DNA of 64,000 nucleotides from Flavobacteriales bacterium (GTDB lineage Bacteria; Bacteroidota; Bacteroidia; Flavobacteriales_G; Salibacteraceae), in contig JAGQYO010000009.1 of NCBI GenBank assembly GCA_020435995.1, forward strand, positions 1 through 64,000, written 5' to 3'. Shown one piece after another: positions 1 through 64,000 of the stretch. The notes beneath the pieces were generated by a model that was not told where the DNA came from, made no database searches, and saw only the letters and a program-made list of their open reading frames with translations. Every line of letters begins with the position of its first letter. Position 1 is the stretch's first letter. The translations under genes and the position numbers were made by a program.

Positions 1-1193
1 TCCTGTTCTCCAATACCCGTGTTGTAATCCTTACAATCACATATTACATCGGTGTTGTAGACTAGGCCAAGGGAGTCAGTTTTCATTAGACCACTATTAT
101 AAGGCGCCCAATCTCTTGGAGATGCATAAATCAATATACCATTATCCCTGGTTGGTTGTGGAATACCGATGTCAAATTCTCCCACACTTAAGGAATACCT
201 ACATACTCTTTTTTTAATTCCGTGATGAGAATAAAAATTTAATCGTTGGTCGGTGAGATTCCAAGAAGAGTCAGTATGATTAGACACGAAAGAAAAGAGT
301 CCTCCATTGTGAAATACTAGTGATCCTGAAATAGAATTAAACTCACCCATTTCTCCTTCAAAATTCATTTTTTCTTGTAGGTCAAGTGTGTATTGTTTAA
401 GCAAATATCTAGCTGACCCAATCCTTCCTGTCATTGTACCCAAGAAAATTGAGTAATTATCTAATTGGAAGAATAGAATTTCTGGCAAAGGCATAATTTC
501 CCATGAAATTCCATCATTTTTGGAATATGCAATTGCATTTTGATCACCCAGTTTATTTGAAAACAAAATGTATTTACGAGATCCCGAAAATAAAATTTGC
601 CTAATCTGGCTCATACCAGCATCAACTACTAAACTGTCTCCAACCACTGTCCGTAATTGTATCGCCAGTTTTATCTGTCCCGAATCATTAATTTCTACCA
701 TATAATCACCTTCATCATATTTAGAATGGCTAGATAAAATCTTCATTCGACCATAATAGTCTGAATCATTAAATGGTTTTAATAAGCCTATAATTAAAGA
801 ATCTGCATGTTTCCAAATCAATCTTCCATCTTTTTGAAACCCGCAACTAAAATTGGCTCGTCCAAATGGCGAATCCCCTTTTCCTTCTAGGAACAATTCG
901 TTCATTAAACCTATTGAAGAATTAAATATTGATACATCATCAAACCCTAGCTTTGGGGAATATTCCCTCATAATTACTCCATTTTTATCGTAATACGAAA
1001 GTCGGAATTCAAGTTGACTTCCTTTATCCAAATTATGACCTTGTACAATATTTTGTTCAATATCTTCATGACCAAATAATCGAAACTTTTTGTTCTGGAA
1101 ATTTATCTGATCCGATTTAAAAAAAGTAGTGGACTGCCCTTGAGAATGAAAGACAATTGTTGTAAATAGTAAAAACGTAATGAGGCTCTTCAT
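1..1193 (-). CDS. Secreted propeller-like protein, C-terminus outside the window
   Basis: I translated this frame by hand: it runs without a stop for about 397 codons to the window edge, so the C-terminus is missing. It starts with a signal peptide (MKSLITFLLFTTIVFHSQGQ). Residues about 224-231 read SKNDGISW, which fits the Asp-box (BNR) motif SxDxGxxW of sialidase and sortilin-like beta-propellers. This is the only motif I can name; the rest is beta-rich, with many S, N and D. The ATG overlaps the stop of the upstream secreted-protein gene (ATGA), so the two are probably translationally coupled and made together. The DNA is AT-rich (rows of roughly 32-40% GC) compared with most of the window. 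A T9SS sorting domain is likely by analogy with its neighbour but lies outside what can be seen. Function unknown. Confidence 0.8.
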   Translation of the reverse strand, partial: MKSLITFLLFTTIVFHSQGQSTTFFKSDQINFQNKKFRLFGHEDIEQNIVQGHNLDKGSQLEFRLSYYDKNGVIMREYSPKLGFDDVSIFNSSIGLMNELFLEGKGDSPFGRANFSCGFQKDGRLIWKHADSLIIGLLKPFNDSDYYGRMKILSSHSKYDEGDYMVEINDSGQIKLAIQLRTVVGDSLVVDAGMSQIRQILFSGSRKYILFSNKLGDQNAIAYSKNDGISWEIMPLPEILFFQLDNYSIFLGTMTGRIGSARYLLKQYTLDLQEKMNFEGEMGEFNSISGSLVFHNGGLFSFVSNHTDSSWNLTDQRLNFYSHHGIKKRVCRYSLSVGEFDIGIPQPTRDNGILIYASPRDWAPYNSGLMKTDSLGLVYNTDVICDCKDYNTGIGEQ

Positions 1194-3946
1194 TTTAATA
1201 CCAACTTAATATTTTCGATTCCAACTGAACTTGTTAAGTGCACGTTATATATTCCCCTTGGATAGTCAGATAGGTCAACGCTTGTAAGCTTAGAAGTAGG
1301 AATGATTTTTCCAAGTATTTGACCATTTATATTTATAACTTTAATACTTAAAAGGATAGAATTTGACCTGATATTAACAAGTCCATTTGCTGGGTTTGGA
1401 TATACTTTAGTATTCATACCGGATTCTTGGTTATTATTCTCAGTAAGCTCTTTTTTATATTCGGGAGATTGAATGCTAGAAGGTGCTTCAATCAACACAC
1501 ATTCATGTAAGTCGGTTTTAGTAAATGACAACGTATCAAAACAAGAGTACTTGAACCAACCAAATCCGCTGAGAATTGTTGAATCGCTTGTTGTCATAAT
1601 TGAATCGTAAGCTACATTAACAAATTGGTATATAAATGTGTCTTCTATTGCCCAAAAATTGTTATTTGATATTAAGGGATCCCTAAAATACTGTCCTAGA
1701 TAATCTGTATCTGAATTATCACCACAACTTTTAGAACTACTGTAATAATATTCTCCTGAAAAAAGGGGAAAGAAGTATGTGAAACGATTGTTCTTTCCGA
1801 AATATGATTGTCTTTCATATCGCCATGTAACATGGGTAGTATCTGGATAAGTTGCTTCTAAAAAACTTCTACCCCAATGAATATTCCAGTATTTCTGATA
1901 ATTTACTAGAAATATTGCATTGGATTTTTGTTCAAGGGTTTTTGCTTTATCCTTACGGGCTAAAATATTTGTATCTCGATAATAGTTGAATGGAAGCGAA
2001 TCGTGCCAATTAAAGAATAATTTATCTAAATAATCATGAGTTGCTCTGAAATTGGCATCTTTAAATTTCTGACTATTTATTGTGTCAAGAAAATTATTAT
2101 GATCGTTAAAACTATTTGTAAAATGATCACTCATTAAAGCTACTGGTACAGGGTTATTGTCCGGGTTATACGATTTTGTATTTCCACTAAACGATCTTAA
2201 GTTCTGAGCATTCCAAAACTCATGTTCTAAAAGCAAGTAAGATATTTTACCAGCATGGTCAAAATTGTATCCACTCATCGAATCTGTGATATTATAAAGC
2301 CTACTTCCTTCAAACACGACATTTGAAATATCACTTGCTAATGAGCAGTGAATGCCTTTTCTTTTTGCTTTGCTCAGAAATTTATTTAGTATAATTTTAT
2401 AGTGCACCCCACCTCTGGAGGCGTTTGAATTAGTAGTTTCAAAAATCCAATTCAGACCGTAAAGTACAAGGAACTTTGATTCATTGTTTTCTGTAAATTG
2501 GATCAATGCGCTCTCTTTTGCGGTATCTCCTAAGATTCCAATTGTTGAATCAATATTTTTAGTATACCTTGTAGGGTTTGAAAGAACTATTCTTGAAACA
2601 AATTCATCAACAAAAAGTATCCTCTGAAGTGGACATGGTTGTTGCCAACTCTCTCCAAAATGTGTGAGGTAGCCGTTCTTATTGCCAGATGAGTTATGAA
2701 AAGCAACTCCACCTGCATTTATTCCCTTTGCAGCATGTATGGTGTTTGGAGTAGCACAGTTTCCAAAATCATCTTCATAGGTTCCTGTGGTTTCGGTCAT
2801 TATAGAATCTCCAATGGAGTCAATATGAATTACAAACACATCATATCCTCCTTCGCCCATGTTGTTGGTTGAACCAACCGCTATACTTCCAGATTCGTTG
2901 GCTACTATATCTCTTAAATATTCGTTTCCGCTGTTGTTTCTTTCGAAGGTAAATCCTGAAGAAAAATCCGCATTTACTTCTAAAACCAGCCCTCCCTTTT
3001 CGCCTCCTTCTTCGGTGGCTCCAGCTATCAAGTATCCTCCGTTCGGTTTTTCACTCAAACCATAACCGTAGCTCGATACTGCTTGGCTATAGTTGTGTGT
3101 GGCTTGTTGTACGCCACTTTGGTCAAACTCGTACAACACTGGCTTTGGTGTTCCTGATAAATCGTTGCACAATACAATCAGGTCTTCTGCTTGGTTTTGT
3201 ATCACTTTGTGGCTATAAATGTGGCCATTGGAGGTTCCAAAGAGGGTGCTGTCGCTGGCTGTGCCGCTGGTATCTATTTTTCTTAGTAGGCTTTGGCCAG
3301 TTGTTGAACTCAGGTAGGTGTTGCTTACCATCCAAAATTCATGGTTACCTATCGGCACTAGGTCCATTCCTACTTCGGCCTTTCCATTGTATTCATAAAT
3401 TTTATATCCCGCGGGCTGCCAATTGTTGTTTATATGCAGTACAAAACATTTGTCGCTTGCATCTATTTCATCAATGGAAGTATAGGTGGTTGAAATACGA
3501 CCCGTTACTACAAAGCCATCGTTGCCATCGGAAGCCATGGCTGTGGCAAGCACATCGGTTCCTCCATTGTGTGCCCAAGTTATTTCTTCTATCAGCTCAC
3601 CAATGCTGTCAATGAGCCAAAGGGCCGCCATTTTGTTGCCTACTTCATCATTTTGCCAACCACACATGGCTACTCCAAAATCGGTAGTGATAATATCAAT
3701 GGCTTCTTCGGAGGTATTTCCGCCATAGGCCTGTTCAAATATTTGCCCTCTTTCGGGATTCAAACCATAAAGCACTTCGGGAGCAGGATGTTGGGTTTGG
3801 GTGTTTTGTGATTTTCCTAGATATGGAAAAACGGTAAACATTATGCAAATAAGGTATAACGCTGGTTTGGTTGAGTAAAGAGGTGTGTGTGTGTGTGCTG
3901 GTCCGCTTAACGTTGATCGGGTTGGTTTAATTCGCCTTGTTTTCAT
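1190..3946 (-). CDS. Large secreted protein with T9SS sorting domain (mosaic)
   Basis: A 918-residue protein. Residues about 845-918 form a type A T9SS C-terminal domain (VYPNPANG, then PRGIYNVHL, ending KLVLK), so it should be exported by Sec, moved across the outer membrane by T9SS and anchored or released. The N-terminus is unusual: about 29 mostly polar residues precede the hydrophobic core LYLICIMFTVFPYLG. The inner ATG (codon 36) would cut that core, so I keep the upstream start. Residues about 55-435 have repeated strand-turn units typical of secreted propellers; residues about 440-840 are a different domain I do not recognise. Base composition changes at the domain border near position 2630: the 5' half is near 48-52% GC, the 3' half near 25-36%. 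A (GT)7 tract lies in the signal-peptide region. It overlaps the following secreted-protein gene by four bases. Confidence 0.85.
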   Translation of the reverse strand: MKTRRIKPTRSTLSGPAHTHTPLYSTKPALYLICIMFTVFPYLGKSQNTQTQHPAPEVLYGLNPERGQIFEQAYGGNTSEEAIDIITTDFGVAMCGWQNDEVGNKMAALWLIDSIGELIEEITWAHNGGTDVLATAMASDGNDGFVVTGRISTTYTSIDEIDASDKCFVLHINNNWQPAGYKIYEYNGKAEVGMDLVPIGNHEFWMVSNTYLSSTTGQSLLRKIDTSGTASDSTLFGTSNGHIYSHKVIQNQAEDLIVLCNDLSGTPKPVLYEFDQSGVQQATHNYSQAVSSYGYGLSEKPNGGYLIAGATEEGGEKGGLVLEVNADFSSGFTFERNNSGNEYLRDIVANESGSIAVGSTNNMGEGGYDVFVIHIDSIGDSIMTETTGTYEDDFGNCATPNTIHAAKGINAGGVAFHNSSGNKNGYLTHFGESWQQPCPLQRILFVDEFVSRIVLSNPTRYTKNIDSTIGILGDTAKESALIQFTENNESKFLVLYGLNWIFETTNSNASRGGVHYKIILNKFLSKAKRKGIHCSLASDISNVVFEGSRLYNITDSMSGYNFDHAGKISYLLLEHEFWNAQNLRSFSGNTKSYNPDNNPVPVALMSDHFTNSFNDHNNFLDTINSQKFKDANFRATHDYLDKLFFNWHDSLPFNYYRDTNILARKDKAKTLEQKSNAIFLVNYQKYWNIHWGRSFLEATYPDTTHVTWRYERQSYFGKNNRFTYFFPLFSGEYYYSSSKSCGDNSDTDYLGQYFRDPLISNNNFWAIEDTFIYQFVNVAYDSIMTTSDSTILSGFGWFKYSCFDTLSFTKTDLHECVLIEAPSSIQSPEYKKELTENNNQESGMNTKVYPNPANGLVNIRSNSILLSIKVININGQILGKIIPTSKLTSVDLSDYPRGIYNVHLTSSVGIENIKLVLK
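3883..3897. repeat. (GT)7 dinucleotide tract in a coding start region
   Basis: An uninterrupted GT run of 15 bases inside codons about 17-21 (Ala-His-Thr-His-Thr) of the T9SS cargo gene read on the minus strand. A gain or loss of one unit would shift the frame between the start codon and the hydrophobic core of the signal peptide. Confidence 0.75.
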
Positions 3947-4055
3947 GTGGAGTAGATTTTAAGTTTAAAGCATTAAAAGTAAGCTTTTTTGGAATGACGC
4001 AACGCCACAAAACCCGCCAAAAACAAGCTTTAATTAATTCGTGGTAAATCATTTT

Positions 4056-4063
4056 TAAATTTG
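4056..4063 (+). promoter_or_regulatory. -7 box of the DHFR-like gene
   Basis: TAAATTTG matches the Bacteroidota -7 consensus TAnnTTTG. It ends five bases before the ATG, so the transcript would be nearly leaderless. Confidence 0.5.
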
Positions 4064-4068
4064 ATAAC

Positions 4069-4605
4069 ATGAACAACAGAAAACTTATTTTATACATCAG
4101 CATGAGCGTTGATGGCTATTTGGCCACAGAGGATGATGGTTTGGATTGGCTCTCCCTGGTAGACCGCGAAGGAGAGGATTACAGTTACTTCAGTTTTGTA
4201 GAATCGGTTGATACTTACATTGTGGGAAGAAAAACCTATGAGGTGGTGATGAAGCTAACCAACGGCGTATTCGCTCAGGCCGATCAATTCAAGTGCTTTG
4301 TAATTACCTCACAAAAACGAGAAGATGAAAATGGGGTGACCTTTTATAATGGCGATCTGGAAGAATTGATTCTAAAACTGAAAAAAGAAAATGGAAAAAA
4401 CATCTATTGCGATGGAGGTGCGCAAGTCGTAAAAACCTTAATGGATAAAAACTTGATCGATGAGTACATCATTTCAGTGATTCCCACTTTCTTGGGCAGT
4501 GGTAAAAGGTTATTCGTGGGCGGAACACCACCCATTAATTTAAAACCCCTACCCAGCAAATACTATGAAAGCGGATTGGTTCAGCTTCACTATGAAAAGG
4601 CATAA
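4069..4605 (+). CDS. Dihydrofolate reductase family protein (RibD C-terminal fold)
   Basis: A 178-residue protein with the RibD_C/DHFR-like fold of the YyaP/YwjB group. It opens with KLILYISMSVDGYLA, the first strand with the conserved SxDGYxA turn. It has a central VGRKTYE nucleotide-contact motif and a late DGGAQVVKTLM helix, where true RibD and DHFR proteins bind the NADPH phosphate. Family members are NADPH-dependent reductases with mostly unknown substrates; it is not the housekeeping DHFR. It begins a same-strand run of small enzymes and has its own -7 box just before the start. Family assignment is firm, substrate unknown. Confidence 0.88.
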   Translation: MNNRKLILYISMSVDGYLATEDDGLDWLSLVDREGEDYSYFSFVESVDTYIVGRKTYEVVMKLTNGVFAQADQFKCFVITSQKREDENGVTFYNGDLEELILKLKKENGKNIYCDGGAQVVKTLMDKNLIDEYIISVIPTFLGSGKRLFVGGTPPINLKPLPSKYYESGLVQLHYEKA

Positions 4606-4644
4606 TTTGCTTACGTCCGTCCTGATTTTTACTTTGGTTTGCTT

Positions 4645-5073
4645 ATGATACCTATTATTGATCACATTCAGATTACGGTAAAAGACCTAGTCCAAGCCGA
4701 ACATTTCTATGACCAACTTATGCCCCTCTTGGGTTTTGATCTTGCTAAAAAATCCAAGGGAAAAGTGGATGTCCACGAATTTGAAGTGATTGAATACAGC
4801 CACCCCCTACTCATATTCGCCATCAATTCTCCAAGGTCCGTATTTAAAGATGAAACTCCGCATCGCAGAAGACCTGGAGCGCTGCATCATTTGGCTTTTA
4901 AAGCTACTTCCAAAAACGAAATCGACCTTCTTTTCCCTCAAATTGAAGCCATAGGTGCTCAAATAGTTCAACCGCCACAGCTATACCCACAACACGGCGA
5001 AAACTATTATGCCCTCTTTTTCAAGGACCTCGACGGCATCAAATACGAGATTGTGTTCGAGGAACGTAAGTAA
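4645..5073 (+). CDS. VOC (glyoxalase/dioxygenase) family protein
   Basis: A protein of about 142 residues with two beta-alpha-beta-beta-beta modules of the vicinal oxygen chelate fold. The likely metal ligands are visible: His in the opening IDHIQITV strand, His in LHHLAF at mid-length, and Glu in the closing KYEIVFEE strand. Together they could hold a divalent metal as in glyoxalase I, fosfomycin-resistance and dioxygenase relatives. I chose the ATG two codons inside the longest open frame, which would otherwise start at TTG. It follows the DHFR-like gene by 39 bases on the same strand. The substrate cannot be told from sequence. Confidence 0.85.
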   Translation: MIPIIDHIQITVKDLVQAEHFYDQLMPLLGFDLAKKSKGKVDVHEFEVIEYSHPLLIFAINSPRSVFKDETPHRRRPGALHHLAFKATSKNEIDLLFPQIEAIGAQIVQPPQLYPQHGENYYALFFKDLDGIKYEIVFEERK

Positions 5074-5134
5074 GCCGCTTATGCTTCTGCCAATTTCTTA
5101 TAATTTGGTCTTCCAAATTTTAAAAACATAGCTC

Positions 5135-5842
5135 ATGACGTTGAATGAAGTAATGCAGGAACTCGAATCTTATGGTGAAGAAAGCACCAAGAAAACGCTG
5201 ATGAAACATGGCGCCAAAGAGCCATTTTTTGGAGTGAGGGTTCAGGATCTTAAAAAGATTTTAAAAAAAACAAAGAAGGACCATAAACTTGCCTTACAAC
5301 TGTACCAAACAGGAAACTCAGATGCCATGTATTTGGCGGGCCTCATGGCCGACGAATCCAAAGTGACTAAGGCACAACTGCAAGACTGGGCTGGCAAAGC
5401 ATACTGGTACTACCTCAGTGAGTTTACGGTGCCTTGGTTGGCCGCAGAAACCCCCTACGCTATGGAATTAGCACTGGAATGGATCGAGTCAAAAGAAGAA
5501 CGTTTTGCTTCAGCAGGATGGGCCTTGCTGCTCTGCTACGCCAGCTATGCGCCAGATGAAGAAATAAACAAAGAGACATACAGCCAATTGCTCGATAGAG
5601 TTGAAAAAGAAATTCATTCGGCCCCAAACCGCGTGAGATATGCCATGAATGGATTTGTGATTTCGGTGGGTTCGTACATCCCTTCTCTCACCAAAAAGGC
5701 TCAATCCGTTGCTTCAAAAATTGGAAAAGTTAATGTTGAAATGGGTGGTACGGCCTGTAAAGTTCCGTTGGCCACAGATTACATTCAAAAAGTAATCGAT
5801 AGAGATCGGGTGGGTCAAAAACGAAAGACTTCAAGGTGTTGA
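5135..5842 (+). CDS. DNA alkylation repair (AlkD-like HEAT repeat) protein, active-site variant
   Basis: A 235-residue all-helical protein of the DNA_alkylation/AlkD superfamily, recognisable from FFGVRVQDLKKILKK near the N-terminus and the GNSDAMYLAGLMAD helix. AlkD is a HEAT-like glycosylase that removes positively charged N3/N7-alkylated purines. The Trp-Asp-Arg catalytic set of AlkD, clearly present in the second paralogue of this window (start 31883), is not evident: the matching helix reads YWYYLSEFTVPWLA and the later Arg position lies in WALLLCYASY. So it may bind DNA or another ligand without glycosylase activity, or use a different mechanism. The C-terminal tail is basic (DRVGQKRKTSRC). 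It sits between VOC and GNAT genes. Confidence 0.8.
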   Translation: MTLNEVMQELESYGEESTKKTLMKHGAKEPFFGVRVQDLKKILKKTKKDHKLALQLYQTGNSDAMYLAGLMADESKVTKAQLQDWAGKAYWYYLSEFTVPWLAAETPYAMELALEWIESKEERFASAGWALLLCYASYAPDEEINKETYSQLLDRVEKEIHSAPNRVRYAMNGFVISVGSYIPSLTKKAQSVASKIGKVNVEMGGTACKVPLATDYIQKVIDRDRVGQKRKTSRC

Positions 5843-5861
5843 TTTAAAAGTAATTCCTCCA

Positions 5862-6377
5862 ATGCACAAAATCAGATCTGCGTTTATTCATGATGCGTTT
5901 CACCTAGCTGCTCTTGGACGAACTACTTTCTACGAAGGTCATTCCTCTAGCGCTTCGGCATCCGAAATGGAGAGTTTCCTGAATATGAAGTTCGACTTAG
6001 AAAATGTAAAAAATGAGTTAGCAGACATAAAAAACCACTACTATTTGATTTCTTGGAATGAAAAATTGGTCGGCTATTCTAAAATCATTTTGAATCAATC
6101 AAATCCATGCGTAGCTAATGAACCAATTGCAAAACTGGAACGGCTCTATATTCTTGCCGAGTATTATGATAAAAAGCTTGGATGGGAATTGCTCTCTCAC
6201 GCGATAGATTTTGCCAAAATGAACAACCAAAAAGGCTTGTGGCTCATGGTTTGGGAAAAGAACGAGCGAGCTATTAGGTTCTATAAAAAAGCCACATTCG
6301 CCAAAGTGGGAGAGACTGAATTTCGATTCTCACCCACTCACGCCAATCCCAATTATTGGATGTATCTGGAATTTTAA
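5862..6377 (+). CDS. GNAT family N-acetyltransferase
   Basis: A 171-residue protein with the GNAT fold. The acetyl-CoA binding strand-helix is seen around LERLYILAEYYDKKLGWELL, where the usual R/QxxGxG/A loop is relaxed (YDKKLG). It is followed by the typical WLMVWEKNERAIRFYKK segment and a closing FRF strand. It probably transfers an acetyl group to a small-molecule or protein amine; the substrate is unknown. It follows the AlkD-like gene by 19 bases and ends overlapping the convergent symporter gene by four bases, so no separate terminator fits between them. Confidence 0.85.
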   Translation: MHKIRSAFIHDAFHLAALGRTTFYEGHSSSASASEMESFLNMKFDLENVKNELADIKNHYYLISWNEKLVGYSKIILNQSNPCVANEPIAKLERLYILAEYYDKKLGWELLSHAIDFAKMNNQKGLWLMVWEKNERAIRFYKKATFAKVGETEFRFSPTHANPNYWMYLEF

Positions 6378-7831
6378 ATCACATCTTTTTTTCGGATAAA
6401 AGTCAACCCGAGGTAGGTCAACATGCCATTGAGAATCAGTAATTCGAACCCCAATTGATAGCCATTGAACCATGATGCGGAATTTGATTTAACCACAAAA
6501 CAAATGATTGGCGCTAAAATACAAACGAGCGGAACCCATTTATCCATTACTTTTTGATTTCCAAACAAGCCGAAACTGTATAAGCCTAACAATGGTCCAT
6601 AGGTATATCCAGCTGCCACAAATACTTCTTTGATCACTGATTCGTTGTTCAGGCTTTTGAAAACCACAATAACCACCAACAACAAGACTGAAAATCCAAC
6701 ATGAACGATTTTTCGCAGTTTTTCAGGGTTGTCAATTTTATTTCGATCAAATCCCAATACATCAATACAAAAACTTGTGGTAAGGGCAGTGAGGGCTGAA
6801 TCGGCAGACGAATAGGCCGCTGCTATTAACCCCAACACGAACATGAGCCCGACAACGGGTCCTAAATACCCTTCCACGGCCAGCATCGGATAGAGATAAT
6901 CCGCGTTTTCTGGAGAAGCAATTCCGTTGGCCTCAATAAATAGATAAAGCAAAGCTCCAAGCGACAAAAACAGCAAATTGACAAAAACCAAGGTGATGCT
7001 AAACCAGAACATGTTTTTTTGGGCTTCGCCTATATTCTTACAACTCAGGTTTTTTTGCATCATGTCTTGATCTAATCCTGTCATGGCGATGGAGATAAAC
7101 GCACCCGCTAAAAACTGCTTTAAAAAGAACTTGCTATCGCGCCAATCATCGAAAAAGAAAATCTGAGAATAATCAGACTGATCGATGGCTTTTACCATTT
7201 CGGTTGGCCCCCACCCCATTTGAGAAGCAATAGAATAAATGGTAATGCCTACGGCCAAGAGCATAAATAGCGTTTGGAAAGTATCTGTCCAAATGATGGT
7301 TTTGATCCCGCCTTTGAAAGTATATAACCAAATAAGCAAAATGGTGAGAAATACGGTCAAAACGAACGGCACTTGCATTCCTAATCTATCGAACACCGCC
7401 AATTGAAACACCAAAGCCACCAAATACAACCGAAACGCGGCGCCAATAGTTCGACTGAGCAGGAAGAAAATTGTTCCCGTTTTGTAACTATACATACCAA
7501 AGCGCTCATGCAAATAGGTATAGATTGAAGTGAGGTTGAGGCGATAATACAGGGGCATAAGAATTGTTCCGATAACAAGGTAACCAGCCAAATAGCCTAG
7601 CACCATTTGCATGTAGGAAAACTCACTTTTTGCGACCCAGCCCGGCACCGAAATAAAGGTAACACCACTCAATGATGCGCCTATCATTCCAAAAGCTACA
7701 ATGTACCAAGGAGACTGCTTGTTTCCAGTAAAAAAACTTGTGCTGTCCGCCTTTTGGGCAGTGAGAAACGAAATTAGAATCAGAATTCCGAAATAGCCAA
7801 TTACGCTGGCCACAATTAAAAGAGGCGTCAT
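6374..7831 (-). CDS. Sodium:solute symporter (SSS family)
   Basis: A 485-residue inner-membrane protein with about 13 hydrophobic segments, close to the size of SSS-family members. Family landmarks are the early IGASLSGVTFISVPGW segment (TM1-TM2, with the unwound helix of the LeuT fold), a middle FKGGIKTIIWTDTFQ stretch and AAAYSSADSALTALTTSFCID, which matches the conserved TM8 region carrying the Na2-site Ser residues. It imports a solute with Na+; candidates include sialic acids, sugars, pantothenate or proline, and sequence alone does not decide. Its ATG lies five bases after a -7-like box on the minus strand. Confidence 0.9.
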   Translation of the reverse strand: MTPLLIVASVIGYFGILILISFLTAQKADSTSFFTGNKQSPWYIVAFGMIGASLSGVTFISVPGWVAKSEFSYMQMVLGYLAGYLVIGTILMPLYYRLNLTSIYTYLHERFGMYSYKTGTIFFLLSRTIGAAFRLYLVALVFQLAVFDRLGMQVPFVLTVFLTILLIWLYTFKGGIKTIIWTDTFQTLFMLLAVGITIYSIASQMGWGPTEMVKAIDQSDYSQIFFFDDWRDSKFFLKQFLAGAFISIAMTGLDQDMMQKNLSCKNIGEAQKNMFWFSITLVFVNLLFLSLGALLYLFIEANGIASPENADYLYPMLAVEGYLGPVVGLMFVLGLIAAAYSSADSALTALTTSFCIDVLGFDRNKIDNPEKLRKIVHVGFSVLLLVVIVVFKSLNNESVIKEVFVAAGYTYGPLLGLYSFGLFGNQKVMDKWVPLVCILAPIICFVVKSNSASWFNGYQLGFELLILNGMLTYLGLTFIRKKDVI

Positions 7832-7836
7832 GGAGG

Positions 7837-7844
7837 CAAAGGAA
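7837..7844 (-). promoter_or_regulatory. -7-like box of the symporter gene
   Basis: TTCCTTTG on the minus strand (one deviation from TAnnTTTG), five bases before the ATG. Predicts a very short or absent 5' leader. Confidence 0.35.
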
Positions 7845-7910
7845 TTGTTTTGAAGTGAGTTGATATGAGGAGTGGCAGAATTTCATTCACAGAGGGTGGT
7901 TGATGGGATT

Positions 7911-7948
7911 GTGGATGTTGGATGTTGGATTTTAGATGCCTGCCCGAC
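7911..7948. repeat. TTGGAT-rich interspersed repeat, copy 1
   Basis: Short tandem TTGGAT units run into a GCCTGCCCGAC core. The same arrangement occurs between the two helicase genes (16589-16620). Both copies are intergenic and lie near predicted promoters. Confidence 0.55.
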
Positions 7949-8014
7949 GGTAGAGCGTGGTTGGATGTTTAATCGAAAAATGCATAACTCAAATTTCATC
8001 ATCAAACATTGATT

Positions 8015-8022
8015 TAATTTTG
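8015..8022 (+). promoter_or_regulatory. -7 box of recR, leaderless spacing
   Basis: TAATTTTG fits TAnnTTTG exactly and ends four bases before the GTG start of recR, placing the expected transcription start at or next to the start codon. Confidence 0.55.
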
Positions 8023-8026
8023 CCCC

Positions 8027-8644
8027 GTGGAAATCCCTTCAAAACATCTTCAACAAGCGGTAGACGCCATCAACACCCTGCCTGGCATTGGAAAGAAAAC
8101 AGCTCTAAGGCTTGCGCTTAATTTATTGCGGAGAAAACCCGAAGAAGTACAGCATTTTGCGCAATCGATTGCTGATATGAAGGAGCATGTAAAATTTTGT
8201 TCTCAATGCGGTAATTTATCGGACGGTGACTTATGCGCTATATGTATTCATCCCAAACGAGACCAGAGTTTGATTTGTGTGGTGGAAGATATCCGCGATG
8301 TTCTTGCCATTGAGTCCACCCAACAATACCGAGGTTTGTACCATGTGCTTGGTGGAATTATTAGTCCAATGGACGGCATTGGCCCCAGTAATTTGAATAT
8401 GGCTTCGCTGGTCGACCGATGTGCGAATGAAGATATAAAAGAAGTGATTTTAGCACTTAACTCCACCATGGAGGGTGACACCACCAGCTTTTACATTTTT
8501 AGAAAACTCAGTGGCCTGGAGGTCACCATTTCTACGCTTGCAAGAGGTGTAAGTATTGGCGACGAAATTCAATATGCCGACGAGATCACCCTTGGTAGAA
8601 GTTTAATGCACCGTACGCCTTTTGAGCAAACCATGAGCCGATAG
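8027..8644 (+). CDS. recR: Recombination protein RecR
   Basis: A 205-residue RecR, of normal length. An N-terminal helix-hairpin-helix (INTLPGIGKKTALRLA, residues 15-30) is followed by the C4 zinc finger with Cys58, Cys61, Cys70 and Cys73. A Toprim domain from about residue 81 carries VVEDIRDV, and a Walker-B-like LALNSTMEGDTT segment follows. RecR works with RecF/RecO to load RecA on gapped single-stranded DNA coated by SSB. The start is GTG; there is no ATG nearby and the frame matches the family N-terminus. The GTG follows a -7 box by only four bases. A glycosyltransferase gene begins one base after its stop, so they are probably co-transcribed. Confidence 0.97.
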   Translation: MEIPSKHLQQAVDAINTLPGIGKKTALRLALNLLRRKPEEVQHFAQSIADMKEHVKFCSQCGNLSDGDLCAICIHPKRDQSLICVVEDIRDVLAIESTQQYRGLYHVLGGIISPMDGIGPSNLNMASLVDRCANEDIKEVILALNSTMEGDTTSFYIFRKLSGLEVTISTLARGVSIGDEIQYADEITLGRSLMHRTPFEQTMSR

Positions 8645-8645
8645 C

Positions 8646-9770
8646 ATGAAGGTTCTGCTCATCGAACCGTTTTTCTCAGGCTCTCATAAAAAATGGGCAG
8701 AAGAATACCTGCGTTTTTCGAGTCACGAAGTTAAACTGCTAACCCTTCCCGGAAAGCACTGGAAATGGCGTATGGAAGGTGGAGCAATAAAACTAGCCGA
8801 ACTTTACCTGGAGATGTTATCCACTCCTGATGTCATACTTACCACAGATATGCTCAACCTGACCCTGTTTCAATCATTAACCAAAACACAACATATTCCT
8901 GCAGTGCTTTATATGCACGAAAACCAACTGACCTACCCATGGTCGGAAGGTGATAAAGAGAAAAAACACAACCGAGATTTTCATTACGCATTTATCAATT
9001 ATACTTCGTGCTTGGCGGCAGATTATATTCTTTTCAATTCTGAATATCACCGCCTCAGTTTTGAAAATGAATTACCTCGCCTTTTAAATATGTTTCCTGA
9101 CAACCGCGGACTGCAAACCGTGGCAAAAATTAGTAAAAAGAGCCGCGTTGTCCCTATTGGAATTGATCTAGAGAAATTACAAAAACGTGTGACCAAAAAA
9201 GAGAATCGAATCCCCATCGTCCTGTGGAACCATCGATGGGAATACGACAAAAATCCCATTGAATTCTTTAAAACTTTAGAAGAATTAAAAAACGAGGGAA
9301 TTGAATTTCAACTGGTTGTACTTGGTGAACACACGACTAACTATCCCGAAGTTTTCGATGCTGCGAAAGCAACTTTTGAAAAAGAACTGCTTCATTGGGG
9401 CTATTGCGATAATCCAAATGATTATATCGAATGGCTATGGAAATCGGATGTTCTCCCAGTTACCTCGTATCAAGATTTTTTCGGTATTTCGGTGGTTGAA
9501 GCCATGCTTTGCGGCGTGTACCCGCTTTTACCTCATCGGCTGGCATTTCCCGAGCATTTGCCCACTGAATTAAAAGCAGCTCATTTGTATGCAGACAAGG
9601 ATGAGTTGAAATCGAAGCTCAAAAGAGTGCTTATTGAGAAACCACCGATAAACAGTACCATGAAAATATATTTAGAGAAGTATGATTGGAGATTTGTGGT
9701 AAAGGAGTTGGACACCACCCTGTCGAACCTGAGTTCAACTAAGCATGGCCACCAGATTATTGCGCCATAA
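8646..9770 (+). CDS. tRNA-queuosine alpha-mannosyltransferase-like glycosyltransferase (DUF3524/QTMAN)
   Basis: A 374-residue protein. The N-terminal domain (MKVLLIEPFFSGSHKKWAEE, then LPGKHWKWRMEGGA, then HENQLTYPW) is characteristic of DUF3524, the family of animal GTDC1, recently identified as QTMAN, which adds mannose to queuosine at position 34 of tRNA-Asp. The C-terminal half is a GT-B/GT4 nucleotide-sugar domain: VLWNHRWEYDKNP, then DFFGISVVEAMLCGVYPLLP, with the Glu of the EX7E region. The family assignment is strong. Tyrosine-free use of mannose and tRNA as substrates is inferred from the eukaryotic protein and is not shown by sequence. It lies one base downstream of recR and overlaps a convergent gene by 14 bases. 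Confidence 0.85.
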   Translation: MKVLLIEPFFSGSHKKWAEEYLRFSSHEVKLLTLPGKHWKWRMEGGAIKLAELYLEMLSTPDVILTTDMLNLTLFQSLTKTQHIPAVLYMHENQLTYPWSEGDKEKKHNRDFHYAFINYTSCLAADYILFNSEYHRLSFENELPRLLNMFPDNRGLQTVAKISKKSRVVPIGIDLEKLQKRVTKKENRIPIVLWNHRWEYDKNPIEFFKTLEELKNEGIEFQLVVLGEHTTNYPEVFDAAKATFEKELLHWGYCDNPNDYIEWLWKSDVLPVTSYQDFFGISVVEAMLCGVYPLLPHRLAFPEHLPTELKAAHLYADKDELKSKLKRVLIEKPPINSTMKIYLEKYDWRFVVKELDTTLSNLSSTKHGHQIIAP

Positions 9771-10530
9771 AAACATAGGTAATGCTACCTCGTTGTTTTT
9801 CTTCGGCACCTTGATCTTCATTGAAAGTAGAAAGCAATGCAGATTCTTTGGCCGCTTCAAACAAGCAAGCGTCTTTGGTTTCCGAAAGGCTTGTATTTAC
9901 CCTAGCCGATATCACATCACCAAATTGATTTACAGTAATATCCACAACCACCTTCCCTCCTACTTCACAGAGGTAAACTGGGTTTTGTAGGCCAATGGCA
10001 CCTTCTGTTCTGTTTTTTAAGTAATAAGTGATGTTGGTGGCTTTGTTGTGGGTGTTTCCCAGATCTGCTTTCCCCTTTTCGTTACCCACCTTTTCTTTCG
10101 ACTTTTCGCGCTCTGGCCTTTTGTCAGAGAGCGTACCCGTAAGGCTTCCGTTGCTTTTTCCCTTGTCGAAAAATCCAGATTGGCTTGCTTCTCTGGCTTG
10201 TCGTTCGATTTCAGCATCGATATCCTGCGCCATTTTATCGCGCTGACCTTTGCTCAATTCATTGGTAGCCTCATTTACCGCTTTGTTGGTCTGGGCTACT
10301 GAGTACTTTCGCTGGTCGAGGCCGTGTTCTTCATAATTGGCCGGAATAAGTACTTCCTCAATTTTCGAAACTTCTTTAGGAATTTCGAATTCCTTCATGC
10401 TCATTTTGAGGTAACTCCAGTCTTTATCTGCATCAAAATCGATGCGATAAAATGAAAACACAAAGATCATCACCACGTGCAGTAGTGCCGTTACAACAAT
10501 TGCAAGTTCCTTTGTAGATAGGCCAAACAT
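9757..10530 (-). CDS. TonB-like energy-transducer protein
   Basis: A 257-residue protein with a short cytoplasmic N-terminus, one transmembrane helix (about residues 9-27), a polar charged linker (residues about 30-175, rich in K, E, S and N), and a C-terminal TonB-like domain. In that domain GGKVVVDITVNQFGDVISA is the conserved strand pair, followed by ACLFEAAKES, where TonB proteins have their A..A helix. TonB proteins pass proton-motive energy from ExbB/ExbD to outer-membrane receptors. No exbB or exbD lies alongside, and the linker is not Pro-rich, so it may be an accessory TonB or a periplasmic link with another role. The -7 box is exact and ends four bases before the ATG. Confidence 0.75.
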   Translation of the reverse strand: MFGLSTKELAIVVTALLHVVMIFVFSFYRIDFDADKDWSYLKMSMKEFEIPKEVSKIEEVLIPANYEEHGLDQRKYSVAQTNKAVNEATNELSKGQRDKMAQDIDAEIERQAREASQSGFFDKGKSNGSLTGTLSDKRPEREKSKEKVGNEKGKADLGNTHNKATNITYYLKNRTEGAIGLQNPVYLCEVGGKVVVDITVNQFGDVISARVNTSLSETKDACLFEAAKESALLSTFNEDQGAEEKQRGSITYVFMAQ

Positions 10531-10534
10531 GAAA

Positions 10535-10542
10535 CAAAAGTA
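10535..10542 (-). promoter_or_regulatory. -7 box of the TonB-like gene, leaderless spacing
   Basis: TACTTTTG on the minus strand is a perfect TAnnTTTG. Four bases (tttc) separate it from the ATG. Confidence 0.6.
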
Positions 10543-10613
10543 AAGGCAATGAAACTGCCATTACCGATTTCCCCATATTTTAACTATTCACAAGGAATTT
10601 GTAAGTGTTCGGG

Positions 10614-11600
10614 CTACATCTGAAAATCGTTGAATGTTTCCACCTGTTTAGGAATATTGGCATCATTGATCATCTCGCGCATGTCTATTTCAATTCCCCT
10701 TGCTATGGTCGAAATGGGTACGTCGTTGTAAGTTCCTTCAAAGGGATTCTCAGAGTAATCCCCGATTTTTTCCATGAGGAAGAATACCCAAATGATAAGT
10801 GCCGAAAGAACTGGAAAAAGCCAAAACACCCAACCACCTCTTTCATAAAAAATATCCACTAAGCTAAAAGGCACAAAAGCACAAAATACCATAGTAAGCC
10901 AGAGCGCAGTTGACGCGTACTGCCGGGGAAATGGGAAGTTTTTTATTCTTTCAGACTTTCCTTGGTCTTCATAAAAACTCACCATAAGGTGATGTAATTC
11001 CATGTGCCGAAAGTCTTCCATGTAACCTAGGTCTTTTAACTCCTGCAGCCTTACAGACTGGTTTTTCATAATTTGAGTTGCCATATTAGTTTTTCCCTCT
11101 AATGTTTTTATTTCCTCAGGCGACAAATACATGGTAATTTCGCCATCAAGCTTGTTCGTGTAAGCTTCACACACTTCGGGGCTATACAAACCATTCATTC
11201 TAATTTCGGTATGTTCCCATGGACGGCTCAATCGGAGTTGAAAACGAAGCGCCGTGAGCCAAGCTATATGCCTATAAATCAACTCCTTTTTTATATCCTC
11301 AGCGTTTTCTCCCTGAATAAAGGAAACCACAGCTGCTCCAAAAGAACGGCTACTGTTTACTATGCCTCCCCATATTTTTCTGGCTTCCCAAGTTCGGTCG
11401 TAGGAGCTGTTGTTTTTAAAACCCAGATAAAACGCTACTGCAATACCTATCACGCTTATGGGTTGCCAAGGAATGGATATTCGTATTTCTAAAAAATAAG
11501 TGAATACAGCCAAGGCGGTAGAATAAATCAAGCCCACTATAAATGGCTTTTTAGACCAATTGAAGGTCATCCAGAATCCGTAATTCTTTTTGGTGTACAT
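10614..11600 (-). CDS. Bestrophin family ion channel
   Basis: A 328-residue membrane protein of the bestrophin/UPF0187 family. The N-terminal segment has FYLGFKNNSSYDRTWEARKI, which corresponds to the conserved region after TM1-TM2 in bacterial bestrophins (FRNNxAYxRWWEAR). Further hydrophobic segments lie at about residues 228-272 (STALWLTMVFCAFVPF and WVFWLFPVLSALIIWVFF), and a soluble NPFEG motif follows. Bacterial bestrophins form pentameric channels of the inner membrane, cation- or anion-selective depending on the member. Gene size and motif order are normal. The next gene on this strand, the TonB-like gene, is 83 bases further on and has its own promoter. Confidence 0.92.
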   Translation of the reverse strand: MYTKKNYGFWMTFNWSKKPFIVGLIYSTALAVFTYFLEIRISIPWQPISVIGIAVAFYLGFKNNSSYDRTWEARKIWGGIVNSSRSFGAAVVSFIQGENAEDIKKELIYRHIAWLTALRFQLRLSRPWEHTEIRMNGLYSPEVCEAYTNKLDGEITMYLSPEEIKTLEGKTNMATQIMKNQSVRLQELKDLGYMEDFRHMELHHLMVSFYEDQGKSERIKNFPFPRQYASTALWLTMVFCAFVPFSLVDIFYERGGWVFWLFPVLSALIIWVFFLMEKIGDYSENPFEGTYNDVPISTIARGIEIDMREMINDANIPKQVETFNDFQM

Positions 11601-11972
11601 GAGTGTTTGTTTTGAAAAGGTAATATTAAGATTTATGGGATTGTAGTCAAAAACTTCTGTTCGTTTTTATTAAAAAAGACGACGCACATTGCGAAATACA
11701 AGCCCACATTCAGTGTAAAAAATCTGAAAAATGTAATTCATTAATAACCCTATTTTTTTCATCGTGGCCTTCCAAATTTTCGATTCCTTGTTGCTTGTCA
11801 AAACACAAGCTTTCGTCTTTTTATTACCAGAAGCATTCTGAGTAATACAACCAAAAGAAAAAGAACCAAGTTAATTGGCACAGAAAGCCCTTCGGACAAA
11901 ATAAGTTCCTAATATTGGGGTTCCCTGTCATATTGCAGATTCATTTTAACTTTTGTATTGCAAATCAAAAAC
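11601..11972. other. Intergenic region between bestrophin and hydrolase genes
   Basis: An AT-rich stretch of about 370 bases without a credible open frame on either strand, tRNA shape or repeat. It must hold the two divergent promoters. A plus-strand element around 11949-11956 (TAACTTTTG) is the best -7 candidate for the hydrolase, about 16 bases before its ATG. I see nothing else in it. Confidence 0.4.
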
Positions 11973-12956
11973 ATGAAAAAATTACTCGGAGTGGCGATTG
12001 TTCTGCTGCTAGTTGTTAGTACCTACTTGTTGGGACCAAAAAAGGAAATTCCACAACTCGACCCAACTCTCAAAAGCTCCGCCACATTAGCCTCTTGGAT
12101 GGAGGAGGAAAAACAAATGGATGTAATTCCAGGATGTGAATCTCTAGTTTGGTATGCCAACGATTCTTCAAGATCAAAAACAAAATATGTACTCCTTTAC
12201 CTGCACGGATTTTCGGCTTCACCTGTGGAGGGCGATCCCATTCATTTATATGTAGCACGTAAATACGGCATGAATTTGTTTGCCCCACTATTAGCGGATC
12301 ACGGGCTAAATTCTGAAGAACCTCTATTGGATTTTACCGCCGAAAAATGGCTAGAATCCTGTAAAAAAGCCATTCAAATAGCAGCTGCCTTAGGTGATAG
12401 CATTGTACTTATGTCCACGAGTACGGGGGGCACCTCTGCCCTATTTCTAAGTAATTCACATCCTCAAATTCATTCACTTATCTGTTATTCTCCCAATACT
12501 GAATTGGCCAGGAAGGAATCAGACTTATTGCTCGGACCTTGGGGATTGCAACTGGGCCGATTAGTGAATGGAGGTAAATATTATAATTGGGAGGTACCAC
12601 GTGAAGCTCGAAAATATTGGTACAATCGATACAGGTTGGAAGCAGTTCTAGAATTAAAAGCGCTTTTAAAATCTACCATGACTATAGAGACGTTTTCTTC
12701 AGTTAGAAAACCACTTTTTGTGGGTTATTATGACAAGAACGAAAACGAAAGAGATGACCAAGTTTCTATAGAGCGAATGGAAATGATGTTTGACAATGCC
12801 AGTACCTTGGATGACAAAAAATGGTTTGTAAACTTTTACAATGCTGGTGCTCATTGCGTTCCCAGCAAATATTTTTCAAAGGATACGTTGGCGGTGCAAC
12901 AAATGACCGATCGGTTTATTCAAGAGGTATTGAACATTCAATCCCGTCTTGAATAG
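11973..12956 (+). CDS. Alpha/beta hydrolase, membrane-anchored or secreted
   Basis: A protein of about 327 residues when started at the ATG; a longer frame begins with TTG but would place polar residues before the signal segment. Residues about 5-20 (LLGVAIVLLLVVSTYLL) form a signal anchor. The alpha/beta hydrolase core follows: YLHGFSASP gives the oxyanion HG motif, and the nucleophile elbow is MSTSTGGTS, where the usual GxSxG reads S-x-S-x-G. An acid candidate is in GYYDKNENERDDQ and the His in NAGAHCVP. It is probably a periplasmic or membrane-bound esterase or lipase-like enzyme; the substrate is unknown. It stands alone on this strand. Confidence 0.85.
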   Translation: MKKLLGVAIVLLLVVSTYLLGPKKEIPQLDPTLKSSATLASWMEEEKQMDVIPGCESLVWYANDSSRSKTKYVLLYLHGFSASPVEGDPIHLYVARKYGMNLFAPLLADHGLNSEEPLLDFTAEKWLESCKKAIQIAAALGDSIVLMSTSTGGTSALFLSNSHPQIHSLICYSPNTELARKESDLLLGPWGLQLGRLVNGGKYYNWEVPREARKYWYNRYRLEAVLELKALLKSTMTIETFSSVRKPLFVGYYDKNENERDDQVSIERMEMMFDNASTLDDKKWFVNFYNAGAHCVPSKYFSKDTLAVQQMTDRFIQEVLNIQSRLE

Positions 12957-12986
12957 CCGGAAATAAAATCTTACTTGTCCAAATTT

Positions 12987-13211
12987 TTATTTCTGTGACC
13001 CGCTCTTCAGAGGTTTGAGCAAATCTTCAAGACCATTCAATCTAATTTCGTACATGGTGCGCAATTGATCGCCTAGTTTCCCTTTTGGAAAAGCATTTTC
13101 ACGAGCCATCCATTCTAGATAAAAAGTTGGCACATCACAAATCAATCGCCCTTCGTATTTACCGTAAGGCATTTTGGTTTTTACTAATTGTAGAAGTATT
13201 TCGGGATTCAT
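12987..13211 (-). CDS. DUF3820 family small protein
   Basis: A 74-residue protein. KMPYGKYEGRLICDVPTFY matches the DUF3820 pattern (MPFGKYKG..L.DLP..YL.W), followed by LEWMARENAFPKGKLG. Members are short, mostly alpha-helical proteins without an established biochemical role. Its ATG comes directly after the stop of the upstream YdeI-like gene, so the two form a two-gene unit read on the minus strand. Confidence 0.85.
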   Translation of the reverse strand: MNPEILLQLVKTKMPYGKYEGRLICDVPTFYLEWMARENAFPKGKLGDQLRTMYEIRLNGLEDLLKPLKSGSQK

Positions 13212-13742
13212 TTATGACCTCATTTTATATCGCTGGTTCACTTCTTTCATCTTCTCCATTAAAGCCTTGAAATCGAGTTTCCCGTCGTACTCATTCAGAT
13301 GCTCCACTATTGCCAACGCCTTTCGAATGCGGGCATCCACACTTTTTATTTTCAATACCAGATAGATTAAACTTCGTTGAACTCCTGGAGTCAGTTGGTG
13401 GAAATGATGGTTAGCCATTTCGTCCTCGGCAAGCATTAGAGCGAGCTCTTCAGGCATAGGCATTCCGTACTCACTTTTTTCTTCTTCAAGGCGAAGATGA
13501 ACGGGCATTCCTTTTTCTAACTTTAGTTTTTTGCGCAGCTCAGAGTTCACCACCAAATAGCGCTCTTCTCCCCTGCTTTTTACAGATATATGAGCCACCT
13601 CAGAATCGTTAAACGTGGCTTTTACCCGAGGACTTTTTTCTTTCCCTAGTTTTGGGATTAGATCGGCAGGTATAAAAACAATATAAAACCAGCCCAAAGA
13701 AGAATCGTGTTTGTCGAGAGGCGCTGTAAATGAAAAATCCAT
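13212..13742 (-). CDS. DUF1905 / YdeI-type (OmdA) domain protein
   Basis: A protein of about 176 residues. The N-terminal half (FSFTAPLDKHDSSLGWFYIV, then VKATFNDSEVAHISV and GEERYLVVNSELRKKLK) is a DUF1905-like small beta-barrel. The C-terminal half (MPEELALMLAEDEMANHHFHQL, then LTPGVQRSLIYLV, then RIRKALAIVEHL) is the helical YdeI/OmpD-associated domain, linked in some bacteria to protection against bacteriocins or antimicrobial peptides. A GTG two codons upstream is possible. I prefer the ATG because it lies five bases after a -7-like box. The DUF3820 gene follows without a gap. Confidence 0.8.
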   Translation of the reverse strand: MDFSFTAPLDKHDSSLGWFYIVFIPADLIPKLGKEKSPRVKATFNDSEVAHISVKSRGEERYLVVNSELRKKLKLEKGMPVHLRLEEEKSEYGMPMPEELALMLAEDEMANHHFHQLTPGVQRSLIYLVLKIKSVDARIRKALAIVEHLNEYDGKLDFKALMEKMKEVNQRYKMRS

Positions 13743-13747
13743 TGCCA

Positions 13748-13755
13748 CAAAGTAA
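13748..13755 (-). promoter_or_regulatory. -7-like box of the DUF1905/YdeI gene
   Basis: TTACTTTG on the minus strand, one mismatch to TAnnTTTG, five bases before the preferred ATG. It favours that ATG over the GTG, which would overlap the box itself. Confidence 0.35.
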
Positions 13756-13802
13756 ATAAACCTCTTATCAAATTACCCAACACATGGCTAATTATCCTTG
13801 TT

Positions 13803-13810
13803 TACTTTCA
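13803..13810 (+). promoter_or_regulatory. -7 box of the AraC-type gene
   Basis: TACTTTCA, one mismatch at the last base of TAnnTTTG, ten bases before the ATG. The 78-base gap therefore holds promoters for both divergent genes. Confidence 0.4.
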
Positions 13811-13820
13811 CACACTCTAA

Positions 13821-14699
13821 ATGCCCGAAAAACAAAATATTCCAGAATATAAGCTTCGCAAGAAAGGTACTGAAGAAGTTCCCTTCAAAATTGAAGAATT
13901 AGAAGCCAATGTGGGTTACAACCCTATGGCGCCTCACAGACATAACTATTACGAGATTTTCCTTTTCTGTAAAAGCGGTGGCAAGCACATGGTGGATTTT
14001 CACGAAATGGAAATCATTGAAAACCACCTGCACATTCTCTCGCCAGGCCAAGTTCATTATATGCATCGCCATCCTGAAACTACGGGTTGGGTCATCAAAT
14101 TTTCGTCGGAATTTTTCCTTGGTAACCTAAGCGATAAAACCATTCTCAATCGAATTCCTTTTTTGAATAACAAAGTGGATTATCCGGTTATCAAGCCCAG
14201 CCCTTCGGACTTCAATTATTTATTGGAAATGGTCAACAATATTCGAGATGAAATGGCGCACAAACGCAGTGGATACCTCGATATGGTTCAAAATTATTTG
14301 AATTTAATTCTGCTCAAATGCCATCGGCTATTTGACTATACGCAACAAAATGAGAAGAGCGAAGAACTCAATTTGACCAATCTGTTTAAAACCCTACTTG
14401 AGGCACATTACATTAGTGAAAATAGGGTAAGTTTCTATTGCGAAAAACTAAAGTCCACTCCCGAAAAACTGAACCATGCTATAAAATTGGTCACGGGAAA
14501 AACGGCCAGTGACTTGATTTCTGAAAGACTCCTTTTGGAATCGAAAAGATTGCTTCTTCATTCTGATCAATCAATGAAAGAAATCGCCTTTGGCCTTAAT
14601 TTCCACGACAATTCTTACTTCAATCGTTGGTTTAAAAAACTGACGGATCTGTCCCCAGGCGATTTTAGGAAAGTGTATCGAGAAAAATATCAGGCTTAG
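13821..14699 (+). CDS. AraC family transcriptional regulator
   Basis: A 292-residue regulator. Residues about 20-110 form a cupin-like sensing domain (APHRHNYYEIFLFCKSGGK, a second His-rich strand around LSPGQVHYMHRHPETTGW). Residues about 190-290 form the double helix-turn-helix: YCEKLKSTPEKLNHAIKLVTG is the first, and MKEIAFGLNFHDNSYFNRWFKK, close to the family signature, is the second. It probably senses a small molecule and controls a few promoters. The divergent YdeI/DUF3820 pair is the nearest candidate target, but there is no direct evidence. Confidence 0.92.
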   Translation: MPEKQNIPEYKLRKKGTEEVPFKIEELEANVGYNPMAPHRHNYYEIFLFCKSGGKHMVDFHEMEIIENHLHILSPGQVHYMHRHPETTGWVIKFSSEFFLGNLSDKTILNRIPFLNNKVDYPVIKPSPSDFNYLLEMVNNIRDEMAHKRSGYLDMVQNYLNLILLKCHRLFDYTQQNEKSEELNLTNLFKTLLEAHYISENRVSFYCEKLKSTPEKLNHAIKLVTGKTASDLISERLLLESKRLLLHSDQSMKEIAFGLNFHDNSYFNRWFKKLTDLSPGDFRKVYREKYQA

Positions 14700-14780
14700 C
14701 ATTGATAGTTCGATTTTAGGAATTACTTCCTTCAAAATCCTGACTTGTATTTCAATCTCCTTCCTCCCACTTCATTCTTT

Positions 14781-14788
14781 TACATTTG
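14781..14788 (+). promoter_or_regulatory. -7 box of the DUF1456 gene
   Basis: TACATTTG fits TAnnTTTG exactly, with 17 bases to the ATG, so a short leader is expected here. Confidence 0.5.
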
Positions 14789-14805
14789 CCACCAAATAAA
14801 AAAGT

Positions 14806-15240
14806 ATGGCCCTCACTAACAACGACATTATAAAAAAACTTCGAGTTGCACTCAAAATGCGTGATGAAGACATTGTACAAGTGCTGAAGTTGGTCAACTT
14901 TAAGATCACAACCAGCGAACTAGGTGCTTTTTTTAGAAATGAAGATCATCCGAAATACATGCCCTTACAAGATCAAATTCTTAGAAATTTTCTGGACGGG
15001 CTGATTATTTACAAAAGAGGACCTAGGGATGGAAGCGGGGCAAAAGCTATTTCGCCCAATGTAAAACCTCAAAACCAAAAGACGGATTTTAAAAAACCTA
15101 GAGGCCCAGTTCAGGCCAAAACTTGGCAAGAACGTTTAGAAAAAGATGTCTCGAAACCAGAAAAACCCACGGCACAAAAACCCGTATCGAAAAGACCCAG
15201 AATATCAGGAAAAATAGGAGGCCGGCCTAAAAAAGGTTGA
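14806..15240 (+). CDS. DUF1456 (YehS-like) protein with basic tail
   Basis: A 144-residue protein. Residues about 3-70 contain a DUF1456 unit (NDIIKKLRVALKMRDEDIVQ, then KITTSELGAFFRNEDHPKY, then LRNFLDGLIIYKRG). E. coli YehS carries two such units in about 156 residues. Here the second is replaced by a Lys/Arg/Pro-rich tail of about 70 residues ending KRPRISGKIGGRPKKG. Such a tail suggests nucleic-acid or ribosome contact, but that is inference. The function of the family is unknown. It stands alone and is followed by a convergent helicase gene. Confidence 0.85.
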   Translation: MALTNNDIIKKLRVALKMRDEDIVQVLKLVNFKITTSELGAFFRNEDHPKYMPLQDQILRNFLDGLIIYKRGPRDGSGAKAISPNVKPQNQKTDFKKPRGPVQAKTWQERLEKDVSKPEKPTAQKPVSKRPRISGKIGGRPKKG

Positions 15241-15242
15241 GT

Positions 15243-16553
15243 TTAAACAACCTTTACCCTAACTTTTTTGGATTTGAGTTTGGTGTTGTTTACCAACTCC
15301 AACAAACCTTCTACCGCATTTGATGAAACCGAAACAAAGGCACAATCCGATTTTAGCTCAATAGCTCCCAATTGCGTTTGATCTAGTTTACCTTGTTTGC
15401 AAAGCAGCCCTACTATATCTCCTTTCGAAATCTTGTCCTTCCTTCCCCCAGAAATAAACACAGTAGTCCAATCTGATGTGGTTGGTAAATCGGTCAATAC
15501 CAAATCTACTTCTTCCAAACCTTCAATAAAATGTGGCAAACTTTCATGTCTCCATTTCAGCACATAGGCCGTTCCACCCTTATTCATACGAGCAGTTCGT
15601 CCATTCCGATGAACAAATTCAGCGGCATGATGTGGCAATTGGTAATGAATGATAAAAGTTAAATCGGGAATATCTAAGCCCCTTGAAGCTAGGTCGGTAG
15701 CCAAAATAAGCTGATGTGTTCCGTTTCGAAATTTAATTAAAGCCCGTTCGCGATCGATTTGTTCCAAACCTCCATAAAAACAGCCATGAGCAATTCCTTT
15801 TTCCGTCAAAAAATCACTTACCGTTGCAATGGTATCTTTAAAGTTGCAGAAAATGATTCCCGGTTCCTTCCCAATATGGCCAAGTAAATTCACCAAGGTG
15901 TCCAGCTTGTCTTTTTCTGGAGAAACCACCAATTTCACGTCCAGCTTTGGGGTATTTTCTTCCGAAAAATCAATAAATGCCGGGCGATGTAATTCTACAA
16001 ATGTCGGAATCTCAACCCGATAGGTAGCCGATGTCAAGATCTTCTTTTCAAGTTTGGGAATAGACGCTAATATTTCCACCATTTCAGACTCAAACCCTAC
16101 TTCTAATGATTTGTCAAACTCATCTAAAACTAGTGTTCTGATTTTGGCAGTAGAAAAATTTTCTCGCCGTATGTGATCTGCTACTCTACCAGGCGTTCCG
16201 ATGAGCACTGCTGGACGGTGTTTGATGTCGTGTTTGTCCTTGTTTCCAGCACGACCACCGTACACTGCGTTTATTTTATGACCGGTTCCCATTTCATGTG
16301 CTACTTGCTCTATTTGAATCGCCAATTCGCGCGAAGGCACTAAGATAAGTACTTGTATTTCCGACTCTTCTGGATCGAGCTCGGCAAAAACTGGAAGCAA
16401 AAACGCTAAAGTTTTACCCGAACCCGTAGGAGAAAGCAATACAATTTCATGGTTGGCATGAATGGCCTGCATGGCCTCTTCCTGCATATCATTGAGCTTT
16501 TCAATTCCCATTTTTTGTAGGATGTGCTCCTGGTTTTTTATGGCGTCTATCAT
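15243..16553 (-). CDS. dbpA: DEAD-box ATP-dependent RNA helicase, DbpA-like
   Basis: About 436 residues when started at MIDAIKNQEHIL; the frame stays open upstream only through an intergenic repeat. Motifs in order: motif I SPTGSGKT, motif Ia PSRELAIQ, GG (VYGGR), TPGR, motif II DEFD (a variant of DEAD), motif III SAT, then the second RecA domain with ATDLASRGLD and HRNGRTAR. The C-terminal about 75 residues (GGRKDKISKGDIVGLLCKQG) form the DbpA RNA-binding domain. In DbpA this domain recognises hairpin 92 of 23S rRNA, pointing to large-subunit assembly. DEFD and HRNGRTAR are deviations to note. A -7-like box ends four bases before the ATG. Confidence 0.93.
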   Translation of the reverse strand: MIDAIKNQEHILQKMGIEKLNDMQEEAMQAIHANHEIVLLSPTGSGKTLAFLLPVFAELDPEESEIQVLILVPSRELAIQIEQVAHEMGTGHKINAVYGGRAGNKDKHDIKHRPAVLIGTPGRVADHIRRENFSTAKIRTLVLDEFDKSLEVGFESEMVEILASIPKLEKKILTSATYRVEIPTFVELHRPAFIDFSEENTPKLDVKLVVSPEKDKLDTLVNLLGHIGKEPGIIFCNFKDTIATVSDFLTEKGIAHGCFYGGLEQIDRERALIKFRNGTHQLILATDLASRGLDIPDLTFIIHYQLPHHAAEFVHRNGRTARMNKGGTAYVLKWRHESLPHFIEGLEEVDLVLTDLPTTSDWTTVFISGGRKDKISKGDIVGLLCKQGKLDQTQLGAIELKSDCAFVSVSSNAVEGLLELVNNTKLKSKKVRVKVV

Positions 16554-16557
16554 GGTG

Positions 16558-16565
16558 CAAAGATG
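16558..16565 (-). promoter_or_regulatory. -7-like box of the DbpA-like gene, leaderless spacing
   Basis: CATCTTTG on the minus strand (first base differs from TAnnTTTG), then cacc, then the ATG. Confidence 0.45.
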
Positions 16566-16588
16566 GGGTATTAGTGGGTTGGGTGAGT

Positions 16589-16620
16589 GGTGGATTTTGG
16601 ATATTGGATACCTGCCCGAC
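16589..16620. repeat. TTGGAT-rich interspersed repeat, copy 2
   Basis: Tandem TTGGAT-like units run into CCTGCCCGAC between the two divergent helicase genes. The same direct orientation and core are seen at 7911-7948. Confidence 0.55.
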
Positions 16621-16671
16621 CTTGGGGTGCGGTAGGATGGAAAAATTCCAAATTCATAATCCATTCCCACC

Positions 16672-16679
16672 TACTTTTG
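16672..16679 (+). promoter_or_regulatory. -7 box of the second helicase gene
   Basis: TACTTTTG fits TAnnTTTG exactly, nine bases before the ATG at 16689. This supports that ATG over the longer upstream open frame. Confidence 0.55.
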
Positions 16680-16688
16680 CAGCACGAT

Positions 16689-17936
16689 ATGAAATTTTTA
16701 GATTACAATATATCCAGCACCATCAAGGACAACTTAGAACGAATGGGGTTTAAACGCCCGACCGATATTCAATTTAAGTGTATTCCGAATGTGGTAAAGG
16801 GTGAAGACTTGCTAGCAATAGCTCAGACGGGCACTGGTAAAACCGCCGCTTTTGCTATTCCAGTTATTAGTAAAATACAGGATATAAAAAGGCAAACCAA
16901 GGAGCCTGGCATTCGAGGAATCGTGATGGTTCCGACAAGGGAGTTAGCCATACAAATCACTGAAGTTTTTCACGAGATTGGAAAAAATACCAAAGTCCGA
17001 ACCTTCTGTGTTTATGGGGGTGTGGAGCAAGATAGTCAGATTGCAGCTTTGGAAAACGGCATCGATATATTGGTAACTACACCTGGAAGGATGTTCGACC
17101 TAACGAGTCAAGGATATATCAAATTGAATAAAATCGAAATCCTAGTTTTGGACGAAGCTGACCTTATGCTCGACCTTGGGTTTTACAAAGACATTCAAGA
17201 TCTAATTCGATTTCTACCCAAACGAAGGCAGACACTTTATTTTTCAGCTACGATTGACGAGAGAATAAAAAAACTTGCTTATTCCTTGGTTCGCAACCCC
17301 ATTCGAATTCAAATTTCACCCAAAGATCCCGTTTCGAAAAACGTATCCCACGCGGTCACTTTTGTGGAAATGGACGACAAAAGGTTCTACCTACAGCGGC
17401 TTATCGAAGAAAACGAAGACTTTAAATTCTTGGTTTTTGTACGAACGAAAGTGAGAGCCGAACGCGTAAAAGCCGCGATGGCTAGGCTAGGTATTGCTTC
17501 TGAAACCATTCATGGGGATAAGGAGCAGATAGAACGAGAGGGCGTATTGAAAAACTTTAAAACCGGCGCAGTAAAAGTTTTAATTGCCACCGATGTAAGT
17601 GCGCGAGGAATTGATATTCCAAATGTGGAGTATGTGGTAAACTACGACATTCCAGAAAAGCCCGAAAACTACGTTCACAGAGTTGGACGAACGGGACGAG
17701 GCAAAAACAAAGGAAAGGCCATCTCATTTTGTGCTTCAGATGAGCGCGTGCTTTTAAGAGCCATTGAAGACTACACCACCGTGCCCATTAGCATTGCTGA
17801 AGTTGACAAAGCAGAGTACCTCGATACCGTAGTATTCTCAGATGACGGCACACATGATTGGAAAGCTTTAATAAAAAAAGACCTAGAAATTCAAGCTACG
17901 CTTAAAACTAAGAACAAAAAGAAAAAGAAGAAATAA
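16689..17936 (+). CDS. DEAD-box ATP-dependent RNA helicase (RhlE/CsdA type)
   Basis: A 415-residue helicase. Q motif KRPTDIQFKCIP, motif I AQTGTGKT at about residues 45-52, Ia VPTRELAIQ, VYGGV, TTPGR, a canonical motif II DEAD, SAT, then ATDVSARGIDIP and HRVGRTGRG. It ends in a Lys-rich tail (KTKNKKKKKK) instead of a dedicated RNA-binding domain. It unwinds short RNA duplexes, probably in ribosome assembly or mRNA turnover, but its specific target is not visible. It diverges from the DbpA-like gene across 135 bases. The folate-enzyme gene on the other strand ends three bases beyond it. Confidence 0.93.
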   Translation: MKFLDYNISSTIKDNLERMGFKRPTDIQFKCIPNVVKGEDLLAIAQTGTGKTAAFAIPVISKIQDIKRQTKEPGIRGIVMVPTRELAIQITEVFHEIGKNTKVRTFCVYGGVEQDSQIAALENGIDILVTTPGRMFDLTSQGYIKLNKIEILVLDEADLMLDLGFYKDIQDLIRFLPKRRQTLYFSATIDERIKKLAYSLVRNPIRIQISPKDPVSKNVSHAVTFVEMDDKRFYLQRLIEENEDFKFLVFVRTKVRAERVKAAMARLGIASETIHGDKEQIEREGVLKNFKTGAVKVLIATDVSARGIDIPNVEYVVNYDIPEKPENYVHRVGRTGRGKNKGKAISFCASDERVLLRAIEDYTTVPISIAEVDKAEYLDTVVFSDDGTHDWKALIKKDLEIQATLKTKNKKKKKK

Positions 17937-17938
17937 CG

Positions 17939-18481
17939 CTATTGATAAATGACCCGAGTCATTTTCACATCATGTGCTTCAGTTGGTATTTGATCTACCA
18001 CTTGTTCAGGATAACATATCGCAATTTTGTGAGCCTTTGGGTGTTTTTCTAACAAGGTGTCGTAATAGCCCGCACCATATCCCAGTCGATTTCCCTGCTT
18101 GTCGAAGGCGACTCCCGGAACCAGAAATACATCAATGCTTCCTTCATATACTGCAGGGCTAGCAGGATGTATCGTACCAAAAACACCCTTTTCCAAAAGG
18201 TTTAGTGAAGTGAGTTTGCGATTCTCTAACATTCGGTTTTTGAGCGTTTTAGGAGCTAATAAAGTGAAGTTAGACTTTAATAATTCCGTAATTAAAGGAT
18301 AAACATTCACTTCGGAACCCATCGGTAAATAGGTGTGAATAATCAAATCGCTTTGATCTAAATCAACTAGGAGTCTTCGGATTGAGTTACATATAACTTC
18401 ACTCTGCGCCTTGCGATAATTTAAATCCAAGGCATCGCGAAGTGAAAGAATCTTATTCCGCAATTCCTTTTTGGCTCCCAT
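17939..18481 (-). CDS. 5-formyltetrahydrofolate cyclo-ligase
   Basis: A 180-residue enzyme of the MTHFS (YgfA/Fau) family. Visible motifs are KKELRNKILSLRDAL at the start, the THF-binding HTYLPMGSEVNVYPLI, and the ATP-binding loop GNRLGYGAGYYDTLL. The NRLGxGxGYYD pattern is the signature. It converts 5-formyl-THF to 5,10-methenyl-THF with ATP, returning the inhibitory storage form to the one-carbon pool. Its ATG begins immediately after the stop of the large T9SS gene upstream, with no room for a promoter, so its expression is tied to a secreted protein. Confidence 0.95.
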   Translation of the reverse strand: MGAKKELRNKILSLRDALDLNYRKAQSEVICNSIRRLLVDLDQSDLIIHTYLPMGSEVNVYPLITELLKSNFTLLAPKTLKNRMLENRKLTSLNLLEKGVFGTIHPASPAVYEGSIDVFLVPGVAFDKQGNRLGYGAGYYDTLLEKHPKAHKIAICYPEQVVDQIPTEAHDVKMTRVIYQ

Positions 18482-21400
18482 TTAGCGAGATTCCATTTTC
18501 AGAATTTTATGAACCGAAGAACCGCTTTCTGTCTTGAGATTCAATAGATAAGTACCCTTAGGCAGGCCTTCTAAATTGATTTCAACATTTTTAGAATTTT
18601 CATTGGATTTAAAAAATAATTTGCCAGCTACATCAAGCACTTCTGCATGAAAAATGAGCTCTTCTGATTGTAGCAACAATACGCCACTGGTGGGGTTCGG
18701 ATACACCGTAACCGTGTTGTGCTCACCAATTTCATTTAATGACAAAATGGGCGCAACCACACAAGCCGAAGTATCCTTACAACCCAATTTTTCGAGTGCC
18801 ACAGCATAGCTGCCAGCGGATAATCCCGTGAATGTTTGTTGTGTAGCTCCGGCAATTGCAGCCTTGTTATTTTCGCAATCCAACCACTGGTAACTTGCGT
18901 TGGTCTCATGTGCTGTGAAGTTAAGCTCCGATTCAGAAACTCCTGTGTCTACACTGTTTACTACCACTTCTATGCTATCAATTCCAGCACAAGTACCGTC
19001 AGACCAACCACGCACCGTATAAGTCCTTGTTTTTTCTGGAAACTGTGTTTCACTTGCATATACGCCCTCATTCCATAAATAATCCGTTGCTCCTAAAGCA
19101 CTTAATGTGATGCCTTCTCCCTTACAAATAGTAGTCTTGGAAGCGCGAGCTGTAACATTGCGAGCGTTATTACAAGTTCGATATGTGTAATTAAACTTGT
19201 AGGAGGTTGTGGTATCATTATCCGCTCCAATGGCAAATACCTTAAAATACATATCTGTACCTGCGGCAAAGCTCGGAATAGGAGTTTCGGTCACGTAATC
19301 TCCATTCGAAAGTTTTACCAAATCAATGGAGTTGTTGAAATAGGTAGAATCCTTTGACCACTCCAAATACATCCTACTTAGTTTTTTGTTGTAATCCAAT
19401 TTGACGGTTACGTGTTGAGGGAAATCCTCAGATGGAGTCATCATCGAAGGCGTCTGTGCTATTTCAATGTTCGACATTCTAGGGTAATCTGACCTTCCTA
19501 CCAGCGGTGCTTGCCACATTCCTCTTCCCCAGGTTACCCCGCGAAGCATGTTGGTGGCCCAATGAATTTCTAACTCTTCGAACGATACATTTGGAAATCC
19601 TTCACCATGTAACTTCCAAATACTTCCATCTATTGGCATGGTATAAACTCCTATTTCGGCTGCCACATAGATGTTTCCCTTATCGTCCAAAACCACGTCA
19701 TTGGCCGGCATTGGAGATAAATTGTAAGAAATGTTGCTCCAAGTTTGGCAAAGGTCATCCGAATAATACACCCGTCTGTTATTGTCTTGGTAGGTCTCAT
19801 AAACCATAACCACAATGCTATCGTTGTTGGGATGAAAGGCCACATCGGAAATGGATGCGCCATGAGGTAGGTTATTGGTCATACTGGTAGTAGAATATCC
19901 ACCATCAGTGCTCAACCACAAATCGCTATTGCGTACAAATAGCATGATATTCGGATTGTTCTCAGCAACAGATGCTTTTTTCATAACGCTAGTTGAAATA
20001 GAAGACCGGCCCGTCCAGTTATCACCAAATTCTTCGCTTGAAAACACCACATTTGAAAATGAAAACACCTCGAACTGATGATTAGGATTATAAAACATAG
20101 GGGCATTCCAATCGGGACTTCCCGGGTGTTTTACATTCTGCCTCGATTGCCCTCCATTGGTCGTTCTGTTGCGGTTTCCATATTGCCAGCTGCCTATCAT
20201 CCATTCTTGGTTTAAGGTATGACAAATAGCTTCCATTCCGTCACCACCATTCCATTCAATCCAACCGTTGGAGGTATAAATGCTAGTCCCATTATCCTGT
20301 GAGCCTGCCATGGTTAGGTCTTTATTGGATTGACAAACGCCAAGGCGATAAAACTCGCGAATACCCGTGCCATCGTTAAGTCTTTCCCAGGTAATGCCCC
20401 CATCAGCACTTTTAGCCATGTAGCCATCCGTTCCGATATAAAAAACACCATTTACACAACTCACAATTCGCAAATCGGCATGAACGTAGTTATTTGGTCT
20501 ACTCTGGCTGTTTCCAGTACTCCAATAGGTTACTTGATTGAAATTGGCCCCTCCATCTGATGACGCCATTAAATCCACATAACCATATATCATTCTTGAT
20601 GTATCGGTATCCGATACCGCAAACCCACCACTGCTTTCATTTGGGTTGGATATAAAGGTAAAGTTAACTCCCTCATCCTTTGATTTCCAAACACCATCGT
20701 TGCTCGAAAAATAAACACATGACGCACAAGCCTTGCTTACCGAAAGTCTTCCATTGTTGTTTCCATTTGATGGAATTGTACTAGAAGCATTAAATGAACT
20801 TCCGCCATTGGTGGAGCGCATAACAACACTTCGGTTTGCCGTATTTCTGTCGTAAGCATAAATAATATTGCTATTTGTTGGATGAAAATCCACTTGTGTA
20901 TAATTTCCAGAAACGATTTGGGAGAAATTATTTAAGTTGTCGGTAGATCGGTATAACCCCCTATCGCTTCCTACAAAAACAAGTTGGGGATTGTGTGGAC
21001 TAATAGCAATAACGCTAATCTGACCCGTTTTTCCTAAACCACCCCACCCGAGATTCGCGGGGTTAAAATTGGTCTGTGTCCAAGTATTTCCACCATCTGC
21101 GCTTCGATAAATACCATGTGAGTATCCATTTTTTGCGTTTCGTACATTGATCAATACTGAATCAGAGTTGCTTGGCGATACGGCAATGGTATTTACCCCT
21201 GTAGCGATCATGGTATCTGTGCTACATTTCCATGTAGAACCCCCATTTAAACTCAACCAAAATCCACCGCTCCTCGAACCTAAATACATTTTTTGGTCGT
21301 TTTGAGGGTCAACATAAACAGCCTCTACCCTTCCTATACCCTGCGAATAATGCGAGGTAATCACGTTGGCATCATAGGGGCCTAAATCCTCCCACACCTC

Positions 21401-21724
21401 TTTGTTACCCGCTCTTGAAGCTTCTTTGGGCAGCTCCGATATAATTTTTTGCCAACCATCCTCTACAAAAAATGGCGATATATGATCCCGTCTTCCCGAA
21501 GGAAAAAACTTGCCTTCGTTTTCGTGCTTCCATCTTTGGTAATTTTTATAGCCACTACCTTTTCCAGTCCCATGGGTTTCGAAATATTGATCTGCTGCAT
21601 CTACTACTTCATAAAAATTGAAGGAATAATCTTCCAACATTTCTTTATAATTTTCAGACTGTGCTTTTAGATCAGTTGCTCCGACAAAAAGTAGGGCTGT
21701 CAAAAGTGGGATTATCTTACGCAT
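18482..21724 (-). CDS. T9SS-exported sortilin/VPS10-type beta-propeller protein
   Basis: A protein of about 1080 residues, started at MRKIIPLLTALLFV so that the signal peptide (to AQSENY) is intact; a start seven codons upstream is possible. Residues about 120-750 contain repeated Asp-box units (LNGGSTW, SADGGNTW, SSDGGANF, SADGGITW, STDGGYST), which form a VPS10/sialidase-like propeller. Beta-sandwich segments follow, with an Ig-like SASKTTICKGEG-type region (CKGEGITLSALGATDYLW). The last about 75 residues are a T9SS sorting domain (VYPNPTSGVLLL, then LPKGTYLLNLK). Such proteins are secreted and usually act in binding or as enzyme scaffolds; no catalytic site is visible. The folate cyclo-ligase gene follows directly. 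Confidence 0.9.
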   Translation of the reverse strand: MRKIIPLLTALLFVGATDLKAQSENYKEMLEDYSFNFYEVVDAADQYFETHGTGKGSGYKNYQRWKHENEGKFFPSGRRDHISPFFVEDGWQKIISELPKEASRAGNKEVWEDLGPYDANVITSHYSQGIGRVEAVYVDPQNDQKMYLGSRSGGFWLSLNGGSTWKCSTDTMIATGVNTIAVSPSNSDSVLINVRNAKNGYSHGIYRSADGGNTWTQTNFNPANLGWGGLGKTGQISVIAISPHNPQLVFVGSDRGLYRSTDNLNNFSQIVSGNYTQVDFHPTNSNIIYAYDRNTANRSVVMRSTNGGSSFNASSTIPSNGNNNGRLSVSKACASCVYFSSNDGVWKSKDEGVNFTFISNPNESSGGFAVSDTDTSRMIYGYVDLMASSDGGANFNQVTYWSTGNSQSRPNNYVHADLRIVSCVNGVFYIGTDGYMAKSADGGITWERLNDGTGIREFYRLGVCQSNKDLTMAGSQDNGTSIYTSNGWIEWNGGDGMEAICHTLNQEWMIGSWQYGNRNRTTNGGQSRQNVKHPGSPDWNAPMFYNPNHQFEVFSFSNVVFSSEEFGDNWTGRSSISTSVMKKASVAENNPNIMLFVRNSDLWLSTDGGYSTTSMTNNLPHGASISDVAFHPNNDSIVVMVYETYQDNNRRVYYSDDLCQTWSNISYNLSPMPANDVVLDDKGNIYVAAEIGVYTMPIDGSIWKLHGEGFPNVSFEELEIHWATNMLRGVTWGRGMWQAPLVGRSDYPRMSNIEIAQTPSMMTPSEDFPQHVTVKLDYNKKLSRMYLEWSKDSTYFNNSIDLVKLSNGDYVTETPIPSFAAGTDMYFKVFAIGADNDTTTSYKFNYTYRTCNNARNVTARASKTTICKGEGITLSALGATDYLWNEGVYASETQFPEKTRTYTVRGWSDGTCAGIDSIEVVVNSVDTGVSESELNFTAHETNASYQWLDCENNKAAIAGATQQTFTGLSAGSYAVALEKLGCKDTSACVVAPILSLNEIGEHNTVTVYPNPTSGVLLLQSEELIFHAEVLDVAGKLFFKSNENSKNVEINLEGLPKGTYLLNLKTESGSSVHKILKMESR

Positions 21725-21742
21725 ATTTTTTTTATGAGTCGG

Positions 21743-21750
21743 CAAATATA
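21743..21750 (-). promoter_or_regulatory. -7 box of the propeller gene
   Basis: TATATTTG on the minus strand fits TAnnTTTG exactly, 18 bases before the chosen ATG. It would also serve the downstream folate gene. Confidence 0.5.
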
Positions 21751-21800
21751 ACCCCCATTTTTCGTTGATAAGAAGGTAAAATCACAAATCATCTAATTGC

Positions 21801-22844
21801 TTACTCAGTAGTGTTGAGCCACGCCAAATAAAGCTTGTAGAATATGGCCAAAACCACGGCTCCTACAAAGAGTCCGATGATCCCGAAGGCAATCATACCT
21901 CCAATGGCGCCTACCAAAATAGCAAGCATTGGAACATCAACACCTCTACCGAGAAACAACGGTTTGAGAAAGGTATCGCTGATACTTACGATAATCATGT
22001 AAATGGCAAAAATGACCCCCACGGTTGTACTAGACGTGTAAAACACATAGATAATCAAAGGAAGAATCAATATAGTTGGTGGCATTTGAACAATGGCTAA
22101 AATTAAAACACCAATAGCCCAAAACGCCGCACCGGGCACGCCGGCAATGGCAAATCCAAAATAGGCAAATACACTTTGAAGCAAGGCTATCCCCAATACA
22201 CCTTGCGTTACGCTGCGAATAGTGGCGCCAGTAAGCTGAATAAAACTCTCGCCCGATGGACCTGCCAATTTGAGAATCAATTTTGAAAAACCTTGCAACA
22301 AATTTTTTCGATTGGCTAGAAAAACACCTGCAATTATGGTCGAAAAAAGAAATTGTAACATAGTAAATCCAAAACCCGCTACACTTTCCAACAGGACTTT
22401 AGAGATAGAAACTATTTGATCTTGAAATTGTTCGATAACATCTGGCAAATTTTCACTGCTTTTTAACCATAAGTCGTAAGCCTTGTGCCCAATTACTGGC
22501 CACTCTCTCACCGTTGGTTCTGGAGGAGGAATCTGGTAGGCACCACTTTCTATTATTGATGCCAGAAGTTGGGCATAATTAATAACAGAACCCGATACTG
22601 CCCACAATGGAATAACTAGCATAGCCACCATAAGTGCTGTAAAAATAGTAGCACTTAGTTTGGGCCTATCACCCAGCAATTTTTCTAACTTTCGATACAA
22701 TGGATAAACCGCAACCGCAATGATGGCCGCCCAGATTAATGGAAGAATAAATGGAGAAACGATCCAAAAACTCCAAAAGATTAATCCTCCAATTATGATG
22801 AGCCTAAGGGCTACGTCAAGTGCTGTTTTGTTTTGAGATGACAT
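21801..22844 (-). CDS. AI-2E / PerM family transporter (UPF0118)
   Basis: A 347-residue inner-membrane protein with about eight hydrophobic segments in the PerM pattern. There are two helices early (LIIIGGLIFWSFWIVSPFILP and AAIIAVAVYPLY, followed by KLEKLLGDRPKLSA), a soluble middle part, and a C-terminal helical bundle. PPTILILPLIIYVF and the GRGVDVPMLAILVGAIGG motif are family landmarks. Relatives export autoinducer-2 (TqsA), exchange Na+/H+ or export indole acetate, so the substrate is open. A TAnnTTCG box ends four bases before the ATG. Confidence 0.9.
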   Translation of the reverse strand: MSSQNKTALDVALRLIIIGGLIFWSFWIVSPFILPLIWAAIIAVAVYPLYRKLEKLLGDRPKLSATIFTALMVAMLVIPLWAVSGSVINYAQLLASIIESGAYQIPPPEPTVREWPVIGHKAYDLWLKSSENLPDVIEQFQDQIVSISKVLLESVAGFGFTMLQFLFSTIIAGVFLANRKNLLQGFSKLILKLAGPSGESFIQLTGATIRSVTQGVLGIALLQSVFAYFGFAIAGVPGAAFWAIGVLILAIVQMPPTILILPLIIYVFYTSSTTVGVIFAIYMIIVSISDTFLKPLFLGRGVDVPMLAILVGAIGGMIAFGIIGLFVGAVVLAIFYKLYLAWLNTTE

Positions 22845-22848
22845 AATT

Positions 22849-22856
22849 CGAAATTA
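22849..22856 (-). promoter_or_regulatory. -7 box variant of the AI-2E-family gene, leaderless spacing
   Basis: TAATTTCG on the minus strand (TAnnTTCG, as at murB), then aatt, then the ATG. Confidence 0.45.
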
Positions 22857-22915
22857 AACGTATTTGTCTTTCACCCATCGTTTTATTTAGAAATGATGAA
22901 AAATAACAAATTGTA

Positions 22916-22976
22916 ATACCCAACCTTACCCCAGCAAAAGCATTAATATCCGAGTGGTGATAATAAGGTGGGGTAT
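22916..22976. repeat. 12-bp inverted repeat with 37-base spacer
   Basis: ATACCCAACCTT at the left end and AAGGTGGGGTAT at the right end pair with one mismatch. It lies between the divergent AI-2E-family and M4 protease genes and has no T-tract, so a regulatory site or RNA structure is more likely than a terminator. Confidence 0.4.
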
Positions 22977-23092
22977 CATTCTTCCGTTTTGGGTTAAATG
23001 TTGTGCGTTGGATATGTGTTTTAAATCACAATTGGCTTCGATAAAATGCCTTCTTTTGCAGCCCTTTAGCTTACATTAATTGTATTAATTTC

Positions 23093-25933
23093 ATGAATAG
23101 TTTTTTTCTTTTTGGTGCGCTTCTGCTTACAAGTAGTTTGGTAGCACAAACCCAACTTTCAACATATAACTGGCTTGAATTTGAAGCCACATCGCAGGTG
23201 AGCAGCACCGATTTTTGGGAGTACTATGCACCAAAAATGAAATTAAGCGAAGGATATGAAATGAAAATCTATGAAGAATCTGCTGATGAATATGGGTTTT
23301 CTCATTACCGCTACCAACAATATCACAAGGGGTACAAAGTAGAAGGCGCTCAATACCTATTACATATTAAAGACGGAAAATTATCTACGGCAAACGGCCG
23401 ATTGGTTGCCAATTTAAAGGCGGAGCCTTCTATTTCGCTAAACTTTAATCAGGCACTTGAAATCGCCAAAAAACACGTTACGGGCACCGTTTTTTATTGG
23501 GAGCTTCCAGAAATGGAAAAACTGATACAACATATTCACGATGACCCAAATGCTACCTTTTTTCCAAAAGAAGAAATAGTTTGGGTACATCCTAGATATG
23601 TGCAAGATGGAAAGGATTACAAACTGGCATATAAGCTTGAATTGTATTTCGAGGGCAATGAAGACCACAAAGATGTTTTTGTAGATGCAAGCACTGGAGA
23701 AATTCTTCATGAGTTGGAGGGTTGTCATACCACAAGCAAGCAAGGCACAGCCGTTACCAAATACCATGGAACTGTAGATATTATCGCCGATTCGCTTTCA
23801 ACAAATGGAAGATATGTGTTGCGTGATGCCACTCGCGGTGGTGGAATCGAAACCTACAACATGCAAAAGGGAACTAGAATAAGCAACGCCGTACATTTTG
23901 AGGACTTAGATAATTATTGGAACAACGCAAACGCAAACGTTGATGAAGTAGCGGGTGACGTGCATTGGGCCACTGAAATGACCTATGATTATTTTAAAAG
24001 TGCCCATAACCGAAAAAGTTACAACGACCGTGATGGCAAAATAGTGAGCTACGTGCATTATGATAACAATTGGGCAAATGCATCGTGGAATGGCCAATTT
24101 GCTAGATACGGTGATGGTCGTTCGGGTATAAACCCCTTGACATCTATCGACGTAATTTCTCACGAGTTAAGTCATGGCGTTACAGGAAACAGTGCTGGTT
24201 TGGTCTACTCCTTCGAATCGGGTGCCTTGAATGAATCTTTTAGTGATATTTTCGGAACAGCTGCGGAATTTACTGCATTTCCATCTGGCGCTAAATGGGA
24301 AATGGGAGCTACAGGATTTATACTCCGCGACATCTCCAATCCCAAACGATTCAGCAACCCTGACACATACTTGGGCGCTCACTGGGAAGGCACCAGTGCC
24401 GATAACGGCGGTGTGCACACCAATAGCGGCGTTCAGAACTATTGGTTCTATTTGTTGTGCCAAGGAGGAACTGGAACCAATGATAATGGCAAAGCTTTTA
24501 ATGTGCCTGCCATTGGAATGGAAAAAGCTGCCAAAATCGCCTACCGAAACCTAACGGTGTACTTAACCAGCTCTTCGCAATATATAGATGCGCGAAATGG
24601 CGCACTTCAAGCAGCCAAAGATCTTTATGGAGATTGTTCGCCAGAAGCTAATGCAACGGTTGCAGCTTGGTATGCGGTTGGAATTGGTTCACCTGTACTC
24701 ACTGATGACGTTCAATTTTCAGAAGTACTCAGCCCACAAAGTAATTGCGATTTAGGCAGTGCCGAAACTATTTCAATCAAATTCAACTATGATGGAACAG
24801 GTTGCAACAAAACAATCTCCGCAGGCGACACCATCAAAATGGGGTATTCCATTAACGGAGGTAGTGCTGTTGTTGAAGATTTTATTTTGAATCAAAACCT
24901 AAGTTCAGGAGGGTCTATGAACTACACTTTTCAAACAAAGCAGGATTTGAGTTCAAAAGCGGCTTACGATTTTGATTTTTTTATCTCCTATGGAGGGGAT
25001 TTGTTCAGGTTGAATGATTCAGCTTTTGATGTGACCATTAAAAACCAGTTAGTCATTGACCGAGTGGACACCATCACCTTCGAACACTTAAAGCAAAGCA
25101 CGGAAGATCCGTTGTACTCTGCCATTACTGGAAGCAATGCCAAAGCCTACCGCTTCGGATTGGCCTCAAACCCTGGTACAGGTTCCTTTGGAATAGCACT
25201 TACGGGTAACAACTTTGATATCACTAATTTTCAATACCATGTATACGAAAAAGACAACTTTATAAAAAACCCAGAATTTCTGAGCAAGGTTTGTATGTGC
25301 GTTGATGCCCGAGAATGGTCTAAACTCAGTTTGAAATTTGATTTGCGACAGACTTATTCTAAAATGCACACCAACTACAGAAGCTTCAACCGTCCAGAAG
25401 TTCAGAGCAGCTTAAGGATTACCGCTAACGGTACGCAAATAGGCAACCAATTTCATCCTCGCAATGGGTATTATAGCAACGAACCGTGGGACACCAAGGT
25501 GATCAATTTGGATAGTTTGGCTGGCATGGAGTTGAACCTGTGTTTCGAAGGAATGCACTTTATTAACATAGAGCAAGAATCTGTATCTACCTACGGCGAC
25601 AATTCATTTATCGATAATGTTTATTTCCTATTTTCTGTACCGGGAGCACCGCATGTTGGCGTAAGTGAAGCACTTAAAAACGAAAGCCGCTTGTCCATTT
25701 ATCCCAATCCAAATGATGGACAATTTTATTTGAGTTTTGATGCCTTGAGTGACGAATCAAGTGCATTTCGTATCACTAACGCGCATGGCCAAGTAGTATT
25801 GAATCAAAATATCTCGATTTCTTCGGGCGAAAATGTAGCGCTAATAGATATGGACCAGCACGCTCAAGGAATGTACTTTATTCATATCAACGTTAATGGA
25901 GAACTACTCACCGAACGTTTTATGGTGAAATAA
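23093..25933 (+). CDS. M4 (thermolysin-like) metalloprotease with T9SS sorting domain
   Basis: A 946-residue secreted protease. A signal peptide (residues 1-19) is followed by an FTP/PepSY-like propeptide to about residue 215. The M4 catalytic domain holds HELSH at residues 357-361 (zinc His357 and His361, base Glu358), the third ligand Glu381 in GALNESFSD, and the later GGVHTNSGVQNYWF with the catalytic His. A CARDB/MAM-like beta-sandwich region follows from about 535. The final about 75 residues are a T9SS domain (IYPNPNDGQFYLSF ... GMYFIHI). All catalytic residues are present, so it should be active on extracellular protein. It is monocistronic, ending in a clear hairpin terminator. Confidence 0.95.
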   Translation: MNSFFLFGALLLTSSLVAQTQLSTYNWLEFEATSQVSSTDFWEYYAPKMKLSEGYEMKIYEESADEYGFSHYRYQQYHKGYKVEGAQYLLHIKDGKLSTANGRLVANLKAEPSISLNFNQALEIAKKHVTGTVFYWELPEMEKLIQHIHDDPNATFFPKEEIVWVHPRYVQDGKDYKLAYKLELYFEGNEDHKDVFVDASTGEILHELEGCHTTSKQGTAVTKYHGTVDIIADSLSTNGRYVLRDATRGGGIETYNMQKGTRISNAVHFEDLDNYWNNANANVDEVAGDVHWATEMTYDYFKSAHNRKSYNDRDGKIVSYVHYDNNWANASWNGQFARYGDGRSGINPLTSIDVISHELSHGVTGNSAGLVYSFESGALNESFSDIFGTAAEFTAFPSGAKWEMGATGFILRDISNPKRFSNPDTYLGAHWEGTSADNGGVHTNSGVQNYWFYLLCQGGTGTNDNGKAFNVPAIGMEKAAKIAYRNLTVYLTSSSQYIDARNGALQAAKDLYGDCSPEANATVAAWYAVGIGSPVLTDDVQFSEVLSPQSNCDLGSAETISIKFNYDGTGCNKTISAGDTIKMGYSINGGSAVVEDFILNQNLSSGGSMNYTFQTKQDLSSKAAYDFDFFISYGGDLFRLNDSAFDVTIKNQLVIDRVDTITFEHLKQSTEDPLYSAITGSNAKAYRFGLASNPGTGSFGIALTGNNFDITNFQYHVYEKDNFIKNPEFLSKVCMCVDAREWSKLSLKFDLRQTYSKMHTNYRSFNRPEVQSSLRITANGTQIGNQFHPRNGYYSNEPWDTKVINLDSLAGMELNLCFEGMHFINIEQESVSTYGDNSFIDNVYFLFSVPGAPHVGVSEALKNESRLSIYPNPNDGQFYLSFDALSDESSAFRITNAHGQVVLNQNISISSGENVALIDMDQHAQGMYFIHINVNGELLTERFMVK

Positions 25934-25955
25934 TTTCATGCATTATCACAAACAT

Positions 25956-25983
25956 AAAAAGGGCCAATGAGGCCCTTTTTTTT
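25956..25983 (+). terminator. Intrinsic terminator after the M4 protease
   Basis: A GGGCC-aatga-GGCCC stem is extended by five A-T pairs and followed by eight T, 22 bases after the protease stop. Confidence 0.85.
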
Positions 25984-26023
25984 ATGCCTTATTATTGTAC
26001 TTCCAATTATTTAGAAAAAAGCA

Positions 26024-26545
26024 ATGGGAAAAGATGAATTTCTCTTTTTGATTCCAGGTGTACTGTACGGTATCGGTATATTTGATTTGCTGAGTTTAGT
26101 GCGAAACAAGGAAAACTATTGGGAGAACTTGTTGTGGGCCACCGTCATGTTTTTTACGCTGATTGCCTTGCTATTCGACTTTTATGAAGACCTAGGAAAA
26201 CTAACCTCCAACATACTTTATTACACGCTTTTTATTTTTTCACCCCTCTTTTTTGTGCAGAGCTGTTATTTGATTTCTCCAGACGAAAAAGAAAGAGACA
26301 TGAAGGCACATTTCGACAGCAATCGCCGTCACTTTTTCATTTCTATGACGGGTGTTGTGCTGGTTAATGTACTCATTCAACTACTGGTGACCAATAAGTT
26401 TCATCTTGTTCAAAGTATTCTCATCGTTTCGTCATTTAGCCTAAATGTGTTTTTCGACAAGCTCTACTTGAGGCTTATAGCGGCAGCTTTAATTACCATT
26501 TTTGTACTACGTTTCTACATAGAAAACGCAGCAGTTTTTACGTAA
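26024..26545 (+). CDS. Integral membrane protein of unknown function
   Basis: A 173-residue protein that I do not recognise. Hydrophobic segments lie at about residues 6-24, 37-52, 62-84, 105-123, 130-145 and 150-166, giving five or six transmembrane helices with short loops. The longest loop (about residues 84-104, SPDEKERDMKAHFDSNRRHF) is charged. There is no signal peptide and no known motif. The ATG lies about 40 bases past the terminator of the preceding gene, so it needs its own promoter; a weak TACTTCCA lies near 26000. The long continuous frame with ordinary codon use supports a real gene. Confidence 0.7.
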   Translation: MGKDEFLFLIPGVLYGIGIFDLLSLVRNKENYWENLLWATVMFFTLIALLFDFYEDLGKLTSNILYYTLFIFSPLFFVQSCYLISPDEKERDMKAHFDSNRRHFFISMTGVVLVNVLIQLLVTNKFHLVQSILIVSSFSLNVFFDKLYLRLIAAALITIFVLRFYIENAAVFT

Positions 26546-26707
26546 TCCATCAAGCGATTAACCTCGATTTTTTATTCGAACAGCTTTTAGAAACTTCAAT
26601 TTCTAACTTACGTGAATCCATACCTTGAGGCTCTGCTATAGAAAACTAGTTTTTCGCGAGGAACTTAACCGCCGTCTAATGCCCAGAAACTAATATCATT
26701 AGGTCTG

Positions 26708-27484
26708 TTATATTTTTTCTGCCACGATGGCAATGGAGTTCATGTGTTTCGCGTGTTTCCTAAAAATTTTGCTCATTTCAACTATTCGCTTGCGAGCATC
26801 AGAGTGGGTGAGAATATTAAAACCAATCTTTAGCGCTCCAAAAAATCCCTCATCTTGAATAATACGGGAAGGTTCTAACAAATGCATAGCGTTCGTATCA
26901 ATCGACTTTATTCTAAATCCTTCTTTTTCTAAAAGCTCACTCCACTCTTGTTGAGTTAAAGGTCTTGCATTTACCTTTATAGCCACAGCTAAATCTTTCT
27001 GAATCGTGGCCTTCAATTCGTCCGAAATGGTATTCGGCGTTAACCCCAGCTCATGAATCGCATATAACCCACCCTTTTTAAGGATACGATGTGCCTCCTT
27101 TATAATCTCTGATTTCCGATGATCGGCATGCATGGTCAACATGGCCTCGCCATAAACTTTAGATTTACATCCTGTATCAATAGGAGTTTCGGCAGCATTT
27201 CCATGAATAATTTGGTAGCCATTGTGGTTGATAATTCCTCTCAAACGCTTGGCTGCTTCTAAATCGGCATCCACACCTGTATAAGTTTTTGGGCGTTTGC
27301 TAATCGCCAATGAGGCTGTGTACCCCAAGCCTGGCGCAAATTCAACGACATCATCAGTAGAAGATATAGACAAACCTTCCACTAGCTTGTTGGTTAACTC
27401 TCTTCCTCCGGGACGGAGTACTTTTTTACCCATTTTGGCCAAAACCCAGTGGCCTTGGGCCTTTGATATATCTGAAGTATTCAT
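26708..27484 (-). CDS. Class I SAM-dependent methyltransferase
   Basis: A 258-residue protein with the Rossmann methyltransferase core. Motif I is VVEFAPGLGYTA, the acidic end of strand two is YTGVDADLEAAKRL, and motif III/post-I lie around NAAETPIDTGCKSKVYGEAML and HRILKKGGLYAIHEL. The C-terminal part (residues about 165-258) is helical and probably shapes the substrate pocket. It resembles the Methyltransf_11 group acting on small molecules or quinone-like compounds; the substrate is unknown. The gene is isolated, and a TATACT element lies right before the ATG. Confidence 0.88.
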   Translation of the reverse strand: MNTSDISKAQGHWVLAKMGKKVLRPGGRELTNKLVEGLSISSTDDVVEFAPGLGYTASLAISKRPKTYTGVDADLEAAKRLRGIINHNGYQIIHGNAAETPIDTGCKSKVYGEAMLTMHADHRKSEIIKEAHRILKKGGLYAIHELGLTPNTISDELKATIQKDLAVAIKVNARPLTQQEWSELLEKEGFRIKSIDTNAMHLLEPSRIIQDEGFFGALKIGFNILTHSDARKRIVEMSKIFRKHAKHMNSIAIVAEKI

Positions 27485-27885
27485 AAGTATAATTTTGCGT
27501 CAAACGTCTTATTTATAATCATTCTAAACAATACCGAAATGAGGGTATATTTTGTCACTTAGCCTCTCATCAAAAATGGAAATAAGAGTGATAGATCAAA
27601 ACTCATAGCATCATAGCGCAATAGATAGAAACACTCCGAAATCCACCCTAGTCATCTAAAAAAAAACACATATTAAGGTTTCAAGAATCCAGAGCTCATC
27701 TAGGTATTCGGAATCGTTACAGAAATTATTTTTTGGGACTAATTATCTGCATTTAACACACTCATTGTTAAGATTTTAAAGCGTGATTCATTATATGTTA
27801 CATCCACCACACAATTAACATTGAACAAGCACAAAGTCACGGTTTATGTTATAGTTTTGATAATAAATTTTAAACTCCTTTAGTT
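27485..27885. other. Intergenic region before the beta-helix gene
   Basis: An AT-rich stretch of about 400 bases without a credible open frame, tRNA shape or repeat. The distal part holds the promoter of the beta-helix gene. I see nothing else; a small RNA cannot be excluded. Confidence 0.4.
27852..27859 (+). promoter_or_regulatory. -7 box of the beta-helix gene
   Basis: TAGTTTTG fits TAnnTTTG exactly, 26 bases before the ATG. Confidence 0.5.
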
Positions 27886-30588
27886 ATGAACTTACATCTT
27901 CGTTTTCCGATTTTATTTTCTGCATGTTGCCTATTTATATTTGCGACAACAGGCCATTCTCAGATCTTTGTTGATGCTACTGCTACGGGCAGCAATAGTG
28001 GTAGTTCATGGGTAAATGCTTACACCAACCTCCAAACTGCCATAAACAGTTCCAAAAGCAATGATACCATTTGGGTATCCAACAAAACTTATTTTCCTAC
28101 GCAGCAAGTGGGTCAGAGCAATCGGTCCAAAACCTTCGTATTAAAGGATTCGATCAAATTGTTTGGGGGATTTGACGGAACCGAAACTTTGCTTTCTGAG
28201 CGAGATTTGGACAAGAATGGAAAAACTATTTTATCAGGCGATGTAGGCAATACACCTAATGACTCTACCGACAACGCGTTGCATGTGGTGGTTGCGGTTC
28301 AATTAAAGTCGATGTATTTAGATGGGTTTAAAATTGAATATGGTTATGCCACACTAAGCGGAAACGACACCTTACCGAGTTTACAACTGCTAGCGAAAAA
28401 TGCTGGTGGTGGAATTTATTTCTCCAAAACCGAAGGTGCTGTTGCCAATTGTGACTTTTATTCAAATGGTGCCAACGACTTTGGCGGTGGCGTTTTTTGC
28501 TTCTCGTCTAAAATCAATTTTACCAATGCCAAGTATTGGAACAATGGAGTAAACGGAAGCAACACCAGCATAGGTGGAGGCGGAGCCGTATTTATGGATT
28601 CGTCGAATTTGATATTTGATGACGCAAGTTTTACCCAAAACCGATCGATAGGCTTACAAGGCGGTGGAGCTATTCGCAGCGAATCGAGTTATGCACTCAT
28701 TAAGGACTCCTATTTTTCTATGAACTATACGCTTTCGGGTGATGGCGGAGGTGCTGTTTATAATTTAAACAGTACTTCAGATGTAATGAATACCTCGTTT
28801 CAGGACAATTTTACCAATGAAGAAGCCGGGGCCATGTACAATGATGGGAGCATTCCTGAAATGAGTTATTGCACCTTCGAAGGTAATTCATGTGGTTCTG
28901 GAGGTGGTGGTGCCTTAGAAAACGACGGTGGTAGCCATGTGATCATCAAAAACTCATTTTTTATTAAAAATGATTCGAAAGGAGATGGCGGTGCCATTCA
29001 AAACTGGAAGAGCAGTATCATTCTTGACCATGTAGAATTTGTAGAAAATTCGGCGGTAGGAAATGGAGGCGCCATCTCCAATTATAACGAGTGCTCCCCT
29101 ACCCTCACCAATGTAACTTTCTCGAAAAATACTTCCGGAAATAATGGGGGTGCCATTTATAATTCTAGGCGGTCGAACCCCATTATTACAAATTGTCTTT
29201 TTGCCGAAAACAGCGCGGCGGTTTCTGGTGGAGCATTCTACAATTATAGCCATAGCTCACCCACAGGTAATGGCAGTAGCCCAGTGTTTACCAACGTAAC
29301 CATTGTGAATAACACAGCCAAAGTGAATGCAGGCGGTGGCTTTGATGACGGGGTTGGGCAAACCAAGGTTAGAAACAGCATTATCTCAGGAAACAAAGCC
29401 CCGCAAGACGATGATATCAAAGCACCCCTTACAATGATGGCCTCGGCTGTGTTCAATGATATTATTGGCAATGAGTATTATGCCAATGGTAGTGCCACCC
29501 CAGTTGTATTTACCAACAAGATTTTTGTCGATACTGCATTGTCAAATTATAAACTTGCTACCAATAGCCCCGCGATCGACAAAGGTGATAGTAGTTTTTA
29601 TAGCAGTTCGGCTACTCCAAATCTTTCTCACATCACCAACGATTTGCAAGGCATTGACCGAATTATGGGCGCTAATATAGATCTCGGTGCTTACGAAAGT
29701 TGTGCTGCTCAAGCCCCAACCACAGTTACTTTGATGGTTTCTCCAAACGATACCCTCAAAATTGGAGATACGGCAACATTTACTGCGCAAGCCTCTATTA
29801 GCATGGCTGGTGGAACTTTTCTGTGGTTCAAAAATGACACACTGATTCAATCAAACTATGATTCCAGTATCTCCCTTGTTTCGGGGGTTAACCTAAATAG
29901 CTTGGACAGCATATCGGTTCACTTTATTTCGGCTGAAGTTTGTGTACTCGATACGGCCCGTTCTAATAAGGTAGCACTCTTTAGCTGCTCCACAATGGCA
30001 CCTACCACGGTTACATTGATGGTAACACCGAGCGATTCTATTAAATCAGGGGATACTGCGATTTTTACAGCGCAAGCTTCAAGGAATATGAATACAGGAA
30101 TTTTTCAGTGGTTTAAAAATGATACTTTGTTTCAGACCAACTCCGACTCTAGCATCCTGCGCATTGCGGGGACTCATTTTAAAAGCATGGACCAATTTTC
30201 GGTTAATTTCATCTCCTCCGAAACCTGTGTGTTCGATACCGCTCATTCCAACAAAGCGGCTTTAATTATTTGGAAAAAAGACACCGTTACAACACCTGTA
30301 GATACTTCAAATGGGGTCGATCCAAATTATGACAGAAATGCCATTTCGGTTTACCCAAATCCCAACAAGGGCACTTTTACAATAAAAGGAATGCAGTCCC
30401 ATCAAAGTTCAGTATCAATTGATGTGCTTACGATAGATGGAAAGCAAGTTTGGAAAAGTACATTGAATCCCGAAAATCAAATTTGGGAACAATCCATAGA
30501 ATTAGACAACTCGCTAAAAAGAGGTATTTACATTCTTAAAGTGAGCGGACAAAACACAAGGCACATTCAGAAAATCATCATGGAATAA
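27886..30588 (+). CDS. Right-handed beta-helix adhesin-like protein with T9SS sorting domain
   Basis: A 900-residue protein. A signal peptide (to about residue 25) is followed by IFVDATATGSNSGSSWVNAY, the usual opening of right-handed parallel beta-helix proteins. Residues about 95-560 hold many GGGAI/GGAIYN turns with N-x-A spacing, one per helical coil. The choice-of-anchor element NSPAIDKGDSS ... GANIDLGAYES closes the helix near residue 605. Two Ig-like repeats of about 93 residues follow (each opening APTTVTLMV and containing WFKNDTL). The last about 80 residues are a T9SS domain (VYPNPNKGTFTI ... GIYILKV). It is probably a surface adhesin or polysaccharide-binding protein; no catalytic residues are evident. 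A strong hairpin follows the stop. Confidence 0.9.
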   Translation: MNLHLRFPILFSACCLFIFATTGHSQIFVDATATGSNSGSSWVNAYTNLQTAINSSKSNDTIWVSNKTYFPTQQVGQSNRSKTFVLKDSIKLFGGFDGTETLLSERDLDKNGKTILSGDVGNTPNDSTDNALHVVVAVQLKSMYLDGFKIEYGYATLSGNDTLPSLQLLAKNAGGGIYFSKTEGAVANCDFYSNGANDFGGGVFCFSSKINFTNAKYWNNGVNGSNTSIGGGGAVFMDSSNLIFDDASFTQNRSIGLQGGGAIRSESSYALIKDSYFSMNYTLSGDGGGAVYNLNSTSDVMNTSFQDNFTNEEAGAMYNDGSIPEMSYCTFEGNSCGSGGGGALENDGGSHVIIKNSFFIKNDSKGDGGAIQNWKSSIILDHVEFVENSAVGNGGAISNYNECSPTLTNVTFSKNTSGNNGGAIYNSRRSNPIITNCLFAENSAAVSGGAFYNYSHSSPTGNGSSPVFTNVTIVNNTAKVNAGGGFDDGVGQTKVRNSIISGNKAPQDDDIKAPLTMMASAVFNDIIGNEYYANGSATPVVFTNKIFVDTALSNYKLATNSPAIDKGDSSFYSSSATPNLSHITNDLQGIDRIMGANIDLGAYESCAAQAPTTVTLMVSPNDTLKIGDTATFTAQASISMAGGTFLWFKNDTLIQSNYDSSISLVSGVNLNSLDSISVHFISAEVCVLDTARSNKVALFSCSTMAPTTVTLMVTPSDSIKSGDTAIFTAQASRNMNTGIFQWFKNDTLFQTNSDSSILRIAGTHFKSMDQFSVNFISSETCVFDTAHSNKAALIIWKKDTVTTPVDTSNGVDPNYDRNAISVYPNPNKGTFTIKGMQSHQSSVSIDVLTIDGKQVWKSTLNPENQIWEQSIELDNSLKRGIYILKVSGQNTRHIQKIIME

Positions 30589-30594
30589 ACAAAT

Positions 30595-30634
30595 ATTCGA
30601 GTTCGGCTACTTTAGAGCCGAACTCGAATCATTT
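30595..30634 (+). terminator. Long hairpin after the beta-helix gene, probable terminator
   Basis: A perfect 14-bp stem (ATTCGAGTTCGGCT and its complement) with a seven-base loop, six bases after the stop. The T-tract behind it is short (catttta), so termination may be weak or the hairpin may also protect the mRNA 3' end. Confidence 0.65.
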
Positions 30635-30762
30635 TATTGACTTGTATAAAATACCAGCCCGCAAACCCCGCGCGCAGGTCGAGGTTGAATCGTAGCAGGT
30701 AGAAAAATAGTTTCTGAATAACTGGGCAAAACACCTCATAGCCCGACTTCCTTTTTTCCCTT

Positions 30763-30770
30763 TATTTTTG
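30763..30770 (+). promoter_or_regulatory. -7 box of trhO
   Basis: TATTTTTG fits TAnnTTTG exactly, 36 bases before the ATG. Confidence 0.5.
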
Positions 30771-30806
30771 CGGCCTTAATTTCCTTTTTAATACACCGTT
30801 TGTAAC

Positions 30807-31880
30807 ATGCAATTGCACAACAAAGTAGACAAAAGGGTTCTCAAAGAGCAATTGCTCGCAAGCAATGAAGAGCGAACTACCATTTCGTTTTATAAGTACG
30901 TTCGTATTGGGAATCCACAAATTTTTAGAGATCACTTATTCTTAAACTGGAGCGAACTCGGGGTGTTTGGCCGTGTACACGTTGCCACTGAGGGAATCAA
31001 CGCACAAATTTCGGTTCCCACCGATAAGCTCGATGAGTTTGTTCAGTTTATAAGCACCATAGAGTTCCTCCAGGGTATTGGATTGAATTTCGCTGTAGAA
31101 GACAATGGAAAGTCTTTCTACAAACTCACCATTAAAGTACGGGACAAAATTTTGGCCGATGGCCTCAATGATGAGTCTTTCGACGCTAGCAACAAAGGCC
31201 AGCATCTCCACGCAGATGAATGGAATGCCTTGATGGATGATCCCAATTCAATTTTAATTGACATGCGCAACCACTACGAAAGCGAAGTGGGTCACTTTAA
31301 AGGTGCCATTGCCCCTGATGTAGACACTTTTGCTACGTCGTTGGACGTAATTGACCAAATGATGGAAAAACACAAGGACAAAAACATCATGATGTATTGT
31401 ACGGGTGGTATTCGCTGTGAAAAGGCCAGCGCCTATTACAAACACCGTGGTTATAAAAATGTATATCAACTCGAAGGTGGAATTATCAAATATGCTCATG
31501 AAGCGAAAGAACAAGGCCTTGAAAACAAATTCATTGGAAAAAACTTTGTGTTTGATGAGCGCTTAGGTGAAAGCATTACGCCAGAGATAATCGCCCAGTG
31601 TCATCAATGTGGCCAACCATGCGACACCCATGTAAACTGTAAACATGTGGGCTGTAACCTACTGTTTATCCAATGCGATAAGTGTAAGGACGAATTTGAA
31701 GGCACGTGTTCGCCCGAGTGCCAACATATCATTCACTTGCCAGAAGATGAGCAGAAACTAAAACGCAAAGGAATCGACAAAGGGCAAAATATCTTTAAAA
31801 AAGGGCGCTCTCCCCACCTTAAATTCAAACACGCAGGCGTAAAAGAAATTCCAGATATGCCGGGAATGAGGGAGCTTTAA
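30807..31880 (+). CDS. trhO: tRNA uridine(34) hydroxylase TrhO (rhodanese family)
   Basis: A 357-residue enzyme of the YceA/UPF0176 group. An N-terminal acylphosphatase-like domain (FGRVHVATEGINAQISV) precedes the rhodanese domain at about residues 135-235, whose loop MYCTGGIRCEKA carries the active Cys198. A Cys-rich C-terminal segment (QCHQCGQPC, then HVGCNLLFIQCDKC, then CSPEC) could bind zinc. TrhO makes 5-hydroxyuridine at the tRNA wobble position, using O2, as the first step towards cmo5U or mo5U. The length is typical. An AlkD-type glycosylase gene begins two bases after its stop, suggesting co-transcription. Confidence 0.95.
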   Translation: MQLHNKVDKRVLKEQLLASNEERTTISFYKYVRIGNPQIFRDHLFLNWSELGVFGRVHVATEGINAQISVPTDKLDEFVQFISTIEFLQGIGLNFAVEDNGKSFYKLTIKVRDKILADGLNDESFDASNKGQHLHADEWNALMDDPNSILIDMRNHYESEVGHFKGAIAPDVDTFATSLDVIDQMMEKHKDKNIMMYCTGGIRCEKASAYYKHRGYKNVYQLEGGIIKYAHEAKEQGLENKFIGKNFVFDERLGESITPEIIAQCHQCGQPCDTHVNCKHVGCNLLFIQCDKCKDEFEGTCSPECQHIIHLPEDEQKLKRKGIDKGQNIFKKGRSPHLKFKHAGVKEIPDMPGMREL

Positions 31881-31882
31881 TT

Positions 31883-32557
31883 TTGGATTCATTGGCTAAA
31901 TATTACAAGGTTCTCACCGAAGTTTTTGAGGATTTATCGAACAGTGAAATAGCGACAAAGCAAAGAGCCTACATGAGGGGCCAGTTCGATTTTTTCGGAC
32001 TCAAACAAGCTGAGCGACGAACTGTTTTTAGCGAGTTTATAAAAGATAACGAGCTTCCACCCTATTCTGATTTGTTTGAACATGTAAAGTGGTTGTATGC
32101 CCATCCTCAACGAGAATATCATTATTGCGCTATTGAACTTGCCATGAAGTACCGCAAAGAGTGGAATTCAGATTTTATGTCCACTATGGAATTTCTTATA
32201 ACAACCAATTCATGGTGGGATACAGTAGATTATATCGCGACCAAACTCACTGGAGTTTTCGTTTTAAAAAGGCTAGACAAACAAGACGAATTAATCTCTC
32301 CTTGGATTCTTTCAACCAACCTGTGGCTCAATCGTGTGGCGATCATTCATCAATTGAATTATAAAAAATACACCAACACTTCCTTTTTGGCAAAAGCCAT
32401 ATTGCCACATACCCATTCCAAAGAATTTTTTCATCAGAAGGCCATTGGCTGGGCTTTACGGCAATATACCCGAACTGATGCCGATTGGGTTATTCAATTT
32501 GTGGAAGAGCATGAACTAAAGCCATTGAGCAAAAGAGAAGCACTGAGGTTGTTGTAA
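31883..32557 (+). CDS. AlkD-type DNA alkylation repair glycosylase
   Basis: A 224-residue HEAT-like helical protein of the AlkD family. The residues that line the lesion in Bacillus cereus AlkD (Trp109, Asp113, Arg148) have counterparts with the same spacing: Trp112 and Asp116 in SWWDTVD, and Arg151 in LNRVAIIHQL. It should excise N3- and N7-alkylpurines. The start is TTG: the first ATG (codon 31) would remove the first helix, and TTG lies two bases behind trhO, so translation is probably coupled. It is followed by a terminator hairpin shared with the convergent lipoprotein gene. Confidence 0.92.
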   Translation: MDSLAKYYKVLTEVFEDLSNSEIATKQRAYMRGQFDFFGLKQAERRTVFSEFIKDNELPPYSDLFEHVKWLYAHPQREYHYCAIELAMKYRKEWNSDFMSTMEFLITTNSWWDTVDYIATKLTGVFVLKRLDKQDELISPWILSTNLWLNRVAIIHQLNYKKYTNTSFLAKAILPHTHSKEFFHQKAIGWALRQYTRTDADWVIQFVEEHELKPLSKREALRLL

Positions 32558-32574
32558 CCTCGGTGTTTTGAAAT

Positions 32575-32598
32575 AAAAAAAAGGGGGCAATGCCCCCT
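32575..32598 (-). terminator. Intrinsic terminator of the lipoprotein gene
   Basis: AGGGGGC/GCCCCCT stem with a three-base loop. Read on the minus strand it is followed by eight T, so it serves the minus-strand gene; on the plus strand the tail is C/T-rich and weaker. Confidence 0.85.
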
Positions 32599-32622
32599 CC
32601 TATTTAAACTACTCGATGAGAA

Positions 32623-33126
32623 TTAGTTGTTCATAATCGTTTTTACCTTCTCATCAGATTTGCTTTCTTTTTTCTTCTTTTTGAAACCCTTTCCCTTTCC
32701 TGCCATTCCGTCGTCAATAGATTCTGCGGCTCCTTGAGCTTCGCGATATGCAGCTATATCAGCCAAATCTTGCTCCGTTGGTTTCCTGATGTCCGTATAA
32801 GTTCCCTTGTATCCAGTAACCTTGGCGGTGGCCTTTCTGGCTTTCACTTTTATTTCAAATATGGGATCGATTACCACATCTGCTTCATTTTTGATCATTG
32901 CATCATACAGCGCCAATTCCTTCGACATGGCCACACTTGATTCTTTGCCTTTTGTTTTGGCCTCGCCAGTAATTTTAGATTTTAAATCCACCTTCATGTC
33001 AGCAATTAAAGGTAAGGTAGGAATCGCCTCACGTTGAATGGGAGTGCTTCGTGTAGTGTACATTCTGGTGCTGCAACTGCTCAAAAGAATTCCGCCTAAG
33101 GCTAGAGTTAAAGCATACTTTTTCAT
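32623..33126 (-). CDS. Hypothetical lipoprotein
   Basis: A 167-residue protein with a lipoprotein signal (lipobox ILLSSC, Cys18), so it is probably anchored to the outer or inner membrane. The mature part has a predicted mixed domain (residues about 40-115, with AMIKNEADVVIDPIFEIKVKA) and a charged tail (KGFKKKKKESKSDEKVK). I recognise no family. The VVIDPIFEI pattern resembles conserved strands in several Bacteroidota lipoproteins with unknown role. It is monocistronic, with its own terminator. Confidence 0.75.
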   Translation of the reverse strand: MKKYALTLALGGILLSSCSTRMYTTRSTPIQREAIPTLPLIADMKVDLKSKITGEAKTKGKESSVAMSKELALYDAMIKNEADVVIDPIFEIKVKARKATAKVTGYKGTYTDIRKPTEQDLADIAAYREAQGAAESIDDGMAGKGKGFKKKKKESKSDEKVKTIMNN

Positions 33127-33194
33127 AGTAATTGTTTATTTAATTTTTGATAATAATGAATTAGAAAACAAATCTAAAATGTAAGAAAAAGGCC

Positions 33195-33226
33195 ACCTTT
33201 ATCAAGGTAGGTACATATTCATGTAC
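33195..33226. repeat. Two adjacent short inverted repeats
   Basis: ACCTT-tatc-AAGGT followed three bases later by GTACAT-attc-ATGTAC. They lie in the gap between the divergent lipoprotein gene and murB, about 70 bases upstream of the lipoprotein start. Possible operator sites; no T-tract. Confidence 0.35.
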
Positions 33227-33342
33227 TGCAGATTTACATTTTAAAAATAACCAAAACGACCTCAATACTATCCAGCAATTTTGTTGACACTAAAAAGAGA
33301 ATAAGTCCTGTCCGAGCAAGCGGAATGAATGAGTAGCCATTA

Positions 33343-33350
33343 TACATTCG
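33343..33350 (+). promoter_or_regulatory. -7 box variant of murB, leaderless spacing
   Basis: TACATTCG (TAnnTTCG) followed by cttt and the ATG. Confidence 0.45.
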
Positions 33351-33354
33351 CTTT

Positions 33355-34374
33355 ATGGAAATACTGCACAACCCATCCCTTAAGTCATTCAATACCTTTG
33401 GAATTGATGTAAAAGCGCCCTACTTGGTGAGGGTAAATTCGTTGGTAGATTTACAAAAAGCTTATGACCTACCAGAGCTGCGCGACCTCAACAAAATGGC
33501 TCTAGGTGGTGGAAGCAACTTGCTTTTTACCCAGGATTTTGCGGGCGCCATTATCAAAATGGACTTTCCCGGAATTGAGGTTCTCGACGAAACCGAATCA
33601 CATGTGATTGTAAAAGCAGGAGCTGGTGTAGTATGGCATCAATTTGTACTTTATTGCATCGAAAAGGGCTGGGCTGGTATTGAAAACATGAGCCTGATAC
33701 CTGGAAATGTTGGAGCCGCACCCATGCAAAATATCGGGGCTTATGGTGTAGAAATAAACAGTGTTTTTGAGTCGCTCGAAGCTTGGTTGCCTGAATTAGG
33801 AAGTACAAAAACTTTCAGTAAGAAAGAGTGCCAATTTGGGTACCGAATGAGTATTTTTAAAACAGAGCTCAAAAACAAGGCTTATATTACTTCAGTTACC
33901 TTTAAATTGAGCAAATCACCCAAAATCAACACCACTTATGGCGCTATTGAAAACGAATTGAATGTAATGGGCATCAAAAACCCAGGCATTAAAGATGTGA
34001 GCAATGCCGTAATCCGTATTCGACAATCGAAACTCCCCGACCCCAAAGAAATCGGAAACGCAGGTAGTTTTTTTAAAAACCCAGTTATTTCAAAATCACA
34101 ATTTGAGGCCATCCATACCAAGTTTCCTGAGATGCCGTCATATCGGATTTCAAAAAACGAAGTAAAGGTGCCTGCTGGCTGGTTAATTGAGCAAGCTGGT
34201 TTTAAGGGAAAAACTTATGACAACAAATACGGTGTTCACAAAAACCAAGCTTTGGTATTGGTAAATTACGGCGGTGGCACCGGACAAGAAATCTACGATC
34301 TCAGTACCAAGATTATTGACGCAGTACTGACCACTTATAATATTGAATTAGAAAGGGAAGTCAATATTTTATAA
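33355..34374 (+). CDS. murB: UDP-N-acetylenolpyruvoylglucosamine reductase
   Basis: A 339-residue MurB. The FAD-binding domain contains ALGGGSNLLF and GAGVVWHQFV, with IPGNVGAAPMQNIGAYG as the conserved flavin loop. The substrate-binding domain has YRMSIFK (catalytic Arg) and NAGSFFKNP (catalytic Ser donating the proton). It uses NADPH to reduce UDP-GlcNAc-enolpyruvate to UDP-MurNAc in peptidoglycan precursor synthesis. It is close in length to type I (E. coli-like) MurB. It is not in a mur/dcw cluster here. A DUF5686 outer-membrane gene follows by 22 bases. Confidence 0.97.
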   Translation: MEILHNPSLKSFNTFGIDVKAPYLVRVNSLVDLQKAYDLPELRDLNKMALGGGSNLLFTQDFAGAIIKMDFPGIEVLDETESHVIVKAGAGVVWHQFVLYCIEKGWAGIENMSLIPGNVGAAPMQNIGAYGVEINSVFESLEAWLPELGSTKTFSKKECQFGYRMSIFKTELKNKAYITSVTFKLSKSPKINTTYGAIENELNVMGIKNPGIKDVSNAVIRIRQSKLPDPKEIGNAGSFFKNPVISKSQFEAIHTKFPEMPSYRISKNEVKVPAGWLIEQAGFKGKTYDNKYGVHKNQALVLVNYGGGTGQEIYDLSTKIIDAVLTTYNIELEREVNIL

Positions 34375-34396
34375 GATTGTTCTTTCGTCGCCGGCT

Positions 34397-36856
34397 ATGA
34401 AAGGGCTTTCAAGAACATCTTTTTTTTTCGTTTTACTATTAAGTACGTCCATTGTCTATAGCCAAAAATCGGTAAGTGGAAAAGTAGTGGATTCGAAAAC
34501 CCTTGAGCCCCTACCCTTTGTGAACCTAGTAGCCAATGGTTCGCAAAAAGGCGTAGCTACGGATATCGATGGCAAGTTTGACTTGGCCAACTGGCGGGAT
34601 ATCACAAGTATTTCGTGTTCTTATGTGGGTTACGAACCCTTGGACTACAAAGTCTCCAAATCAGAAAACATAGTCATCGAACTCAAACGAAAAGCCTATG
34701 ATTTGAAATCAATTGATGTGTATCCGGGTGACAATCCAGCGCACCGCATCATAGACTTAGTTTATCAAAACAGAGACAAAAACAACCCAGAAAAAAACGG
34801 TTCTTTTACTTACGAATCGTACAACAAACTGGTGGCAACCGTACTCATTGATAGCGCCACAATTCAGAAGAACCTCGCAGCAGATTCTGTCGACGAAGAC
34901 TTTGTATCCTTCCTCGATTTTATCGAAAATCAGAATTTGTTTCTGATGGAATCTGTCACATTACGCAAATTTAAACCACCCAATCAATCGTCGGAAAAAG
35001 TATTGGCAACGCGGGTTTCAGGATTAAAAAATCCCCAATTTGCTTTGGTTGCACATCAACTTCAAGATTTTACTTTTTACAACGAAGTATTTTATTTGGC
35101 CGATAGGGAATACATCAATCCCATTTCAAAAAACAGCACTTCAAAATATCTATTTGTGTTGGAGGATACGTTGCTCCACGAAAGCGATTCTACCTTTATC
35201 ATTTCCTTTAGACCTATGAGGGGAAAACATTTTGACGGCCTATCGGGCCTACTCTATATCAACACCAATGGATATGCTATCGAAAAGGTGCTTGCCGAGC
35301 CTACTGTGTACACCAAGGGGGTAAACATCACTATTCAGCAAAATTACAAGCTCATAGACGGGCGAAAATGGTTTCCTGTACAAACGAAGTCGGACCTAAC
35401 ATTTTTGGCATCTGATACAGGTGGCATTACTGTGGAGGGAAGAGTAAATGGCTACTACGAAAACATTGTGCTGGATCCTCCACTGAAGCGAAAAGAATTT
35501 AGCCACCTGGCCATGGAAATAGATCCAATGGCTGCTAAAAAACCAGATGAGTTTTGGGAATTGCACCGAAAAAACGAGCTAACGGTTAGGGATAAAAATA
35601 CCTACCATTTTATCGATAGCCTTGGAGAAGAACTGAATTTAGACAAAAAAATGTACGTTTTAAACGCGTTTATTTCTGGCAAGGCACCCATTAAATTTAT
35701 CAATATTGATTTGGATCAATTGCTTAAAATTAATGGATATGAAGGAGTTAGACTGGGATTAGGAATCCATACCAACGATCGCATTTCGAAGAGAATTAAT
35801 GTAGGAGGATATGGTGCATACGGCATCAAAGACAAGGCATGGAAGTACGGTACTGACCTGAATATAAAACCCTTTTTGAGAAACGATTTGACCTTTAGGT
35901 TTTCTTATATTAATGATGTATTTGAAACTGGTGGAACGGAATTTTATAACAAACCTAAATCGCCCCTAAACCCTTCGATGTATCGCCCTCTTTATATCAA
36001 AACCATGGATACCCGAGAGCGCTACCAAGCCCTTGTCCAATTTCGAGCCTTTCGATATTTGCAGCCCTATTTCTTTGTCAATTCAGATTTGCGGATGTAC
36101 AACGACTCCTACCGTTTTGTAAGTCCCGATCCAAGTCTTTTAAACCCACTCATAGCTCAGCATCAATTGGCCGAGGTTGGTGTCGGATTTCGCTTTGCCT
36201 ATAACGAAAAATATATTCGAATGAATTCGAATGAAATTTCGCTTGGAACAAAAGCACCTGTGCTGTTTTTTAAATTTACCCAAGGTATTAAGGGAGGTGA
36301 TTTGGAGGGTGACTTACAATACCAGCGCATCGAAGGAAAGGCGGTTAAATTGCAAAAATGGCGAGCTCTTGGACGAACAGATTTGGCCATCACTGGTGGA
36401 ATTGCAACTGGCGAAACGCCAAGAGCTATTTTGTTTAATGCGCCTGCCGCTTTCTGGAAATACAACATAAGTGTAGACCAAGCTTTTCAAACCATGCGGA
36501 TCAATGAGTTTTTTAGCAACCAATTTGCAAACGTTTTTGCCAAACACTCCTTCCCTTCGATTTATACGCCCGTAAAAGAAATCAAACCAGTAATCGTACT
36601 CTACTACAATTATGGCATAGGTGTAATGAATTCCAGTAGCAAACGTTCCTCTCCTACACTACGCGATTATTCACTAGGGTTTCAAGAAGCTGGATTGGGT
36701 ATCGACCAATTGTGGACAACCAACTACAGCGGATTAGGTATTGGCGCTTTTTATCGCTTTGGGGCTTATGAAATGTCGGCTCCAATTGACAATTGGGCTA
36801 TCAAACTCACTTTTTCCTTCACTTTCAATATCGTGAATTCTACTAGCATACAATAA
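34397..36856 (+). CDS. DUF5686 outer-membrane protein with carboxypeptidase-like regulatory domain
   Basis: An 819-residue protein. A signal peptide (residues about 1-22) is followed by a CarboxypepD_reg-like domain (VSGKVVDSKTLEPLPFVNL ... ATDIDGKFDL ... SCSYVGYEPL, residues about 25-105). The DUF5686 region carries many amphipathic strands towards the C-terminus, which ends in an aromatic-rich strand (FSFTFNIVN), suggesting an outer-membrane beta-barrel. Common in Bacteroidota; function not established. It is probably co-transcribed with murB, 22 bases upstream, which would link it to envelope growth, but that is inference. Confidence 0.88.
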   Translation: MKGLSRTSFFFVLLLSTSIVYSQKSVSGKVVDSKTLEPLPFVNLVANGSQKGVATDIDGKFDLANWRDITSISCSYVGYEPLDYKVSKSENIVIELKRKAYDLKSIDVYPGDNPAHRIIDLVYQNRDKNNPEKNGSFTYESYNKLVATVLIDSATIQKNLAADSVDEDFVSFLDFIENQNLFLMESVTLRKFKPPNQSSEKVLATRVSGLKNPQFALVAHQLQDFTFYNEVFYLADREYINPISKNSTSKYLFVLEDTLLHESDSTFIISFRPMRGKHFDGLSGLLYINTNGYAIEKVLAEPTVYTKGVNITIQQNYKLIDGRKWFPVQTKSDLTFLASDTGGITVEGRVNGYYENIVLDPPLKRKEFSHLAMEIDPMAAKKPDEFWELHRKNELTVRDKNTYHFIDSLGEELNLDKKMYVLNAFISGKAPIKFINIDLDQLLKINGYEGVRLGLGIHTNDRISKRINVGGYGAYGIKDKAWKYGTDLNIKPFLRNDLTFRFSYINDVFETGGTEFYNKPKSPLNPSMYRPLYIKTMDTRERYQALVQFRAFRYLQPYFFVNSDLRMYNDSYRFVSPDPSLLNPLIAQHQLAEVGVGFRFAYNEKYIRMNSNEISLGTKAPVLFFKFTQGIKGGDLEGDLQYQRIEGKAVKLQKWRALGRTDLAITGGIATGETPRAILFNAPAAFWKYNISVDQAFQTMRINEFFSNQFANVFAKHSFPSIYTPVKEIKPVIVLYYNYGIGVMNSSSKRSSPTLRDYSLGFQEAGLGIDQLWTTNYSGLGIGAFYRFGAYEMSAPIDNWAIKLTFSFTFNIVNSTSIQ

Positions 36857-36858
36857 GT

Positions 36859-37506
36859 CTAATGAGAAGCTTGGATAATATCAACCAAGATAGGTTTTAA
36901 TCCGCTGAAAAAGAACTCAACGGCAATTACCATTACAATCAATCCCATCAACCTCATCATGACTTTGTTGCCGGTTTCACCTATAAAATTGAGGATTTTG
37001 GATGAACTCCACAAGATTAAAAAAGTAGCTGTTAAAATAGCCCCTATGCCGCCCACCAGCACCAATTTCATGCTATAGGTGTGGGCATCGCCCATGAGAA
37101 CGATGGCATTGGTGATGGACCCTGGCCCAGCAATCATTGGGATGGCCAGCGGCGTAACCGATATATCATCAACATATTCGTGTATCTCATTTTTCTTATC
37201 CATCTTCACTCGGCTCAATCGAGCTTGAAGCATGTCCCAACCCATTGCAAAGAAAATAAAGCCTCCAACCATTCTAAGGCTATTCACGGAAATTCCAAAA
37301 AAACTAAAAATCATATTTCCAGAAAGTGCAAAAATGATAAGCGTAATAAACGCAACGGCCACGGCCTTTAAAGCTGTAATTTTTCGTTGGTTGCTGCTCA
37401 AACCTCCCGTCATGGTCATAAACACGGGCATGGTGCCAAGTGGGTTGATGAGCGTAAAAAAGCTCGTGAGAACCATCAGCCCAAACGTTAATAAATCAAC
37501 TTCCAT
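36859..37506 (-). CDS. MarC family membrane protein
   Basis: A 215-residue inner-membrane protein with six hydrophobic segments. MarC landmarks are FFTLINPLGTMPVFMTM near the N-terminus and the central TPLAIPMIAGPGSITNAIVLMG. MarC proteins were once linked to multiple antibiotic resistance, but that role was not confirmed, and their substrate is unknown. The gene ends two bases from the convergent DUF5686 stop. Its likely -7 box sits inside the terminator hairpin of the upstream DUF5606 gene. Confidence 0.93.
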   Translation of the reverse strand: MEVDLLTFGLMVLTSFFTLINPLGTMPVFMTMTGGLSSNQRKITALKAVAVAFITLIIFALSGNMIFSFFGISVNSLRMVGGFIFFAMGWDMLQARLSRVKMDKKNEIHEYVDDISVTPLAIPMIAGPGSITNAIVLMGDAHTYSMKLVLVGGIGAILTATFLILWSSSKILNFIGETGNKVMMRLMGLIVMVIAVEFFFSGLKPILVDIIQASH

Positions 37507-37547
37507 AAAGCTAGATATAATTACTTAGAAACAAGTGTATTAGGAAA

Positions 37548-37555
37548 CAAAAATA
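37548..37555 (-). promoter_or_regulatory. -7 box of the MarC gene
   Basis: TATTTTTG on the minus strand fits TAnnTTTG exactly, about 41 bases before the ATG. It overlaps the arm and T-tract of the preceding terminator. Confidence 0.45.
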
Positions 37556-37577
37556 GGTGTTTTATAAACCTATTTTT
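37549..37577 (-). terminator. Terminator of the DUF5606 gene
   Basis: AAAAATAGGT and ACCTATTTTT pair around a nine-base loop; the DUF5606 stop codon lies within the first arm on the minus strand and T-residues follow the second. Confidence 0.6.
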
Positions 37578-38148
37578 TTTCCTTCTTAGGAGCCGCTTTT
37601 TTTACCGCAGGTTTTTTCGCCGTATCTTTCTTTTCAGCAGGCTTCTTAGCCTCAGCCTTCTTTGAGGCAGGTTTCTTGGCATCTTTTTTCGGCGCATCCT
37701 CAGATGTCTCTTCGGCAGCACTTTCAACCTTTGCCGTTTTCTTTGCGACAGGTTTCTTCTCTTCAATGGTTACAAGCCCTGCTTTTAGCAATAAGTTGTA
37801 CCATGAGATTACTTTTTTAATATCCGAATTGTAAACTCGCTCTGCATCAAATTCGGGAATGATATCCGAAAAGTATTCACGCAGCTCGGCGCCTGAATCT
37901 TTGGGTGAAACAGAAGTTTGTTTTCCATTTTCCACCTTGTGGATTCTAGTAAAAATATCCTTTAGCGGAATATCTTCTTCCTCTCCGTAAATGCTAATTT
38001 CCTCAAGCGCAGAAACCTGCTGACTTGAGTATGTAGGAAATTTTTTACCATCGAGAAGGGACTCAACCACCACTCCATTTTTTGTTTGTCCTACTACTTT
38101 AAATAATCCGCCTTTACCAGAAATTGCTAAAATCTTGCTTAAATCCAT
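37570..38148 (-). CDS. DUF5606 protein with histone H1-like tail
   Basis: A 192-residue protein. Residues 1-120 are the DUF5606 region: MDLSKILAISGKGGLFKVVG opens a small SH3-like barrel, ILAISGKGGLFKV being the conserved part, and YFSDIIPEFDAERVY leads into a helix pair. Residues about 130-192 are a low-complexity tail of Lys, Ala and Pro with repeated KKPA/KKA units, like histone H1 or HU-type extensions, so contact with DNA or RNA is plausible. The role of the family is unknown; it is conserved in Bacteroidota. An exact -7 box lies 17 bases before the ATG. Confidence 0.87.
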   Translation of the reverse strand: MDLSKILAISGKGGLFKVVGQTKNGVVVESLLDGKKFPTYSSQQVSALEEISIYGEEEDIPLKDIFTRIHKVENGKQTSVSPKDSGAELREYFSDIIPEFDAERVYNSDIKKVISWYNLLLKAGLVTIEEKKPVAKKTAKVESAAEETSEDAPKKDAKKPASKKAEAKKPAEKKDTAKKPAVKKAAPKKEKK

Positions 38149-38165
38149 GCTTTAAAAATGTAGTG

Positions 38166-38173
38166 CAAATATA
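38166..38173 (-). promoter_or_regulatory. -7 box of the DUF5606 gene
   Basis: TATATTTG on the minus strand fits TAnnTTTG exactly, 17 bases before the ATG. Confidence 0.5.
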
Positions 38174-38292
38174 ATTTCGCAATTGAATGAGAAGCCCGTT
38201 TTTTAAATGATTATGCTGATTGATTCCTTCATTCGGCTAAATCGTTCTAATTCAATTTTAGTTTTTTGAAAAAAGTATTCAATTTTACCACC

Positions 38293-41031
38293 TTATTTGA
38301 CCACCATTTTAACACTTCCTGAACCACGCCCATCTGTCCAAGAAATGACATATAAACCCTGTGGCAATAGACTAAAGTCTATGGTTTGTGACACGCCTGA
38401 AAATTGTAATACCTTAACGCCATTTATGTTATAAACTTCCCCTGAAACTTCCTTGTTTAACGCATGTTGCACTTGAACAATATCCGTTGCTGGGTTAGGA
38501 TAGAAATTCACATTTGACGTGTTTACCAGCTCATTTAAACCGTCAGGTATTCGGCTATTGTATAGATAAAATGCAGTATCCGCCGACTTTTTCAATTCGT
38601 CCAAGCTAGGCGCCACGAGAATAGCATAAGCGAAAGTTTTTGTTGAATCAGCGTGAATTTGATGTGGCCCAGAACTAAGTACTTGTAAAACATCGTTTCC
38701 TTCCGCACTACCCTCACCTGCTTTTTCTCTGGTAAAAACCAAGGTTTCATATTTTTCCCTCTTGCTAAACACATCATTATCGGTTAGATCGATTCCACCA
38801 GCACCCCCGTTCACGTGGTCAATGGCATAAGTTTTCCAATTGTCTTCTAAGGCCAGCAGTTGAATCCCACAATATTCTCCTTTTCCTTCGCCTGAGTAGG
38901 AATATGCCAAATACCGCTGCCCATCATATTCTGCCTTATTTCTTTCAAAATCTTCAATATCCCAATCGGCTAGCAAACCGCCATATAAATTGCTTAATGA
39001 TGAGCTGTTGGCCGATTTTACCTCGTACTCCAAGATCACAAAATTGGCTCTACTTGTCTCTTTCCAAGCATGTGCCCTTTGCTTTACCTGCACTCCTATT
39101 CTTGAAGTTGTGCCGTTGTCCTCAAACTCTCCTTCTACGCTCAATGCGCTTCCCTTAAAAGATGGAATAAGGTGTAAGACAGACTTCGTTTCGAAATCAA
39201 CTTGCTCTACATCTCTAATTCCTCTTATGCGGTCTACAACTGTGGGGCTGCTTGCGCTACCAGCACCAATCATAAACCCACCTTCGTACAGCAGTTGTGC
39301 GCCATCTTTATAGTGCAAGCCCAATCCATCGAGTTGTGGATACAAATACCAGCCATAAGTGCCCCTGTTTCCCAGGGTGGTTTTGATGTTATTTTCATTG
39401 ATCACCATGTAGGTTGGGTTGGTAAATACATAAAAACCCTCGGTAGTGGTGTCTCCTCCTTCAACCAAGGCCAATTCAAACTCTACTGGATAATTACTTG
39501 GAATACCGCCGCCCAATCGCAAAGTTAATCCTTGCTGAGGCGTAGAAACAGATGCGTTTTTTGCAATAGAACCTAAGGTTACAGTCGAATTTACAACTGC
39601 TCCATAGCCATCCATAGCCCTAAGAATTACTTGAACCCCCGAGCTGTGATTCAATCGATTGGTCAAAATGGCCGTAACATCAATTGTATCTTGATCTCTG
39701 AACACGCCATCTTTGTCTTTTAGCTCTATACTCGAAACTTCAATAAAAGCACTGCCGTCATATTTCAAAGCAGCTTCCACATCTAAGGCACCTTTACCCA
39801 CTTCGTTTTTCCATGGGGCATTTTTGGTCCCCTCGTAAATATTTCGGCTCGAAGCCATTAAATAGGCCTTTGCTTCAGCTGGTGTTAAACTCGGCTTGTG
39901 AGAAAACAGAAGGGCTGCAGCTCCACTTACTATTGCTGAAGAATAAGAAGTACCTGAATTCACATCATATTTATTTCCCGAATGTGTGCTGTACACATTA
40001 ATGCCTACAGTTCCTAAACTCACATAAAAACCATAATTGGAATTGGAAAGTGCATTGTCTTGATAATCTAATCCTGCCACACCGAGGCAATTAGAATATG
40101 CCGCTGGGTAATTATCAATGCCTTTACCTTGGTTTCCCGTTGCGGCCACCACAAGTGCATCCTTCGATTCGGCATAATTGACCATGTCCTCACCAAATTT
40201 GCTGTAAGTGCTAAAATTCCATGAACAATTGATCACCTTACAGCCCATATCAGCTGCATACTTTATTCCCTCATATCCGTGGGTAACTTGTCCGCTTGTG
40301 GTGATTTTAATAGGCATTACCTTACAATTAAATGCAACTCCTGATATGCCAACCGAATTATCGGTGACTGGACTCATTGCTCCAAACATTTGAACTCCGT
40401 GGTCGGTTGTTGTAAATTGGATTTGGTTGCTGTTGTTAGCCAAATTCCATCCCAAATAATTATCAGTGTAACCATCCGCATCGTCATCCACCCCGTTAAT
40501 TGGATCACCTGCATTGCGATAAATGTTGTTGTACAAATCGGCGTGTAATGTGTCCACACCAGAATCCAAAAGGCCAATTTTGATGTTTGTGCTACCTTTC
40601 GCAACATCCCAAGCTTTAAATGCATTGATGGTGGTTAAATACAACTGGTTGGATACCATAGGATCGTTGGTGTTGTACGCTAATTCGCCAATATAGCGAG
40701 GTTCGGCATATTCTACCAACCCTGTAGACTCTAACATTCGAGCTAATTTCATAGGAATTAAATCCTCAGAAAACCGACAATTAAAAAAAACATTGGGATC
40801 AATAAAACTGTGGCTTGACATCGACTTTTCGAAGGCAGCAATAGGAAATGATGGCGTTATTGAAACTTGGTGCCGTGCTAATACTTCTTCCAGTTTTAAG
40901 GGCATGCTGCCAGCATGAATTTGACGCGCCACCTCCGGTTTGAACCTAACAACCAACTCTCCGCGAACAAAGTCCTGTGCCTGCCCAACACAAACCATGA
41001 TACTAAGTACAACAAGGAATCTCAATTTCAT
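38293..41031 (-). CDS. S8 family subtilase with T9SS sorting domain (second of pair)
   Basis: A 912-residue secreted subtilase. Signal peptide residues 1-18, then an I9-like propeptide (VRGELVVRFKPEVARQI onwards). The S8 domain spans about residues 130-425 with Asp156 (LLDSGVD), His211 (TDHGVQM), oxyanion Asn300 (AATGNQG) and Ser362 (GTSYSSAIVSG). After the catalytic domain come beta-sandwich regions and a C-terminal T9SS domain (FYPNPATDIVQV ... GLYVISW). All triad residues are present. The active-site His is in TDHGVQM, where most subtilases have HGTHV/HGTxVAG. The ATG shares a base with the stop of the upstream S8 gene (TAATG). Confidence 0.94.
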   Translation of the reverse strand: MKLRFLVVLSIMVCVGQAQDFVRGELVVRFKPEVARQIHAGSMPLKLEEVLARHQVSITPSFPIAAFEKSMSSHSFIDPNVFFNCRFSEDLIPMKLARMLESTGLVEYAEPRYIGELAYNTNDPMVSNQLYLTTINAFKAWDVAKGSTNIKIGLLDSGVDTLHADLYNNIYRNAGDPINGVDDDADGYTDNYLGWNLANNSNQIQFTTTDHGVQMFGAMSPVTDNSVGISGVAFNCKVMPIKITTSGQVTHGYEGIKYAADMGCKVINCSWNFSTYSKFGEDMVNYAESKDALVVAATGNQGKGIDNYPAAYSNCLGVAGLDYQDNALSNSNYGFYVSLGTVGINVYSTHSGNKYDVNSGTSYSSAIVSGAAALLFSHKPSLTPAEAKAYLMASSRNIYEGTKNAPWKNEVGKGALDVEAALKYDGSAFIEVSSIELKDKDGVFRDQDTIDVTAILTNRLNHSSGVQVILRAMDGYGAVVNSTVTLGSIAKNASVSTPQQGLTLRLGGGIPSNYPVEFELALVEGGDTTTEGFYVFTNPTYMVINENNIKTTLGNRGTYGWYLYPQLDGLGLHYKDGAQLLYEGGFMIGAGSASSPTVVDRIRGIRDVEQVDFETKSVLHLIPSFKGSALSVEGEFEDNGTTSRIGVQVKQRAHAWKETSRANFVILEYEVKSANSSSLSNLYGGLLADWDIEDFERNKAEYDGQRYLAYSYSGEGKGEYCGIQLLALEDNWKTYAIDHVNGGAGGIDLTDNDVFSKREKYETLVFTREKAGEGSAEGNDVLQVLSSGPHQIHADSTKTFAYAILVAPSLDELKKSADTAFYLYNSRIPDGLNELVNTSNVNFYPNPATDIVQVQHALNKEVSGEVYNINGVKVLQFSGVSQTIDFSLLPQGLYVISWTDGRGSGSVKMVVK

Positions 41032-43868
41032 TAATGCTGAATAACGACTTTTTGAAGTGAAGCATATTGATCACCAACAACTTGCACAAAATATAATCCA
41101 CTAGGAACATTAGCATTCCACTTAATGTCGCCTTCGGAATAAATCACTTGTGACCACACCTCCACTCCTTGCAAAGTTACTACCCTAACTTCAAAGGGAT
41201 AAACCGCTAAACCCGAAAAATGGATCGTTAGCTCATTGTTGACTGGATTGGGATAAAGAAGAATGTCTGTAAATCCATTTTCAGAGACACCAGCAAAACA
41301 ATCTTTCTCAACAACTAGAACAGAATTTATTCCCTTACAGTTGTTGCTGTCGATAGCCTCAACCATGTAGCTTCCGCCATGCCTAACACTTACCGTATCT
41401 TTTTTCACGCCATTGCTCCAAGTATAAAACTGCGCACCGAAGGCGTAAAGTTTTGATAGTCCGATTTCTCTACAAAGTATGCTGTCACCGGCAATCTTTA
41501 TGTTCGGTTTCTCAAATGATGTAACTAAAATGGTATCCGTTTGATTCCTACAACCGTTAGAGTCTATTATCATAGCCCAAAGTGTATCAGAGCGATAAGC
41601 CGTATAATTATCTCCTGCAATTGAGCCCTTCCAAAGCAATGAATCGATGTGCGGTGAAACTTCAACAACAGCTGAATCGCCAGGACAAAATGCGCTTTTT
41701 TTCGAAATTAAATTCAATCTGCCACTTGGAAGAGGATTCACTGTGGTGTACACGGTATCAGAATACTCCTTGCATCCTCTTAAATTCGTTACGTAGGCAA
41801 AAATCGTATCGGTGCTTGAAGCAAAAACGTTGTTCGAGCTGTCTCCATTGTTCCACAACACGCGTTGGTAATTGGCCGAAACCCTTATCTCAATTGAATC
41901 TCCTTGGCAGAAGACGGTGCCCTTACTAGGCGTTATCAATTTTTCATTGATGTTGGAAAACTGAAGCGCACTAAGGGCATTAACTTTCCCATTTCCGAAA
42001 TTGTAGTTATTAGCTGGGCCAGTGAACACATCTTTGTAGGCACTTTGCTGAATCATTAGAATAATCTCATGCTGAGTTAGATTCGGGCATTTCTCCAACA
42101 TCATGGCCACTATACCACTCACTACCGGTGCCGCCATCGAAGTACCACCATTCGAAAAATGAAACCCTCCTTTGGCAAGTTTATACCGCTGAGAAGGTGT
42201 AGCGGATAAATAATTTACGTCCACAATTCTACCTGTGGTAACAGACACATTCCCTGGAGCAGCCACGTCTGGTTTTAGGTATCCAAGTCTGGTAGGGCCC
42301 GAGCTGGATGTTTCGCCCAAGGCGCCAGTCACAATTCCAGCAAATTGCCTCATAGTTCCATCCACATTTTCATATTCACCTCTGTTGTTATAATTCCCAA
42401 CAGTAATCACATTGGGCGAGCAAGTGAAAGAACTCACCATTGATTGTAAGGTATCAGGAAGGCCTAAATGCCGAATATTGGGGTACTGGGATGCTGTTGG
42501 TAGACTTTGATAAACCATATCAGAATGACCCAGCCAAGCTCCTGACCAAATATCATAACCCCCCGTTCCTGTAGTTTGAAAAGCATAATGGTACTTTGGA
42601 TTTGGGTTGGTTACCAGCGCCTGAAGCAAATAACGACTTCCCTGTCTTTCGGCCCAAGTTAAGTAAGTGGAACCCTTATAAGCCATGGTTTTCAAGGTGT
42701 CTAAGCGAAACTGAATGCTATCTCGCCAAACCAAAGTGTCGGCCCATAAAGTAGTGTCGGTAAAGCCCATGCCAAATTCTAAATTATGAAAACGAGCAGT
42801 ATCTGCCCACACTTCAAAGAAAACTGCGGGATAGCCAAGGCCAGAATTCATATTGGGTTTAAACCAAGTAAATAAAGTGTCTTTTACAATTTGACCTTTA
42901 AAATGAAATGGCGCTACCGCTCCGGCATTTCCCGCGGCACAAACTACTGACCTACCCGATTTAGCCGCCAAAAGAGAATCGATAAAAAGTGCTGGTAAAT
43001 CCAAACCGTCATGGCTTCCCAAATAAGAACCCGCGCTGATATTAACAACGCAAGGCATTTGGAGTGCATCCGCTTTTTCAAACATCCAAGCCACTCCCTC
43101 GGCAACTGTTTGCGTCCATGTATTAGAATTGAAATTGGTGGCTACATACAAAATCCCAGCTTCAGGTGCATGGCCTCTGTAATCGGCAATAGAATCTGGC
43201 ACCGAGTTGCCGTTGCTGGCGCCCACTCCAGCCACCATAGTTCCGTGTCCATGATAATTATTGGGATCTACATGTGGGCAAGTTCCAGCATTGATACGAG
43301 AACTATCGTAGGCCTCACCATACGAATACCCAGTAGGTCTTAGCGTTGAATCCTGATTTCTGGTTTGATCCCAAATATGAAGCACGCGCGTTTTTCCGTT
43401 TTTAAATTTAAAATCTGGATGGTCAAAGTCAATTCCCGTATCCAAAAATCCAATAAGGACTCCTTTGCCTGTGTAAGCTGAAGGAAGCGAAGCATGCCCA
43501 GCATGTACAGCATCCGAATTAGTATGTATTCTAGATTCATTAAGTAAGGGTTCGCCTTTACCATATTCAATTCTAAGCTGATCTACCCAAGATTTTTGTG
43601 CAAGCTCTAGAGCCAGTTTTTTGGAAAGTGTAATTGCCTTAAAACCCTGTATTGAATGCGAACTTACAAGGTTATTTTGATTTAAAAATGATTCTATTTC
43701 GCGGTCATTGCCCTTCACATAAATGTTCCAAGTTTCGGTTAAATCTTTTGTTTTTGAAGCAGTTAACCAAAGATTTCCCTTAATAGGCTCCTGGCCTTGT
43801 GCATGCCATAAAAGGCACCAAACAAGTCCGACAGTCCACATTATACGCAGCAGAAGTTTTATACCCAT
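41031..43868 (-). CDS. S8 family subtilase with T9SS sorting domain (first of pair)
   Basis: A 945-residue secreted subtilase. Signal peptide to about residue 25. The catalytic domain has Asp143 (FLDTGIDFDHPDF), His208 (HGHGTMVAG), oxyanion Asn314 (AAGNAG) and Ser577 (NGGTSMAAPVVSG). Between Asn314 and Ser577 lies a jelly-roll-like insertion of about 165 residues, as in C5a-peptidase or lantibiotic-type S8 relatives. Three Ig/PKD-like units (each with FCPGDS- or FCQGDS-type openings) precede a T9SS domain (LYPNPVNNELTI ... GLYFVQV). It starts one base after the stop of the HsdR_N-domain gene and shares one base with the next S8 gene. Confidence 0.94.
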   Translation of the reverse strand: MGIKLLLRIMWTVGLVWCLLWHAQGQEPIKGNLWLTASKTKDLTETWNIYVKGNDREIESFLNQNNLVSSHSIQGFKAITLSKKLALELAQKSWVDQLRIEYGKGEPLLNESRIHTNSDAVHAGHASLPSAYTGKGVLIGFLDTGIDFDHPDFKFKNGKTRVLHIWDQTRNQDSTLRPTGYSYGEAYDSSRINAGTCPHVDPNNYHGHGTMVAGVGASNGNSVPDSIADYRGHAPEAGILYVATNFNSNTWTQTVAEGVAWMFEKADALQMPCVVNISAGSYLGSHDGLDLPALFIDSLLAAKSGRSVVCAAGNAGAVAPFHFKGQIVKDTLFTWFKPNMNSGLGYPAVFFEVWADTARFHNLEFGMGFTDTTLWADTLVWRDSIQFRLDTLKTMAYKGSTYLTWAERQGSRYLLQALVTNPNPKYHYAFQTTGTGGYDIWSGAWLGHSDMVYQSLPTASQYPNIRHLGLPDTLQSMVSSFTCSPNVITVGNYNNRGEYENVDGTMRQFAGIVTGALGETSSSGPTRLGYLKPDVAAPGNVSVTTGRIVDVNYLSATPSQRYKLAKGGFHFSNGGTSMAAPVVSGIVAMMLEKCPNLTQHEIILMIQQSAYKDVFTGPANNYNFGNGKVNALSALQFSNINEKLITPSKGTVFCQGDSIEIRVSANYQRVLWNNGDSSNNVFASSTDTIFAYVTNLRGCKEYSDTVYTTVNPLPSGRLNLISKKSAFCPGDSAVVEVSPHIDSLLWKGSIAGDNYTAYRSDTLWAMIIDSNGCRNQTDTILVTSFEKPNIKIAGDSILCREIGLSKLYAFGAQFYTWSNGVKKDTVSVRHGGSYMVEAIDSNNCKGINSVLVVEKDCFAGVSENGFTDILLYPNPVNNELTIHFSGLAVYPFEVRVVTLQGVEVWSQVIYSEGDIKWNANVPSGLYFVQVVGDQYASLQKVVIQH

Positions 43869-43869
43869 T

Positions 43870-44328
43870 TCAAGCGGAAATAAAGTTTTCGAAACGAGGT
43901 AATTCAGGAATAAAAGTATAGCCTTTTTCCTTGTGATTTACCTTGCAATAAATATGAGTAAGTCCATTGGTAACGGCTATGAAAGGAACTTTTAAAGTCA
44001 TGTTGTAGCGCGCAATTTGTTCAAATACACGCTCAGTAATTTTCACGGTTGGTCGTTTGCATTCTACCAATAATATGGGTTCACCCTCGCGATTAAAACA
44101 CACTATATCACTGCGTTTGTCCATTTTATTAAACGCCAATGCCAATTCTTGCTTCATCAAACCTTTAGAATAACCCAGTTCTTTGTGCAGGTATTCAATG
44201 AAGTTTTGGCGCACCCATTCTTCTGGCGTAAGCACCAAGTATTTTCGTCTAATCGGATCCCAGATATAGGTTTTATCCTGATCCGCTTTTAACCGAAAAT
44301 CATAAGTAGGCAAATTGAGTTTTATCAC
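43870..44328 (-). CDS. HsdR_N-domain (type I restriction R N-terminal-like) protein
   Basis: A protein of about 152 residues, started at GTG to give MIKLNLPTYDFRLK, the usual beginning of this Bacteroidota family. The longer open frame would run into the divergent amn gene. DPIRRKYLVLTPEEWVRQNF is the family hallmark. A PD-(D/E)xK-type core is visible: Asp in RSDIVCF and the ExK in VECKRP. There are no HsdM or HsdS genes nearby, so it is not a restriction system; a nuclease or DNA-binding role is possible. The GTG lies four bases after a -7-like box. The S8 gene follows one base after the stop, so the three genes are probably one unit. Confidence 0.88.
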   Translation of the reverse strand: MIKLNLPTYDFRLKADQDKTYIWDPIRRKYLVLTPEEWVRQNFIEYLHKELGYSKGLMKQELALAFNKMDKRSDIVCFNREGEPILLVECKRPTVKITERVFEQIARYNMTLKVPFIAVTNGLTHIYCKVNHKEKGYTFIPELPRFENFISA

Positions 44329-44332
44329 CTCA

Positions 44333-44340
44333 CAAAGAAA
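44333..44340 (-). promoter_or_regulatory. -7-like box of the HsdR_N gene, leaderless spacing
   Basis: TTTCTTTG on the minus strand (second base differs from TAnnTTTG), then tgag, then GTG. It supports GTG as the start. Confidence 0.4.
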
Positions 44341-44388
44341 CGCAATACAAATTGAATAAAAAGGAAGGCAATTCAATCTAAGCCCTTC

Positions 44389-44396
44389 TATATTTG
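44389..44396 (+). promoter_or_regulatory. -7 box of amn, leaderless spacing
   Basis: TATATTTG fits TAnnTTTG exactly, then taaa, then the ATG. The divergent HsdR_N promoter lies about 50 bases away. Confidence 0.6.
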
Positions 44397-44400
44397 TAAA

Positions 44401-45174
44401 ATGCGAACAAAAGAAGAAATCACCGCGAATTGGTTGCCCCGATACACTGGGGCGAAGCCCGAACAATTTGGTAAATATATACTGCTCACTAACTTCAAGG
44501 GCTACTTAGAGTTGTTTTGTGAATTAAACAATGTGAGCATCATCGACCCAAAAGCTGCGATGCCTTGCGCCACTGATGACCAAATAACCATGATAAATTT
44601 CGGAATGGGAAGCGCAAATGCCGCTACCATTATGGATCTTTTGGGCAGTATAAAACCCAGAGCGGTTTTATTTCTTGGAAAATGCGGTGGCCTTAAAAGG
44701 AAAAACCAATTAGGCGATTTTATTCTCCCCATAGCAGCTGTAAGAGGTGAAGGAACTTCAGATGATTATTTTCCACCAGAAGTACCCGCCCTTCCCGCAT
44801 TTAGCCTACAAAAAGCGGTGTCTACTACCATTAGAGATTATGAACTCGATTATTACACCGGGACTGTATTTACCACCAACAGGCGCGTTTGGGAATATGA
44901 TGAAGAATTTAAAGACTACCTAAGAGAAATTAGGGTAATGGGAATAGATATGGAAACAGCTACTGTATTCATAGTGGGATTTTCTAATGAAATTCCAAGT
45001 GGCGCCCTTCTACTTGTTTCCGATCAGCCCATGGTACCCGAAGGCGTAAAAACAGCTTCAACAGATGAGCATGTAAGTTCAACTTATGTAAAAAACCACA
45101 TCTTAGTTGGGATTGATTCTTTGAAACAACTCATCAACAATGGGTTGACCGTGAAACACTTAAAATTCGCGTAA
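44401..45174 (+). CDS. amn: AMP nucleosidase (short form)
   Basis: A 257-residue enzyme of the purine/uridine phosphorylase (PNP_UDP) fold. It has INFGMGSANAATIMDLL and LFLGKCGGLKRKNQLGDFI in the first half, and the nucleoside-binding MGIDMETATVF with the catalytic-type SDQPMVPEG loop later. The family is annotated as AMP nucleosidase, splitting AMP into adenine and ribose 5-phosphate; it lacks the N-terminal regulatory domain of the E. coli enzyme, as usual in Bacteroidota. holA begins with no gap after its stop. It is divergent from the HsdR_N gene. Confidence 0.9.
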   Translation: MRTKEEITANWLPRYTGAKPEQFGKYILLTNFKGYLELFCELNNVSIIDPKAAMPCATDDQITMINFGMGSANAATIMDLLGSIKPRAVLFLGKCGGLKRKNQLGDFILPIAAVRGEGTSDDYFPPEVPALPAFSLQKAVSTTIRDYELDYYTGTVFTTNRRVWEYDEEFKDYLREIRVMGIDMETATVFIVGFSNEIPSGALLLVSDQPMVPEGVKTASTDEHVSSTYVKNHILVGIDSLKQLINNGLTVKHLKFA

Positions 45175-46182
45175 ATGCCCATCACTGCTTCTCAGGAAAT
45201 TCTTAAATCCATAAAAAACAAGGAGTATAAACCCATCTACTTTCTGAGTGGAGAGGAAACTTATTTCATTGACATCATCGCCGATTTTATTGAAGAAAAC
45301 GTATTGGACGCGGCTGAAAAGGAGTTTAACCAGACAGTAGTTTATGGCCCTGATACCAATTTTGGTGAGCTACAAGAAACCCTGAAACGCTTTCCGATGA
45401 TGAGCGAATACCAGGTCGTTATTGTAAGAGAAGCACAGGCCATGCGCAACCTCAAGGAAAACCTGAACGAATATTTGCAGAACCCCATCAGCTCATCCAT
45501 CCTCGTTATTTGCTTCAAACACAAAAAAACAAGTGACAAAAAATTCATCAACCTCATAAAAACAAAAGGCGTTTATTTTGAAAGCGATCGACTTAGAGAG
45601 GATAAAATTCCAGCTTGGATTCATGGGTATTTAAAAAGAAAAAAACTAAGAATTGGCGAACGCACCGCTTATATGCTAGTTGAATACCTCGGCACGGAGC
45701 TTTCTAAAATGGCCAATGAATTAGATAAGCTGGCCATAGTACTTCCCCCAGATTCAGAAATAACTGAAGACGATATCGAAGCCAATATTGGTATTAGCAA
45801 AGATTTTAATTCGTTTGAATTGATAAATGCCCTAGCCAATAAAAATGCTTTAAAAGCCAATCGCATCATCAACTACTTTGCGGCAAATAAGAAGAACCAC
45901 CCGCTACCCGTAACGCTTTCCATACTTTTCAATTTCTTTTCGAAGGTGCTGGCCTATCAATATTTGGAAGATAAATCTTCGAGAAATGCTGCAAGTAAAT
46001 TGGGTGTTCCTCCGTTTTTTATGAAGGACTACATTCAAGGAGCTAGAAATTATAGTCCAGGTAAAAGCGTTAAAATAATTGACCTCATCCGCGACATCGA
46101 CCTAAAAAGTAAGGGTGTAGATAATACCTCAGCTGACGATGGAGAATTGATGAAGGAGTTGGTTTTTAATATTCTTCACTAA
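45175..46182 (+). CDS. holA: DNA polymerase III subunit delta
   Basis: A 335-residue clamp-loader delta subunit. KPIYFLSGEETYFIDIIADFI is the family opening, followed by a AAA+-like domain with LNEYLQNPISSSILVI and FKHKKTSDKKF, then the helical lid and collar. In the replisome, delta opens the beta clamp during loading. The ATG follows the amn stop directly, so the genes are translationally linked. The stretch between this gene and the TonB-dependent receptor contains a promoter but no terminator that I can see. Confidence 0.96.
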   Translation: MPITASQEILKSIKNKEYKPIYFLSGEETYFIDIIADFIEENVLDAAEKEFNQTVVYGPDTNFGELQETLKRFPMMSEYQVVIVREAQAMRNLKENLNEYLQNPISSSILVICFKHKKTSDKKFINLIKTKGVYFESDRLREDKIPAWIHGYLKRKKLRIGERTAYMLVEYLGTELSKMANELDKLAIVLPPDSEITEDDIEANIGISKDFNSFELINALANKNALKANRIINYFAANKKNHPLPVTLSILFNFFSKVLAYQYLEDKSSRNAASKLGVPPFFMKDYIQGARNYSPGKSVKIIDLIRDIDLKSKGVDNTSADDGELMKELVFNILH

Positions 46183-46280
46183 ATAAAATATCAGCCAAAC
46201 CACTTATCCGTTTTTTAACCCTTTAACTAAATAATGATGTAGCTCGACAAATCAATCCTAACCTAGGTCGTTCAGAATTC

Positions 46281-46288
46281 TATTTTTG
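46281..46288 (+). promoter_or_regulatory. -7 box of the TonB-dependent receptor gene
   Basis: TATTTTTG fits TAnnTTTG exactly, 19 bases before the ATG. Confidence 0.5.
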
Positions 46289-46307
46289 CTCCCTTTCAAA
46301 ATCGCGG

Positions 46308-48635
46308 ATGAAGAATCAAAAAAACCTCACTCTATTTGCCCTCGTGGCATTTTTATTTTTAGGCTTTTCGGGTGTTGCTCAAGATGGTGGTATCAAAGGA
46401 TTTGTGTATAACGAAGAATCAGGTGAGCCAGTTATATTTACCAACGTTTACTTAAAAGGAACGACCTATGGCGCCCCTACCGACCAAAATGGATTTTATT
46501 CTATTAGCAAGGTTCCACCAGGAAATTACAAACTCATGGTTACGAGTTTAGGTTACGATTCACTCGAAACGAACATTACTATTGAAGGAAATAAGATTAT
46601 CAATAAAAACCTCGACCTCAAGCCAGGAAGTGTAGAATTGCAAACCTTTGATGTAAATGCTGACAAACAAGAGGCACAGTCGGAAGTAAAAATGTCGATG
46701 ATTAAAATTACACCGGCCCAGATTAACCAGATTCCAACCGTGGGAGGTGAAGCCGATTTCGCCCAGTACCTACAAGTGTTGCCAGGGGTTGTTTTCACTG
46801 GTGATCAAGGTGGTCAACTTTATATCAGAGGTGGTTCTCCTGTTCAAAATAAGATATTGTTAGACGGAATGATCATTTACAACGCCTTCCACTCCATTGG
46901 TCTTTTTTCGGTATTTGATGCCGATATCATGCGAAGTGCCGATGTGTACACTGGTGGCTTCGGCGCACAATATGGCGGACGTATATCATCCATCATGGAC
47001 ATAACCACACGCGACGGAAACAAAAAAAGAATGGCTGGAAAAGTTTCTCTAAGCACATTCGGAGCTAAAGCATATCTTGAAGGGCCCTTGAAAAAAGCAA
47101 AAGATGGAAACGATGGAACCATCAGCTATATTTTAAGCGGAAAGACATCTTACCTAGACCAAAGTTCTAAAGTGCTTTATTCCTATGTAGACTCCAATGG
47201 AATTCCGTTTTCATTTAATGATCTCTATGGTAAAATTTCATTTGCCTCTTCATCTGGAAGTAAAATCGATCTTTTTGGTTTTAACTTTCAAGACAAGGCA
47301 GCTTATGCCAACGGAACAGGCATCGAATGGAGAAACTACGGTGGAGGTGGCCATTTTATCTTGCTTCCAAGAGCGTCAAGTGCTTTGGTAGAAGGTAACT
47401 TCTCCTACTCCGACTACTTTATAAGTATGACTGAAGCCAACAACCGAAAAAGAGAAAGCGGTATCAATGGGTTTAACATGGGCTTGGTAAGCACCTACTT
47501 TTTGGGGAGCAACGAAGCTAAATTTGGGGTAGATATAGTTGGTTTTGCAACCAATTTCACCTTTAATAATGAGTTTAACCGAGTGATCACTCAGCAGGAA
47601 AATAACACGGAAGTTGGCGCATACTTTAAATATAAATACCGCATCGGGAAGTTAATTCTCGACCCAAGTTTTAGGTTGCAGTATTATGCATCACTTTCCG
47701 CACTTTCTCCTGAACCAAGACTTGGTATGAAGTACAACCTAACCGACAATATTCGAATAAAAGGAGCGGTAGGTATGTACTCTCAAAATTTAATTGCCGC
47801 CAACTCCGACAGAGATGTGGTGAACTTGTTTTATGGCTTTTTATCTAGTCCTGAAAAACTACAATCCAATTTTGTGACCAAAGAAGGTAAAACCAGAACG
47901 GTTAAAAACAACCTACAAAAAGCCAATCACTACATTTTTGGGGTTGAGTACGACCTAACAAAAAGAATTAATTTAAATGTAGAAGGATTTTATAAGGACT
48001 TCAATCAGTTAGTTAACATCAATAGGAATAAAATATACGCTGACAACGAATTGAATTTGGACAAACCAGACTTGCTTAAAAAAGACTTTATCATAGAAGA
48101 AGGAGCCGCTTATGGTTTTGATATCGCAGTGAAATATGACTTCAAAAGGGTTTATTTCTGGACCGTTTACTCCCTTATAAAAGTAGATCGCTGGGATGGT
48201 GTAATTGAATACAATCCTGTATTCGACCGAAGACATAATGTAAACTTGGTAGGCGCATACAAGTTCGGAAAAGACCTTGATTGGGAGGTAAATGCCCGAT
48301 TTAACTTTGGTTCGGGATTTCCATTTACCCAAACACAGGGGTTTTATGAAGGTTTGCAATTTGCTGATGACATAGGAAAGGATATAACAACTGAAAATGG
48401 TACTATTTCGACCATTTATGGAGATTTAAATCAAGGGCGTCTTCCTGATTATGCTAGAGTTGATGCCAACATTAAAAAGTTCTGGACACTCGGCGCATAC
48501 AGCAAGTTAGAAGCAAGTGTGGGTGTAACCAATATGCTCAACCGCGATAACATCTTCTATTTTGATCGATCAACATATACAAGGGTGGATCAGCTTCCGA
48601 TTTTGCCAAACGCAAGTGTTAGTCTTTCTTTCTAA
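46308..48635 (+). CDS. TonB-dependent outer-membrane receptor with carboxypeptidase-like domain
   Basis: A 775-residue receptor. Signal peptide (to about residue 24, GVAQ), then a CarboxypepD_reg-like domain (IKGFVYNEESGEPVIFTNV, with GFYSISKVPPGNYKLMV), then a plug (IPTVGGEADFAQYLQVLPGV and LYIRGGSPVQNKILLDG) and a C-terminal beta-barrel ending in an aromatic-type residue (VSLSF). It imports a substrate with TonB/ExbBD energy. No SusD partner follows, so it is not a SusCD polysaccharide system; siderophore, vitamin or peptide uptake is possible. Confidence 0.93.
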   Translation: MKNQKNLTLFALVAFLFLGFSGVAQDGGIKGFVYNEESGEPVIFTNVYLKGTTYGAPTDQNGFYSISKVPPGNYKLMVTSLGYDSLETNITIEGNKIINKNLDLKPGSVELQTFDVNADKQEAQSEVKMSMIKITPAQINQIPTVGGEADFAQYLQVLPGVVFTGDQGGQLYIRGGSPVQNKILLDGMIIYNAFHSIGLFSVFDADIMRSADVYTGGFGAQYGGRISSIMDITTRDGNKKRMAGKVSLSTFGAKAYLEGPLKKAKDGNDGTISYILSGKTSYLDQSSKVLYSYVDSNGIPFSFNDLYGKISFASSSGSKIDLFGFNFQDKAAYANGTGIEWRNYGGGGHFILLPRASSALVEGNFSYSDYFISMTEANNRKRESGINGFNMGLVSTYFLGSNEAKFGVDIVGFATNFTFNNEFNRVITQQENNTEVGAYFKYKYRIGKLILDPSFRLQYYASLSALSPEPRLGMKYNLTDNIRIKGAVGMYSQNLIAANSDRDVVNLFYGFLSSPEKLQSNFVTKEGKTRTVKNNLQKANHYIFGVEYDLTKRINLNVEGFYKDFNQLVNINRNKIYADNELNLDKPDLLKKDFIIEEGAAYGFDIAVKYDFKRVYFWTVYSLIKVDRWDGVIEYNPVFDRRHNVNLVGAYKFGKDLDWEVNARFNFGSGFPFTQTQGFYEGLQFADDIGKDITTENGTISTIYGDLNQGRLPDYARVDANIKKFWTLGAYSKLEASVGVTNMLNRDNIFYFDRSTYTRVDQLPILPNASVSLSF

Positions 48636-48688
48636 CAACTGTTGAAAATATTCGAGGGGTTTCGCCAAGGCTCATGAGCTAGTCTATG

Positions 48689-48696
48689 TACTTTCA
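48689..48696 (+). promoter_or_regulatory. -7 box variant of the asparagine synthase gene
   Basis: TACTTTCA, one base from TAnnTTTG, 11 bases before the ATG. Confidence 0.35.
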
Positions 48697-48707
48697 CGCC
48701 CGAATTT

Positions 48708-50666
48708 ATGTGCGGCATTACAGGTATCATATTTAACGAAAAAGAAAAGGATCTCAGCAAGGAAGAAATCAAAACTCAGGTTGAAAAATCTGTAGAATCA
48801 CTTGCGCTACGTGGTCCTGATTCCAAAGGAACTTTTCAAGATTTGGGCATCTGTTTGGGGCATACCAGGCTATCGGTTATAGACCCTCGGTACAAAGCTA
48901 GCCAACCCATGACGGATGAAACTGGCCAATACACCATAGTGTTTAACGGAGAGTTTTATAATTATAAAATTCATCGCGACATTTTAGAAAAAGACGGCAC
49001 ACGGTTTTACACCCAATCGGATACCGAAGTACTCCTGCATTTGTATATCAAATTCGGTAAAAACTGCTTGGAGAAAATCAATGGTTTTTTTGCGTTTGCG
49101 ATATGGGACAATTGGAACCGCTCCATTTTTATTGTCAGAGATAGAATGGGTGTAAAGCCCCTACTCTGGTATGCCAATGATTCGTCCTTGTGTTTTGCAA
49201 GTGAAATGAAGGCCATGCTGGCTTATAACATCCCCAAGAAAATTGATAACGCATCACTTTTCACCTATTTGCAGCTCAATTACATTCCAGCGCCGACTAC
49301 CATATTCGAAGGCGTAAAAAAATTAATGCCTGGCCATTATATCTTTATCCCCAACATCGACCAGGCCGAGTTCGCAGAAGTGAAGCCTACACCTTATTAC
49401 ACCATCCCTACCGTGGCATTCAATCACAAAGACCTCAACCCACTCAGTTATACCACTGCACAAGAAACACTGATAGAGTTACTAGAAGAAGCGGTGAAAA
49501 AACGCTTGGTATCTGACGTGCCCTTAGGAGCATTTTTAAGTGGCGGAATTGATAGTTCGGTAATTTGTGCATTGGCAAGCCGACACAATCCAAATTTACA
49601 GACGTTTTCGGTGGGTTATAAGGACAATCCCTTTTTCGATGAAACACATTACGCCGAATTGGTGGCCAAAAAATTTGGTACGCAACACACTACTTTTTCA
49701 TTAAGTGAAAATGATTTTTTCGATCACGTAGTAGAGGCAATGGATTATTTGGATGAGCCATTTGGAGACAGCGCCTACGTCAATTTTTATGTGCTCAGTA
49801 AATTCACTAGAGACAAAATAAAAGTGGCGCTTTCGGGTGATGGTGCCGACGAAATGTTTGCGGGATACAACAAACATTTTGCAGAATACCAGGCCCGCAA
49901 CCTCGGTCTAAAAGGAAGTGTGATATCGGCTGCATCTCCCCTTTTCAATCTCATTCCACAAAGCAGAGAAGGGAAATTATCCAATTTGGGCAGGCAGTTA
50001 ACTAAGTTTTCGACGGGTTTGAAACTATCACCTAAAGAGCGATACTGGGCTTGGGCATGTGGCCGCAATGAGGAGCAAGCCAACTACCTACTCAAAGAAT
50101 TGGGCACAAAATCAATTCATCGGCTTTCCGATGATGCATTCGTTTACAAAAAACGAAAGGATAATATCCTAAAACACATCACCAAAACAGGCAACCTTAA
50201 CGAGATTTTCTACACCGACATGCAACTGGTTTTACCCAACGACATGCTTTTTAAGGCTGACATGGCTTCCATGGCCAATAGTTTAGAAGTTCGAACCCCC
50301 TTTCTCGATTTTAATGTGGTGAATTTCGCATTTGAAATTCCTGTACAATTTAAAATCAACCACAGCATTCGCAAAAAAATTCTGCAAGATTCATTTAAAA
50401 ACATCCTTCCAGCTGAATTATACAACCGGCCAAAAAAAGGATTTGAGCTGCCTCTATTAAGCTGGCTCAAAAAAGATTCATCGAAAAAACTCTTGGAACA
50501 TTACTTTGAAGAAAAGCGCATTGAATCACAAGGTATTTTTAATTACAAGGCCATCGAATCCAACTTAAAAATCATGAATTCCAAAAGTCCAGGAGATAGC
50601 GCAAGTACCATTTGGTCGCTTTTGGTATTTCAAAAATGGTACGACAATTATATGACCGCGGTATGA
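48708..50666 (+). CDS. asnB: Asparagine synthase (glutamine-hydrolysing) AsnB-like
   Basis: A 652-residue enzyme. MCGITG exposes the N-terminal nucleophile Cys2 of the glutaminase domain (residues 1-190, with the RGPDSKG and FNGEFYNY motifs). The synthetase domain holds the PP-loop SGGIDSSVICALA near residue 279 and later the SGDGADEMFAGYNKH motif. It should transfer ammonia from Gln onto an acyl-adenylate. True Asn synthesis is possible, but such enzymes beside glycosyltransferases often modify sugar acids in polysaccharides; sequence does not decide. A GT4 gene overlaps its end by four bases (ATGA). Confidence 0.92.
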   Translation: MCGITGIIFNEKEKDLSKEEIKTQVEKSVESLALRGPDSKGTFQDLGICLGHTRLSVIDPRYKASQPMTDETGQYTIVFNGEFYNYKIHRDILEKDGTRFYTQSDTEVLLHLYIKFGKNCLEKINGFFAFAIWDNWNRSIFIVRDRMGVKPLLWYANDSSLCFASEMKAMLAYNIPKKIDNASLFTYLQLNYIPAPTTIFEGVKKLMPGHYIFIPNIDQAEFAEVKPTPYYTIPTVAFNHKDLNPLSYTTAQETLIELLEEAVKKRLVSDVPLGAFLSGGIDSSVICALASRHNPNLQTFSVGYKDNPFFDETHYAELVAKKFGTQHTTFSLSENDFFDHVVEAMDYLDEPFGDSAYVNFYVLSKFTRDKIKVALSGDGADEMFAGYNKHFAEYQARNLGLKGSVISAASPLFNLIPQSREGKLSNLGRQLTKFSTGLKLSPKERYWAWACGRNEEQANYLLKELGTKSIHRLSDDAFVYKKRKDNILKHITKTGNLNEIFYTDMQLVLPNDMLFKADMASMANSLEVRTPFLDFNVVNFAFEIPVQFKINHSIRKKILQDSFKNILPAELYNRPKKGFELPLLSWLKKDSSKKLLEHYFEEKRIESQGIFNYKAIESNLKIMNSKSPGDSASTIWSLLVFQKWYDNYMTAV

Positions 50667-51850
50667 CGAAAGTTCTGAGAATATTAAACCGTTTCAATGT
50701 GGGTGGTCCGATATTTAATGCCTCCTACCTCACCAAGTACATGCCTTCGCAATATGAAAGCAAACTAATAGGTGGGATTAACGATGAGTCAGAAGCGAAT
50801 TCTCTTTATGTTCCCGAGAGCCTGGGCTTAGAGCCGATTCAGCTAGCCAATATGAAACGAAAAGTAGGACTTCTGGATGACCGAAAAGCCTATCTCGATA
50901 TCAAAAAAATCATCAAGGAATTTAAACCAGATATTGTACATACACATGCATCGAAAGCTGGCGCGATTGGTAGGTTTGCCGCTTCCAACTGCAAGGTTCC
51001 CATCATCATTCATACATTTCATGGAAATGTGTTTGACGGGTATTTTAGCCCAGCCAAAACCAAAATATTTAAAAGTATTGAGCGCTACTTGGCAGAAAAA
51101 TCGACCGCTATAGTATGCATTAGCAATGGCCAAAAAGAGCAAATATGTAATGAACACCAAATTTGCCCTCCCGAAAAAGTACATGTTATTCCATTGGGTT
51201 TAGACCTAGATAGGTTTAGTGAAAATGAGGAATTTAAACGATATGCCTATCGCACCAAATTTGAAATTGCGGAGGATACCATAGCCATCGGAATTATAGG
51301 AAGGTTGGTTCCCGTCAAAAACCACTCTCTCTTTATCCAAGCTATTTCTTATGTAAAAAACCATACGCAGAAAAAAGTGCAGGCATTTATTATAGGTGAT
51401 GGAGAAGAACGAAGGTCAATTGAAGATTTGTGCCGAATCATGGGCCTTAAATACTCCAAAAGACCTAATCCCAAGGCCGATGTAATTTTTACTTCGTGGA
51501 TACTCGATGTGGAAGAGCCCATAGCTGGGCTTGACCTAGTATGCCTTACCTCCATCAATGAAGGTACACCCGTAAGCCTTATTGAGGCCCAGGCAGGCGG
51601 AAGAGCTGTAGTTGCCACTAAGGCTGGGAGCACCGAGGAAGTAGTAAAACATAATGAAACAGGCTTGATTTGCGATGTGTTTCAAGACAACCAATTTTAT
51701 TTGAATTTGCTCGAATTAATAGACAATGACGAATTGAGGAAAAAATTTGAAAAAAATGGTAAGGCTCACGTCCAAAAAAACTATTCCATCAAAAGGTTGG
51801 TCGATGATACCGACCGATTGTACCAAAGTCTTTTAGATAGCACAAAGTAG
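50663..51850 (+). CDS. Family 4 glycosyltransferase
   Basis: A protein of about 395 residues, started at MTKVLRILNRFNVGGP. A longer frame exists but lies within asnB. GT-B fold: the N-terminal Rossmann domain has HTHASKAGAIGRFAA and IIHTFHGNVFDGYF. The C-terminal domain has VHVIPLGLDLDRF, IIGRLVPVKNHSL and, at the donor site, TSINEGTPVSLIEAQAGGRAV, with the EX7E-type Glu pair. It adds a sugar, probably to a lipid-linked repeat unit of a surface polysaccharide. The ATGA overlap with asnB suggests coupling. Confidence 0.93.
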   Translation: MTKVLRILNRFNVGGPIFNASYLTKYMPSQYESKLIGGINDESEANSLYVPESLGLEPIQLANMKRKVGLLDDRKAYLDIKKIIKEFKPDIVHTHASKAGAIGRFAASNCKVPIIIHTFHGNVFDGYFSPAKTKIFKSIERYLAEKSTAIVCISNGQKEQICNEHQICPPEKVHVIPLGLDLDRFSENEEFKRYAYRTKFEIAEDTIAIGIIGRLVPVKNHSLFIQAISYVKNHTQKKVQAFIIGDGEERRSIEDLCRIMGLKYSKRPNPKADVIFTSWILDVEEPIAGLDLVCLTSINEGTPVSLIEAQAGGRAVVATKAGSTEEVVKHNETGLICDVFQDNQFYLNLLELIDNDELRKKFEKNGKAHVQKNYSIKRLVDDTDRLYQSLLDSTK

Positions 51851-51875
51851 TGCCTAACCATCCCTCTTTATTTAA

Positions 51876-51883
51876 TACTTTTG
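51876..51883 (+). promoter_or_regulatory. -7 box of the polysaccharide export gene
   Basis: TACTTTTG fits TAnnTTTG exactly, 25 bases before the ATG. It probably starts the transcript of the wza-wzc-rfbC group. Confidence 0.55.
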
Positions 51884-51908
51884 CCCGCTATACAATCTAA
51901 GAAACACT

Positions 51909-52703
51909 ATGAGGAAAATTTTCTGGGTAATTATCATCGCCGTTGTTGCTTATACGTTTACTGGCTGTAAATTTTTAACACAAAGTATCATGTTTAAAAC
52001 ACCCAAGGGCTATGTGTTTGACACAATTCCAGATACTACCCTAAAGCAATATATCTTGCAACCTAATGACATTTTTTATTTCAGGTTGTTCGCTAATGAT
52101 GGATTTAAACTAATCGACCTCACCACGGGAACTGGAAGTTCTGGAAATTCACAAATCTTCAATCAGCAGAACCAAAATATGTTCAAATACAACATGGAGT
52201 TTGACGGCACTGCCAAACTCCCTATTTTGGGAAGGGTAAGATTAGCAGGTATGACGGTGCGGCAGGCTGAGCTTTTTCTGCAGGAGAAATACGCTTTTTC
52301 ATTCAACGATCCCTTTGTGCAAATGACGGTACTCAATAGAAGGGTTTTTGTTTTTCCTGGAGAGTATGGCAAGGCTGGCGTGATTGGCTTATCAAATGAC
52401 AACACAACCTTGATGGAAGCGCTTGCACTAGCAGGTGGTATTTCAGAAAACGGAAAAGCCCAAAGAGTAAAACTATTGCGCAAAACTAATGATCCGAATA
52501 ACCCGCTTGTTTACGAATTCGACTTGAGTACAATAGAAGGCCTTAGATTCGCCAATATGATTGTACAAACCGAAGATATAGTGTATGTAGAACCAAGAAG
52601 GCGGGTAGGTTCTAATATTCTGAAAGAAGTACTCCCGTGGGTAACCTTACTCACCACTGTGCTTCTAACAATTACAACAGTGCAAGCATTAAAGGCATTA
52701 TAA
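51909..52703 (+). CDS. Polysaccharide export lipoprotein (Wza-like)
   Basis: A 264-residue protein. The lipobox is YTFTGC (Cys20). Poly_export domain: YILQPNDIFYFRLF, then DGTAKLPILGRVRLAGMTVRQAEL (the PxxGxVxxxGxT pattern), then an SLBB domain (FVFPGEYGKAGVIGL ... TTLMEALALAGGISENGKA). A C-terminal transmembrane helix (VTLLTTVLLTITTVQAL), common in Bacteroidota versions, follows EDIVYVEPR. It forms the outer-membrane part of a Wza-type export channel. The tyrosine-kinase gene follows five bases downstream. Confidence 0.93.
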   Translation: MRKIFWVIIIAVVAYTFTGCKFLTQSIMFKTPKGYVFDTIPDTTLKQYILQPNDIFYFRLFANDGFKLIDLTTGTGSSGNSQIFNQQNQNMFKYNMEFDGTAKLPILGRVRLAGMTVRQAELFLQEKYAFSFNDPFVQMTVLNRRVFVFPGEYGKAGVIGLSNDNTTLMEALALAGGISENGKAQRVKLLRKTNDPNNPLVYEFDLSTIEGLRFANMIVQTEDIVYVEPRRRVGSNILKEVLPWVTLLTTVLLTITTVQALKAL

Positions 52704-52708
52704 CATAG

Positions 52709-55183
52709 ATGTACGAAGCCGATAGGTCAGTCGAAAACGAAAATTATGACCGCTACAAGGAGCGGCTAACAAACTTCAGTCAGGAGTTTGAACTTGGCTT
52801 GTTTATCCACTTGCTGAGAAAAAGTTTTTGGTGGATCATCCTTTTCTTTGTACTGGCGTTAGCCGGAGCAAAAGTATACCTGAGGTACACGCAGCCCGTA
52901 TACGAATCTGCTAGTATACTTCAACTTAAAGAAAGCAATCAGGCTACTAAAGTACTTGATATACAAGATCTTCAGGATAAAAAAGACATTGCTGGCGACG
53001 TTGAAATCATACGCTCAAAAGAATTTCTTAAAACCATTTTCGACAAACTTCCACTCGATATTGCCTATTATTCTGAGGGCGAAGTATTGGATTTTGAGCT
53101 GTACAAAACCTCGCCATACACAGTCAATTACGAAATAAAAAGTCCAACAGCTTATGACGTAAAGTACTATGTGTTTTTTATAAATACCAATCAAGTAAAA
53201 CTGAATTTCACCAACTCCGAAGGCAGTTTTGAAAGGGTAGTTCCTACAGGTGAATGGGTGGATCTAGGTTTTGCTGAATTCAAATTTACCCTACTCGATT
53301 TTTCCGCATTGGCCGAAAATAAATCCAAAATATCGAACAATGATTTGTATTTCGTGCTGAATTCGAAACGCTCTATCGTTTCAAAATACCTAGATAAGGT
53401 AAAAGTGAAGCTGATGAATAAGGCTGCGAACTCAGTTGAAATAAGCTTTTCTGATTATAATGCTTTGAAAGCCGCCGATGTCGCAAATGCAATTTCTACT
53501 GGATTTATTGCCTACGATCTTGAACGAAAAATCATAAGTTCAAATCAAATCTTAGAATTTATTGAAACTCAAATTCAAGAGGTGTATTTGAGGCTAAAAG
53601 AATCAGAAGTATCTATTCAAGAATTTAAAATAGATAACAAAGTGGCCCGCGGTGACGACTATACAGGAATGTTTATCGATAGGCTCGGGGTTCTTGAAGA
53701 AGAGCTAATAGGACTCGAATTGGAAGAAAATATTCTTGCAGAAATTGAAAAAGCCGTTGTTCTGGCAAATGACTCCGTAAATATTTATGACTTTCTTCCA
53801 TTGCTTGCCGGAACTGAGTTTGAGCAAAACATCAAAGAGCAAATCAAACATTTACATCAATTGCTTTTGGAAAGAGAGCAATCAATGTTTGAGGTTACCG
53901 CTTCCAGCGGCAGGGTAGAAAATTTGAACTACCAAATTAATATTCAGCAGAATTTGCTTGTTGAAAGCATTCGTTCTCTCAAAACCAAAATAAGTGCGCG
54001 AAAGGAAAACGTAACAAAAAAAATAGGCGACATTGAAGAGACATTTAGTGGAATGCCAATTAAAGAACTCAAGCACTCGCGGTTAAAGAGAATTTTTGCC
54101 ATCAATGAGAAGTTTTATACCCTATTGCTCGAAAAAAAGGCTGAGTATGCCATCTCAAAAGCAGGTATAGTACCAGAATCTGTTATTCTTGAAATAGCCA
54201 CTCCAGGTAGAGAACCAATCTCTCCAAATACAACCATGACCTTTACCATATTAATCATCATAGCCTTTGTAATTTCTATTCTTATTGTGATTATCCGGTA
54301 TTTGGTTTACAATGACATTGGTTCTTTAAATGAAATTGTAAAACTTACACATGCATCTGTAGGTACCTTGGGAATCGTTCCAAAATTCAATGATGACATT
54401 CCGGTTTCTCAGCTTGTAGTAGATAAAAAACCCAAATCGGTATTGGCCGAAAGTTTCAGATCCATCAGAACCAACCTTCAGTTTATTGCTAATGACAAAG
54501 AGTCCAAAATCATAGCAATTACTTCTACTATTTCTGGAGAAGGAAAAACCTTTGTTGCTATTAATTTAGGAGGAATTATTGCCTTTAGTGGGAAAAAGGT
54601 GATTATTCTCGATTTGGACATGCGTAAACCTAAAATTCACAAAGGTTTCAATTCGGACAATAAGGCTGGTATGTCTACCCTACTCATTGGAAAAGACAAC
54701 TTTGCTAATACCATTCGCCATAGCCAACTTGAGAACCTAGACTTCATTACTGCTGGGCCAGTTCCACCAAATCCATCAGAGCTTATCATCAACGGGAAGC
54801 TTCCCATATTGCTCAAGGAATTAAAGGAAAAATATGACCTGATTATTATAGATAACCCTCCTGTTGGATTGGTAACCGACGGTATTGAGTGCCTCAAAAT
54901 TGCGGATTATCCGTTGTACATATTCAGGGCCGAATATTCCAAGCGCAGTTTTGTGCAAATGGTTGATCGCATAGTTAACGAAAACAAAATCAACAACCTA
55001 GCAGTTATCCTCAATGGTGTAGATATCAACAGAAATAAATATAGCTACAACTACAGTTATGGCTACGGGTATGGCTATGGATACGGCTATGGATACGGTT
55101 CGGGTTATGGAGGGTATTATGACGAACCTGACGAAAAAGAAGCCGAATCTAGAACGTTTCTTCAACGTTTAAAAAGAAAATAA
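52709..55183 (+). CDS. Polysaccharide copolymerase/tyrosine autokinase (Wzc-like)
   Basis: An 824-residue fusion of Wzz chain-length domain and BY-kinase. Two membrane helices (about residues 37-58 and 513-535) frame a periplasmic domain with coiled-coil segments. The cytoplasmic kinase has Walker A SGEGKT near residue 612, Walker A' VIILDLDMRKP, and Walker B LIIIDNPPVG. The C-terminal tail is a run of (Tyr-Gly) units with about a dozen Tyr (SYGYGYGYGYG), the likely autophosphorylation cluster, more regular than in E. coli Wzc. It controls polymer length and export with the Wza-like partner, five bases upstream; rfbC follows by three bases. Confidence 0.93.
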   Translation: MYEADRSVENENYDRYKERLTNFSQEFELGLFIHLLRKSFWWIILFFVLALAGAKVYLRYTQPVYESASILQLKESNQATKVLDIQDLQDKKDIAGDVEIIRSKEFLKTIFDKLPLDIAYYSEGEVLDFELYKTSPYTVNYEIKSPTAYDVKYYVFFINTNQVKLNFTNSEGSFERVVPTGEWVDLGFAEFKFTLLDFSALAENKSKISNNDLYFVLNSKRSIVSKYLDKVKVKLMNKAANSVEISFSDYNALKAADVANAISTGFIAYDLERKIISSNQILEFIETQIQEVYLRLKESEVSIQEFKIDNKVARGDDYTGMFIDRLGVLEEELIGLELEENILAEIEKAVVLANDSVNIYDFLPLLAGTEFEQNIKEQIKHLHQLLLEREQSMFEVTASSGRVENLNYQINIQQNLLVESIRSLKTKISARKENVTKKIGDIEETFSGMPIKELKHSRLKRIFAINEKFYTLLLEKKAEYAISKAGIVPESVILEIATPGREPISPNTTMTFTILIIIAFVISILIVIIRYLVYNDIGSLNEIVKLTHASVGTLGIVPKFNDDIPVSQLVVDKKPKSVLAESFRSIRTNLQFIANDKESKIIAITSTISGEGKTFVAINLGGIIAFSGKKVIILDLDMRKPKIHKGFNSDNKAGMSTLLIGKDNFANTIRHSQLENLDFITAGPVPPNPSELIINGKLPILLKELKEKYDLIIIDNPPVGLVTDGIECLKIADYPLYIFRAEYSKRSFVQMVDRIVNENKINNLAVILNGVDINRNKYSYNYSYGYGYGYGYGYGYGSGYGGYYDEPDEKEAESRTFLQRLKRK

Positions 55184-55186
55184 TAC

Positions 55187-55732
55187 ATGGAAATTCTTGA
55201 TGAACCTTTAAAAGGCCTTTTTGTAATTAAACCAAGAGTATTTAGCGATCACCGAGGGTATTTTTATGAGTCATATAATTTAGAAACCTTTAGGAATATT
55301 GGAATTGCAGATCATTTCATACAAGACAACCAATCCCTAAGCACAGATAAAAACGTATTGCGAGGTTTGCATTTTCAGAACGAACCGTTTGCGCAGGCTA
55401 AGCTCGTGCGAGTAGTTACTGGTGCTGTATATGATGTAGCTGTTGATATTCGAAAATCATCACCCACTTATGGGCATTGGTTTGGTATAGAATTAAACGA
55501 AGAGAACAAGACCCTCCTATATATTCCAAAAGGTTTTGCTCATGGATTTGTCACCCTACAACCCAATACGCTATTCAATTACAAGTGTAGCAATGTGTAC
55601 AACAAAGCCTTAGAAGAAGGCATACTTTGGAATGACAAAGACCTCAACATCGATTGGGGCGTCGATCAGCCTATTTTATCAGAAAAAGATGAAGTTCACC
55701 AAACCTTCGCAGCATTTAAATCTCAGTTTTAA
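55187..55732 (+). CDS. rfbC: dTDP-4-dehydrorhamnose 3,5-epimerase
   Basis: A 181-residue RmlC-type cupin. Key motifs are FSDHRGYFYESY, the catalytic His in LRGLHFQNEP, VDIRKSSPTYG, and LLYIPKGFAHGFVTL, with Tyr and Asp positions of the active site present later (NYKCSNVYNK). It epimerises dTDP-4-keto-6-deoxyglucose at C3 and C5 on the way to dTDP-L-rhamnose. The rfbA, rfbB and rfbD genes are not here and must lie elsewhere if the pathway is complete. Its stop shares a base with the following transferase start (TAATG). Confidence 0.96.
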   Translation: MEILDEPLKGLFVIKPRVFSDHRGYFYESYNLETFRNIGIADHFIQDNQSLSTDKNVLRGLHFQNEPFAQAKLVRVVTGAVYDVAVDIRKSSPTYGHWFGIELNEENKTLLYIPKGFAHGFVTLQPNTLFNYKCSNVYNKALEEGILWNDKDLNIDWGVDQPILSEKDEVHQTFAAFKSQF

Positions 55733-56811
55733 TGCAGAACCTATTTGTTTATAAATACGCTGTGTTGTTTGCTTTTGCACTGTTTCTTTCGGTGCTTCTG
55801 AATACCATTTTTCTAAAATTTTCTAGAAATTTAGGAAGACGAGATCAAGATGATTCCATTGTGCGATGGTCTTCTATTAGCAAGCCATCACTTGGAGGAA
55901 TTTCCTTTTATATCATTTTTTTAGTCACCTATTCTGTTTACACCATTTTCTTTAACCGAATTACCGATCTGCTAAATATCCAGCATATTGGTATTTTGGT
56001 TTCAGCTAGTATGGCATTCCTCATGGGTCTTTCGGATGATGCCTACAACACCAATCCCCTGCTCAAGTTTTTGGTTCAGGTAGCATGCGGCGCAGTGCTT
56101 TTTTTAACTGGTACATATATTTCTCTATTCGCCAATCCCTTGTTCGATTTTATAATTACAGTGCTTTGGGTGGTGGCTGTAATGAATTCCATCAACATGC
56201 TAGATAATATGGATGCTATTACCACCACGGTTTCAATTTTTATCATATTCTCAGCTATGTCGGCAGCATGGGTAAGCCCTAGTTTCGACCATTTTTTTAT
56301 GACCTCAATGGTAGGCGTTTGTGGTGCGCTTATCGGATTTCTTTTTTACAATTGGAACCCTTCGAAAATGTTTATGGGTGATACAGGAAGCCAATTCCTC
56401 GGAATTTTTCTTGCCTCGATGGGAATTATCTTTTTCTGGAATAACAACGGACTAGAAACCGAAGAAGCTGCTTCCAAACAATTAACCATTACCATTCTGG
56501 CTTTTATCGTACCCATTGTGGACACCGCAACCGTAATTATTAATAGGCTTCGACGAGGCAGTTCGCCTTTTGTAGGAGGAAAAGACCACACCACGCATAA
56601 CCTTTCCTACCTCGGACTCTCCGATAAAAGTGTGGCTCGGGTATTCGCTATGATAAGTTTTGTGAGTTATTTACTTATTTACATCATTGTGAATAACTTT
56701 AAAGAGTGGTCTTACCTAAATGCAGCGTGCTTTTTGAGTTATTTTGTCGTGGTGTTTGGCGTGTTATATTATATCACCAGGTTGCCCCAAAATCTAAAAA
56801 AGCTACAATAA
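55732..56811 (+). CDS. Undecaprenyl-phosphate sugar-1-phosphate transferase (WecA/MraY-like, PNPT family)
   Basis: A 359-residue membrane protein with about ten hydrophobic segments. Polyprenyl-phosphate transferase motifs: LGGISFYII, LSDDAYNTNPLLKF (DD motif), NSINMLDNMDAI, MGDTGSQFLG, and the cytoplasmic GGKDHTTHNLSYLG (HxH-like). It starts a surface glycan by placing a sugar phosphate on undecaprenyl phosphate, fitting the GT and export genes upstream. It is not MraY for peptidoglycan by context. Overlaps rfbC by one base; the transglycosylase gene follows after one base. Confidence 0.93.
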   Translation: MQNLFVYKYAVLFAFALFLSVLLNTIFLKFSRNLGRRDQDDSIVRWSSISKPSLGGISFYIIFLVTYSVYTIFFNRITDLLNIQHIGILVSASMAFLMGLSDDAYNTNPLLKFLVQVACGAVLFLTGTYISLFANPLFDFIITVLWVVAVMNSINMLDNMDAITTTVSIFIIFSAMSAAWVSPSFDHFFMTSMVGVCGALIGFLFYNWNPSKMFMGDTGSQFLGIFLASMGIIFFWNNNGLETEEAASKQLTITILAFIVPIVDTATVIINRLRRGSSPFVGGKDHTTHNLSYLGLSDKSVARVFAMISFVSYLLIYIIVNNFKEWSYLNAACFLSYFVVVFGVLYYITRLPQNLKKLQ

Positions 56812-56812
56812 A

Positions 56813-57808
56813 ATGATCCCATTCAATACACTTGGAAAGCAAGTAGGATTTTTCTTTCTAGGCGTATTGGCAGCCTCTGGTATCATTTACCTGTTCACCT
56901 TTTCTACCTACGAGGAAAAAGAAGACCTGTCTCATCAACGCCTATTTGAACAAGATTATCGCATCTACGCCCTCAATGTACCATCTACCATGACATTCGC
57001 TGGAGAAAAAATTCCAATGGAGCTGATGGATGTAAAAGAAAAATTGGATAGAGAATTATTGGTGAATACCTATTGGCAGTCAAATTCGTTGTTGCTTTTT
57101 AAACGAAGTTATCGCTGGTTTCCGATCATCGAACCCATTCTAAAAAAGAACAACGTTCCCGACGATTTTAAGTATCTGGCTTTAATCGAATCTGGACTCA
57201 CTAATATCGTTTCACCAGCAGGAGCAGCCGGGTTTTGGCAAATAATGAAAACTACAGCCAGAGAAGGCGGATTAGAGGTATCTGGAGAAATAGATGAGCG
57301 TTACAACCTAGAAAAATCAACTCAATTGGCTTGTGAATACCTGCTTGAGGCCAAAGAAAAATTTGGAACGTGGTCATTGGCGGCAGCGTCGTATAACATG
57401 GGTATGGCTGGGCTGCAAAAGCAACTCAGCCGCCAGGGTGTGTCCAACTACTACGATTTGCTGTTAGGTGAGGAAACATCGCGATACGTATTTCGAATCT
57501 TGGCCGTAAAGTACATTCAAGAAAATGCGGAAAACTTTGGTTTTCGATTCCGTACAAAGGACCTTTATCCACCTATCAGTACAAGAAAAGTTGTTCTCGA
57601 TTCAGCAGTTTCTGATTTTTCAGAATGGGCTGCTTTGCAGGGAGTTAATTACAAAGTATTGAAATATTTTAATCCTTGGCTTCGCGATTCCTATATTCGA
57701 AAGCCTTCTGAACCTCTTGTTATTCAGATTCCAGAGGAAAAATACCTTTCTATGCTCCAACTGGAAATAAGGAAAATAGACATTGTTGATACAACTTCAG
57801 CTGAATAA
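56813..57808 (+). CDS. Lytic transglycosylase domain protein (MltD-like)
   Basis: A 331-residue protein. A signal anchor lies at about residues 12-30 ([18 protein letters not shown]). The SLT domain at about residues 110-225 has the catalytic Glu in [11 protein letters not shown], then [16 protein letters not shown] and the AAASYNMG motif. The C-terminal region has PISTRKV...[10 protein letters not shown], as seen in MltD relatives before LysM domains, but no LysM repeat remains. It cleaves peptidoglycan to 1,6-anhydro products, perhaps opening the wall for polysaccharide export machinery. Its end overlaps the uvrA frame. Confidence 0.92.
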
Positions 57809-57821
57809 AGCTTTTGCAGAT

Positions 57822-60659
57822 TTGGAAGAAGAATTCTTAGAAGTTTTTGGAGCACGAGAGCATAATCTCAAAAATATTTCGGTAAAAATTCCACGCAACA
57901 AATTGGTGGTCATTACAGGGTTGAGCGGTAGCGGAAAGTCGTCGCTTGCTTTTGATACCATTTACGCCGAAGGGCAAAGACGCTATATTGAGAGTTTTGC
58001 TAGTTATGCTCGACAATTTATTGGCACCCTCGAGCGGCCCGATGTAGATAAAATTAACGGACTAAGCCCCGTTATTTCTATTGAACAAAAAACAGTAAAT
58101 AAAAGCCCCAGATCAACCGTAGGCACCATCACCGAAATCTATGATTTCATGAGGTTGTTGTTTGCCAGAGCCGCAGATGCCTATTCGTACAATACAGGCG
58201 AAAAAATGATTCAGTACACCGATCAGCAAATTGTTGACTTGATTCTCGAAAAATTTGCAGGCAAAAAAATCATCTTACTTGCACCTTTAATCAGGGGAAG
58301 AAAAGGCCACTATAGGGAGTTGTTTCAAGGCATTAGCAAAAGAGGTTTTCTAAGGGTTCGGGTAGATGGCGAAATAATGGAGATAGTTCCTCGCATGCAA
58401 CTCGATCGATACAAAATACATGACATCGAAGTAGTAGTAGATCGTATTGTGGTAGAACCAAAAGGCAAGTCCCGCCTTATTGAAAGCCTCAAATTGGCCA
58501 TGCGAATGGGCAAAAGCGTTATGCAGGTTTATGATGTGGAATCAGATAAAACACAGTTTTTCTCACGAAACTTAATGTGTCCAACTACAGGAATTGCCTA
58601 CGATTTGCCAGCGCCTAACCTTTTTTCATTTAACTCCCCCAAAGGTGCTTGTGAAGAATGCAACGGACTCGGTGAAGTATCCGAGGTAGATATTTCCAAA
58701 ATATTTCCTAACGATAAATTGAGTATTAAACAAGGGGGAATAGCTCCATTGGGAAAATACAAGTCCAACTGGATTTTTAAACAAATTGATGCTATTGCCG
58801 ATAAATATCAATTTAAAATCACAACCCCGATAAAAGAAATACCTGATGAGGCCATACACGAGATCTTATATGGAACCAATGAAGATTTGGTGATAACCAA
58901 TGAAATTGCCGGCATATCCAATTCGTATAAAGTGAGTTTTGATGGCATCATAAACTCACTTAGCAGTGCAGAAAATGAAGATTTTGGCGAAGGTCATCAG
59001 CGATGGGCGCAATCTTTTATGAATAAAGTTGAATGCGCCCGATGTGGTGGTGGAAGGTTGAAAAAAGAAGCTCTTTTCTTTAAAATCGGTGAAAAAAATA
59101 TTGCCGATTTGTCAACTCTTGATATCTCGGAACTAGGCGATTGGTTTGCCAATATTGAAACCCATTTTTCTGATAAGCAAAACCAAATTGCCTACGATAT
59201 ACTCAAAGAAATTCGGAATAGAATTCAATTTCTATTAGACGTTGGCCTGAATTACTTAACCCTTCACAGGTCTTCTAAAAGCCTTTCTGGTGGAGAAGCA
59301 CAGCGCATCAGGTTGGCAACTCAAATTGGAAGTCAATTGGTGGGCGTGCTTTATATTTTGGATGAGCCTTCTATTGGACTTCATCAGCGCGATAATGAAA
59401 GATTGATTAAAGCCCTGAAGAACCTTAGAGAAATTGGCAACTCTGTGATGGTGGTGGAACACGATAAAGACATGATTCTCAGCGCTGATTATGTGCTGGA
59501 TATAGGCCCAGGAGCTGGAGTACATGGGGGTCATATAATTGCCCAGGGCTCACCTTCGGAAATAATAAACCAAGTTAGCGAAACCTCCAAATACCTCAAC
59601 GGAGAAAAGTTTATCGATACCAATTTCAACCCGCGCAAGGGAAACGGTAAAAAACTAACATTGAAAGGTGCTTCGGGGCATAATTTAAAAGACATAAGCG
59701 TTTCCTTTCCTCTCGGTAAAATGATAGCTATTACCGGAGTAAGTGGGTCGGGCAAGTCATCGCTAATTAATGGAACACTCTACCCTATTCTCAACCATCA
59801 CTTTTTTAGAGCGATAAAAAAACCATTGGCCTATAAGACCATATCAGGACTAGATTATATCGATAAGGTAATTGAAATTGATCAAAGCCCGATAGGCCGT
59901 ACCCCTCGATCAAATCCAGCGACCTATACCGGGGTTTTTAGTGATATCCGTACCTTGTTCACCCAACTTCCCGAAGCCAAGATCAGAGGTTACAAACCAG
60001 GTCGCTTTTCATTCAATGTAAAAGGCGGGCGCTGCGAAACATGCAGAGGTGCAGGTGTAAAAACCATTGAAATGAATTTTCTACCAGATGTTTATGTCGA
60101 ATGTGAAGTATGTAATGGAAAACGATACAACCGCGAAACATTGGATGTAAGATTTAAGGGTAAATCGATTGCGGACATACTCAACATGACCATCGAAACC
60201 GCGGTTGGGTTCTTTGAAAGCATGCCTTCTATTTTAAACAAAATCAAAACACTACACGATGTAGGTTTGGGATATATCACTTTAGGCCAATCGAGTGTAA
60301 CGCTTTCGGGCGGAGAAGCCCAAAGGGTAAAACTGGCAACAGAATTATCCAAAAGAGATACTGGCAATACTTTCTACATCCTCGACGAACCTACTACTGG
60401 TCTGCATTTCGAGGATATTCGTGTGCTCTTAGACGTACTCCAAAGACTTACCGACCGAGGAAATACCGTATTGATCATCGAACACAACATGGACATAATA
60501 AAGGTATCCGATCACATCATTGATTTGGGAATGGAAGGCGGAAAAGGCGGTGGACAAGTCCTATTCGAGGGCAATGTTTCGGAACTCCTAAAAAATAAAA
60601 CTTCGTATACCGCCGAATTTTTACGAAGGGAAGTGAACAACAGTAAGATCAGTCTATAA
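57822..60659 (+). CDS. uvrA: Excinuclease ABC subunit A
   Basis: UvrA of about 945 residues. There is no ATG near the N-terminus; TTG codons occur at 57783, 57786 and 57822. I choose 57822 because it puts eight residues before GAREHNLKN, as in related UvrA proteins, and lies five bases after a TTTTG element. Two ABC modules: Walker [10 protein letters not shown] and GVSGSGKSS, signatures [12 protein letters not shown] and [12 protein letters not shown], Walker [10 protein letters not shown] and ILDEPTTGL. Zinc fingers include CEECNGLGE and [10 protein letters not shown]. It detects bulky DNA damage and loads UvrB. The start lies past the transglycosylase stop, or up to 26 bases within it if the earlier TTG is used. 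Confidence 0.95.
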
Positions 60660-60710
60660 ACTCTTAACAATTGGCTTTTTTAATCGACTTTGAAATTTAC
60701 TTCAAAAACA

Positions 60711-60718
60711 TACCTTCG
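60711..60718 (+). promoter_or_regulatory. -7 box variant of the first FKBP gene
   Basis: TACCTTCG (TAnnTTCG), 26 bases before the ATG. Confidence 0.35.
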
Positions 60719-60744
60719 CGGCTTCAAAAAAATAAAAGAATTAA

Positions 60745-61440
60745 ATGAAATTAAAGAATTTGACCCTTGCTCTTGCTGGAACGGCTGTTTTGGCTGCAAG
60801 TTGTGGCGATAAAAAAGAAGTTTCCTCAGCTGCTGGAACCATGAATAATGAATTGGACAGTGTTAGCTACGGACTTGGAATAAGTGTAGGTGCTGGATTA
60901 AAGGCAGAAGGTATGACGGAAGTTAACGCCGAACTGATGGGCCAAGCATTAAATGAAATGCTGAACGGTACAGCCAAATTTGACGAGTATGCGGCCAATG
61001 AGGTAATTGGGAAGTATTTGGAAAAATTGAGGTCAAAAAAAGCTGAAGGTGCCAAAGAGGCTGGAATAAAGTGGCTTGAAGAAAATAAAAAGAATGCCGA
61101 CGTTCAAGTTACCGCTTCAGGATTGCAGTACATGGTTATTACAGAGGGTACAGGTCCAAAGCCTGCCGAAACTGACATGGTAAGGGTTCACTACCACGGA
61201 ACGTTAATTGACGGAACCGTTTTCGATAGCTCTGTAGATCGTGGAACTCCAGCCGAGTTTCCAGTTAATGGTGTAATAAAAGGATGGGTAGAGGCACTTC
61301 AAATGATGCCCGTTGGATCTAAGTATAAATTATTTATTCCTAGTGATTTGGCTTATGGAGACAGAGCAGCTGGAGCGAAAATCGGCCCAGGTTCTACCCT
61401 AATTTTCGAAGTAGAATTACTTGAAATTTTAAAACAATAA
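60745..61440 (+). CDS. FKBP-type peptidyl-prolyl isomerase, lipoprotein
   Basis: A 231-residue protein of the FklB/Mip type. The lipobox is VLAASC (Cys20). An N-terminal helical dimerisation domain (LDSVSYGLGISVGAGLKAEG) is joined by a long helix to a C-terminal FKBP domain. The FKBP domain has VRVHYHGTLIDGTVFDSSVDRG and GVIKGWVEALQMMPVGSKY, which hold the aromatic pocket. It catalyses proline isomerisation of exported proteins at the membrane face. The paralogous gene two bases downstream suggests a duplication with different localisation. Confidence 0.95.
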   Translation: MKLKNLTLALAGTAVLAASCGDKKEVSSAAGTMNNELDSVSYGLGISVGAGLKAEGMTEVNAELMGQALNEMLNGTAKFDEYAANEVIGKYLEKLRSKKAEGAKEAGIKWLEENKKNADVQVTASGLQYMVITEGTGPKPAETDMVRVHYHGTLIDGTVFDSSVDRGTPAEFPVNGVIKGWVEALQMMPVGSKYKLFIPSDLAYGDRAAGAKIGPGSTLIFEVELLEILKQ

Positions 61441-61442
61441 AA

Positions 61443-62153
61443 ATGAAAAAAGTCCTTGTTATATGCGCCCTGCTTTCATGTGTGATACTATCTCACGCAG
61501 GTGAAAAAAAGAAAAAAGGCAGCGAGGTTAAACAATCTAAAAAAATGGAATTAAAAACAGAATTAGACAGTTTGTCTTATGCCCTAGGGATAAGTATTGG
61601 AAATAATTTAAAAGGCCAAGGAGTGGATAGCATCAATGCTGACGCCATGGGTCAAGCTTTAAAAGATGTGTTTGTTGGATCAGATACCCTGATGAACTTT
61701 GACCAAGCTAACGAGTTCCTAAATGGTTACTTCTCGAAAATGGTTGCTGCAAAAGCAGGAGCTGCAAAAGAGGAAGGTGAGAAATTTCTGAAAGAAAATT
61801 CTACCAAAGCTGGCGTGGTTACCCTACCTAGTGGTCTACAATACAAAGTAATGAGCATGGGTACCGGAGCTAAGCCAACCCTTGAGGATAAAGTAACTAC
61901 TCATTATCATGGAATGCTGATCAACGGAAAAGTATTTGACAGCTCTGTTGAAAGAGGACAGCCAGCTACATTTCCATTAGGAGGTGTGATCAAAGGATGG
62001 CAAGAAGGCCTCCAATTGATGCCAGTTGGATCTAAATTCACTTTTTATATTCCTTATGATTTGGCTTATGGTGATAGAGGGGCAGGGAATGATATACCAC
62101 CTTACGCGGCATTGGTATTTGAAGTAGAACTTATCAGCATAGAAGGTAAGTAG
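61443..62153 (+). CDS. FKBP-type peptidyl-prolyl isomerase, periplasmic
   Basis: A 236-residue paralogue of the preceding protein, with the same order: signal (to about SHAG), Lys-rich linker, FKBP_N dimerisation domain (LDSLSYALGISIGNNLKGQG), long helix, and FKBP domain (VTTHYHGMLINGKVFDSSVERG, GGVIKGWQEGLQLMPVGSK). It lacks a good lipobox: the Cys in ALLSC is followed by more hydrophobic residues, and AxA-type cleavage fits better. So it is likely soluble in the periplasm, complementing its lipoprotein neighbour. A hairpin terminator follows. Confidence 0.95.
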   Translation: MKKVLVICALLSCVILSHAGEKKKKGSEVKQSKKMELKTELDSLSYALGISIGNNLKGQGVDSINADAMGQALKDVFVGSDTLMNFDQANEFLNGYFSKMVAAKAGAAKEEGEKFLKENSTKAGVVTLPSGLQYKVMSMGTGAKPTLEDKVTTHYHGMLINGKVFDSSVERGQPATFPLGGVIKGWQEGLQLMPVGSKFTFYIPYDLAYGDRGAGNDIPPYAALVFEVELISIEGK

Positions 62154-62182
62154 AATTCTCAAAAAAAAACAGAATAATATTG

Positions 62183-62215
62183 AAAAGGTGCTTTATCACA
62201 AAGCACCTTTTTTTA
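62183..62215 (+). terminator. Intrinsic terminator after the FKBP pair
   Basis: A 12-bp stem AAAAGGTGCTTT/AAAGCACCTTTT with a five-base loop and further T-residues, 30 bases after the stop. It separates the FKBP unit from rpsA. Confidence 0.88.
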
Positions 62216-62299
62216 TGCTCACAATTCTGAAATCCGCTCAATTTGTTTTTTTATTCCAAAATGAATATAATTTGGGTTGCTAACTAAAATAAATACTAC

Positions 62300-62307
62300 T
62301 ACTTTTG
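62300..62307 (+). promoter_or_regulatory. -7 box of rpsA
   Basis: TACTTTTG fits TAnnTTTG exactly, 85 bases before the ATG, giving a leader of about 80 nt. Confidence 0.55.
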
Positions 62308-62323
62308 CCGCCCGAATTTTAAA

Positions 62324-62371
62324 GCCGGAATGCGGAGCCGGTATGTTTAATTTCTCTTGGCGTTCCGCGGC
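62324..62371 (+). promoter_or_regulatory. Hairpin in the rpsA leader
   Basis: GCCGGAATGC (62324-62333) pairs with GCGTTCCGCGGC (62360-62371) as ten pairs with a two-base bulge and one G-U. Inside the loop a further four pairs are possible (GGAG with CTCT). It could be an autoregulatory target for S1, as in E. coli rpsA; no known Rfam motif was identified. Confidence 0.5.
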
Positions 62372-62392
62372 TGAGATACAAGTAAAGACAAT

Positions 62393-64000
62393 ATGTCTGA
62401 AGAAACAAAAAAGAAAGAAACTGCCGAGGCAGTTGAAACAAAAGCAGAAACTGCTGCAGCTACACCAAAGTCTGAAGCTCCAGTAGAAGAAAAAGCCCCA
62501 ACTGAAAAAGCCACACCAAAGGCAGCTAAATCTGAAGAAACTCAAGAAGATGATGCTAAAAAGCCCAGAGCGAGAAAAACAGCTGAAAAGGTTAATGTAG
62601 AAGCAGAAGTGGACACAACTAATGTTGAAGCTAGTACTGAACCCCCTGTAGCTAAGGAAAAGGTTGAAAAAGTACCTGCTGAGCCAGTAGATTTTTCAAA
62701 GGTTGTACCTACTTCTGGTTTTGATTGGAAGGCTTTTGAAGAAAGCTCTGATATTTACTCAGGCGAAGAAAAAGACAAACTAGCAGAAGTTTACAACAAC
62801 ACCCTCTCCTCTATTTCAGAACACCAAGTTTTGGATGGCCATGTAATGAGCATGACTAAGAAAGAGGTAGTGGTGAATATTGGTTACAAGTCTGATGGTG
62901 TTATCTCTACCAACGAATTTCGCTACCGTCCTCAACTAAAAGTTAACGATGTAGTTGAAGTTTATGTAGAAAAAACAGAAGACAAAACAGGTCAACTAAT
63001 TCTTTCTCACAAAAAAGCGCGTACACTGCGAGCTTGGGAAAAAGTAAACTTGGCTTTAGAAACTCAAGAAATCATTACAGGACTTATCAAATGTCGTACG
63101 AAGGGTGGATTGATTGCAGATGTATTTGGAATCGAAGCATTCTTGCCAGGTTCTCAAATTGATGTGAAACCTATTAGAGACTACGACCAATACGTAGGTA
63201 AGGAAATGGACTTTAAGGTTGTGAAAATTAATCAAGAGTTCCGTAACGTAGTTGTATCGCACAAAGCACTTATTGAGGCAGAAATTGAAGAGCAGAAGAC
63301 TGAAATCATGTCTCGTCTTGAAAAAGGCCAAGTATTAGAAGGTGTTGTTAAAAACATCACTTCCTATGGTGTGTTTATTGACCTCGGTGGCGTTGATGGA
63401 TTGGTTCATATTACTGACTTAAGTTGGGGTAGAATCAATCATCCAGAAGAAATTGTTGAATTAGACCAGAAAATCAATGTAGTAATCCTTGATTTTGATG
63501 ATTCGAAAAAACGAATTGCACTTGGACTAAAACAGCTACAAGCGCATCCTTGGGATAACCTAGAAGATAACCTCAAGATCGGTGATAAAGTAAAAGGAAA
63601 AGTTGTTGTTCTCGCCGATTACGGTGCATTTGTTGAAATTTCAGCTGGTGTTGAAGGACTTATCCATGTTTCAGAAATGAGCTGGAGTCAACACTTAAGA
63701 ACTGCTCAAGATTTCTTCAAAGTTGGAGATGAGGTAGAAGCAGTAATTATGACCTTAGATCGCGAAGAGCGAAAAATGAGCTTAAGCTCTCGTCAACTTA
63801 CGCCAGATCCATGGGCAAATATTGAATCTAAATATCCAGTTGATACTAAAATCACAGGTAAGGTAACTAACTTATCTAACTTCGGAGTTTTTGTGGAACT
63901 TGAAGAAGGTGTTGATGGATTGATTCACATTTCTGATTTGAGCTGGTCGAAAAAAGTAAATCACCCAAGTGAGTTTACAAAAGTTGGTGAGCAAATCGAA
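62393..64000 (+). CDS. rpsA: 30S ribosomal protein S1, C-terminus outside the window
   Basis: A frame open to the window edge, 536 codons. After about 140 residues rich in Lys, Glu, Ala and Thr come at least five S1 (OB-fold) repeats: HQVLDGHVMSMTKKEVVVN (about 143-210), IITGLIKCRTKGGLIADVFG (about 230-300), VLEGVVKNITSYGVFIDLGG (about 317-388), VKGKVVVLADYGAFVEI (about 402-475) and ITGKVTNLSNFGVFVEL, which is complete only in part. The order fits S1, with the typical GVFVDL-type core and LVHITDLSW or LIHVSEMSW. S1 brings mRNA to the 30S subunit, and it is of special interest here since SD sequences seem rarely used. The ATG is the first codon of the family frame. Confidence 0.96.
   Translation, partial: MSEETKKKETAEAVETKAETAAATPKSEAPVEEKAPTEKATPKAAKSEETQEDDAKKPRARKTAEKVNVEAEVDTTNVEASTEPPVAKEKVEKVPAEPVDFSKVVPTSGFDWKAFEESSDIYSGEEKDKLAEVYNNTLSSISEHQVLDGHVMSMTKKEVVVNIGYKSDGVISTNEFRYRPQLKVNDVVEVYVEKTEDKTGQLILSHKKARTLRAWEKVNLALETQEIITGLIKCRTKGGLIADVFGIEAFLPGSQIDVKPIRDYDQYVGKEMDFKVVKINQEFRNVVVSHKALIEAEIEEQKTEIMSRLEKGQVLEGVVKNITSYGVFIDLGGVDGLVHITDLSWGRINHPEEIVELDQKINVVILDFDDSKKRIALGLKQLQAHPWDNLEDNLKIGDKVKGKVVVLADYGAFVEISAGVEGLIHVSEMSWSQHLRTAQDFFKVGDEVEAVIMTLDREERKMSLSSRQLTPDPWANIESKYPVDTKITGKVTNLSNFGVFVELEEGVDGLIHISDLSWSKKVNHPSEFTKVGEQIE

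Follow-up and report, generated by a model that had tools for sequence, protein, structure and literature searches.

A QTMAN-family glycosyltransferase from a Flavobacteriales bacterium, and its association with queuosine in bacteria that make or apparently salvage it

Introduction

Queuosine (Q) in tRNA is known to carry further decorations in both animals and bacteria. In animals, the tRNA-queuosine mannosyltransferase QTMAN (GTDC1) is responsible for mannosyl-queuosine (manQ), the mannose of which is alpha-linked (PMC8654956; PMC12518689). The tRNA-queuosine galactosyltransferase QTGAL (B3GNTL1) also places a sugar on tRNA Q, but on tRNA-Tyr and at another hydroxyl. GluQ-RS (YadB), the glutamyl-queuosine tRNA-Asp synthetase, is the enzyme known to modify Q34 further in bacteria; it adds glutamate by aminoacyl-tRNA chemistry and is unrelated to QTMAN, from which it differs in both fold and family. 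A 2024 review places manQ and galQ in vertebrates and gluQ in bacteria. The literature that we searched names QTMAN in animals, in reviews and in pathway catalogues, and it held no report of bacterial manQ and no mention of DUF3524. Bacterial proteins are already included in the Pfam family PF12038, so bacterial membership of the QTMAN family is already implicit there.

Here we describe a gene of this family in a Flavobacteriales bacterium (assembly GCA_020435995.1). It lies in what we call the window, the whole stretch of 64,000 nucleotides that was analysed (contig JAGQYO010000009.1, positions 1 to 64,000). The window's protein and animal QTMAN have in common the QTMAN_N domain of PF12038 and a GT-B domain, as well as a host with a TGT that places a Q-type base in tRNA, the sequence likeness being drawn through the Pfam family. 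On the other hand, the window's protein is bacterial, and its host makes Q via QueA, whereas the hosts of animal QTMAN salvage queuine. Because QTMAN nearly always co-occurs with the queuosine machinery across genomes, some bacteria probably decorate their tRNA with a sugar, like animals.

The gene and its product

The gene occupies positions 8646 to 9770 of the plus strand, begins with ATG and encodes 374 amino acids. Directly upstream on the same strand lies recR (8027 to 8644; TIGR00615, 239 bits with a cut-off of 163), whose stop codon ends a single base, 8645, short of the ATG. Further upstream of recR, a TGGATGT tandem repeat of about 4 copies spans positions 7912 to 7938.

Residues 2 to 173 (8649 to 9164, plus strand) match the complete PF12038 model (positions 1 to 168 of 168) with an E value of 3.9e-58 and 196.4 bits, the cut-off being 25. 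The present Pfam name of this family is QTMAN_N, tRNA-queuosine alpha-mannosyltransferase N-terminal, and we take it to be the former DUF3524. Residues 180 to 297 (9183 to 9536, plus strand) form the C-terminal donor domain of a GT-B enzyme, as indicated by Glycos_transf_1 (PF00534, 46 bits) and by Foldseek matches to retaining GT-B structures. An E value of 4e-58, together with the presence of the family in 53 of 198 genomes of the window's phylum and in none of 14 control genomes, excludes a chance match. A sequence-only reading of the window had described a DUF3524 signature joined to a GT-B domain, one base downstream of recR, in a bacterial homologue of the animal tRNA-queuosine mannosyltransferase; the profile matches, the predicted fold and the spacing agree with this description, the homology resting on PF12038 being QTMAN_N in Pfam.

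NCBIfam provides no equivalog for this protein, and equivalogs of envelope-polysaccharide GT4 enzymes (HpsP, EpsE, TuaC) reach at most 31.8 bits with cut-offs of 400 to 550. Low scores of this kind, against models of polysaccharide and teichuronic-acid glycosyltransferases, would suit a GT4-type enzyme of some other pathway (envelope polysaccharide, a glycolipid or a small molecule), related to QTMAN by descent only and associated with TGT through lineage history. All of them fall far below cut-off, whereas the N-terminal domain is a full-length QTMAN_N of 196 bits, and we regard an enzyme of another pathway as unlikely, with further points on both sides coming from the genome comparisons below.

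Predicted structure and motifs

An AlphaFold2 model of the product, built with 38 homologues, is a complete two-domain GT-B structure (pLDDT 91.2, pTM 0.88). Its nearest solved structures by Foldseek are glycogen synthase, GlgM, PimA (with GDP-mannose), PglA, MshA and BshA, all of them retaining GT-B enzymes, with TM scores mostly of about 0.66 to 0.73 at about 15% identity. A profile search for solved relatives returned only generic GT4 enzymes, mostly across the donor domain, and neither single-sequence search nor fold comparison found a solved relative of QTMAN beyond generic GT4. PimA, WlaC, BshA and MshA share with the window's protein the retaining GT-B fold and the R/K and E-x7-E donor motifs, but they are only about 15% identical, act on other acceptors and are without the QTMAN_N sequence signature. 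A retaining GT-B enzyme would fit the alpha linkage of the mannose in animal manQ, provided that the sugar here is the same.

Among 85 homologues, W41, R42, H91, N93, W194, N195, R197, W198, D201, G252, F279 and other residues are conserved at 97% or more. H91 and N93 belong to the HENQ motif (residues 91 to 94; 8916 to 8927, plus strand), which, judging by this conservation, is probably the acceptor-side signature of the QTMAN family. On the donor side, R197 to K202 (RWEYDK; 9234 to 9251, plus strand) align by profile with RLDHNK of the solved WlaC (6eji), and R197 and K202 are predicted, from the role of their counterparts in GT4 enzymes, to bind the nucleotide-sugar pyrophosphate; the second QTMAN copy of the Balneolaceae type has R in place of K202. 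Alignments place D277-x7-E285 (9474 to 9500, plus strand) at the E-x7-E motif of retaining GT4 enzymes, whose role it would share. The window's clade has Asp at the first place of this motif, where most other clades have Glu.

Queuosine genes in the same genome

A single QTMAN gene is present in the window's assembly, which spans 3.76 Mb and is 98.9% complete. The sequence-only reading had looked to queuosine synthesis or salvage genes in the same genome for support and to a missing tgt for refutation, and two such genes are present: a TGT (C65:55578-56657, 531 bits) with a canonical preQ1 pocket (DECTPY, GGLSVGE), and a full-length QueA (C131:10466-11503, 444 bits). QueC was not found in this 98.9% complete genome, where the best match scores 22.8 bits to part of a 662-residue frame; import of preQ0 or preQ1 is therefore probable. 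GluQ-RS (TIGR03838) has no match above cut-off in this genome, and the one match below it is presumably a glutamyl-type tRNA synthetase. QueA occurs in 197 of the 198 genomes of the phylum, so that TGT and QueA in this genome alone say little, and a co-occurrence test inside the phylum is uninformative for the same reason.

Distribution across phyla

QTMAN is patchily distributed in the window's phylum, its 53 genomes belonging to 25 of 103 genera. Other records come from Desulfuromonadota-type bacteria, Marinimicrobia, KSB1, Calditrichota, Krumholzibacteriota, Planctomycetes, Verrucomicrobia, Omnitrophota and Chloroflexi. When QTMAN genomes of about ten phyla are taken together, QueA is present in 45 of 47 and TGT in 64 of 69, and most Q-bearing genomes are without QTMAN. 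No QTMAN was found on plasmids or viral contigs, and the matches in phages were confined to the generic glycosyltransferase domain, at 27% identity.

GluQ-RS scores above cut-off in 4 of the 198 genomes of the phylum, three of which also have QTMAN. Mutual exclusion of the two enzymes through competition for tRNA-Asp is rejected on these counts, and the two Q decorations appear not to be mutually exclusive. Fifteen genomes of one family (f23), which we judge to be Balneolaceae by named matches, have two QTMAN paralogues that are about 40% identical (L053/L054, L055/L038, L040/L039). The second copy usually adjoins mutL, and the two paralogues might serve different tRNAs or sugars.

Several QTMAN genomes gave no detectable TGT. 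Four of these are incomplete-looking metagenome-type assemblies (G205, G217, G221, G235). Two others, G147 and G195 (L047, L063), which we take to be Salinibacter-like, are closed or nearly closed and have both QTMAN and QueA; TGT was not detected by Pfam and BLAST in G147, or by BLAST in G195 with a query TGT that appears to be of the Rhodothermus type. The QTMAN gene of G195 contains an in-frame stop and a one-base frameshift, which support loss of need; the dN/dS of 0.16 between the G147 and G195 genes, indicative of purifying selection, points to recent function. These genomes may have lost TGT recently, with QTMAN now decaying; a TGT may have gone unrecognised; or QTMAN may have another use there. 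The retention of QTMAN in these two genomes and its patchy occurrence are consistent with an enzyme of another pathway. For the proposal of the sequence-only reading that bacteria glycosylate Q34, the outcome is divided: Q34 as the acceptor fits the co-occurrence across phyla, but two closed genomes have QTMAN with no detectable TGT, and in one of them the QTMAN gene is broken.

QTMAN in Chloroflexota

The Chloroflexota supply the strongest evidence. In this phylum, where QueA is found in 126, TGT in 162 and QTMAN in 21 of 201 genomes, all 21 QTMAN genomes have TGT, while QueA is present in 7 and absent from 14. Among QueA-less genomes, QTMAN occurs in 14 of 37 with TGT compared with 0 of 38 without it (naive Fisher p = 1.1e-5), a p-value that ignores kinship and overstates the evidence, as most QueA-less cases belong to a single lineage, with 11 TGTs in one subfamily. 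The QTMANs of QueA-less genomes occupy at least three positions in the tree (the main clade, G363 and G323), which leaves few independent events. That QTMAN tracks TGT among QueA-less genomes argues against a glycosyltransferase of another pathway, as does the absence of a recurrent polysaccharide cluster around QTMAN in the neighbourhoods examined.

The TGTs of QueA-less QTMAN genomes (11 inspected) have a pocket of the queuine type, with GGSLG for GGLSVG, Leu for the pocket Cys and an insert of roughly 20 residues, and all inspected QueA-positive TGTs have GGL[SA]VG. The queuine-type pocket is typically GG[LS][AS]G (PMC10723273); GGSLG has the decisive Gly in common with it but differs by Leu at the fourth position. 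The GGSLG subfamily (L176-L186, L194, L234:9807-11054) is found in QueA-less genomes, 11 of the first 12 inspected having QTMAN, and most of its members also show DELPPF and a 20-residue insert after FQVFSL. A second type of TGT in QueA-less Chloroflexota (L196-L208) has a queuine-like GGLAGDE pocket and occurs in genomes without QTMAN, so that QTMAN cannot be predicted from a queuine-type TGT alone.

G363, whose QTMAN falls outside the main QueA-less lineage, contains an operon (L234:8761-14212) of Q_salvage (PF10343, Qng1-like), a GGSLG TGT, an ECF S-like component, a CbiQ-type T component and an ATPase, which from its gene content is an apparent queuine salvage operon. In G377 (L183), TGT adjoins an ECF transporter. 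Nearly all Chloroflexota genomes tested lack QueC, so that precursor salvage of some kind is general there.

The presence of Q_salvage in two of the 14 QueA-less QTMAN genomes (G323, G363) would suit a role in storage or salvage, with queuine, queuosine or a Q nucleotide in free form, and not Q in tRNA, as the target. We consider a free target improbable, because Q_salvage is absent from 12 of these 14 genomes, QTMAN also occurs in QueA-bearing genomes, the window's included, and tRNA is the substrate of the animal enzymes that have been characterised (PMC12518689). QTMAN occurs in makers of Q and in apparent salvagers of queuine alike. What these have in common is Q34 in tRNA, and the case for this acceptor rests mainly on that. 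QTMAN thus follows queuosine, whether made or salvaged.

Genomic neighbourhoods

No Q genes recur beside QTMAN in the neighbourhoods examined. Its neighbours in other genomes include mutL, comF-like and unrelated genes, and the adjacency to mutL was set aside as a clue, being local to the Balneolaceae-type copies. In this genome recR and the QTMAN gene are probably co-transcribed, but a role tied to RecR and recombinational repair is scarcely credible, as recR lies beside none of 115 related QTMAN loci (flanks searched up to about 8 kb) and the gene keeps other company elsewhere. The adjacency, rejected as a functional clue, is operon economy only, as had been suspected from the sequence, and a functional link is not indicated.

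Proposed function

We conclude that the window's gene encodes a retaining GT-B (GT4-type) enzyme of the QTMAN family, which most likely transfers a hexose onto Q34 of a GUN-anticodon tRNA. The activity, acceptor, sugar and tRNA that we infer for it can be set in the following pathway. PreQ0 or preQ1 would be imported, as the missing QueC suggests, and TGT would insert the imported base into tRNA. QueA, followed by the reduction of epoxyqueuosine, would then yield Q, and the QTMAN-family enzyme would glycosylate Q at wobble position 34 on a hydroxyl of the cyclopentenediol. The donor would supply a hexose, probably mannose from GDP-mannose, and, if animals are a guide, the GUN-anticodon tRNA may be tRNA-Asp. 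Where other bacteria salvage queuine directly, this enzyme would act after that salvage.

A broader picture can be put forward only tentatively, and we hold it to be possible rather than probable. Sugar-capped Q may be widespread in about ten phyla, both in builders of Q and in queuine salvagers whose TGT carries the V-to-G change, as in animals; animal manQ would then be a late example of a bacterial trait, and two diverged QTMAN copies in one genome would glycosylate two different Q-tRNAs or use two sugars.

If bacterial hexosyl-Q is real, it would be a new modification in bacteria, glutamyl-Q being the only known bacterial derivative in the literature searched, and sugar-modified tRNA would be older and wider than thought. 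Within the Chloroflexota, the apparent queuine salvagers that have the same enzyme as animals offer a natural comparison. The role of sugar-modified tRNA in decoding would then be open to study in simple organisms by simple knockouts.
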